Shown piece after piece: positions 1 to 33,439 of a DNA stretch of 33,439 nucleotides (positions within the stretch are counted from its first letter, which is position 1; every line of letters begins with the position of its first letter). The stretch lies in NCBI GenBank assembly GCA_026394075.1, contig JAPKYX010000129.1, forward strand, positions 1 through 33,439. Reading direction: 5' to 3'. The notes below the pieces were generated by a model. The model did not search any database, was not told where the DNA came from, and saw only the letters and a list, made by a program, of their open reading frames with translations. The position numbers and the translations under genes were made by a program. Source of the stretch: Acidobacteriota bacterium (lineage in GTDB: Bacteria > Acidobacteriota > Terriglobia > Bryobacterales > Bryobacteraceae).

Positions 1-230
1 CCAAGTTCCTGGTCTCGACGCAGCGGGCGGATGGCTCCTGGTATGTGGCCAGCCGGGCACCCAAGTTCCAGCCCTACTTTGAGAGCGGCTTCCCCTACGG
101 CCATGACCAGTGGATCTCGTCTATGGCCACTGCCTATGCCGCCATCGCGCTGGCACCGGTGGGGCCGGACGTCAAGACGGCGATGGTTCAGCCTCCGCTA
201 AGCCGCGCAACCCCGGCTTACGGCCAGTGA
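1..230 (+). CDS. C-terminal end of a terpenoid-cyclase/prenyltransferase-like toroid protein (5' truncated)
   Basis: The window opens inside this gene; the frame starting at base 3 is open to the TGA at 228-230, giving about 75 residues. The visible part contains TQRADGSWYV, the QxDGSW-type repeat motif of alpha/alpha toroid proteins (squalene-hopene cyclase and prenyltransferase families). It is followed by KFQPYFESGFPYGHDQWIS, a C-terminal block I recognise from uncharacterised secreted proteins of this fold in Acidobacteriota and Planctomycetota. The final roughly 15 residues are Pro/Ala-rich and look unstructured. No catalytic motif is visible, so an enzymatic cyclase role cannot be claimed. 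The family assignment rests on two motifs only. Confidence 0.6.
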   Translation, partial: KFLVSTQRADGSWYVASRAPKFQPYFESGFPYGHDQWISSMATAYAAIALAPVGPDVKTAMVQPPLSRATPAYGQ

Positions 231-294
231 GTCTATCAGGAGTCCCGAACTTCCGGACACGCAGGCCTTTGCGCGCTGATCGCGTTCGCTTTCT

Positions 295-316
295 GCCAGC
301 CCGCGTGCTGGCGGGC
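295..316. other. GC-rich hairpin between the partial toroid gene and the efflux operon
   Basis: Two competing 6-bp stems overlap here: GCCAGC (295-300) with GCTGGC (307-312), and GCCCGC (299-304) with GCGGGC (311-316). It lies 65 nt after the upstream stop codon. No T-run follows on either strand, so it is not a canonical intrinsic terminator. It could be a weak or Rho-assisted terminator. The rest of 231-410 shows nothing recognisable. Confidence 0.3.
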
Positions 317-410
317 CCCGTTCACCCGATTCGGAGTTGAGCCCGACTTTCGTCCTTGGCTCTTCGCGAAATAAGTGGATTAGTAGATAAACATTGTCGC
401 GGTCAGCCTT

Positions 411-419
411 TGCTAAAAT
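411..419 (+). promoter_or_regulatory. Extended -10 promoter element positioned for a leaderless efflux-operon mRNA
   Basis: TGCTAAAAT is an extended -10 (TG, one base, TAAAAT). The TAAAAT hexamer (414-419) ends exactly six bases before the ATG at 426, so transcription would start at or next to the start codon. No Shine-Dalgarno sequence precedes that ATG. The element also sits in an inverted repeat, GCTAA-AA-TTAGC (412-423), which could be a repressor site over the promoter. No convincing -35 is visible. This is inferred from spacing and sequence only. Confidence 0.4.
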
Positions 420-425
420 TAGCGA

Positions 426-1682
426 ATGTTATCGGCGATGGCGGTACGTGTACCAGCTCACTTTTGTGGTGCCTCCGCCGTGCGCCGAGCCCGAACAATT
501 CTTCTCCTCAGCCTTTGGGCTGCCTGCCTCTCTGCCGAGACTACTCTTACGCTGGACAAGATTCTGGCGCTGGCGGATGACAATCATCCCCGGCTACGGG
601 CCGGGTCCGCGCAAATAGACTCCGCCAGAGCGGGCGTCGTGGGTGCCCTCGCCTATCCGAATCCCGAGTTCGGTGCCCGCATTGGCGGCCAGGACTACCG
701 GGTGCCGGGAAACGTGCGCGGTCTGGTGAGCTCGCTAGTGTTTTCGCAACCTCTCGAATTGGGACAGGGCCAGCAATCCAGTGAACTGGCGCTTGCCGCA
801 GTCCGACTAGCTGTCCTGGCTGAAGTCCGGCGCGCCTTTTTCCAGGCGCTCCGCAAGCGGAGTGAGATTAGCATCCTCTCTGAGAACGTTCGCTTGGTGG
901 AGGATTTCCGGAGGCGGTTGCAGGTTCGGGTAGACGTCGGTGAAGCCGGGCGGCTGGAACTCTACCGGGCAGACGCGGAATTGGCCGTGGCGCGGACCGC
1001 AGCCAGCAGCGCCCGCCTGCAGTACGTCGCGGCCCTCGCCGGTCTTCGCGCGGCGGTTGGAGCACCGCTGGAGGCCGATCTGGTGCTGGAGGGTGCTCTA
1101 GATACCAACGCCCACCTGCCGTCGGCCGATGAAGTGCGCGAGGTGATGCTGCAGCGTCACCCGATGCTGGCTTGGGCCCAAGCGGAGATCCGGGTTTCGG
1201 AGGCCCGAGTGCGCTATGAAACTGCCCTGCGCCGCCCCCAGCCATCCCTGATTGCGGAGATGGACCGCCCACCGGATACGCCCACCTATCGCGTCGGGAT
1301 GAGTATCCCGCTATCGCTCTGGAACAAGAGAGAAGGGCCGATTGCGGCCGCGGCGGCTGACCTGCGCCGGGCACAGGCGCTGGCCGACAATGGCAAGCTG
1401 GAGTTGCTGGCCCGCCTGGCAGGGGCCTATGAGCGCTATCAACTGGCGGGCGAACAACTCCGCGCTCTGGAACAAGGGTTGATCCGGGAAGCCGAGGCTG
1501 GATTGCAGGCGGCGGAAACCGCCTACCGCCTGGGCGAACGGGGAATTCTGGAAGTATTGGACGCCCAGCGCGTACTACGCACAGTCCGGCTGGATCTGCT
1601 GAATACCCAATTCGATCGACAGGCAGCGCTAGTGGAGGTAGATGAACTGCGCGCCCTCGAACTGAGGAGGAAGGAACCATGA
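426..1682 (+). CDS. TolC/CusC-family outer-membrane efflux channel
   Basis: This 418-residue protein is the outer-membrane channel of a tripartite RND efflux system, carrying substrate from the periplasm across the outer membrane. Residues about 20-37 (RRARTILLLSLWAACLSA) form a signal peptide. The mature protein has the two-repeat outer-membrane efflux protein (OEP) architecture: the first repeat opens with TLDKILALADDNHPRL, the second around residue 235 with EVREVMLQRHPML, and each continues into long Ala/Arg/Glu-rich helices. The length is typical for CzcC/CusC-like members. The gene overlaps the adaptor gene by 4 bp (ATGA at 1679), indicating translational coupling. The ATG at 426 lacks a Shine-Dalgarno sequence but has a -10-like element at leaderless spacing. 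A GTG at 480, directly before the signal peptide, is an alternative start. Confidence 0.88.
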   Translation: MLSAMAVRVPAHFCGASAVRRARTILLLSLWAACLSAETTLTLDKILALADDNHPRLRAGSAQIDSARAGVVGALAYPNPEFGARIGGQDYRVPGNVRGLVSSLVFSQPLELGQGQQSSELALAAVRLAVLAEVRRAFFQALRKRSEISILSENVRLVEDFRRRLQVRVDVGEAGRLELYRADAELAVARTAASSARLQYVAALAGLRAAVGAPLEADLVLEGALDTNAHLPSADEVREVMLQRHPMLAWAQAEIRVSEARVRYETALRRPQPSLIAEMDRPPDTPTYRVGMSIPLSLWNKREGPIAAAAADLRRAQALADNGKLELLARLAGAYERYQLAGEQLRALEQGLIREAEAGLQAAETAYRLGERGILEVLDAQRVLRTVRLDLLNTQFDRQAALVEVDELRALELRRKEP

Positions 1683-2842
1683 GAAACTGCCTCTTCGTCG
1701 TTGGCCTCACCTGCGCGGTGGTCTTCCAAAGCGGATGCCAAAAGGCCGCGCCCGTGGCCACCGCCGCTGCTGCGCACTCGCCGGCCGGAAATCCGCTGGA
1801 GATCCATCTGACGCCCGAAGAAGCGAAGCGCTACCGCACGGGGACGTTGGAATGGGCCGAGATCGGCGGTTCCATCCAGGTAGCGGCCCTCGTCGATGTG
1901 GACCAGCGTTTGGTGACGCGCGTGGGCTCGCCCGTCATGGGCCGCATCATGTCGCTCAGCGTACACGAAGGTGAACCCGTGCACCGGGGCCAAACGCTGG
2001 CCACCATCAACAGCACCGGTCTATCCGGCGCGCAATTGGAATTCCTGAAAGCAATTTCGCAACGCCAGTTGGCGCAGCGCGCAGTGGAGCGGGCCCAGGT
2101 GCTGCTGAAGTCCGATGTGATCGGCTCCGCGGAACTACAGCGGCGCGAGGCTGAACTGGCTCAGGGTAGTGCTGAAGTGGCCGCCGCGCGGGATCAGTTG
2201 GCCCTGCTGGGGATGGCCGCCGATTCGATTGAGGAGTTGCAGCGCACGCGCGCGATGAACTCTGTTTCCCGGGTCGAGGCCAGCATGGACGGCATTGTCA
2301 TGGAGCACCACGCCAAGATTGGACAGGTGGTGCAACCGGCCGATACCCTTTTCGAGATCGCCGACCTGTCGCGGCTCTGGCTGGTGGCCGAGGTGCCGGA
2401 GCAAAGCGCCGGGCGTTTACGGGCCGGACAGGTGGTGGAAGCGGAGATCGCAGCGTTGCCGGGCCTGAAAATCCACAGCCGCCTGACCTTTGTCAGCAAC
2501 GCCGTGAATCGTGAGACGCGTACCGTCATGGTCCGGATGGAGCTGCCGAATCCAGACCGCCGGTATAAGCCCGCCATGCTGGCCAGCCTGGTCCTGAAAG
2601 ACCACGTTGAGCGGCGCCGGGTGGTTCCGACGGCGGCCGTTGTCACCGTGGAGAACGTCGAGTACTTGTTCGTCGAAAAGCCCGACGGCCTGTTCGGGCT
2701 ACGGCCGGTCAAGTTGGGTGCGGAAGTGAGTGGCCGCCGCCCGGTGCTGGAGGGGATTGGCGAGCAGGAACGCGTCGTTCTTGAGGAAGCGTTCCATCTG
2801 AACAACGAGCGGCGCCGCCGCAGCTTGCGGGGGTCGGACTAG
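1679..2842 (+). CDS. RND efflux periplasmic adaptor lipoprotein (CusB/CzcB-like)
   Basis: This 387-residue protein is the membrane-fusion subunit that connects the inner-membrane pump to the outer-membrane channel. It begins with a lipoprotein signal peptide whose lipobox ends FQSGC, making Cys20 the lipidated residue. The barrel-sandwich (lipoyl-like) half-motif follows at about residues 95-115 (IMSLSVHEGEPVHRGQTL). Residues about 115-185 form the Ala/Glu/Arg-rich alpha-hairpin, and the second half of the lipoyl domain is near VSRVEASMDGIVMEHH. Beta-barrel and membrane-proximal domains complete the protein. There is no His/Met-rich N-terminal metal-binding stretch such as some CusB proteins carry. 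The start overlaps the channel gene's stop, and the pump gene begins 9 bp after its stop codon. Confidence 0.88.
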   Translation: MRNCLFVVGLTCAVVFQSGCQKAAPVATAAAAHSPAGNPLEIHLTPEEAKRYRTGTLEWAEIGGSIQVAALVDVDQRLVTRVGSPVMGRIMSLSVHEGEPVHRGQTLATINSTGLSGAQLEFLKAISQRQLAQRAVERAQVLLKSDVIGSAELQRREAELAQGSAEVAAARDQLALLGMAADSIEELQRTRAMNSVSRVEASMDGIVMEHHAKIGQVVQPADTLFEIADLSRLWLVAEVPEQSAGRLRAGQVVEAEIAALPGLKIHSRLTFVSNAVNRETRTVMVRMELPNPDRRYKPAMLASLVLKDHVERRRVVPTAAVVTVENVEYLFVEKPDGLFGLRPVKLGAEVSGRRPVLEGIGEQERVVLEEAFHLNNERRRRSLRGSD

Positions 2843-2850
2843 ACCGCTCG

Positions 2851-5800
2851 ATGCTGAATTCTATTGTGACGGTGGCGCTGCGCCAAAGGCTGCTGGTGGT
2901 CCTTGGCGCATTGATCATTCTGGCCTTTGGCGTGAACGCGATGCGCTCCCTTTCGGTTGACGCGTTCCCGGACGTCACCACGATCCAGGTCCAGGTGGCG
3001 ACCGAAGTCCCTGGACGTTCGGCCGATGAGGTGGAGCGCATTGTCACCATTCCGGTCGAAATCGGCATGACCGGACTGCCGGGGCTGACCGAGTTGCGCT
3101 CGCAGAATGAGTCCGGTCTTTCGATCGTCACGCTGGTGTTCACCGACAGCACGCCGGTCTATTTCGCCCGGCAGCTTGTCTCCGAACGCATGGTCGACGT
3201 CAGGAGCCGCCTGCCTCCCGGGATTTCGCCCGTCTTGGGCCCAGTGGCGACGGCGTTGAGTGAGGTCTACCAGTACACCATCGAGCATCCAGCTGACGGC
3301 GAGCGGGCGCTGACCAAGGAGGAACTGGTTGAGCGGCGCATCGTGCAGGATTGGGTGGCGCGTCCATTGCTGCGTTCCGTCGCCGGCGTAGCGGAGATCA
3401 ACTCCACCGGCGGCTACGTCAAGCAGTACCAGGTGTTGGTGGATCCCAACAAGCTGCTCTATTACAAGACGACGATTCACGATGTGCACCAGGCGTTGGC
3501 GAGCAACAACGCCAACTCCAGCGGTGGCATTCTCCCGCGGGGTCCGGAGATTCTTCTGGTTCGCAGCCTGGGGCTGATCCGCAACCTGGATGACATTCGC
3601 AGCGTGGTGCTGAAGGAGTCGGGGCGCACCCCCGTCTATATTCGCGACGTGGCCGAGGTGAGCATCGGGGAAGAGGTCCGCTACGGCGCCATGATCAAGG
3701 GCGGCTATACGGAAGCAGTGGGCGGCATCATCATGATGACGGCCTCCGGCAACGCCAAGCAGATCGTAGAGGCGATCAAGAGCCGTGCGGCCGAGATCAA
3801 CGACCGGGGCATGCTGCCGGGTGGCCTCCGCATCGTGCCCTACTATGACCGCTCCGAGCTGGTGGATGCGGCGCTCGCGACCGTCAGCAAGGTGCTGGTG
3901 GAAGGAATGGTGCTGGTCGTCGTCATACTGTTCCTCTTTCTCGGAGACCTGCGTTCCAGTGTCATCGTCATTGCCACCCTGATCCTGACGCCGCTGATCA
4001 CCTTCATGGTGATGAACTACTTCGGCATTTCGGCCAATCTCATGTCGCTGGGCGGGCTGGCGATTGCGATCGGCTTGATGGTGGACGGCTCAGTGGTGGT
4101 GGTGGAGAATGTGTTTGCCCGGCTCAGTCACGGCACTCCCGTAGACCGGTTCCAGACCGTGCGCGACGCCGTATTGGAAGTGGCCACGCCGGCTGTGTTT
4201 GGCATCTGCATCATCATTCTCGTGTTCCTGCCGTTGATGACGCTGGAGGGCATGGAGGGGAAGATTTTCTCCCCGCTGGCCTATACCATTGCCATCGCGC
4301 TGGCCATCTCCCTGGTTCTTTCACTGACGCTGTCCACGGTGCTCTCTTTCTACTTGTTGAAGGGGGGAAGTGAGCACGACACTTTCCTTGTGCGGATGCT
4401 GAAGACCCCGTTCCGCTGGCAATTGCAGGCGGCCGTCAACAATGAGAAGAAGACCATCGCGGTGGCGGTGGCGCTGTTTGCTGGTTCCCTGGCACTGGTG
4501 CCATTTCTCGGCACCTCTTTCATCCCTGAACTGAAGGAGGGCACCATCAGTCCTAACGCCGATCGGGCGCCGAGCATCTCTCTGGAAGAGTCAATCAAGA
4601 TGGAGATGGAAGCGCACCGCCTGTTGCGTGACCTGCCGGGCGTCAAGTCGTTGGTCTCCCGCCTAGGCCGGGGTGAGTCTCCGGTGGATCCGGCGGGCTA
4701 CAACGAGACCGACTTGATGATCTCGTTGAAGCCGATGTCGGAGCGTGGAACGCTGACCCAGGATCAGATTGCCGAGGAGGCCCGCACGCGGCTCAGCAAA
4801 CTTCCGGGCGTGAATATCGTGTTGGCGCAGCCGATTTCCGACCGGGTGGATGAAATGGTGACCGGCGCGCGCGCCGATGTCGCCGTCAAGATCTTTGGTG
4901 ATGACCTGGACGTGTTGCTGGCCGAAGGCAACGCAGTAGCCAAGGTGGCCTCCAGCATCCGCGGCACGGCGGACGTCAAGGTGGATCGAGTCATGGGGCA
5001 GAGCAACCTCAACATCCAGATCGACCGCCAGGCGATTGCCCGGCACGGGCTCAATGTGGCCGATGTCAACGACACAGTGGAAGCGGCGGTGGGCGGAAGG
5101 GCGGCGACGGAGATCTACGAAGGCGAACGCCGTTTTCAGGCGGTGGTACGTCTGCCGGAGCGGCTGCGCACCAGTGTGCGCGACATCGAAAGCGTCTTGC
5201 TCCGCGCCCCCGATGGTGCGCAACTGCCGCTCAGTTCGGTTGCCCAAGTTACTTTGCTTGAAGGCGCCTCACAGATCAAGCGCGAACAAGGCAAACGGCG
5301 CGTCATTGTTGGCGTCAACGTGAAGGATCGTGACCTCGGTTCCTTTGTGGCGGAGTTGCAGCAGCGGGTAGAGGCAGAAGTGAAGCTGCCCTCCGGTTAC
5401 TACTTCCAGTGGGGCGGCCAGTTTGAGAACATGGAACGCGCGCAAAAACACCTGAAGGTGATTGTGCCGATCACCATTGGGGCGATCTTCTTCCTTCTGT
5501 TCGTGCTGTTTGGGTCGGTCCGGTTTGCGGCGCTGATCATTCTGGTACTGCCGTTTGCTTCTATCGGCGGAATCGCCGCCCTTTACCTGAGCGGCGAGTA
5601 TCTCTCGGTACCCGCTTCGGTGGGCTTCATTGCCCTTTGGGGTATCGCAGTGCTGAATGGCGTGGTGCTGGTTTCGTATGTGCGGAGCTTGCGTCAAGGC
5701 GGCATGCCGCGCCGCCAAGCGCTGGTGGAAGGCGCGCTGGCCCGGTTCCGGCCCGTGATGATGACGGCCGCTGTGGCGGCGCTGGGGCTGCTGCCATTCT

Positions 5801-5949
5801 TGTTCGCCACGGGCCCGGGAAGCGAAGTGCAGCGGCCTCTGGCCATTGTCGTGATCGGTGGCCTGATCTCGTCCACTGCGCTCACCCTGCTGGTGGTGCC
5901 GGCTCTCTACGGGTTCTTTGACGACACGCCCACCGGAATTGCTTCGTAG
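2851..5949 (+). CDS. Heavy-metal-type RND efflux pump, inner-membrane subunit (CusA/CzcA family)
   Basis: This 1032-residue proton-driven pump has full RND length. An N-terminal membrane segment is followed by a periplasmic porter domain, a central membrane bundle (about residues 335-530), a second porter domain, and a C-terminal membrane bundle (from about residue 870). The TM4 signature reads GGLAIAIGLMVDGSVVVVEN at residues 401-420. It keeps the proton-relay acid D412 and E419 (VEN), which mark the heavy-metal (HME) class. The AIAIG half resembles Cu/Ag pumps such as CusA, whereas the DG half resembles CzcA-type divalent-cation pumps; the first Asp of the CzcA DFG motif is Ala here. The substrate is therefore uncertain. 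It is the last gene of a three-gene operon, and no metal sensor gene is adjacent. Confidence 0.9.
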   Translation: MLNSIVTVALRQRLLVVLGALIILAFGVNAMRSLSVDAFPDVTTIQVQVATEVPGRSADEVERIVTIPVEIGMTGLPGLTELRSQNESGLSIVTLVFTDSTPVYFARQLVSERMVDVRSRLPPGISPVLGPVATALSEVYQYTIEHPADGERALTKEELVERRIVQDWVARPLLRSVAGVAEINSTGGYVKQYQVLVDPNKLLYYKTTIHDVHQALASNNANSSGGILPRGPEILLVRSLGLIRNLDDIRSVVLKESGRTPVYIRDVAEVSIGEEVRYGAMIKGGYTEAVGGIIMMTASGNAKQIVEAIKSRAAEINDRGMLPGGLRIVPYYDRSELVDAALATVSKVLVEGMVLVVVILFLFLGDLRSSVIVIATLILTPLITFMVMNYFGISANLMSLGGLAIAIGLMVDGSVVVVENVFARLSHGTPVDRFQTVRDAVLEVATPAVFGICIIILVFLPLMTLEGMEGKIFSPLAYTIAIALAISLVLSLTLSTVLSFYLLKGGSEHDTFLVRMLKTPFRWQLQAAVNNEKKTIAVAVALFAGSLALVPFLGTSFIPELKEGTISPNADRAPSISLEESIKMEMEAHRLLRDLPGVKSLVSRLGRGESPVDPAGYNETDLMISLKPMSERGTLTQDQIAEEARTRLSKLPGVNIVLAQPISDRVDEMVTGARADVAVKIFGDDLDVLLAEGNAVAKVASSIRGTADVKVDRVMGQSNLNIQIDRQAIARHGLNVADVNDTVEAAVGGRAATEIYEGERRFQAVVRLPERLRTSVRDIESVLLRAPDGAQLPLSSVAQVTLLEGASQIKREQGKRRVIVGVNVKDRDLGSFVAELQQRVEAEVKLPSGYYFQWGGQFENMERAQKHLKVIVPITIGAIFFLLFVLFGSVRFAALIILVLPFASIGGIAALYLSGEYLSVPASVGFIALWGIAVLNGVVLVSYVRSLRQGGMPRRQALVEGALARFRPVMMTAAVAALGLLPFLFATGPGSEVQRPLAIVVIGGLISSTALTLLVVPALYGFFDDTPTGIAS

Positions 5950-5995
5950 TCTCTATTTGGCGACGGCGCCGGGGACTTAAAGCATTCCGCTCTCT

Positions 5996-6067
5996 AACTC
6001 GGGCGATACTGCCAACTCGGGCGATACTGCCAAGTCGGGTGATACTGCCAAGTCGGGTGATACTAGC
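5996..6067 (+). repeat. Four tandem 18-bp repeats directly upstream of the DUF418 gene
   Basis: The units are at 5996-6013, 6014-6031, 6032-6049 and 6050-6067, and the array ends three bases before the ATG at 6071. Units 1 and 2 are identical (AACTCGGGCGATACTGCC). Units 3 and 4 share AAGTCGGGTGATACT and differ only near the end (GCC versus AGC). The period is six codons and is in phase with the downstream start. Read in that frame the units give NSGDTA, NSGDTA, KSGDTA, KSGDTS with no stop codon back to the TAA at 5978-5980. There is no ATG, GTG or TTG in that stretch, so translation is not expected. Each unit contains GATACT, and the last copy is six bases before the ATG. Confidence 0.9.
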
Positions 6068-6070
6068 GTA

Positions 6071-7381
6071 ATGCCCGTGCCTGAGGAACTGAAAGAAGCA
6101 ACCTGCCCATCCACTGCCGCGCCCACCAGTCGGGCGGAGCGGATCTCCTCCATTGACGCGGTCCGCGGCTTTGCACTCCTGGGTATTCTGCTGATGAATA
6201 TCGTGCCGATGGGCCTGAACGGTGCCGCCTATGACGACCCCACCGTCACCGGCGGCGGCACGGGAGCCAACCTGGGTATCTGGTTCGTCTTGCACGTACT
6301 GGCCGAAGGCAAGATGCGGTGCCTGTTCTCGCTGATCTTTGGCGTCAGCGTGATGTTGTTCACCGCGCGTCTGGATGAGCGGCGCGATGGAGCGGACCTC
6401 TACTTCCGGCGTTCTTTTTGGATGATGGCCTTCGGGATTGTTCATGCTTACCTGCTGTGGGTGGGTGAGGTTCTCTACCCGTATGCGCTGTGCTCGCTGT
6501 TGCTCTATCCGTTCCGCCATTTGGCCGCCAAGCGGCTGATCCTGGTGGCGGGGCTGTTCATCGCCGGGGACTCCGTCTGGTCCGTGGTGAACGGCTTCAC
6601 GCAGCGCGACATGCTGCGGGACGGCAAGGCTGCTTTGGCGGCCTCCCAGTCCGGCCGGAAGCTTTCTGAAACGGAGCAGGAGGCCAAGCGCGAGTACGAA
6701 GACTTCATGAAGGAAGCCCGGCCCGATGCCGCCGCCCTGCAGAAGGATGCCGAAGAGTGGCGGAAGAGTCCGCTCACCGCGGTCCAAGCCCGCAGCCGGA
6801 TCGCTTATCGGTTCCACCGGGAGCCGTACTACTTCGGGTGGGACATCTGGAGCATGATGTTCCTGGGCATGGGCCTCTATCGCCTGGGGCTGTTCAACGC
6901 CAGCACCGGGACGTTGGCCAAATTGCTGCTGGCGGGCTATGGCATTGGCATTCCATTGAATACCTACACCGGCTTCTTGATCCTCAACAGCAACTTTGAC
7001 CCGGTGATGCACAGCTGGGCGGGCTCATCCTATGACGTGGGGCGGCTGTCGGTCGCACTCGGCCATTTGAGTCTAGTGGTGCTGTTGTGGCGCAAGCAAT
7101 GGCTGAGCCCGGTCTTGAGTGCCTTGGCCGCGGTGGGACAGATGGCCTTCAGCAACTACATCCTGCATTCGGTGCTGAGCGCCATCATCTTTACTGGCTA
7201 TGGCTTCAAGCTCTACGGCAAGCTGCAGCGGATTGAGCTGTATTGGGTGGTGGCCGCGCTGTGGATCATTTCACTGATCGTCAGCCCCATCTGGCTGCGG
7301 CACTACCGGTTTGGGCCAATGGAATGGTGCTGGCGGTCGCTGACCTACTGGAAGAAGCAACCGATGCGGCTGGCGGCCTAG
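6071..7381 (+). CDS. DUF418 (YeiB-like) polytopic membrane protein
   Basis: This 436-residue inner-membrane protein belongs to the DUF418/YeiB family, which is widespread, has no firmly established reaction and is often described as a putative transporter. The family hallmark RISSIDAVRGFALLGILLMN sits at residues about 24-43 as the first membrane segment. Further hydrophobic segments follow at about 75-95, 115-135, 145-165 and 155-185. A charged cytoplasmic or periplasmic loop covers about 190-245. The C-terminal DUF418 domain runs from about 250 to 430 and contains SALAAVGQMAFSNYILHSV, the recognisable family block. The start is chosen because residues from about 20 onward match the family. 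No good Shine-Dalgarno sequence precedes it; the upstream 18-bp repeats supply the 5' region. It is convergent with the TetR gene, 13 bp away. Confidence 0.85.
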   Translation: MPVPEELKEATCPSTAAPTSRAERISSIDAVRGFALLGILLMNIVPMGLNGAAYDDPTVTGGGTGANLGIWFVLHVLAEGKMRCLFSLIFGVSVMLFTARLDERRDGADLYFRRSFWMMAFGIVHAYLLWVGEVLYPYALCSLLLYPFRHLAAKRLILVAGLFIAGDSVWSVVNGFTQRDMLRDGKAALAASQSGRKLSETEQEAKREYEDFMKEARPDAAALQKDAEEWRKSPLTAVQARSRIAYRFHREPYYFGWDIWSMMFLGMGLYRLGLFNASTGTLAKLLLAGYGIGIPLNTYTGFLILNSNFDPVMHSWAGSSYDVGRLSVALGHLSLVVLLWRKQWLSPVLSALAAVGQMAFSNYILHSVLSAIIFTGYGFKLYGKLQRIELYWVVAALWIISLIVSPIWLRHYRFGPMEWCWRSLTYWKKQPMRLAA

Positions 7382-7394
7382 AGCCGCGGACGGT

Positions 7395-7967
7395 TCACGA
7401 TTCCAGCGGGGAGGCCAATAGCAGTTGCGGCAGTTGGTTGATGGCATCGAGAAACGCCTGCGGATTGCCGGTGACCCGGCTGACCACCAGGCCGCCTTCG
7501 ATGGCTGCGATCGCTTTCTGTGCCGCCTGCGCCGCCGCCCCCTGTTCCATTCCCGACTCCTGGGCGATGGCGGCAAATGCATTCTGCCAGGCCGCATACG
7601 CTTGGTGAGCCGCCTCTCGCACCGCTGGGCCACCGCCCGGTAGGGAGAGCGTATCCAGCAAGCAGCTGCGGCGTGCATTCTGGTAGAACGCTGCCAGATT
7701 AACTCCCGCCGCGCGGATGCGGCTGGCCAAATCGCCCGAGGCCTTAAGTGGAGCCAGCGCCTGCGCCGTCATGGCTTCCTTCACTCGTTCCAGCACCATC
7801 ACTGCCATCTGTTCCTTGCCGCCGGGGAAGCGGTGATAGAGGCTGGCCTTTTCAAGACCCGTGGCCTGCGCGATCTTGGCCAGGCTGGTGCCCTCATAGC
7901 CCAAGGTCTGAAACAGCCCGGTGAGCCGCTCAAATAGATCGTCGTCCTGAATCTTCAATGCGGGCAT
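7395..7967 (-). CDS. TetR/AcrR-family transcriptional regulator
   Basis: This is a 190-residue repressor-type protein. The helix-turn-helix lies at about residues 10-50: LFERLTGLFQTLGYEGTSLAKIAQATGLEKASLYHRFPGGKE is split by the usual turn, and GTSLAKIAQATGLEKASLY is the recognition motif. The C-terminal domain is Ala-rich and helical, as in ligand-binding TetR domains. The frame is open further upstream to 8138, but that extension would translate the 72-bp palindrome. The ATG at 7967 has AAAGG about 8 nt upstream and gives the normal family length, so I chose it. It lies downstream of the hydrolase gene in the same orientation. A TetR-type operator is found upstream of that gene at 9057-9070, so it probably regulates the pair. 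Confidence 0.85.
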   Translation of the reverse strand: MPALKIQDDDLFERLTGLFQTLGYEGTSLAKIAQATGLEKASLYHRFPGGKEQMAVMVLERVKEAMTAQALAPLKASGDLASRIRAAGVNLAAFYQNARRSCLLDTLSLPGGGPAVREAAHQAYAAWQNAFAAIAQESGMEQGAAAQAAQKAIAAIEGGLVVSRVTGNPQAFLDAINQLPQLLLASPLES

Positions 7968-8002
7968 CGCGTGACCTTTACTGTAACCTTCCGGCAACTT
8001 GC

Positions 8003-8074
8003 CATCCCGCCAAGCCGCAATGACGCCAAGAAGGATTCCTTGCCTTCTTGGCGTCTGCTCGGCTTGGCGGGATG
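8003..8074. repeat. 72-bp nested imperfect palindrome between the hydrolase and tetR genes
   Basis: The outer arms are CATCCCGCCAAGCCG (8003-8017) and its exact reverse complement (8060-8074). The inner arms are GACGCCAAGAAGG (8022-8034) and its exact reverse complement (8043-8055). They are separated by a symmetric 4 x 4 internal loop and an 8-nt apical loop. The heptamer CGCCAAG occurs in both the outer and inner left arms, so the structure looks internally duplicated. There is no T-run on the minus strand after it. It may act as an mRNA-stabilising or attenuating hairpin between hydrolase and tetR, or be a dispersed palindromic element. Confidence 0.85.
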
Positions 8075-8112
8075 ATTGCAGGTGGTGGCTGTGCTTCAGT
8101 GTGAGCGGAAGT

Positions 8113-9039
8113 TTAGTTGACCGCCAGCTTCTTCGCAAAGAAGCTCTTCACCGCCGCCCCGATCTCCGTGTGATGGGTTTCGAGCGCAAAGTGGCCGGTG
8201 TTGTAGAGGTGAAGCTCCGCTTGGGGCAGATCCTTCAGGTACGGGTAGGCACCCGCCGGCGGGAAGATGGCGTCGTTCTTGCCCCACACCAGGATGGTGG
8301 GTGGTTGATACTTCCGGAAGAAGGCCTGGAACTGAGGGTAGAGCGGGACGTTGGTTCCATAGTCCTGGAAGAGCGCCAACTGAATAGCTTCATTACCGGG
8401 TCGGTCCAGGCCCGCCTGGTCGAGTGTCCAGGCATCCGGGTTCAGCAGGGTCGGGTCGGTGACGCCGTTGGTGTACTGCCATTGGGTGCCGCCAATCTTG
8501 AGAAAGGGTCGCAGCGCGTCCTTGTTGGCGGCTGACGGGTCAGCCCACAGCTTTTTGAGCGGCACCCAGAACTCGCCCAATCCTTCCTCATAAGCGTTGC
8601 CATTCTGCACAATCAAGCCCGTCACCTTTTCTGGATGCCGCAACGCCAGGCGGTAGCCGATTGGGGCGCCGTAGTCCATCACGTAAAGGACGTAGCGGTC
8701 CAGCTTTTTGGCGATGGTAAAGCCCTCCACAATGTCGGTGAGGTGAGCGAAGGTGTAGGCGAATGTCTCCTGAGAGGGCATGCTGCTGCGGCCATAGCCG
8801 GGGTAATCCGGGGCGATGACGTGATATGTATCGGCCAGGCGCGGCATCAGGTCACGGAACATCGCGGAGGAGGTCGGAAAGCCATGTAGGAGCAACAGTG
8901 TCGGCGCGTTGGCTGGTCCGGCTTCGCGATAGAAGATCTCTTGTCCTTGGACCTTGATCGTCTGGTAACGGATGGTTGGCTGAGCGGCCAAGCTAGTGGC
9001 GGCAAGCAGCAGAGTGGTGGCGAGAGTGGGTAGTTTCAT
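8113..9039 (-). CDS. Secreted alpha/beta-hydrolase, epoxide hydrolase/haloalkane dehalogenase-like
   Basis: This is a 308-residue enzyme with an N-terminal signal peptide (KLPTLATTLLLAATSLAAQ). HGFP at 52-55 supplies the oxyanion-hole motif typical of epoxide hydrolases. The nucleophile elbow reads YVMDYGAPIG, placing Asp122 where Ser would be in esterases, so the chemistry is of the Asp-nucleophile group (epoxide hydrolases, haloalkane dehalogenases). Asp256 (WGKNDAIFPP) and His283 (NTGHFALE) complete the triad. The ATG at 9039 is preceded by a strong AGGAG; the longer open frame to 9150 lacks this and would bury the signal peptide. A TetR-type operator lies just upstream and a TetR gene just downstream, suggesting substrate-induced expression. 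The true substrate is unknown. Confidence 0.85.
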   Translation of the reverse strand: MKLPTLATTLLLAATSLAAQPTIRYQTIKVQGQEIFYREAGPANAPTLLLLHGFPTSSAMFRDLMPRLADTYHVIAPDYPGYGRSSMPSQETFAYTFAHLTDIVEGFTIAKKLDRYVLYVMDYGAPIGYRLALRHPEKVTGLIVQNGNAYEEGLGEFWVPLKKLWADPSAANKDALRPFLKIGGTQWQYTNGVTDPTLLNPDAWTLDQAGLDRPGNEAIQLALFQDYGTNVPLYPQFQAFFRKYQPPTILVWGKNDAIFPPAGAYPYLKDLPQAELHLYNTGHFALETHHTEIGAAVKSFFAKKLAVN

Positions 9040-9056
9040 GATGGCTCCTAGTGTAA

Positions 9057-9070
9057 ACCGAACGATCGGT
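9057..9070. promoter_or_regulatory. TetR-type operator upstream of the hydrolase gene
   Basis: ACCGA-ACGA-TCGGT is an interrupted palindrome with 5-bp perfect half-sites. It resembles the ACCG...CGGT operators bound by many TetR regulators. It lies 18 bp upstream of the hydrolase ATG (9039), within the expected promoter. A second related inverted repeat, GATCG-AC-CGATC (9131-9142), shares the ACCGATC core and lies nearer the divergent sulfatase gene. The presumed ligand is the TetR protein encoded at 7395-7967. This is inferred from sequence and context. Confidence 0.45.
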
Positions 9071-9183
9071 ACATTCCAGTAGACGCGTCCTTTACACAAC
9101 TGGTCGCAGCAATCTGAACAGATTCTTTTCGATCGACCGATCCAGACCAACTAGCCGGCCTCCAGCCGTGATATCTATTCGTT

Positions 9184-10647
9184 GTGATCAATCGACGGCA
9201 GTTTCTCGGTTCTCTGGCGGCGGCTCCACTGGCGGCGCAGCCCACGCCCGCGCGGCCCAATGTGGTCTTCATTTCGGTGGACGACATGAACGATTGGGTG
9301 GGCTGCCTGGGCGGCTACGAGGGCGTGCAGACCCCCAACATCGACAAGCTGGCCAAGCGCGGTGTGCTGTTCTCAAACGCCCACTGCGCCTCGCCGCTCT
9401 GCAATCCGTCGCGGACGGCGCTGTTCACCGGCCTTTCGCCCGCCACCAGCGGGGTCTACAACAATGACCAGTATTGGCGGCCCAATCTGCCGCAAGCCGT
9501 CAGTCTGCCCAGCCACTTCAAAGCCAACGGTTACCGGACCGCCGGGGCGGGGAAGATCTTCCACCACACCGTGGGCATGAATCCGCCCGACCAATGGGAT
9601 GACTTCCAGTTGCAGCAGTTCGATGACCCCTGGTACCGCCGTGCCGACTGGTTCCCGTGGAACAAGAAGGTCCCCGCTCCCAAGGGGCATCCCTTCAATG
9701 GGCTGGCTGATTTTCCGGGTGAGTTCGATTGGGGCACGCCGCCCGCGGCGGATGCTGAGTACGGCGATATGGAAGCCGTGCGCTATGCCGAACGGTTCTT
9801 GAAGCAGGAGCAGACCAAGCCCTTTTTCCTCGCCGTCGGCCTGTGGCACCCGCACATCCCGATGTACTCGCCCAAGCGGTTCTTCGATCTCTACCCCCAG
9901 GACGATGTCCGCGTCCCGCGAGTGCCGGAAGACGACTTGAAGGACATCCCGAGCGTCGGCCAGGAGTTGGCCGCCTTTCGCCGCGTCGAAGTGGAGCGCA
10001 TCTTCAAGGAGCGCAAATGGAGCGATGCCGTGCGCGCCTATCTGGCCGCCATCTCATTCGCGGACGAGATGGTGGGCCAGGTGGTCCGCGCCATTGACCA
10101 GAGCCCGCAGGCGGCCAATACCGTGGTGGTCTTCTGGTCAGACAACGGCTGGCATCTGGGCGAGAAACGCCACTGGCACAAATCGACGCTGTGGCACCGG
10201 TCGACGCACGTGCCACTGATCATGGATGGACCGATCATGCGGGATCGGGGCAGGGCGCGGCGTCAGCCCGTCAGCCTGCTGGATCTCTACCCGACGATGG
10301 TGGACCTTTGCGGCTTGCCCGCGCGCCCGCAACTGGAGGGCATTTCGCTCAAGCCGCAGTTGCTCAGCTCCGGCGCCAACCGCCGCCCCGCGGTGATCAC
10401 GTATCTCAAGGGCAACCACGCCGCTGTCACGGAACGCTACCGCTACATTCGCTATCACGATGGTGGGGAAGAGCTCTACGACCGGCAAGCCGACCCGAAC
10501 GAGTGGGACAACCGCGCCGGCGACGCGAAGCTCACCAAAGTGAAAGCCGACCTCGCGCAGTGGTTCCCAAAATCAAATGCCGACCCGGTGCCGGAGCGCA
10601 CGGCTTTTGAGTTCGACTTTTCCACGCACACCTACCGGAGAAAGTAG
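9184..10647 (+). CDS. Tat-exported sulfatase, iduronate-2-sulfatase-like
   Basis: This 487-residue sulfatase hydrolyses sulfate esters outside the cytoplasm. The N-terminus NRRQFLGSLAAAPLAA is a twin-arginine signal. DD at 33-34 starts the metal site. The catalytic motif is CNPSR with Cys73, the residue converted to formylglycine by a maturase; this is the CxPSR type matured by anaerobic sulfatase-maturating enzymes or FGE. SDNGWHLGEKRHW and the following HVPLI block are characteristic of the iduronate-2-sulfatase/choline-sulfatase branch. The natural substrate is probably a sulfated polysaccharide, but the sequence does not settle it. The start is GTG at 9184; there is no obvious Shine-Dalgarno sequence, but the signal peptide begins immediately. 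It is divergent from the hydrolase gene across 144 bp. No sulfatase-maturating enzyme gene is in the window. Confidence 0.9.
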   Translation: MINRRQFLGSLAAAPLAAQPTPARPNVVFISVDDMNDWVGCLGGYEGVQTPNIDKLAKRGVLFSNAHCASPLCNPSRTALFTGLSPATSGVYNNDQYWRPNLPQAVSLPSHFKANGYRTAGAGKIFHHTVGMNPPDQWDDFQLQQFDDPWYRRADWFPWNKKVPAPKGHPFNGLADFPGEFDWGTPPAADAEYGDMEAVRYAERFLKQEQTKPFFLAVGLWHPHIPMYSPKRFFDLYPQDDVRVPRVPEDDLKDIPSVGQELAAFRRVEVERIFKERKWSDAVRAYLAAISFADEMVGQVVRAIDQSPQAANTVVVFWSDNGWHLGEKRHWHKSTLWHRSTHVPLIMDGPIMRDRGRARRQPVSLLDLYPTMVDLCGLPARPQLEGISLKPQLLSSGANRRPAVITYLKGNHAAVTERYRYIRYHDGGEELYDRQADPNEWDNRAGDAKLTKVKADLAQWFPKSNADPVPERTAFEFDFSTHTYRRK

Positions 10648-10658
10648 GTTCAAGGCTT

Positions 10659-10684
10659 GGTGTAATGGTGTAATAGGGTGTAAA
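10659..10684. repeat. Iterated GGTGTAAT direct repeats upstream of vapB
   Basis: GGTGTAAT occurs at 10659-10666 and 10667-10674, followed after two bases by GGTGTAAA at 10677-10684. These lie in the 48-bp gap between the sulfatase stop codon and the vapB start. The last copy runs into the vapB ribosome binding site (AAAGG). Position suggests an autoregulatory operator for the VapBC complex, although such operators are more often inverted repeats. Confidence 0.45.
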
Positions 10685-10695
10685 GGTAGAACGCA

Positions 10696-10971
10696 ATGGC
10701 TCTGAACATCAAGAACGCTGAAGTAGAGCGCTTGGCCACCCAACTCGCGAGGATGACCGGCCGTACGAAGACCGAAGCGATTCGGCGAGCGCTGCTTGTG
10801 GAAGTGGCTCGGCAACAGCCTGAGGCAACTGACCGTGAAAAGCGAGCCCAAGCAGCCTTCCGGTGGTTGAACGAAGAGATCTGGCCGATATACGCCCCCA
10901 ATGGATCGAATCCACCCACTACCAAGGCTGAGGTGGAAGAGATTTTGGGGTTCGGTCCTCATGGCGTCTAG
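10696..10971 (+). CDS. vapB: VapB-like antitoxin
   Basis: This 91-residue protein is the antitoxin and DNA-binding partner of a type II toxin-antitoxin pair. The N-terminal ALNIKNAEVERLATQLARMTGRTKTEAIRRAL matches, in two blocks, the ribbon-helix-helix family of Rv0623-type VapB antitoxins (ALNIK start, TGxTKTEAI helix). The C-terminal half (about 50-91), including WLNEEIWP and a terminal Gly/Pro tail, would wrap and inhibit the toxin. AAAGG precedes the ATG at 10696. The toxin gene starts inside this gene, 11 bp before its end, so the two are translationally coupled. Confidence 0.85.
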   Translation: MALNIKNAEVERLATQLARMTGRTKTEAIRRALLVEVARQQPEATDREKRAQAAFRWLNEEIWPIYAPNGSNPPTTKAEVEEILGFGPHGV

Positions 10972-11359
10972 GTTTGCCGTAGATACTTCCGTCGTGGTGG
11001 CCATTCTGTTCGGCGAACCCGATGCGGATTTGATGGCAAGGCGGTTGCTGGAAGCCCCAGAGTCGGTCATTGGAGCTCCCACCGTCCTCGAGTGTGCAAT
11101 GGTGATTGCGGGCAAAGGTAAGCCTGACGCGGACCAAGCGATCCTTCACTTCGTTCGCTACTTTTCGCTGGACGTGCTGGCCTGGACGCCAGAACACGCC
11201 GAGGTCGCCATCGCCGCATTCCTCCTTTACGGCAAAGGGCGCCATCGTGCCGCGCTCAACTTTGGCGATTGCCAAGCCTATGCCACCGCCAAGCTTGCGC
11301 GCCTCCCGCTGCTCTATCTCGGCGACGACTTTGCCCAAACGGATATTGAAGCAGCGTAG
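10961..11359 (+). CDS. vapC: VapC-family PIN-domain toxin ribonuclease
   Basis: This 132-residue toxin is a metal-dependent endoribonuclease; VapC enzymes typically cut tRNA or rRNA and so stop translation. The PIN-domain acidic residues are all present: Asp8 (AVDTSVVVAIL), Glu44 (TVLECAMV), Asp103 (NFGDCQAYATA) and Asp122/123 (YLGDDFAQTDI). It therefore appears catalytically intact. The frame is open upstream to 10901, but the ATG at 10961 aligns with the family start (MxxFAVDTS) and produces the usual 11-bp overlap with vapB. It ends 9 bp from the end of the convergent gene at 11369. Confidence 0.9.
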   Translation: MASRFAVDTSVVVAILFGEPDADLMARRLLEAPESVIGAPTVLECAMVIAGKGKPDADQAILHFVRYFSLDVLAWTPEHAEVAIAAFLLYGKGRHRAALNFGDCQAYATAKLARLPLLYLGDDFAQTDIEAA

Positions 11360-11368
11360 CTTCGCGCC

Positions 11369-13084
11369 TTACTGTGGGATGCCCGTCGCCGTCAACTGCA
11401 CCGTCTCGGTGCCGCCCCTGGTCACCGTTACCTTGGTGGCCTTGCGCTCCAGCTTCTTGAAGACCTCTTCGTCTTCCCAGGCCCCGAACTCGACGCCTTC
11501 CAGGGCGAAGGCGAGATAGTCGCCGGGGACGACATTCTTGATGGTGAAGCGGCCATTCTGGTCAGTGGGTGAGATCTTGGTGTTGAACATGCCTCGTCGC
11601 GATTTGTCCGTATGGAGCAGCACCACCATCACTCCCGGTGTGGCCACCTCCTTGTCCATGGCTTGACCAGAGACGGTTCCGGCGGCGTCATCGAGAAACA
11701 CCTTCAGCGACGTCCCCGCCGCCGTGATCGGCACTGATTGGCTGGTTGCGTCGTGGTCTCCGTAGCGGATCGACGACGGGTATCCCCCGTCGGTGCTGTT
11801 CATGTAGACCTGGACCTTGTAGGTGCCGGGAACCACCTTGTCCAGCGTAAAGTGGCCGTCGGTACCCAGCTTCAGTTGTGGCATCGCTCCCCAGCCGATG
11901 CCGTCTTCGTCGGTCAACTGCACCTGAATTCCCGCCAGATCGATCTTGGCGTCGGGTTTGGTCACAAACTGTCCCTCCACGGTGAAAGGGCTACGCATCC
12001 GGATCACCAGATCCTCACCCGGTTCCTCCGCCACGGTGACGGGCTCGCGATACCCGGGCGTACCTGGCCCTTGGATCATCAATGTGTAGTTGCCGGGCGG
12101 GACGTTCAACAACTCAAACTTGCCATCCGCTTGCGTGCCCCCCTGGCCCAAGGGGCTAAACAGTCCGCTATCGCGAGGCATCAGCATCACCATCAGGTTC
12201 TTAGCCGGAGCGCCCGCCTGGTCCAGCACTTTCCCCTTGATGCGGCTCACGCGAGCCTTCTGCAGCCGGATCTCGTAGCCACTCAGTTCCGCCCCCGGAG
12301 TGATCTCGATCCGCGCTGCCTGGGCCATTTCCGTGACGCCTGGGTAAAAGGTGTTGACGTAGGCCTTGTCGGGCTGCTTGTCCGTCGCGCCAGTGGGGGT
12401 ACCGCCCCAACGCTGCGGGCTCACCTGCAGGATCACCTCGCCCGGCATCAGGTTGATCAGCCGGAACTCGCCGCGGTCGTTGGTTTGGGCGTTCCCCATG
12501 GGCATCATCCGCCGCTTACCCTGCATCATGGTGCTGTGCATCGTGCTGACGCTCAAGTTCTGGATGGGTTCGCCTTCCTCGTCCACCACGCGGCCAGTGA
12601 TCACACCCTGCGGCGTCATTTCGATCTTGGCGTTTGAAACCACCTGGCCGGCGGCCAGCTCCAGTTGCGTCCCCATCGCGAACATCATCGACGCACCCTT
12701 GCCCGGTGGGCGTCCGCCGGCATTGTAAACACCACGGATGAAACCACTCTTCTGGGCCGCCAACTGATACCGGCCCGGCTCAACATCCGTGAAGACATAC
12801 TTCCCTTCAGCGTCCGAGGTAGTGCGTCGCGTGCCGGGCGGGCCGTCCGGTCCCATCTGGATGAAGCCCTTGACGTTGACGGGCATTAAAGTCACCTCTG
12901 CCCGACGGATGATCTCTTTAGAAAGGCCATGGGTTACCGTGCCCTCGATCTTGCCTTTCTTCTTTTCCGGGTCATTCCCCGCAGCAGGGGCGGCGGGTTC
13001 TTGCCCGGCACAGAGGGAAAGGCTCGCCGTGAATAGCGTCACTAGAGCCCGGATGGGGTAACTCGATCGAGTACAAAGCGGCAC
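11369..13084 (-). CDS. Secreted carboxypeptidase-regulatory-like repeat protein
   Basis: This 571-residue secreted protein is built from several beta-sandwich modules of the carboxypeptidase regulatory-like type. A signal peptide ends near LSLCAGQ (about residue 28), followed by a low-complexity Ala/Pro/Lys linker. Modules open at GKIEGTVTH (about 44), GVITGRVVDEEGEPI (about 165), SRIKGKVLDQAGAPA (about 285), FTVEGQFV (about 375) and GTVSGQAMD (about 475). Each closes with the characteristic PGxY block (VEPGRYQL, LMPGEVIL, VPPGNYTL, VVPGTYKV, VVPGDYLA). Such proteins are abundant in Acidobacteriota; their role is unknown and may be in surface or polysaccharide interactions. The start is GTG at 13084, supported by a strong GGAGG 8 nt upstream. 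Confidence 0.85.
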   Translation of the reverse strand: MPLCTRSSYPIRALVTLFTASLSLCAGQEPAAPAAGNDPEKKKGKIEGTVTHGLSKEIIRRAEVTLMPVNVKGFIQMGPDGPPGTRRTTSDAEGKYVFTDVEPGRYQLAAQKSGFIRGVYNAGGRPPGKGASMMFAMGTQLELAAGQVVSNAKIEMTPQGVITGRVVDEEGEPIQNLSVSTMHSTMMQGKRRMMPMGNAQTNDRGEFRLINLMPGEVILQVSPQRWGGTPTGATDKQPDKAYVNTFYPGVTEMAQAARIEITPGAELSGYEIRLQKARVSRIKGKVLDQAGAPAKNLMVMLMPRDSGLFSPLGQGGTQADGKFELLNVPPGNYTLMIQGPGTPGYREPVTVAEEPGEDLVIRMRSPFTVEGQFVTKPDAKIDLAGIQVQLTDEDGIGWGAMPQLKLGTDGHFTLDKVVPGTYKVQVYMNSTDGGYPSSIRYGDHDATSQSVPITAAGTSLKVFLDDAAGTVSGQAMDKEVATPGVMVVLLHTDKSRRGMFNTKISPTDQNGRFTIKNVVPGDYLAFALEGVEFGAWEDEEVFKKLERKATKVTVTRGGTETVQLTATGIPQ

Positions 13085-13114
13085 GTCGTACCTCCTACCG
13101 GTTTGATGTCAGAT

Positions 13115-13120
13115 ACTATA
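13115..13120 (-). promoter_or_regulatory. -10-like element upstream of the regulatory-repeat protein
   Basis: On the minus strand this reads TATAGT, 30 nt before the GTG start at 13084, a normal distance for a leader that contains the GGAGG ribosome binding site. The same hexamer occurs before the TonB receptor gene (27097-27102, minus). A -35 is not clear. Nothing else is evident in 13085-13189. Confidence 0.35.
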
Positions 13121-13189
13121 CGGCTCCATCATACTTCACGTTTCAGCCATTTGTGATGTCGAATTGGTAAACCACCGCACCCGACGGCG

Positions 13190-14026
13190 TTACGGTGCCG
13201 CCGGAGCCTTCTCTGCGGTGTGATTGATGGGCCGGTAGGCGGAGTAAGTGGTTTCTGACTCCTGCCGGATTGATTTCACCATCATGATCTTGGTGCCGAA
13301 CTTGATGCGGATCAGTTTCGGAAGCCAGAGACCTTCCTGCACCGGCATGCGCTCAATGAGAAAGTGCGTCCCCTTCTCGATCTTGGCCAGGATGCCGCCG
13401 ACACTCACCGTGTCAAACACCTCGGCATCCAACTTCTGCATCTCATTCTGGCTCTTGTCGATCCAGATCTCCCCGCGCACCTTCTCAAAGACCTTTGCCT
13501 GCAGGTTCTTCGGCCGGTAACCCGGCCGTGGCGACATCTTGAAGTGCAGGATCTCGCGCGGACCGTCCCACTGGCTGTCGATGTACTCGTAGTCCAGCGC
13601 TTCCGGCATCTCGCGCAGAAACTCGATCTCGCGGCTGGGGCGCGCGGCCTCGGCGTCGCGTTTGGCTTTGTCGCCGGTGGACAGTGCTGCGTACTCCGCC
13701 CGCGCCCGCCGGATGTTGGCGTCCGCCTTGGCCTTCTCTGCTGGGGACAGGGGCTGGCCATCGCGTTCGACCAGTCGCGTCACCGGAACGCCGTCGAACA
13801 ACTCCCGGCGGATTAGGTTGCGGTGCTCTTCCCGCACCTGGCCGTTGGCCTCGAATTGTCGCGTCACGGTCAGGCGGTCAAAGAAGAAATTCCGGAAGTT
13901 CGTGGAAGACCGTTCGTAGTTGGTGATGCCCCGTTTCAGCAGTTCGCGCGTCGGGTCGCCCGGCTGTGCCCAACAGGCAATGGCCAGCCCGAGAAACAGA
14001 CTCGATCTAAGGCACCATAGATTCAT
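13190..14026 (-). CDS. Secreted protein of unknown function
   Basis: This is a 278-residue protein with a signal peptide (residues 1-20, [16 protein letters not shown] before QPG). I do not recognise a named domain. The mature part starts with a helical region containing [27 protein letters not shown] charged Ala/Lys/Arg/Glu-rich segment at about residues 100-145 looks helical or coiled. The C-terminal half ([49 protein letters not shown]) has the pattern of outer-membrane lipoprotein-sorting-like beta proteins seen in Acidobacteriota. The ATG at 14026 is preceded by GAGGAAA 11 nt upstream. The frame continues to 14314 but would then overlap the Nudix gene and hide the signal peptide. Its start codon overlaps that of the Nudix gene on the other strand. 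Confidence 0.75.
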
Positions 14027-14546
14027 GAAGCGAGTTTCCTCGGAAGAGAAGTTTTCCTGCTCACTGTTCAAGGTAACCGAAGACGTGGTGGTGGCACCGG
14101 ACGGTTTCACCATCAAGCGAGCAATCGTGCACCATCCTGGCTCCGCCGTCGTGCTGGCGGTGGATGCACGCAAGCGCGTGCTGCTGGTGAACCAGTTCCG
14201 TTTACCGGCCGAAAAGATGATGTGGGAACTGCCCGCCGGCAAGATCGATGACGGCGAGACTCCCTTGCAGGCCGCCAAGCGCGAGCTGAAAGAAGAGACT
14301 GGCTGCAAGGCCAAAAAGTGGACGAAGGTCAGCGCCTACTACGCCAGCCCCGGTTTTCTGGCCGAGAAGATGAATCTCTACCTGGCGCAAGATCTCACCG
14401 AAGGTGAGGCGACGCCGATGGAAGATGAGCGGATTGAGAAGCGCTGGTTCCCGCTGAAGGAAGTGGAAGCCATGATGGCCGACGGCCGCATCTTCGACGG
14501 CAAGACCCTGATCGGCGTCCTGATGTGGCGCAAGTTTCACAAGTAG
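14025..14546 (+). CDS. Nudix hydrolase, ADP-ribose pyrophosphatase-like
   Basis: This 173-residue cytoplasmic enzyme probably cleaves ADP-ribose or a related nucleoside diphosphate compound. The Nudix box is complete at residues 72-94: Gly72, Glu78, then REL (86-88), EE (90-91) and GC (93-94), matching Gx5Ex7REUxEExGU. The upstream sheet ([21 protein letters not shown]) is the arrangement found in ADP-ribose pyrophosphatases of the NudF/YffH type. The frame is open back to 13920, but the ATG at 14025 gives the family's usual N-terminus and has AAGG 12 nt upstream. It shares the tetranucleotide CATG with the start codon of the minus-strand gene at 14026. It is convergent with rdgB across about 96 bp. 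Confidence 0.88.
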
Positions 14547-14594
14547 GCGGGCGGTCGCAGAATCGGCAATCGCCACCGGAGAACCGCTTCCGAG

Positions 14595-14615
14595 CCGCCA
14601 TGCGCAAGCATGCGG
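14595..14615. other. Hairpin with a GCAA tetraloop between convergent nudix and rdgB genes
   Basis: CCG-(C)-CATGC-GCAA-GCATG-CGG folds into an 8-bp stem with one bulged C and a GNRA-type loop. It lies in the 96-bp gap between two convergent genes, where a bidirectional transcription end would be expected. No T-run accompanies it, so the terminator role is uncertain. Confidence 0.35.
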
Positions 14616-14642
14616 TTGGCTGAGCTTCGCGCAGGGAGATCG

Positions 14643-15212
14643 TTAAGCCTGACGCAGCCACGCGAACATCTGGTCCAGCGCCCGGCGGCGGTGGCTGATC
14701 AAGAACTTCCGTTCCGCCGGAACCTCGGCGAAGGTGGCCTCAAATGGCGGGTAGAAAAAATGGGGGTCGTAGCCAAAGCCGCCCTGGCCACGGCCTTTGT
14801 CGATGATTTCGCCTTCCACCTCGCCCCGGAAGGTCGCCACTACTTCGCCCACCCGAGCCAGCGCGATCACGCAGACGTAGCGTGCGCGGCGGTCCGGTTG
14901 ATCTAGCAGCGCGCCCACCAGCTTGCCGTTGTTCTGCGAATCGGTGGCGATGGGGCCGGCAAAGCGGGCCGAATGCACACCCGGAGCACCGCCCAGCGCC
15001 ATCACTTCCAGGCCCGAATCCTCGGCGAACAGCCAACCCTCCACCAATTGCGAATAGGCAGCGGCTTTCAGCCGGGCGTTCTCTTCAAACGTGTCGCCCG
15101 TTTCGTCGACCGGCGAGGGCGGGCTGACCGGGATAATCTCGATGCCGTCGCCAGCGGCGAGGGCGAACTCGCGCAGCTTTCCCTGGTTGGTGGTGGCGGC
15201 AAAGAGCGTCAT
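14643..15212 (-). CDS. rdgB: XTP/dITP diphosphatase (RdgB/HAM1 family)
   Basis: This 189-residue house-cleaning enzyme hydrolyses non-canonical purine nucleoside triphosphates (XTP, dITP, ITP) to monophosphates, keeping them out of DNA and RNA. The family motifs appear in order: ATTNQGKLREF (6-16), the TFEENARLKA block (41-50), the catalytic AEDSGLEV (63-70), GGAPGVHSARFAG (74-86), GFGYDPHFF and SHRRRAL near the C-terminus. The last of these is SHRGRAL in most members, so the Gly is Arg here. The start codon lies 14 bp after the rph stop, on the same strand. The rph-rdgB pairing is common in bacteria and supports both names. Confidence 0.93.
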   Translation of the reverse strand: MTLFAATTNQGKLREFALAAGDGIEIIPVSPPSPVDETGDTFEENARLKAAAYSQLVEGWLFAEDSGLEVMALGGAPGVHSARFAGPIATDSQNNGKLVGALLDQPDRRARYVCVIALARVGEVVATFRGEVEGEIIDKGRGQGGFGYDPHFFYPPFEATFAEVPAERKFLISHRRRALDQMFAWLRQA

Positions 15213-15226
15213 GAGACTCTTTCTGG

Positions 15227-15949
15227 CTAGCGGCTGAGCGCTGCCGTCTGCTGCAGCTGCAACTGCGTGATCCCGCCCCGAGCTAGGTCCACCAGTTCCT
15301 GCAACTGCGAGTCGCCGAACGGCTCATGCTCTGCGGTCGCTTGCAGTTCAATGAACTGGCCGCCGCCGGTGAGCACGACGTTCATATCCACGGCGGCATC
15401 GCGATCCTCTTCGTAGCAAAGGTCCAGCATGGGCACACCATCGACGATGCCGACACTGGTGGCGGCCACGGAATCGAGCAGGGGGTTCTTCCGCACCGCG
15501 CCCGTGGCTTGCAGCTTCCGCAGCGCAATCGCCAGTGCGATGTAGGCTCCGGTGATGGACGCTGTGCGGGTGCCGCCATCGGCCTGGATGACATCACAAT
15601 CCACCGTCACGGTCCGCTCGCCCAGCAGCGTGGTGTCCACGATCGCCCGCAGCGAACGGCCGATCAGCCGCTGGATCTCCAGGGTCCGGCCGCTTTGCCG
15701 GCCTTTCACCACTTCACGCGGGGTGCGGGAGGCCGTGGCCCTGGGCAGCATGGAATACTCCGCCGTTACCCAGCCCTTGCCTTGTCCCCGCAAGAACGGA
15801 GGTACGGTGTCTTCAATGGAGGTGGCGCACAGCACACGGGTGTGGCCCACTTCGATCAACACGCTGCCTTCGGCCGTCACCAAGTAGTCGGTGGTGAGGC
15901 GGAGCGGGCGCAATTGGTCCGGTTGACGGCCATCAATTCGTGTGGTCAT
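15227..15949 (-). CDS. rph: Ribonuclease PH
   Basis: This 240-residue phosphate-dependent 3'-5' exoribonuclease trims tRNA 3' ends; the family is a hexamer with one RNase PH fold. Recognised blocks are the N-terminal [47 protein letters not shown], the [13 protein letters not shown] helix, [19 protein letters not shown] and [15 protein letters not shown]. Together these are diagnostic and the length is normal. Its start codon overlaps the stop of the upstream 49-residue membrane-protein gene (ATGA), and rdgB follows 14 bp downstream, so the three genes form one minus-strand operon. Confidence 0.95.
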
Positions 15950-16095
15950 CGCGCTCCTGCCTTGAGTCCGTAGTAGAAAATTAGCGCCAAACCGATCACC
16001 CCGGTCAAGACCAGAATCAGGCAGGGGACGGCGCGGAGGTTGCTGGCGGCGGTTTCCTCGGTCTTTTTGGAACGCGCCGGTTTGAACTTTGCCAT
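15946..16095 (-). CDS. Small single-pass membrane protein
   Basis: This is a 49-residue protein. The first about 22 residues are basic and hydrophilic ([20 protein letters not shown]). They are followed by one strong membrane segment ([22 protein letters not shown]) and a short LKAGAR tail, suggesting an N-in, C-out inner-membrane topology. I do not recognise a family. The frame is open further upstream to 16332, but the ATG at 16095 leaves room for the divergent gene and sits six bases after a CAGAAT hexamer. It overlaps rph by 4 bp (ATGA), so the coupling argues that it is a real gene. The function is unknown. Confidence 0.7.
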
Positions 16096-16101
16096 TCGAG
16101 A

Positions 16102-16107
16102 ATTCTG
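16102..16107 (-). promoter_or_regulatory. -10-like hexamer for the small-membrane-protein/rph/rdgB operon
   Basis: On the minus strand this is CAGAAT, ending exactly six bases before the ATG at 16095, with no Shine-Dalgarno sequence in between. The octamer AGAATTCT followed by three bases and ATG is shared with trpD (19281, minus). A leaderless transcript is inferred. Confidence 0.35.
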
Positions 16108-16116
16108 TATCGATGC

Positions 16117-16122
16117 TACCAT
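16117..16122 (+). promoter_or_regulatory. Extended -10-like element for the lipoprotein gene
   Basis: TGC-TACCAT (16114-16122) has the extended -10 form. Its TACCAT hexamer ends seven bases before the GTG at 16130, which lacks a Shine-Dalgarno sequence. It resembles TGC-TAAAAT before the efflux operon (411-419). It lies back to back with the minus-strand element at 16102-16107, so both divergent promoters would fit in the 34 bp between the two start codons. Confidence 0.35.
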
Positions 16123-16129
16123 CGCGGTC

Positions 16130-16537
16130 GTGAGAGCGATCACGACAGTCATTACATTGCGCCGCCGGGCACTATTGGCGGTGCCGCTGGCATTTGCCGC
16201 CGTGCTGGCGGGGTGCGGCGCCAAGCCCGCTGCTTCGCTGCCAGCCCGCGTGGGCGAGTGGACACTCGCTAGCTCCGAAGCCTCCACCACGATCCCGCCG
16301 GTGCTGGCGCAATTGGGCCACCGGGCGACCAAGGTATGCGATTACCAGGGACCAACGCCCATTCGCGTGACGGCCCATGAGATGAACTCCGAGACCGTGG
16401 CTTTTGAGGCGCTCCAGAAATGGGTGGCCGAACCCGGCACGCTGCCGCTGCAGCGCAAGCAGTTCCTGTTGATCCCGGCGTCACCGGACAAAGCGGCCTT
16501 AACGCGCTTCACCCAAGCTCTGGCGGCCAGTTTCTAG
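16130..16537 (+). CDS. Lipoprotein of unknown function
   Basis: This is a 135-residue protein with a basic N-region (ITLRRR), a hydrophobic stretch and the lipobox VLAGC, followed by Gly-Ala-Lys-Pro. It should therefore be lipid-anchored to a membrane facing the periplasm. The mature part starts with [17 protein letters not shown] and contains [17 protein letters not shown] and AFEALQKW. This resembles small periplasmic proteins of Acidobacteriota that I cannot name with confidence. GTG at 16130 is the proposed start because a -10-like element lies seven bases upstream; a TTG nearer the signal peptide is an alternative. It is 10 bp from the transglutaminase gene and probably co-transcribed with it. 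Confidence 0.65.
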
Positions 16538-16547
16538 GGGCGCACCC

Positions 16548-18308
16548 TTGAAGACGCTCACCCAGTTCAATCGCATCATTCTGATCGCGCTGCTGTGGTG
16601 CGGCTGGGCCAGCGCGCTTGGCTCCGACGCGCTGGCAGGGCGCGATCTGGCCTTGGTGGGCGCGATGTTGGCCGGGGCGTCACTGCTGAAGTGGCGGCTG
16701 GGCGTGGGCTTGCTGGCGCTGGGTGGGTTGGTGGTGGGCGCGTTCTTTTCCGGGGGGCCGCTGTACCTGGCCTGGGCGCTGCTGTTTGTGATTTTGGCGG
16801 TGCTGGCGCTGATGGGCGGGCAGATTCCGGCCGGTGGTCAACTGCCGCGGGGCGCGGTGTGGCGCTTGGTGACGCTGGCCTTCTCGATGACGTTCGGCAT
16901 CGTGCTGCTGGGCGGGCTGCTGTTCTTCCTGCTGCCGCGCACGGCCCGCACGGCCTATCAGCACTTCGCTCCGCGCCAGATGCTGGTGGGCGGCTTTGGC
17001 AATCAAGTGCTGCTGGGCCGATTGGCGGATATCAAGCGGCGGACGACGCCCGTGCTGCACGTCCGGGCGTTTGATTCTGATGGGCGCGTGCCGCCGCTGA
17101 AGTGGCGCGGTACTGCGTTGCGCGAATTTGACGGACGCCGCTGGTGGTCTCCCCCGGAGCGGGGCCGAGCGCTCTACCCGGAGCAAGGCCTGATCCGCGT
17201 GGCGGACGACGCCCAGCGCTGGCGGGCGGGCAAGCGTTTCGCCTACGAGGTCCACCAGCAGTACGTGGCGGCCGATGTGCTGTTTATTGCCGGTACTCCC
17301 GAGTTTGTGCAGACCAGTGTCGTCCCCTTGTGGCGGACTTCGGAAGGGGCGCTGCGGACCGGCCTGGCCAATCAGGATGGGGTTCGTTTTGGCGTGAATA
17401 GCTTTCTCAATGGAGCGCTTCTGGAGGTGCCGCCGCTGGGCGCCGAGACGCGGCTGGAGTACTTGAAGCTGCCTCCGCTAGACCCGCGGGTGATCGCCCT
17501 GGCGCGCCAATTGAAAACTCCGGCGGCCATTGAGAACTACCTGCGTACGCAGTTTGCTTACACACTGGATGGCGTGGGCTCCCCGGTGGATGATCCGCTG
17601 GCCCATTTTCTATTTGAGCGCCGGGCGGGGCATTGCGAGTATTTCGCTTCGGCCATGGCGGCCATGCTGCGCGCCGTGGACGTGCCATCCCGGGTGATCA
17701 CCGGCTTCCAGGGTGGTGAGTTCAACCCGTACTCCAAGTGGACGGTCCTGCGTGCCTCCGATGCTCACGCCTGGGTGGAGGCCTTTATTGAAGGCCGCGG
17801 CTGGGTGACGTTTGACCCGACGCCCGCTGATCCGAACCCGGTGCCGGTGACGTGGAGCTGGATGTACATGGATGCGCTCGATACCTATTGGCGGGACTGG
17901 GTGCTGAGCTACACGCTCGATCAGCAATTGACGCTGGCCGCTCGCCTGGATGGCTGGCGGCTGGATTTCTCGACCGAATGGGCCGGGCGGGCACCTTGGA
18001 TGGCGCTGGGCGCTGGTGGCGCGATTGCGGCGATGTTGCTGCTGTGGCGCATGCTGCCCGCCTGGAAGCGACGCCGCCAACCGGAGACTGAGGCCGCTCG
18101 ACTGTATGCCGAAATGCTGGGCCAACTGCGCCGTCGAGGAGTCGAGAAGCCGGCCTGGATGACCCCGGCCGAGTTTGCCGCCCATCTGCCGGACACGGCG
18201 TGGCGGCCGGCGGCATTGCAGATTACGGAGCTCTACACCGGCATGCGCTGGAGCCGGGAGCGCCCGGGGGCGGGTCCGGCCATCCGGCAGTTGCTTAAAC
18301 AGCTTTAA
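16548..18308 (+). CDS. TgpA-type membrane transglutaminase-like protein
   Basis: This 586-residue inner-membrane protein has several N-terminal membrane segments (about residues 7-25, 28-65, 70-90 and 105-130). A large periplasmic domain with the transglutaminase-like fold follows, then a further membrane segment (about 483-503) and a cytoplasmic C-terminal DUF4129-like tail. The catalytic Cys-His-Asp triad is intact: Cys363 (RRAGHCEYFASAM), His407 (ASDAHAWVEAF) and Asp423 (VTFDPTPADP). In the TgpA family the usual partners are a MoxR ATPase and a DUF58 protein; neither is adjacent, and a lipoprotein gene precedes it instead. The physiological substrate is unknown. The start is TTG at 16548 with AGGGG 7-11 nt upstream. 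The last 14 bp overlap the end of trpD on the opposite strand. Confidence 0.88.
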   Translation: MKTLTQFNRIILIALLWCGWASALGSDALAGRDLALVGAMLAGASLLKWRLGVGLLALGGLVVGAFFSGGPLYLAWALLFVILAVLALMGGQIPAGGQLPRGAVWRLVTLAFSMTFGIVLLGGLLFFLLPRTARTAYQHFAPRQMLVGGFGNQVLLGRLADIKRRTTPVLHVRAFDSDGRVPPLKWRGTALREFDGRRWWSPPERGRALYPEQGLIRVADDAQRWRAGKRFAYEVHQQYVAADVLFIAGTPEFVQTSVVPLWRTSEGALRTGLANQDGVRFGVNSFLNGALLEVPPLGAETRLEYLKLPPLDPRVIALARQLKTPAAIENYLRTQFAYTLDGVGSPVDDPLAHFLFERRAGHCEYFASAMAAMLRAVDVPSRVITGFQGGEFNPYSKWTVLRASDAHAWVEAFIEGRGWVTFDPTPADPNPVPVTWSWMYMDALDTYWRDWVLSYTLDQQLTLAARLDGWRLDFSTEWAGRAPWMALGAGGAIAAMLLLWRMLPAWKRRRQPETEAARLYAEMLGQLRRRGVEKPAWMTPAEFAAHLPDTAWRPAALQITELYTGMRWSRERPGAGPAIRQLLKQL

Positions 18309-19281
18309 GTTGATCCACTTTGGCCCGGGCCGCGCCGGAATCAATCGCCGCCGCCGCTTGCGCCATGCCATCCAGCCAGTTCGCCGCCGCCCCGGCGGTC
18401 ACGAGCGCGGCAGCCGAGTTCACCAGCACGATGTCGCGCCATGCGCCCGGTGCGCCACCCAGAACCGCGTGCGCCGCAGCTAGCGGATCGCCCCGCAGCG
18501 CCTCGATGGTGGCGCGCGGTACGCCGAAGTCCTCGGGGGTGAGCGTGAACTGCTCGCCACCCACCCGCCAGGCGGTCGTGGGTCCAGTGGTGGTGATCTC
18601 GTCCAGGCCATCGGAGCCATGCACCACCAGGCCCTGCTTGAGGCCCAACCGGTGCAGACTTTCGGCCATCAGTGCAGCTGCCTGAAGCGTGGGCGCACCC
18701 ACTACTTGCGCCCTTGCGCCCGCCGGGTTGGTCAGCGGACCCAGGAGGTTAAACGCCGTCCGCATCCGCAGTTCCTGCCGCGCCGCTGACGCATGTTTCA
18801 TGGCCGGATGGATGGCTGGGGCGAACAGGAAGCCGATGCCTACCTGCTCAATCGCCCGCGCGGATTCCTCGGGGCTCATGTCGATGCGGACGCCCAGGGC
18901 CTCCATCAGGTCGGCGCTGCCGAAGCGCGAAGAGACGCTGCGATTGCCGTGCTTGGCCACGGCCACTCCCGCCCCCGCCACCACGAAGGCGGCGATGGTG
19001 GAGATGTTGATGGTCCCGCTGGCATCGCCGCCGGTGCCGCAGGTGTCCACCAGCGGTCCGTCGGTGCGCACCCTCACGCGGTTGGCCTTGCCCCGCATCA
19101 CGCGGGCGAACCCGGTGAGCTCATCCGCGGTCTCCCCCTTGGTCTTCAAAGCGGCCAGAAACGCGGCGATTTGGGGGGTGGAAGCCTGGCCGTCCAGGAT
19201 GAACTGCATGGCCTGCTGGGCTTCCAGCTCAGAAAGTGATTCGCGCGCGGTGAGTTTGGTCAGGTAGGGGAGCAGTGGCAT
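18295..19281 (-). CDS. trpD: Anthranilate phosphoribosyltransferase
   Basis: This 328-residue enzyme transfers phosphoribosyl from PRPP to anthranilate, the second committed step of tryptophan biosynthesis. The diagnostic motifs are CGTGGDASGTINIST (81-95, PRPP binding), KHGNRSVSSRFGSADLMEALG (110-130, in two parts), GPLTNPAGA in the anthranilate site region, and GSDGLDEIT for the metal-binding acidic pair. The length is typical. No other trp gene is nearby, so it is separated from the pathway cluster. The ATG at 19281 has no Shine-Dalgarno sequence; a TAGAAT hexamer ends six bases upstream. It diverges from sucC across 19 bp, and its 3' end overlaps the transglutaminase gene by 14 bp. Confidence 0.95.
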   Translation of the reverse strand: MPLLPYLTKLTARESLSELEAQQAMQFILDGQASTPQIAAFLAALKTKGETADELTGFARVMRGKANRVRVRTDGPLVDTCGTGGDASGTINISTIAAFVVAGAGVAVAKHGNRSVSSRFGSADLMEALGVRIDMSPEESARAIEQVGIGFLFAPAIHPAMKHASAARQELRMRTAFNLLGPLTNPAGARAQVVGAPTLQAAALMAESLHRLGLKQGLVVHGSDGLDEITTTGPTTAWRVGGEQFTLTPEDFGVPRATIEALRGDPLAAAHAVLGGAPGAWRDIVLVNSAAALVTAGAAANWLDGMAQAAAAIDSGAARAKVDQLKAV

Positions 19282-19283
19282 GT

Positions 19284-19293
19284 TAGAATTCTA
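19284..19293. promoter_or_regulatory. Palindromic -10 element shared by trpD and sucC
   Basis: TAGAATTCTA is a perfect 10-bp palindrome in the 19 bp between the trpD and sucC start codons, so TAGAAT appears as a -10-like hexamer on both strands. For trpD the hexamer ends six bases before the ATG; for sucC it ends 11 bases before the ATG. Transcripts in both directions would be leaderless or have a leader of about 5 nt. Neither gene has a Shine-Dalgarno sequence. No good -35 is visible for either direction. Bidirectional promoters formed by symmetric -10 sequences are known in bacteria; this case is inferred. Confidence 0.45.
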
Positions 19294-19300
19294 GTTTCCG

Positions 19301-20458
19301 ATGAAAATCCATGAGTATCAGGCCAAGGGTCTTTTGGCCAAGTACAGCGTCCCTGTGCCCCGGGGCGAGGTGTGCTTTACACCGGACGAGGCGGAGTTGG
19401 CAGCCAAGGCTCTTGGCGGGAAGGTAGTCGTCAAGGCGCAAATCCACGCCGGCGGCCGCGGCAAGGGTGGCGGCGTCAAGCTGGCCCATTCCGTGGAAGA
19501 CGCGGTGGAGCGCACCAAGCAGATCCTGGGCATGACGCTGATCACGCACCAGACCGGGCCCGAAGGCCGCCTGGTGAAGCGCGTGTTGGTGGAAGAACAG
19601 CTGCCCATTGCCAAAGAATTCTATCTTGGCATTACGCTGGACCGGGCGACCGGCAAGAACGTCGTCATGGCGTCCAGCGAAGGCGGCGTCGAGATCGAGG
19701 AAGTGGCCGCCCACAGCCCGGAAAAGATTCTGAAGGAACCGCTTGAGCCCGGCCTGGGCCTGGGAGCGTACCAAGCCCGCAAGCTGGCGTTTGGCATCGG
19801 CATTCCCGCAGCCAGCGTCAACTCAGCCGTCGCGACCATGCAGGCGCTTGTCAAGGCTTACGACGCCTACGATTGTTCACTGGCCGAGATCAACCCGTTG
19901 ATCCTGACCTCCGATGGCCGCGTGGTGGCGCTGGACGCCAAGATCACGCTGGACGACAACGCCCTGTTCCGTCACAAGGACCTGCTGGAACTGCGGGACT
20001 TTGAAGAAGAAGATCCGCTGGAAGTGGAAGCCAGCAAGTTCTCGCTTAACTACATCAAGCTGGACGGCAACGTCGCTTGCATGGTGAACGGCGCGGGTTT
20101 GGCGATGGCCACCATGGACATCATCAAGTACGCGGGCGGCAGCCCGGCCAACTTCCTGGATGTCGGCGGCGGCGCCAATGCCGATCAGATCAAGAATGCA
20201 TTCCGCATTCTGCTGTCTGACCCCAGCGTGAAGGCCGTGCTGATCAATATCTTTGGCGGCATTCTGCGCTGTGACGTGCTGGCGACGGGCGTCGTCAATG
20301 CGGCGCGGGAACTGGGCTTCAAGATCCCGGTGGTGGTGCGCATGGAAGGCACCAACGTCGCAGAGGGCAAGAAGATTCTGGTTGAGAGCGGGTTCAACTT
20401 TATGGTGGCCGATGGCATGAAGGACGCCGCGGAGAAAGTCGTGGCGGTGGCCAAATAA
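19301..20458 (+). CDS. sucC: Succinate-CoA ligase, beta subunit
   Basis: This 385-residue subunit contains the ATP-grasp domain. With SucD it converts succinyl-CoA and ADP or GDP plus phosphate to succinate and NTP in the TCA cycle. It starts with the family block [19 protein letters not shown]. Then come [18 protein letters not shown] (nucleotide-binding loop, about 43-60), AEINPLI with the metal-binding Glu/Asn, [35 protein letters not shown], and [10 protein letters not shown] with [11 protein letters not shown], which contacts the alpha subunit. The length is normal. sucD follows after one base. The gene lacks a Shine-Dalgarno sequence. Confidence 0.96.
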
Positions 20459-20459
20459 C

Positions 20460-21332
20460 ATGAGCGTTCTTGTTGATCAAAATACTCGCCTGATCGTTCA
20501 GGGCTTTACCGGCCGCGAAGGCACGTTCCACGCCACGCAAGCGATCGCTTATGGCACGCAGGTGGTGGGCGGCGTCACGCCCGGCAAGGGTGGCTCGACC
20601 CATCTGGACCGGCCCGTGTTCGACACCGTGGCCGACGCCGCGAAGGCTACTGGTGCCAACGCCAGTGTGATCTTCGTGCCGCCTCCGTTTGCCGCCGACG
20701 CCATCATGGAAGCGGTGGATGCGGAGCTGCCGCTGGTGGTCTGCATCACCGAAGGCATTCCGGCCAATGACATGACCAAGGTCTGGTCCTTCATGCGCGG
20801 CAAGAAGACGCGCCTGATCGGCCCCAACTGCCCGGGTGTCATCTCGCCCGGCAAGTGCAAGATCGGCATCATGCCCGCGCACATCCACTTGCCCGGCAAC
20901 GTCGGCGTGGTTTCGCGCTCCGGCACCTTGACCTATGAAGCCGTCGGTCAGCTGACCAAGCTGGGCATCGGCCAGTCCACCTGCATCGGCATCGGTGGTG
21001 ACCCGATCATCGGCACCAACTTTGTCGACGCCCTGACGCTGTTCAACGAAGACCCGGACACGCACGGCATCATCATGATTGGTGAGATCGGTGGCAGTGC
21101 GGAAGAGACTGCCGCCGCGTTCGTCAAAGCCAATGTGAAGAAGCCGGTGGTGGGCTTCATTTGCGGACAAACCGCGCCTCCTGGCCGCCGCATGGGCCAC
21201 GCCGGTGCCATCATCTCTGGTGGCTCGGGCAAGGCATCGGACAAGATGGCGGCCATGACCGAAGCGGGCATCAGTGTCTGTGTGTCGCCCGCCGACTTGG
21301 GCGCCACCCTCGCCCAGCGGATGGGCCTCTAG
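20460..21332 (+). CDS. sucD: Succinate-CoA ligase, alpha subunit
   Basis: This 290-residue subunit binds CoA and carries the phosphorylated histidine. The Rossmann-type N-terminal domain holds [19 protein letters not shown] and [11 protein letters not shown], the CoA-binding region. [20 protein letters not shown] is the next conserved block. His247 in [14 protein letters not shown] is the active-site histidine phosphorylated during catalysis. The length is typical. The start codon lies one base after the sucC stop, so the two subunits are translationally coupled. ndk follows 27 bp downstream, and its product interconverts the nucleotide made by this enzyme. Confidence 0.96.
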
Positions 21333-21359
21333 AGTTTCCCAAACAAGAAGAAAAGAGCT

Positions 21360-21773
21360 ATGTCGCTAACTTTCGGAATTATCAAGCCCGACGCAGTCGC
21401 TGCGGGCAATGCGGGCAAGATTCTTGCTCTGATTGAAGCCAACGGATTCAAGTTGCGCGCCGTGCGCATGACCAAGCTGGCCAAGGACGAAGCCGAGGGC
21501 TTCTACGCGGTCCACCAGGGAAAGCCGTTCTTTGAGGGACTGGTCGAGTTCATGACGTCCGGCCCGTGCATCCTGCTGTGCCTGGAAAAAGAGAACGCTT
21601 TCGCTGAATGGCGCAAGCTGATGGGCGCCACCAACCCGGCCAACGCCGATGAGGGCACCATCCGCAAGCTGTTCGCCGAATCGATCGGCAAGAACGCCGC
21701 CCACGGTTCAGATTCGGAAGAGAACGCCGCCATTGAGCTGGCGTGGTTCTTCCGCGCCTACGAACTGGCGTAA
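21360..21773 (+). CDS. ndk: Nucleoside diphosphate kinase
   Basis: This 137-residue enzyme equilibrates nucleoside di- and triphosphates through a phosphohistidine. The motifs include TFGIIKPDAV at the N-terminus, FEGLVEFMTSGPCILLCLE, and the C-terminal KNAAHGSDSEENAAIELAWFF with the active-site His115. The length is normal. An A/G-rich stretch (AAGAAGAAAAGAG) precedes the ATG and serves as the ribosome binding site. It lies 27 bp after sucD on the same strand, so it is probably co-expressed with the TCA-cycle ligase whose NTP product it distributes. Confidence 0.96.
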   Translation: MSLTFGIIKPDAVAAGNAGKILALIEANGFKLRAVRMTKLAKDEAEGFYAVHQGKPFFEGLVEFMTSGPCILLCLEKENAFAEWRKLMGATNPANADEGTIRKLFAESIGKNAAHGSDSEENAAIELAWFFRAYELA

Positions 21774-21794
21774 GCCCCGACATCCAGGGCCATC

Positions 21795-22445
21795 ATGCTG
21801 CTGGACTACCTGAATCCGGAGATTCCGCCACACCTGCCGGTGGTGGAATCTCCGTTTGTCATTGCGACGCCCGAGAGCGTGAAGGGCTACGGCGAACTGG
21901 TCACCGACCCGCAATCCCACCCGGTGAAAATTGTCCGCTGGCCCGCTGCTGGATGGCGCGAGGTGGATGAGGATACGGGCGATGAAGCCGGCACCACCGA
22001 TGGGGTCTTTGCCTGCGGCTGGGACGGCGAACGCCTGATGGCCCGCAATGATGCCGTCGGTGGCCACTACGTCCTGGGCTTCTCTCGTCCGCCCGGCGAG
22101 ACTGGCGCGGCACTTCCGCTACCACCGCAACGTTTACTGCTGTGGCATGCCAACTATCACCCCGATGGTGGCCAATTGTTCTACCCGCAGGCTCCAGAAC
22201 CGTTCGTGGTGCCCCTGGCGCTCCCCGGCGATGACGTCCGGCCGGAGTACTTCAAAACCTTCTGGTTTGACGGCTCCTGCGGGCTCTATATTCACCCCAA
22301 TATCTGGCACGAAGGGGTGTTTCCGTGCGGCCTCGCCGGCCGCTACTTTGACCGTCAGGGCCGCGTCCACGCCCGGGTCAGTTGCCACTTCCCGCGCGAG
22401 TTCGGAGTGCTTCTGAGCGTGCCGCTGGGTCCGCCCGCCACCTGA
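21795..22445 (+). CDS. Ureidoglycolate lyase/hydrolase-family (AllA-like cupin) protein
   Basis: This is a 216-residue protein of the ureidoglycolate lyase family, a cupin-like fold; AllA cleaves ureidoglycolate to glyoxylate and urea. The recognisable part is residues about 110-205: WHANYHPDGGQLFYP, FVVPLALPGDDVRPEYFKTF, GLYIHPNIWHEGVFP and the terminal HARVSCHFPREFGVLLSVPL. His and Asp/Gln residues in these blocks match the family's substrate and metal pocket. At 216 residues it is longer than AllA (about 160-170), with an extra N-terminal domain. No allantoin-pathway genes are nearby, so another substrate is possible. It lies 21 bp after ndk, and its last 68 bp overlap the convergent gene at 22378-23688. 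Confidence 0.75.
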   Translation: MLLDYLNPEIPPHLPVVESPFVIATPESVKGYGELVTDPQSHPVKIVRWPAAGWREVDEDTGDEAGTTDGVFACGWDGERLMARNDAVGGHYVLGFSRPPGETGAALPLPPQRLLLWHANYHPDGGQLFYPQAPEPFVVPLALPGDDVRPEYFKTFWFDGSCGLYIHPNIWHEGVFPCGLAGRYFDRQGRVHARVSCHFPREFGVLLSVPLGPPAT

Positions 22446-23688
22446 TCTTGAGGGGAAGTGGCAGTTTTGCGGCCCCGAGTGGAAGCATGAACGTGGCGGC
22501 TCCGGCGCTTCGGTCCAGGTAGAGTTTCTCCTCACTGCTCTCAAACGACGACATTGAGCCCACCCGGTTCGAGCGTGCGGAATACCGTGTCACCCTAACG
22601 CCCGTCTCCACCCCGGATCCGGTGATCTGCTCGGCCGTGGCATCGAGCAGAACCCGCCGCCCGACGCCCACATGAGGATCCAGGCGCAGGCCAACAATGC
22701 GCGTGCGGTCATCTGGGCGCACATGGTTCAGCACCACTCGGGTCATCAAACGCGTACCGACAGGCAACTGAGATCCGTCAGAAAGAGTGACGGCGGAAGA
22801 AAGGCGCATGGCCACCGAATCGCCAGCCGTGAGGTTGGCCAGAGCTGTTTCGCCGCTAAGCTCCGTGGAGAAGGTACCCTCACGGACTCCCAGCCAGCTG
22901 CTGATGAGCCGGTGACCGGCGGCCGCAGCCTTGTGTTCGTCGCCGAAAGAGATGTCGGAGGTAACGGCATACTCGGCGCAACCCTGCCAAGTGGAGGACA
23001 GTGTGGATTGCCTTCCCCACCAATCGTGCATGACGGTGACGGCGGAGACCGGCACAATGTCAAAGGGTGGCTGATTAGCCTTGCGATTGTAGCGGAGCAT
23101 CGTCTCTGTGCGACGGGTGCCCACTGCGACCGGGATATCGTCTGCCTCTTTCCTGAACCAAAGGAGGCGAGGCTCAGTGGGCTCGACGGCGAACTCCCCA
23201 CGAAACGGAACCGTGGCGGAGGCCGTTGGGCCGCTCACCGTGAAATGGGAGTTGAGCGCCCCCATCTCGTAGCTGAACACAACCTCGCCGCTGGGACCTC
23301 GCTTGGCTTGGAGGATCGTAACTTCGCGATTTCCGACGGCGCTGCGCACAGTAGAGTACAAATCGCCGGTTGTACTGGCTCCGAAAGCCACTAGTCCATT
23401 GGGCGAATCCTGGCTCAGTTCCTGCCCGGGCCAGCCAAACACTTCGCCATCACCGACGATGCCGGTCTCGAATCGCAAGGTGTCCCGGGATTCTCGGCGC
23501 TTGCCGTCAATCGTATGCCGGTTAACCGACTTCACGCAGGTAAAATTGCGCAGTCGCTCTGATTGCTGACGCACAACCTGCGAGACCTTGATCAGCAGAG
23601 GCAACCATTCATCGCGCGGAAGGGTAGCCTCCTCCGCCGCTGCTACGGACTGCCAGCCGATGGTGGCCATGAGGGCGAGCGGAAGCAT
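22378..23688 (-). CDS. Secreted protein of unknown function, Acidobacteriota type
   Basis: This is a 436-residue protein with a short signal peptide (LPLALMATIGWQSVAAAEE). The N-terminal half begins with a helix and LRNFTCVKSVNRHTIDGKR, followed by DTLRFET, GEVFGWPG and GDLYSTVRSAVG. I recognise this as a module found in many acidobacterial secreted proteins, and a version of it forms the C-terminal end of the VWFA protein at 27121-30072. The C-terminal half (SGETALANLTAGDSVAMRLSSAV, GTRLMTRVVLNH) looks like beta-rich repeats. No function can be assigned. The start at 23688 is weakly supported; an ATG six codons later is possible. It is convergent with, and overlaps by 68 bp, the ureidoglycolate-lyase-like gene. 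Confidence 0.65.
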   Translation of the reverse strand: MLPLALMATIGWQSVAAAEEATLPRDEWLPLLIKVSQVVRQQSERLRNFTCVKSVNRHTIDGKRRESRDTLRFETGIVGDGEVFGWPGQELSQDSPNGLVAFGASTTGDLYSTVRSAVGNREVTILQAKRGPSGEVVFSYEMGALNSHFTVSGPTASATVPFRGEFAVEPTEPRLLWFRKEADDIPVAVGTRRTETMLRYNRKANQPPFDIVPVSAVTVMHDWWGRQSTLSSTWQGCAEYAVTSDISFGDEHKAAAAGHRLISSWLGVREGTFSTELSGETALANLTAGDSVAMRLSSAVTLSDGSQLPVGTRLMTRVVLNHVRPDDRTRIVGLRLDPHVGVGRRVLLDATAEQITGSGVETGVRVTRYSARSNRVGSMSSFESSEEKLYLDRSAGAATFMLPLGAAKLPLPLKIRWRADPAARSEALRTRAGSGN

Positions 23689-23781
23689 CCTGGTTTGAAG
23701 AATATCCTATCGCCGCGCGCTGAGCGCGGGGAGCAAAGCGGGCGTTGTTCCAGCATCAGGTCGCGCTGTAGAGAGTCCGAG

Positions 23782-23827
23782 CAAAAAGAAAGGCTCCGGC
23801 ACCTCCAATGGAGAGTGCCGGAGCCTT
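23782..23827 (-). terminator. Strong intrinsic terminator after the TonB receptor gene
   Basis: The hairpin has a 13-bp outer stem (AAGGCTCCGGCAC at 23790-23802 with its complement at 23815-23827) and a 4-bp inner stem CTCC/GGAG. The loop is AAT and there is one bulged base. On the minus strand it is followed by a T-rich run (TTCTTTTT, 23790-23783). It starts 20 nt after the TAA at 23847-23849, the stop of the receptor's corrected frame. This places the true end of that gene upstream of the terminator. Confidence 0.9.
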
Positions 23828-23846
23828 CTATGCTCGAAACGCCGCG

Positions 23847-26800
23847 TTAGTAGTAGAGCTTCAAGCCGAACTGCATGATCCGCGGGGAGCCGGCCGTGGT
23901 GATGCGGCCAAAGGCACCGTTGGTGAAGCTGGCAATCGGGTTGCCCAGGTTGGGGCGGTTGGCGGCGTTGAAGGTCTCCCAGCGGAATTCCAGTTCGCGC
24001 CGTTCGGCAAACTTGAACTGCTTGAAGATGGCCGAATCGAAGTTGATCAGGCCCGGTCCGATCAGCGTATTGCGGCCAACCGTGCCGAAGGTGCCCAGGG
24101 CGGGGAGGGCGAACCGGGTGGTGTCGAAGTACCGGAATACCTGATCGTTCCGGCTGGCACCGCTGTTGACGGTTACCGCGCCCAGCGAGTCGGCGCGATC
24201 GCGACCGATACCAGCCCGCCTGCAACGTCATGATGCCGTTGATCTGCCAGCCACCCAGCAGCGTGCGCATCGCGCCGGGCTGTTTCTTGAAGAAGGGCAG
24301 CTCATACAGGAACGACGTCACCACGCGGTGGCGGACATCGAAATCTGAAAGCCCCTTGTCCAGCGCCTGGTTGAACGGGTTGGTGGATTGATTGCCGACA
24401 CCCGAGTTGCCGTCGTTCGATGCCAGGTCCAGGGACTTGGCCCACACATACGAACCCAGGATCGAAATGCCGCTGGAGAAGCGCCGGTTGACGCTCAACT
24501 GCAGCGAATGATAGGTGGAGTTCGCCGTCGATTGCGTGTTCTGAATCTGCTCAAAGCCCTGGTAGATGCGGCGCGCATTCACGTTGCCGGGGGTGGAGTT
24601 GCCGGGTACGAAGACAGCCGGGTTGATGTTTTGGCCCACCATCAGGCGCGTACCCTTGGAGCCGACATAGGCCGCCTGGACGACGATGTTCTTCCAGAAC
24701 TCCTGCTGCAGGTTGACGTTCCACTGCTGCATGTACCCGGCCGTGAAGGCAGGGTCGATTGAATTGTGGCGAACCGGAGCGATAAAGTTGCGCGTCGGCC
24801 GGTCGGCCGCCGTCGGAGCACCGTAGCTGACCAGCGCCGGCAATACGCCCGGCGAATTGCGGTACGGCTCGCTGAACGGGATGTCGAATGTCGTCAGGCC
24901 CAAGGAGAACGGCTGATTGGTGGAGTTGGTGTTGAGCGCGACCAGGCGCAGCGTGTCAGAGAAAACGCCATAGCCGAGGCGGAGGCTGGTCTTGCCCTTG
25001 CCGGTCGGGTCCCAAGCCAAACCAAAACGGGGTGAAAAACGGGCCATCCGGTTGGGCGTAATGCCGTTGGGAACACCCTGGTCTCCGGGGAACAACGCCC
25101 CAGCGGGAGCCTTCTGCCAGATTTGCGACTGCTGTCCGGGGCGGAACGCACCTAGTTCACCGTTCTTCTCTTTGACGGTCAAATAGGGCTCCCAGCGGAT
25201 GCCCAGGTTGATCGTCAGGCGGCGGTTGACGCGCCAGTCATCGTTAAAGTAGAGGAACGGCGTCCACTTGTATTGGTACGCCCGCAGGGGTGAATTCTGG
25301 AAGACACTCCGAGGCGCGCCCAGCATGAAATCGGCATACCCGTAGAAGGCATTGGAGCGCTGGCCATCAAAGCCCCATTGCGGCGTCACCTGGAAGAACT
25401 CCCGTCCGTTGCGCCGCACAAAGGCCAGATCGCCACCCAAGGAGAGCAGGTGGTTGTTCTTGGTGATCGTCAGCGTGTCCACAAACTGGTAGTTCTGCAT
25501 GTAGCTGAAGAACGCCGTGTTGATGCGGGCGTTGAAGCCATTCTGCACATTGATCGACCAATCGGTCGGGTTGCCGGGAGGCGCCAGCGAAACGCAGCCA
25601 CGGCATCCCAGTGCGGCCCAGTCCGTGGCACCCGTCGTGGGAAGCGGCGACCGGATAAAGGTGTTCCGCGCGAAGGTGAACGTCGCATTATTGACGACGT
25701 TGGGCGAGAAGATATGCGAGTCGTTGATGGTGGCGTTGTGCGTGGACCAGTTGTTGTTGGAGTTAAAGTCCGGCAGCGTGTGGTTGAAGTTGATGCGGTA
25801 GTCGGAATAGAGATACCGCAGGCTGGCCTTGTTCTTGTCGGAGAAGCTATGGTCCAGCTTCAGTGTGTACTGGTCTTCTTCGGTGGGCAGCGAGACGTTA
25901 TAGGACAAAATGTTGCCCGCGGAGTTCGGCAGCGGCAAAAACGCCCTCGCGAAGTTGGTGGCTACTGGATCCAGGCGATTGGCGGGAACCTGATTGTTCG
26001 GGAAAGGCGTGCCCGTGCTGGTGGCGGTGACCGTGTTGGGGTCGGCGACAAAGCGCCCTGCGGGCAGGCGCGATTGGGAGAAGTCGCCGTTGCGCTCCAG
26101 TGCTGTCGGCATGATGGAGGACGAAGAGGTCTGCCCAAAACGCTGGCGGGTGAACTCGGTGGCGAAAAAGACGAACGTGCGGTCCTTGCCGTTGTAGAGC
26201 TTCGGGATCAGCACCGGGGCGCCAAAGGTGCCGCCGAACTGGTTGCGCTTCAGCGGGTCCGGCCGGGCGGCGAAGAAGTTGCGCGTGTTCAGTTTGTCGT
26301 TGCGCAGAAAGTCGTACAGCACGCCGTGGACCTGGTTGGTGCCGGACTTGGTGACCATGTTGATCACCGCGCCCGCGTTGCGTCCGCTGACCGCCGAATA
26401 CGAATTCTGCAGGATCGAGAACTCCTGCAGCGCGTCCGGATTGGGGAAGGCGGCCGGCAGGTTGTTGTACATGTCCATGTTCAAGCCGCCGTCGAGCGTG
26501 TAGGAGGACTGGTTGGGCCGCGCGCCATTCACCGCGAACACGATGCTGGTGTTCAAGGCGATCAGCGATGCGGCGGAGCCCGCACCCATTTGAATCGATC
26601 CAGGTAACAGCGCTTGAAGTTGGAGGGCGTTGCGTCCATTCAATGGCAGATCGACCATGCGGTTGGAGTCCACTACTTCCTTCACCGTGGCCGAAAAGGT
26701 ATCGACGGTGGAGACATTGCCGGATACTTCAATCGTCTCTTTCACCTCGCCCACGGTGAGGGCAATATCGACACGGGCCCGTTGGTTGACTTCCACCAAC

Positions 26801-27072
26801 ACGCCGCTCTGCTGCGAGCGCTTAAAGCCGCCGGCCTCCACCGCGATGTTGTAGGTGCCGGGGCGGAGGTTGGGGAAGATGTAGTTGCCGTCCGCGTTGG
26901 CTTCCACGGTTTCCGGAACCCGGGTAGCCGGGTTGACGACGGTGACTTTGGCTCCCGCGACGGCGGCCCCGGAGCTATCGGTAACGGTGCCGAAGATGGT
27001 GGACGTAGCTACTTGTGCCCAGGCGGCGGCGGCGAGCGTGACGGTACTGACAAGGATTCTGAATGTATGCAT
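23847..27072 (-). CDS. Oar-like TonB-dependent receptor with an apparent frameshift near the 3' end
   Basis: This outer-membrane receptor has about 1075 residues if the frame is corrected. A signal peptide ends near AAAAWAQ. A carboxypeptidase-regulatory domain (STIFGTVTDSSGAAVAGAKVTV to PGTYNIAVE, split) follows, then a plug with VVDSNRMVDLPLNGRNALQL and GGLNMDMYNN, and a long barrel. After QINGIMTLQAG (about 24215) the uninterrupted frame gives unrelated Arg/Pro-rich sequence to 23707. The +1 frame instead gives DSLGAVTVNSG, RNTLIGPGLINFDSAIFKQF, RWETFNAANRPNLGNP and ends MQFGLKLYY at TAA 23847. That is the normal family C-terminus with a terminal aromatic residue. One inserted base around 24190-24225 explains this; it may be a mutation or a sequence error. 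GGGGA precedes the ATG. Confidence 0.85.
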
Positions 27073-27096
27073 ATGGCGGTCCCCTTTGCTTGCGGA

Positions 27097-27102
27097 ACTA
27101 TA
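27097..27102 (-). promoter_or_regulatory. -10-like element in the TonB receptor/VWFA divergent promoter region
   Basis: On the minus strand this reads TATAGT, 24 nt before the receptor ATG. The same AT-rich patch read on the plus strand gives TATATC (27099-27104), suitable for the VWFA gene. The patch is AT-rich in GC-rich surroundings. It places plus-strand transcription near 27111, which argues against a VWFA start at the ATG at 27073. Confidence 0.35.
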
Positions 27103-27120
27103 TCAAAACATCTGGCCACG

Positions 27121-30072
27121 GTGTGGGACCATCGGGTTCACGTGTTGATCCTGCACCGTTGCGCGGTTCTTGTTTTTCTAGCGGCACTGGCGGTCCACGC
27201 GCAAGCCCCGGCCACTGAGCCGATTCGCGTATCCACGTCTGAGGTGTTGGTGGATCTGGTGGTCCGCGACGGGAAGGGCCGGGCGATTCGTGACCTGCAG
27301 CCGGGTGACTTGCAGGTGCTCGAAGATGGCCGTCCGGCTCAAGTCACCAGCTTGCGTTTGGCCCGCATGGGGGATGCCACGCCCGATTCCACAGGTGCTG
27401 CCGCTGATCCTTTGCGGCAGGTGCGGCTGGTCTCCATTCTGTTTGATCCGTTGCTGCCGGAAAGCGTTCCGCTGGCGCGTGAAGCTGCTGGCGAATTGGT
27501 GCGCAAAGCCAGTGGTCCGGGCGTCTACTTTGCGGTGATGCGCGTGATGGGTGCTCTGCGGATTGTGCAGCCCTACACCAACGATCAGAAGCTGCTCAAG
27601 CAGGCCATCGACACCGCCGCCCTGGGCACGCGGCAACGCATGGAACCCGCCATCCAGCAGGCGGAGAACATGTTGCGGACCCTGGCTGGCTCCGGCCAGC
27701 AGGAGCAGGAGATCGCACAAGGCAATCTCAGCGGCTTGGCTGGAGCGCCGGGGCCGCGCGGGGAGCCGGACGTTGCCGGTCTAGTGGCGCAGCAGACCGC
27801 CCGTTTGATGCTGAACATGGTGCAGGCGTCATCCAACCTGAACCGCGAGGTCCGCGGACGGCCCACCATCTCGGCTCTGCGGGCGGCGATCGAACAACTC
27901 GCCGCACTGCCGGGCCGCAAGACGCTGGTCTATATCGGCCAGGGCCTCCAACTCACCACCGCAGTTGAGAACCAGTTCCGCATCGTCATCGACGCGGCCA
28001 ATCGGGCCGGGGTCAGCGTTTATTGCATCGATGCCACCGGCCTGAGCAGCACGGCCAAACTGCAAACCTCGCTGAATGAACTGCGGCAGGCGATGCAGTC
28101 TTCCATCGACACGCTCAGCAACGACGGCGGGCAGGCGGTGAAGCGCGATCAGGTGATGTCGTCGGAAACAGCGGAACAGAGTGGCCGCTCCAACGACTAT
28201 TCCGCACTGGCGGAACTGGCTTCATCGACGGGCGGATTTCTCTTGTCCGACTCAAACGATCTGCGCAAACCGCTGGAGCGGCTGACCTCAGACATCACCA
28301 CCTACTACGAAGTGGCGTACATCCCGCCAGCGTCCAGCGAGATGGGCTTCCGGAAGATCGAAATGAAGGTCAACCGCAAGGGCGTTCGTGTCCAGGCGCG
28401 AAGGGGCTACCTGGCCACTCCGGCAGGCGCGGGGCCGAAGGGCACGTCGGCCGTGGAGGTGCTGCTGGAGAAGGTGATCGGGCAGGGGACGCCCGGGGTG
28501 GCCGTCGAAGCGCGGCTGCTGGCGATGCGATTTAGTGAAGGCAAGGCACAAGTGGAGGCGGCGCTGGCGGTTCCGTTTGGCGGCTTGGCCGCGATGCCGG
28601 CCACCGCTGGCGGCGACCAACAGTATCGACTGGGGTGGCTGCTGCGCGTCCGCGATGAACGGGGCCGCGTGGTCTTCCGCAGTCTCCGCGAAGGCACCGC
28701 GCAGCGGCTGGAGGGCGTGAACGCATTCCAGTGGCGGGAGCCGCTGGCGCTGCCGGTGGGCCGGTATGGCGTTGAGGTGGCCGTTGTCGATCTGGTGTCG
28801 AATGCGACGGGTGTGTTCAGCACGCCTTTCGAAGCTCGACCGCCGGAAGGCCTTTGGGTGAGTGATCCGGTGCTGGTTTCGGCGCTGGTGCCGGCGCCGG
28901 GCACAACCAGCTTGGACGATCCGCTCAGCTTTGGGGGCACGCGGATCCAGCCCGCGATTGGGGCGCGCCTGGCGTTGACCGGGGGCCAACCGCTCCCGCT
29001 GTTCCTCCGGGTGCAGCCGGCGGCGGGCGTGGCGGTGCCGCCGAAGCTGGAGCTGACGGTGTTCCGCGAGGGGATCAAAGTGGGTGCGTCCCAGCAGGAG
29101 TTGCAGCGGGAGGCAGGTGAGCAGGATTTCGCTTGGGTGGGCACCATTCCCGCGTCCGCGCTGGAGTCCGGCCACTATGAGTTCTCTTTCCGCATCCGTC
29201 ACGGCGATCAACTGTGGACCCGGCAACTGGCCGTGGACCTAGACGTGCCCGTGCAGGCGGCGCGGTCCGCCGTGGCCCGGTCTGCCGTGGGAGGGGAGGA
29301 CGACGCGGGAGCGGCCACGCTCACCCTGGGTTCGATTGAGCCGCTGGCCGAAGGTGTTCCACCGGAGTCCGGGAAGGTGGAGGAGATCATCAGCACCATC
29401 CGGGGTCGGGCGTTGGGGTTTGTCTCCTCACTGCCCAGTTTCTACTGCCTGCTGGCGACGCGGAAGCTGACCGGTGTGGCTGGCAAGGCGGAACTGAAGC
29501 CGGAAGACTCGCTGGTGGAGATGCTGTCCTACGTCGATGGTCATGAGAAGTACACGCCACTCAAGGCGCTGCCCACTGATGGCAGCCGGGGCCGCGGCGT
29601 CAACTCGACCGGCGAGTTCGGCGGTGTCTTCGGCGCGATCTTTGAGGCGCAGGCCGAAGCCCAGTTTGTCTGGAAAGGCTTTACGATGCTGGACGGCGAA
29701 CGGGCGCATGTTCTCGACTACCGCGTGGAGGCGGCCCATTCCAGCTATGCCTTGCGCTGGGATCAACCGTACCGGGAAGCCAAGCCCGGCTTTCATGGCT
29801 CTGTTCTGGTGGATGAGGCGACGCTCGGCATCCGGCGGGTTACTTTGCAAGCGGACCAGTTGCCGAAAGGCTTCCCGTTTCAGGAATCACTGATCGAGAT
29901 CAACTACCGCATGCGGCGCGTGGGTGGCAGCGATTACCTTTTGCCCTACCGGGCGGTGGTGCAGAACCGGATCGGAAAGCGGCGTATCGTCCGCAACGAA
30001 CTGGAGTTCCGCGATTACCGCAAGTGGGGTGCCGATGCCGCCATCAAGTTTGATGACAGCGATCCCAAGTGA
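27121..30072 (+). CDS. VWFA-related Acidobacterial-domain secreted protein with a C-terminal fused module
   Basis: This protein has about 983 residues. A signal peptide (LHRCAVLVFLAALAVHAQA) is followed by the VWFA-related Acidobacterial domain: IRVSTSEVLVDLVVRDGKGRA, in which DLQVLEDGRPAQV is typical, then the VWA-like fold (VRLVSILFDPLL, GRKTLVYIGQGL, GVSVYCIDATGL). It closes with YEVAYIPP and VRVQARRGYLA at about residues 397-437. A beta-rich middle region (about 445-730) follows. The last about 240 residues form a separate module (SSLPSFYCLLATRKLTG, GEFGGVFGAIF, NELEFRDYRKWG) similar to the stand-alone protein at 22378-23688. The function is unknown. GTG at 27121 is the proposed start and GTG at 27142 is equally possible; no Shine-Dalgarno sequence is clear. 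It diverges from the TonB receptor. Confidence 0.82.
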   Translation: MWDHRVHVLILHRCAVLVFLAALAVHAQAPATEPIRVSTSEVLVDLVVRDGKGRAIRDLQPGDLQVLEDGRPAQVTSLRLARMGDATPDSTGAAADPLRQVRLVSILFDPLLPESVPLAREAAGELVRKASGPGVYFAVMRVMGALRIVQPYTNDQKLLKQAIDTAALGTRQRMEPAIQQAENMLRTLAGSGQQEQEIAQGNLSGLAGAPGPRGEPDVAGLVAQQTARLMLNMVQASSNLNREVRGRPTISALRAAIEQLAALPGRKTLVYIGQGLQLTTAVENQFRIVIDAANRAGVSVYCIDATGLSSTAKLQTSLNELRQAMQSSIDTLSNDGGQAVKRDQVMSSETAEQSGRSNDYSALAELASSTGGFLLSDSNDLRKPLERLTSDITTYYEVAYIPPASSEMGFRKIEMKVNRKGVRVQARRGYLATPAGAGPKGTSAVEVLLEKVIGQGTPGVAVEARLLAMRFSEGKAQVEAALAVPFGGLAAMPATAGGDQQYRLGWLLRVRDERGRVVFRSLREGTAQRLEGVNAFQWREPLALPVGRYGVEVAVVDLVSNATGVFSTPFEARPPEGLWVSDPVLVSALVPAPGTTSLDDPLSFGGTRIQPAIGARLALTGGQPLPLFLRVQPAAGVAVPPKLELTVFREGIKVGASQQELQREAGEQDFAWVGTIPASALESGHYEFSFRIRHGDQLWTRQLAVDLDVPVQAARSAVARSAVGGEDDAGAATLTLGSIEPLAEGVPPESGKVEEIISTIRGRALGFVSSLPSFYCLLATRKLTGVAGKAELKPEDSLVEMLSYVDGHEKYTPLKALPTDGSRGRGVNSTGEFGGVFGAIFEAQAEAQFVWKGFTMLDGERAHVLDYRVEAAHSSYALRWDQPYREAKPGFHGSVLVDEATLGIRRVTLQADQLPKGFPFQESLIEINYRMRRVGGSDYLLPYRAVVQNRIGKRRIVRNELEFRDYRKWGADAAIKFDDSDPK

Positions 30073-30085
30073 GCATCCCTGGCGC

Positions 30086-31102
30086 TTACCCGGCGGTTCG
30101 TTCAAGCGAGAAGCCGTTCAGCCGGTAACGGCCCAGGGGCACGGGTGACCGCTGTACCGCCATCCAGCGCAGGCCCTCCTCGATCGCCGCGCACTGGGCC
30201 TTCCACCAATCGCTGGTGCCCCCAGTGGCGTAGAACTCATGGCAGTGCTCCAGGTGTCTCTTGAAGCCGGACCACAGGCGCAGGCGGTACTCCCAGAGCA
30301 GATCATCGGGTGATGCCGCGACACCTTCAGCACGCGTGATCGCACAGGCCAGGATCGCTTCCCGGACCGCGTGCCCGGTGCCGTCGCCGCACAGTGGATC
30401 AAAAGCAATTGCCGCCGAGCCACACGCCAGCCACCCGTCCGCGCACAGTGCTTCCGCAATCCGTGGATGTGCGGGAAAGGTTCCGCCGCTGGCGGAGAGC
30501 CCATCAACTTGAGGGCCGATCTGCTGGCTCTGGCCCAGAAGGGTTTCCGGCGGACCACCGGCCGCCAGCAACCACGCGGTTTCAACACTTGAGGGCACCA
30601 GGAACAACCATCCTCCCGGAACGGCTTCCATGCAACAAGCGTGAGGATCAGCGGCAGCCGTCAGCTTCACCCGGGTTGCGCTGGCAGGCCGCGCACCAAA
30701 CTGCTGCATGGGGGCCGCTCCATGGACGGTGCCGGAAGCTTGGATGGTCCACGTGGCCGCCGGTTCAGGCACAGTGCCCTCACGGGCAGGGGTGGCCGCG
30801 GATAACCGCTTCAGCAGTTCTTCCTCGGAGACCACCACCGCGGAATGCGGCATGGCCACCAGATCGCCCGAGCCCCATAGGACTAGGCGTCGCCGGACCA
30901 GATGCAGCCCCTCGAACAAGTCCTGCCGGGCGAACACATCGGTGAGCAAGGACTGTGTGGCGGGGCTGAGCATCACCGCCGGAACCTTCGGGCGCGGTGC
31001 CGGCTCGCAATCGAAAGCTACCTGGGCCTGGGCGAGCAAAGCCTTGCAGCACGCCGCCGCTACCCCTCCGCCATTGATGCGCACGGTCAACGCCTGAGCC
31101 AT
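30086..31102 (-). CDS. FAD-dependent oxidoreductase, halogenase/maturase-like
   Basis: This 338-residue flavoprotein has an N-terminal dinucleotide fold, LTVRINGGGVAAACCKALL, in which GGGVAA (11-16) replaces the usual GGGPAG. The C-terminal FAD motif GWLACGSAAIAFDPLCGDGTGHAVREAIL matches, in two blocks, the GDAAxxxDPLxGxG signature of flavin-dependent halogenases and geranylgeranyl-reductase-type proteins. It is shorter than tryptophan halogenases (about 500 residues) and lacks the WxWxIP motif, so halogenation is unlikely. Short relatives of this kind include LodB/GoxB-type proteins that help form quinone cofactors in partner oxidases, but no such oxidase gene is visible here. TGGAG precedes the ATG. 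It is convergent with the VWFA gene across 13 bp. Confidence 0.65.
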   Translation of the reverse strand: MAQALTVRINGGGVAAACCKALLAQAQVAFDCEPAPRPKVPAVMLSPATQSLLTDVFARQDLFEGLHLVRRRLVLWGSGDLVAMPHSAVVVSEEELLKRLSAATPAREGTVPEPAATWTIQASGTVHGAAPMQQFGARPASATRVKLTAAADPHACCMEAVPGGWLFLVPSSVETAWLLAAGGPPETLLGQSQQIGPQVDGLSASGGTFPAHPRIAEALCADGWLACGSAAIAFDPLCGDGTGHAVREAILACAITRAEGVAASPDDLLWEYRLRLWSGFKRHLEHCHEFYATGGTSDWWKAQCAAIEEGLRWMAVQRSPVPLGRYRLNGFSLERTAG

Positions 31103-31168
31103 GAGACTCCAGTGTAAGGGTTTGCACCCAGCTGGCTCATGGCTTCGGCGCGGGCTCGCGCACGGCAG

Positions 31169-31693
31169 CTACTCGGCCAGCAGCTCTTCGATCAGCTTCG
31201 CCATCTTTGCTTCACCCTGCTGGCCGCCGTAGTTCAGTTCGCCCAGCCAAGCGCCACGGATGGTGCCTTTCTTGTCGATCACGTAGACGGTGGGCCAGAA
31301 CTGTTGCTTCCAGCGGTTCCAGTTGGTGTAGTCCGGGTCAAACAGCACCGGGTACTTGATGCCGAGCTTCTTGGTTTCCGCCGCTACATTGGCGAACTTC
31401 TTCTCATGCTCCAACTCCGGCGTATGGACCCCAATGATGGCCACATCGCGGGCGGCGAACTGTTCGTGCCAGCGATCGTAGGAGGGCAGATTGTGACGGC
31501 AATTGATGCAGGCGAAGGTCCAGAAGTGAACCACAGTTACCTTGCCGTGCCGTCCGGCGATTGTCAGTGGAGCGCCTTCCGGCGCATTGATCCACGCTTT
31601 GCCCGTCAGTGAGGGTGCGGCGTGGTTGACCAGGGGAGAAGTGTCCGCTGCAAAGGCGGCCGTAGCCAGGAAGCCAACCAGAAGAGCTTTCAT
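31169..31693 (-). CDS. TlpA/DipZ-like periplasmic thioredoxin
   Basis: This 174-residue protein has a signal peptide (KALLVGFLATAAFAAD) and a thioredoxin fold. The active site is FWTFACINCRHNLP with Cys62 and Cys65, the CINC variant typical of the thioredoxin domain of DipZ-like and related redoxin proteins. VIGVHTPE-like IIGVHTPELEHEK, YPVLFDPDYTNWN and FWPTVYVIDKKG (with the cis-Pro) follow as expected. It probably reduces or isomerises disulfides in the periplasm or on the cell surface. It lies 66 bp upstream of the FAD-protein gene on the same strand and may be transcribed with it. No cytochrome-c-maturation gene is adjacent. Confidence 0.85.
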   Translation of the reverse strand: MKALLVGFLATAAFAADTSPLVNHAAPSLTGKAWINAPEGAPLTIAGRHGKVTVVHFWTFACINCRHNLPSYDRWHEQFAARDVAIIGVHTPELEHEKKFANVAAETKKLGIKYPVLFDPDYTNWNRWKQQFWPTVYVIDKKGTIRGAWLGELNYGGQQGEAKMAKLIEELLAE

Positions 31694-31770
31694 ACATTGC
31701 TGAGATCCGGGTGATGGCGCGGGTTATTCCCGCCGGATTCGCCCGCCACGGCTCCGGTGCTTAACCTGGA

Positions 31771-31800
31771 CCGCGGAGTCGAGATATGCTGGTTCCTCAC
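31771..31800 (+). promoter_or_regulatory. Candidate promoter for the acyl-CoA synthetase gene
   Basis: TTAACC (31771-31776) and TATGCT (31795-31800) are separated by 18 bp, each matching four of six consensus positions. The predicted start leaves a leader of about 35 nt before the ATG at 31842, which includes the GAGG ribosome binding site. The match is modest. Nothing else is evident in the 148-bp divergent gap. Confidence 0.35.
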
Positions 31801-31841
31801 CGGGCCCGCGGGCTCGCCACGTTGCTCTTTTTGAGGTCACT

Positions 31842-33413
31842 ATGTTCGTTCCCTTAACCCCGATCCGCTGCCTGCACCGGGCTATTGATCTGTTCAGCCG
31901 AAAGGTGGGTATTGTCTGCGGAGAGAAGACATTCACCTATGGCGAATTTGGTGAGCGCGCCCAGCGGCTCGCCTCCGCGCTGAAGCAGTGGGGGCTCCAG
32001 GCGCAGGACCGGGCGGCGTATCTCAGCTTCAACAACCACCAGTTGATTGAAGGCTACTACGGCGTGGTGATGGCGGGTGGCGTCGTGATGCCGCTGAATG
32101 TGCGGTTGTCGGCCAGTGAACTGGTGGCCATCCTGAACCATTCCGGCGCGCGGATGCTGCTGTATGAGCAAGACTTTGCCAGTCTCGTCGAAGAGATCAA
32201 ATCCAACTGCCCGGCCATTGAGCGCTACGTGACGCTGGATGCCGAGTACGAGGCACTGCTGGCCACGGGCACTCCGGAGCGCACCGACATCCTCAGCATC
32301 GATGAGAACTCGATTGCGGAGCTGTTCTACACGTCGGGCTCCACCGGTACGCCGAAGGGCGTAGCGTTGTCGCACCGGACGCTGTACCTGCACGCTCTCG
32401 ACGGCAGTTCTTTGTTTGAAGACCCGGGATCGGCGGTGGATCTGCATACCATTCCGATGTTCCACGCCAACGGCTGGGGCCGGCCGCAGACCGATACGAT
32501 GCTGGGCATCAAGCAGGTGATGGTCCGGCGGTTTGAGCCCGGGTTTGTGTTGAGCATGATTGACCAGCACCACGCCACCCATATGAGCCTGGTTCCGACG
32601 ATGGCGAATGCGCTGATCAACTACCCGGACCTGGCCAAGTTCAACACCAGCAGCATGAAAAAGGTGATGATCGGCGGCGCGGCGGCCTCGCCCGAGTTGA
32701 TTGAGCGCGTCGAGAAGGCCTTCCCGTCGGCCCGCAGCTTTGCGGGTTACGGCTTAACGGAGACGGCTCCGGCCATCACCACCGCTCAGCCCAAGCCGGG
32801 CCTGGCGATCACGGACGAGAAGGAACGCTTCCGCCGCCAGTCGATGGCCGGGTGGCCGCTGATCGGCAACGAGATCCGTGTGGTGGACCCGGATGGCAAG
32901 GATGTCGCGCGCGATTCCGAAGCGATCGGCGAAGTGGTGGTGCTCGGTGATCACGTCATGGAAGGCTATTTCAAGGAGCCGGAAGCGACCGCGGCCGTGA
33001 TGGCGGGCGGCTGGTTCCACACCGGAGACATGGCCGTGTGGGACGAGGAGCGGTTCATCCATATCGTGGACCGCAAGAAGGAAATCATCATCTCGGGCGG
33101 CGAAAACATCTCCTCCATCGAAGTGGAGAAGGCCATCTTCTCGCATCCGGCCGTGTTTGAATGCGCCGTCGTGCCCGCTCCAGACCCGAAGTGGGGCGAA
33201 GTGCCGGTGGCGATTGTGGTCTTGAAGCCGGGCGAGGTGTTGAGCGAAGAGGCGTTGCTCGAGTACCTGGGCACGCGCCTGGGCCGCTACAAGATGCCGC
33301 GGCGCGTTGAGTTTAGTGAAGAGCAGTTGCCCAAGACGGGCACTGGCAAGATCCGGAAGATGGTCCTGAAGGAGAAGTTCTGGGTGGGCCTGGAGAAGCG
33401 CGTCCAGGGCTAA
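31842..33413 (+). CDS. AMP-forming acyl-CoA synthetase (fatty-acid-CoA ligase family)
   Basis: This 523-residue enzyme activates a carboxylic acid with ATP to an acyl-adenylate and then to the acyl-CoA. The ANL-superfamily motifs are complete: the P-loop FYTSGSTGTPKGVALS (162-177), FHANGWG, GYGLTETAP, the GWFHTGDMA and HIVDRKKEIIISGGENIS hinge blocks (the latter with the DRKK hinge Asp), and PKTGTGKIRK with the catalytic Lys503. The pattern fits medium- or long-chain acyl-CoA synthetases of the FadD/AlkK group; the chain length cannot be read. GAGG lies about 8 nt before the ATG. The last 23 bp, including the stop codon, are repeated immediately downstream. Confidence 0.92.
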   Translation: MFVPLTPIRCLHRAIDLFSRKVGIVCGEKTFTYGEFGERAQRLASALKQWGLQAQDRAAYLSFNNHQLIEGYYGVVMAGGVVMPLNVRLSASELVAILNHSGARMLLYEQDFASLVEEIKSNCPAIERYVTLDAEYEALLATGTPERTDILSIDENSIAELFYTSGSTGTPKGVALSHRTLYLHALDGSSLFEDPGSAVDLHTIPMFHANGWGRPQTDTMLGIKQVMVRRFEPGFVLSMIDQHHATHMSLVPTMANALINYPDLAKFNTSSMKKVMIGGAAASPELIERVEKAFPSARSFAGYGLTETAPAITTAQPKPGLAITDEKERFRRQSMAGWPLIGNEIRVVDPDGKDVARDSEAIGEVVVLGDHVMEGYFKEPEATAAVMAGGWFHTGDMAVWDEERFIHIVDRKKEIIISGGENISSIEVEKAIFSHPAVFECAVVPAPDPKWGEVPVAIVVLKPGEVLSEEALLEYLGTRLGRYKMPRRVEFSEEQLPKTGTGKIRKMVLKEKFWVGLEKRVQG

Positions 33414-33436
33414 TGGAGAAGCGCGTTCAGGGCTAA
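33391..33436 (+). repeat. 23-bp tandem duplication of the acyl-CoA synthetase gene end
   Basis: 33391-33413 and 33414-33436 are the same 23 bases except for one C/T difference. The first copy encodes the final residues GLEKRVQG and the TAA stop. The second copy is out of frame with the gene but forms TAATG with the stop codon, opening a seven-residue frame (MEKRVQG, 33413-33436) that again ends in TAA followed by TGG. A third copy could follow beyond the window. Confidence 0.92.
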
Positions 33437-33439
33437 TGG

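What the first reader, a model, noticed from the sequence alone, without database searches (positions are those of the whole stretch)
19282..19300. A 19-bp divergent gap with a perfectly palindromic -10 between trpD and sucC
TAGAATTCTA offers the same hexamer to both strands, and neither gene has a ribosome binding site. If functional, one symmetric element would drive tryptophan and TCA-cycle genes in opposite directions, with leaderless or near-leaderless mRNAs.
Basis: partly seen in the sequence, partly recalled or inferred. Interest (0 to 1): 0.55.

Follow-up and report, generated by a model that had tools for sequence, protein, structure and literature searches.

The report
Two-way promoter between trpD and sucC
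In a bacterium related to Acidobacteria, a 19-base gap between a tryptophan gene and an energy-metabolism gene most likely holds a single promoter element read in both directions, which seems to have arisen when two older, separate, face-to-face promoters were squeezed together.

Summary
In detail: 19 bp separate the start codons of divergent trpD and sucC, TAGAATTCTA is a perfect 10-bp palindrome, and no Shine-Dalgarno core precedes either gene. The junction is not a chance one: 84 of 110 genomes examined (own included) have divergent trpD/sucC within 400 bp. In the window's family, 55 of 65 such junctions carry G-N-TANNNT directly after the complement of the trpD start codon, an extended -10 pointing at sucC whose TG overlaps that start codon. 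The trpD -10 usually sits farther right on the other strand (TGnTANNNT in 29 of those 55, 22 of them 32-39 nt upstream of trpD), so the two promoters face each other. In the window's genus the gap is 18-19 bp and the trpD -10 overlaps the sucC -10, 11-12 nt before the trpD ATG. In samples from two genomes of the genus, TANNNT is strongly enriched 12 nt before start codons, the mark of leaderless genes. Perfect symmetry is not kept in the two congeners, but TANNNT on both strands is. Best reading: a bidirectional promoter, trpD leaderless, sucC nearly so. A new member of a known kind with an instructive evolutionary series. No transcription start data exist here.

The parts
19282..19300 (.). 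19-bp intergenic gap between the two start codons
   Evidence: an 18-19 bp gap in the three genomes of the genus
19284..19293 (.). perfect 10-bp palindrome TAGAATTCTA, containing the two overlapping -10 hexamers
19281..19289 (+). extended -10 of sucC, TGnTAGAAT; its T is the complement of the A of the trpD start codon
   Evidence: G-N-TANNNT at this exact place in 55 of 65 family junctions; TANNNT within 70 nt of sucC in 26 of 28 genomes with no trpD within 400 bp, TGnTANNNT in 14 of 28
19288..19293 (-). -10 hexamer of trpD, TAGAAT, first T 12 nt upstream of the ATG
   Evidence: TANNNT at 11-12 nt in all three genus members; enrichment at 12 nt in samples of two of them
19281..19281 (-). predicted trpD transcription start, on the A of ATG (leaderless)
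   Evidence: inference: 7 nt after the hexamer; not measured
19294..19298 (+). predicted sucC transcription start region, leader about 3-7 nt
   Evidence: inference: 5-9 nt after the hexamer; not measured
18295..19281 (-). trpD, anthranilate phosphoribosyltransferase
   Evidence: TIGR01245, 372.5 bits against cut-off 199
19301..20458 (+). sucC, ADP-forming succinate-CoA ligase subunit beta
   Evidence: NF001913, 568.5 bits against cut-off 370
20460..21332 (+). sucD, succinate-CoA ligase subunit alpha, probably cotranscribed with sucC
   Evidence: NF004230; one base between the two ORFs
21360..21773 (+). ndk, nucleoside diphosphate kinase, probably the same operon
   Evidence: PF00334; 27 bases after sucD

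Best explanation
The gap is a bidirectional promoter. RNA polymerase binds in one of two opposite orientations on overlapping -10 hexamers (TAGAAT on each strand) without a recognisable -35. Rightward, an extended -10 (TGnTAGAAT), whose TG overlaps the complement of the trpD start codon, starts sucC-sucD-ndk a few bases before the sucC ATG. Leftward, the other TAGAAT starts trpD on the A of its ATG, giving a leaderless mRNA. The predicted starts lie 15 bp apart on opposite strands, so the two polymerases exclude each other. Ancestrally the two genes had separate, face-to-face -10s in a gap of about 50 bp; in this genus the gap shortened, the old trpD -10 was lost, and a new one formed on top of the sucC -10. 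Shown: gene order, conservation of the sucC element, TANNNT on both strands in the genus, enrichment of the leaderless spacing. Inferred: promoter activity, start sites, leaderless translation, mutual exclusion, direction of the evolutionary change.
For: Divergent trpD/sucC within 400 bp in 84 of 110 genomes. In the family, TANNNT starts at gap position 3 in 55 of 65 junctions, against at most 8 at any other position from -30 to 59, all 55 with G at position 1 and a free base at position 2, the grammar of an extended -10. The element follows sucC: in 28 genomes with no trpD within 400 bp of sucC, 26 have TANNNT and 14 TGnTANNNT within 70 nt, against TGnTANNNT within 60 nt in 19 of 370 sampled genes (10.8 expected on shuffling); the five trpD genes that I had away from sucC lack G-N-TANNNT at the start codon. 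On the trpD strand, TGnTANNNT is present in 29 of 55, 22 of these 29 at 32-39 nt, and one of the five trpD genes away from sucC (G013) still has TGCTAGCCT at 35 nt. In the genus the trpD-strand TANNNT is at 12, 12 and 11 nt. TANNNT at exactly 12 nt occurs before 22 of 370 sampled starts against 2.5 expected, p 3e-14 (two of the 22 are the trpD genes in question); 2 of the 22 have a Shine-Dalgarno core. A published in-silico survey found leaderless signals in 3 of 3 Acidobacteria genomes, mean 13.3% of genes (PMC3160421, passages).
Against: No transcription start data. No -35 on either strand. Predicted sucC starts at the optimal distance fall on T residues (19295-19297), not purines. The trpD-strand hexamer in the genus lacks the TG extension seen in relatives. 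Perfect symmetry is broken in both congeners. Conservation of the gap inside the genus alone is not strong: one change in 19 between G000 and G001 against 16-21% change at fourfold sites, 7-17% by chance. The choice of trpD hexamer where no TGn was present used a distance preference that I set, and two junctions (G090, G132) have no TANNNT on that strand at all. Of the trpD genes away from sucC, G010, G016 and G033 show no TGnTANNNT within 80 nt.
Confidence: 0.62

Rival explanations
1. Only sucC has a promoter here. The symmetric trpD-side hexamer is coincidental, and trpD is transcribed from a promoter inside sucC or at a very low level.
For: The sucC-side element is far better conserved than the trpD-side one; the trpD-side hexamer has no TG extension and no -35.
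Against: All three genus members keep TANNNT 11-12 nt before trpD although bases between differ, G001 having the full consensus TATAAT; the 12-nt spacing is enriched in the sampled genomes; two other compact lineages (six g5 genomes with a 22-bp gap, and G015) also have a trpD-side TANNNT inside the gap.
Confidence: 0.22
2. The palindrome is the operator of a regulator that controls both genes.
For: Dyad symmetry between divergent genes is typical of operators (general knowledge); six g5 genomes have a 16-bp near-palindrome in the same gap, unchanged except one base in G103 although G200 differs from the others at 44-78% of fourfold sites.
Against: TAGAATTCTA occurs once in its genome and not in two congeners; the g5 16-mer occurs once per genome in those six, so no regulon by exact match; the two palindromes differ in sequence, but both place a TA-N3-T hexamer on each strand. 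Degenerate or single-site operators are not excluded.
Confidence: 0.08
3. The AT-rich element is a translation signal of trpD (an unstructured stretch before the start codon), not a promoter.
For: It abuts the trpD start codon in most of the family. In G033, where trpD lies away from sucC, a TATAA stretch is still found a few bases before the likely trpD ATG, though not in the G-N-TANNNT register.
Against: The element in its register follows sucC, not trpD, when the genes are apart (only five trpD cases, two with uncertain starts); the conserved pattern TG-n-TA-n3-T with a free third base fits an extended -10.
Confidence: 0.05
4. Cloning or assembly artefact (the palindrome contains the EcoRI site GAATTC).
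For: GAATTC is a common linker sequence (general knowledge).
Against: Both congeners have near-identical gaps with the same flanking genes and without GAATTC; 84 of 110 genomes keep the gene order.
Confidence: 0.01

Closest known systems
Bidirectional promoters caused by -10 symmetry (Warman, Grainger and colleagues; PMC12825309 abstract and introduction read, PMC10268837 passages read; the 2021 founding paper is not held)
   Same: Overlapping -10 elements on opposite strands, predicted divergent starts 15 bp apart (their definition: 7-25 bp), and polymerases that cannot bind both ways at once.
   Different: Their commonest spacings are 18, 10 and 23 bp; 15 is in the range but not one of these. 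Here both products would be mRNAs of metabolic genes and at least one is predicted leaderless. Starts are not measured.
TA-led (leaderless) genes in bacteria (PMC3160421, passages) and ORF-adjacent -10 motifs in Deinococcus-Thermus (PMC12340547, abstract and one results section)
   Same: TANNNT with its first T about 12 nt before the start codon and no Shine-Dalgarno sequence: trpD fits exactly.
   Different: sucC has the hexamer 17 nt upstream (leader about 5 nt); in the parts that I read, those studies do not treat one hexamer pair serving two divergent genes.
Face-to-face overlapping promoters of divergent genes (general knowledge, recalled)
   Same: The arrangement predicted in 24 of the 29 junctions that have TGnTANNNT on the trpD strand: each gene's -10 on the far side of the gap (from the distances).
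   Different: In the window's genus the order is collapsed: the hexamers overlap and the predicted starts diverge.

Membership tests
Bidirectional promoter (Warman et al.) | -10 elements on opposite strands that overlap or are reciprocal | tested here: met
   TAGAAT at 19284-19289 (+) and 19293-19288 (-); TANNNT on both strands in all three genus members
Bidirectional promoter (Warman et al.) | divergent transcription starts 7-25 bp apart | not testable with these tools
   predicted 15 bp from hexamer positions; no RNA data
Bidirectional promoter (Warman et al.) | commonest geometry, positions -7 and -11 reciprocal (TANNNTA, 18 bp between starts) | tested here: not met
   the window has TAGAATTCTA, a different register; a preference in the papers, not a requirement
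Leaderless (TA-led) gene: trpD | TANNNT about 12 nt upstream of the start codon | tested here: met
   exactly 12 nt; spacing enriched in samples of two genomes of the genus
Leaderless (TA-led) gene: trpD | no Shine-Dalgarno sequence | tested here: met
   sequence; family-wide 6 of 65 trpD have a core
Leaderless (TA-led) gene: trpD | mRNA 5' end on the start codon | not testable with these tools
   needs 5'-end mapping
Leaderless (TA-led) gene: sucC | TANNNT about 12 nt upstream | tested here: not met
   17 nt upstream; short leader of about 5 nt predicted
Operator of a divergent regulon | further copies elsewhere in the genome | tested here: not met
   exact 10-mer once in G000, none in G001 or G002; degenerate copies not searched

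The most novel reading that the evidence does not exclude
One ancient divergent junction shows how bidirectional promoters are born: two face-to-face -10s, the sucC one anchored to the trpD start codon across a family, have been pushed together by gap shortening at least twice (18-19 bp in this genus; 21-24 bp in genus g5 and G015), ending in symmetric or overlapping -10s that start leaderless or near-leaderless mRNAs and make tryptophan synthesis and the TCA step compete for polymerase.
Probability: 0.4. Interest if true: 0.6.

Novelty: new member of a known kind. Interest (0 to 1): 0.45.

Why it matters
Bidirectional promoters are reported as common, but how they arise was not treated in the parts of the papers that I read. 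This junction gives a graded natural series around the same two genes (gaps of 18 to 180 bp in 65 genomes) that could be moved into a two-way reporter. It also suggests a start codon doubling as part of the opposite gene's promoter, and it ties leaderless translation, which frees a gene from needing a leader, to extreme gap shortening.

Tried and rejected
Palindrome as conserved feature: rejected in its strict form, since G001 has TAGAATTATA and G002 TAGAATCTA (arms TAGA/TCTA kept around one base), and only 4 of 84 gaps hold any even palindrome of 10 bp or more. Operator: no other exact copies. Artefact at an EcoRI site: contradicted by relatives. RNA family or tRNA in the window: none at the tools' thresholds.

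A related idea, one TANNNTA serving two leaderless genes whose start codons are 17 bp apart, was tested in 61 genomes by pattern with ATG on both sides. My hand counts from the outputs: spacer N5, 50 matches against 31 for the control pattern; N4, 11 against 43; N6, 33 against 31; N7, 27 against 40. The peak at the leaderless spacing is suggestive only, since frame and stop-codon effects differ with spacing. Of the 50 N5 matches 30 were returned as loci, and 12 of these 30 have open frames of 80 aa or more on both sides; there is no such check for the control.

Literature: (search listings only, except the papers named in the report) showed me no paper on this junction or on one hexamer pair serving two leaderless divergent genes; only the listed rows were seen, and one search was swamped by words beginning with 'succ'.

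Full report
OBSERVATION. The sequence is as described. The complement of the trpD start codon is CAT at 19279-19281, followed by GTTAGAATTCTAGTTTCCG (19282-19300) and the sucC ATG at 19301. Both genes are firmly identified. TAGAATTCTA at 19284-19293 is a perfect 10-bp palindrome, unique in the window and in the genome. There is no Shine-Dalgarno core before either gene (read), and no consensus -35/-10 pair on either strand. sucC is followed by sucD and ndk on the same strand. A convergent ORF (16548-18308, plus, transglutaminase-like) overlaps the end of trpD by 14 bases, so trpD is probably transcribed alone (inference).

THE JUNCTION IS OLD. In 61 genomes (own and 60 relatives), TrpD and SucC were searched separately; each was found in 59. 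I left 11 of the 61 out of the junction count because those calls showed the genes absent, fragmentary, on different contigs or kilobases apart (G008, G013, G020, G022, G033, G036, G037, G039, G054, G058, G060). To the remaining 50 I added the 60 best-scoring further sucC matches from a search of 200 family members, so 110 of the 224 genomes seen were examined. In 84 of 110 the two genes are divergent and within 400 bp; 26 are not; counting the 11 left out as misses it is 84 of 121. Of the 84, 65 are in the window's family (gaps 18-180 bp, median 50) and 19 are outside it (84-160 bp). Start codons were assigned by a script from the alignment to the window's TrpD, so some gap lengths are uncertain. 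The best named matches to TrpD are Acidobacteria metagenome-assembled genomes (L002, L003, L005, L006, L054: 55-59% identical); the window's genome itself is unnamed.

THE sucC ELEMENT. In 55 of the 65 family junctions the bases after the trpD CAT read G-N-TA-NNN-T, TANNNT starting at gap position 3; no other position from -30 to 59 has more than 8. In those 55, position 2 is free (A12 C12 G7 T24), and of the three middle bases the first leans to T (37), the second to A (46), the third is mixed. The G follows the T of CAT, giving TG-n-TANNNT, an extended -10 pointing at sucC whose TG depends on the trpD start codon. Ten junctions do not fit (G012, G021, G023, G024, G029, G137, G172, G185, G215, G220); by eye, all of these except G029 and G185 show TGnTANNNT or TATANT a few bases away or have an uncertain trpD start. 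The genomes are related, so no p-value is given. To ask which gene the element serves, I looked at 28 genomes in which the stretch held shows no trpD within 400 bp of sucC (for G036 only 222 nt upstream are held). TANNNT lies within 70 nt of sucC in 26 and TGnTANNNT in 14, while 19 of 370 sampled genes have TGnTANNNT within 60 nt (10.8 expected on shuffling). The five trpD genes that I had away from sucC do not have G-N-TANNNT at the start codon; the starts of G016 and G033 are uncertain, and G033 has a TATAA stretch nearby in another register. It is therefore most likely a sucC promoter element.

THE trpD ELEMENT. On the other strand, 29 of the 55 junctions have TGnTANNNT (for example TGCTAGGAT or TGTTAGTAT); 22 of these 29 lie 32-39 nt upstream of trpD. 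In G013, where sucC lies 3.8 kb away, trpD still has TGCTAGCCT at 35 nt; G036 has TGGTAACGT at 21 nt; G010, G016 and G033 have none within 80 nt. With starts 7 nt after each hexamer, the two promoters face each other in 24 of the 29. In short gaps the order changes: 31-33 bp (G025, G113, G142), hexamer at 22 nt; six g5 genomes (22 bp), at 18 nt with an alternative at 11 nt; G015 (21 bp), at 17 nt with an alternative at 22; the window's genus, at 12, 12 and 11 nt. In the genus the trpD hexamer overlaps the sucC hexamer: TAGAAT in G000, TATAAT in G001, TAGATT in G002. The first 19 bases of the gap of G014 (53 bp), which the tree puts near the genus, align to the window's gap without insertions, 14 of 19 identical, as if the right part carrying the old trpD -10 had been deleted (inference).

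ONE EVENT OR SEVERAL. A tree of joined SucC and TrpD (62 genomes, 720 columns; G002 absent because its trpD is cut) places G000 and G001 beside G014, G007, G125, G168 and G179 (gaps 49-53; support 0.879), and g5 with G015 (0.895) in another group whose sister (G095, G134, G156) has gaps of 120-121 (support 1.0). Of ten g5 genomes examined, six have 22 bp, two 24 bp with a GTG start, and two were given 48 bp by the script with a TTG start but would also have 24 bp with a GTG start. Several deep nodes are weak (0.33-0.56), so at least two shortenings are likely, not proven.

CONSTRAINT. In the six g5 genomes with a 22-bp gap, the gap is identical in five and has one change in the sixth, although G200 differs from the others at 44-51% (sucC) and 68-78% (trpD) of fourfold sites. 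Longer gaps are also nearly unchanged (G090/G132; G125/G168/G179), so constraint is not special to symmetric gaps. In the window's genus divergence is lower (16-26% for sucC) and conservation of the gap is not decisive by itself (7-17% chance for one or no change between G000 and G001). The differences (C to A in G001; a one-base deletion and G to T in G002) all leave TA-N3-T on both strands.

LEADERLESS GENES. In 127 ORF starts from 190 kb of the own genome plus the window, and 243 from 400 kb of G001 (a simple ORF caller, ORFs of 150 aa or more, start taken by rule), TANNNT is found at exactly 12 nt before the start in 8 and 14, against 1.0 and 1.5 expected (together 22 of 370, p 3e-14). trpD of the window and of G001 are among the 22. 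At 17 nt, the sucC spacing, there are 10 of 370 against 2.5 (p 3e-4, one of several distances looked at). A Shine-Dalgarno core at -18..-4 is present in 37 of 127 and 71 of 243, so led genes exist too; in the 65 family junctions it is present in 10 for sucC and 6 for trpD. Zheng et al. reported leaderless signals in 3 of 3 Acidobacteria genomes, mean 13.3% of genes (PMC3160421, passages).

MECHANISM. The simplest reading is a bidirectional promoter as described for E. [quoted passage not shown] In that work basal activity was too low for competition, which appeared when one direction was substantially activated. Applied here, strong sucC transcription would be expected to depress trpD; this is inference. 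Predicted starts are 15 bp apart, inside the 7-25 bp definition (PMC10268837, passages) but not at the commonest 18, 10 or 23.

VERDICT. Perfect symmetry is a lineage detail, not the conserved principle. It is a new member of a known kind; the evolutionary series is the interesting part.

Noticed in passing
L254 centre (G000:C56:33830-33852) and L255 (G001:C5:321995-322017): Another place in the window's genome where CAT-N5-TANNNTA-N5-ATG separates divergent ORFs, of 239 and 263 aa: one 7-bp element at the leaderless spacing for both. In G001 the forward ORF is only 17 aa.
   Followed up: partly
G000 and G001 samples (L196-L235): Among the 22 starts with TANNNT at 12 nt are two reverse-complement pairs (one in G000 with ATG and TTG starts, one in G001 with ATG on both sides): again one element or overlapping pair for two divergent starts.
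   Followed up: no
L144, L276, L277, L278, L283, L297 (genus g5): A 22-bp trpD/sucC gap with the near-palindrome TAAACTTTAGAGTTTA (perfect in G103, TAAACTTTAAAGTTTA), one TAAACT hexamer on each strand, almost strictly conserved.
   Followed up: partly
L176, L178-L188 (outside the family, same order): trpD/sucC gaps of 88-106 bp share a GGTACGATC motif on the trpD strand and a TATATT or TATAGT (TAAAAT in L176) on the sucC strand: the same face-to-face layout with other sequences (read by eye).
   Followed up: no
upstream of sucC in L192, L194, L273, L287, L288, L291, L294: Where trpD is not beside sucC, seven of 28 genomes have TANNNT (TATATT, TAAACT or TACACT) 18-21 nt before sucC, a predicted leader of 6-9 nt, so near-leaderless sucC is not confined to the window's genus.
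   Followed up: no
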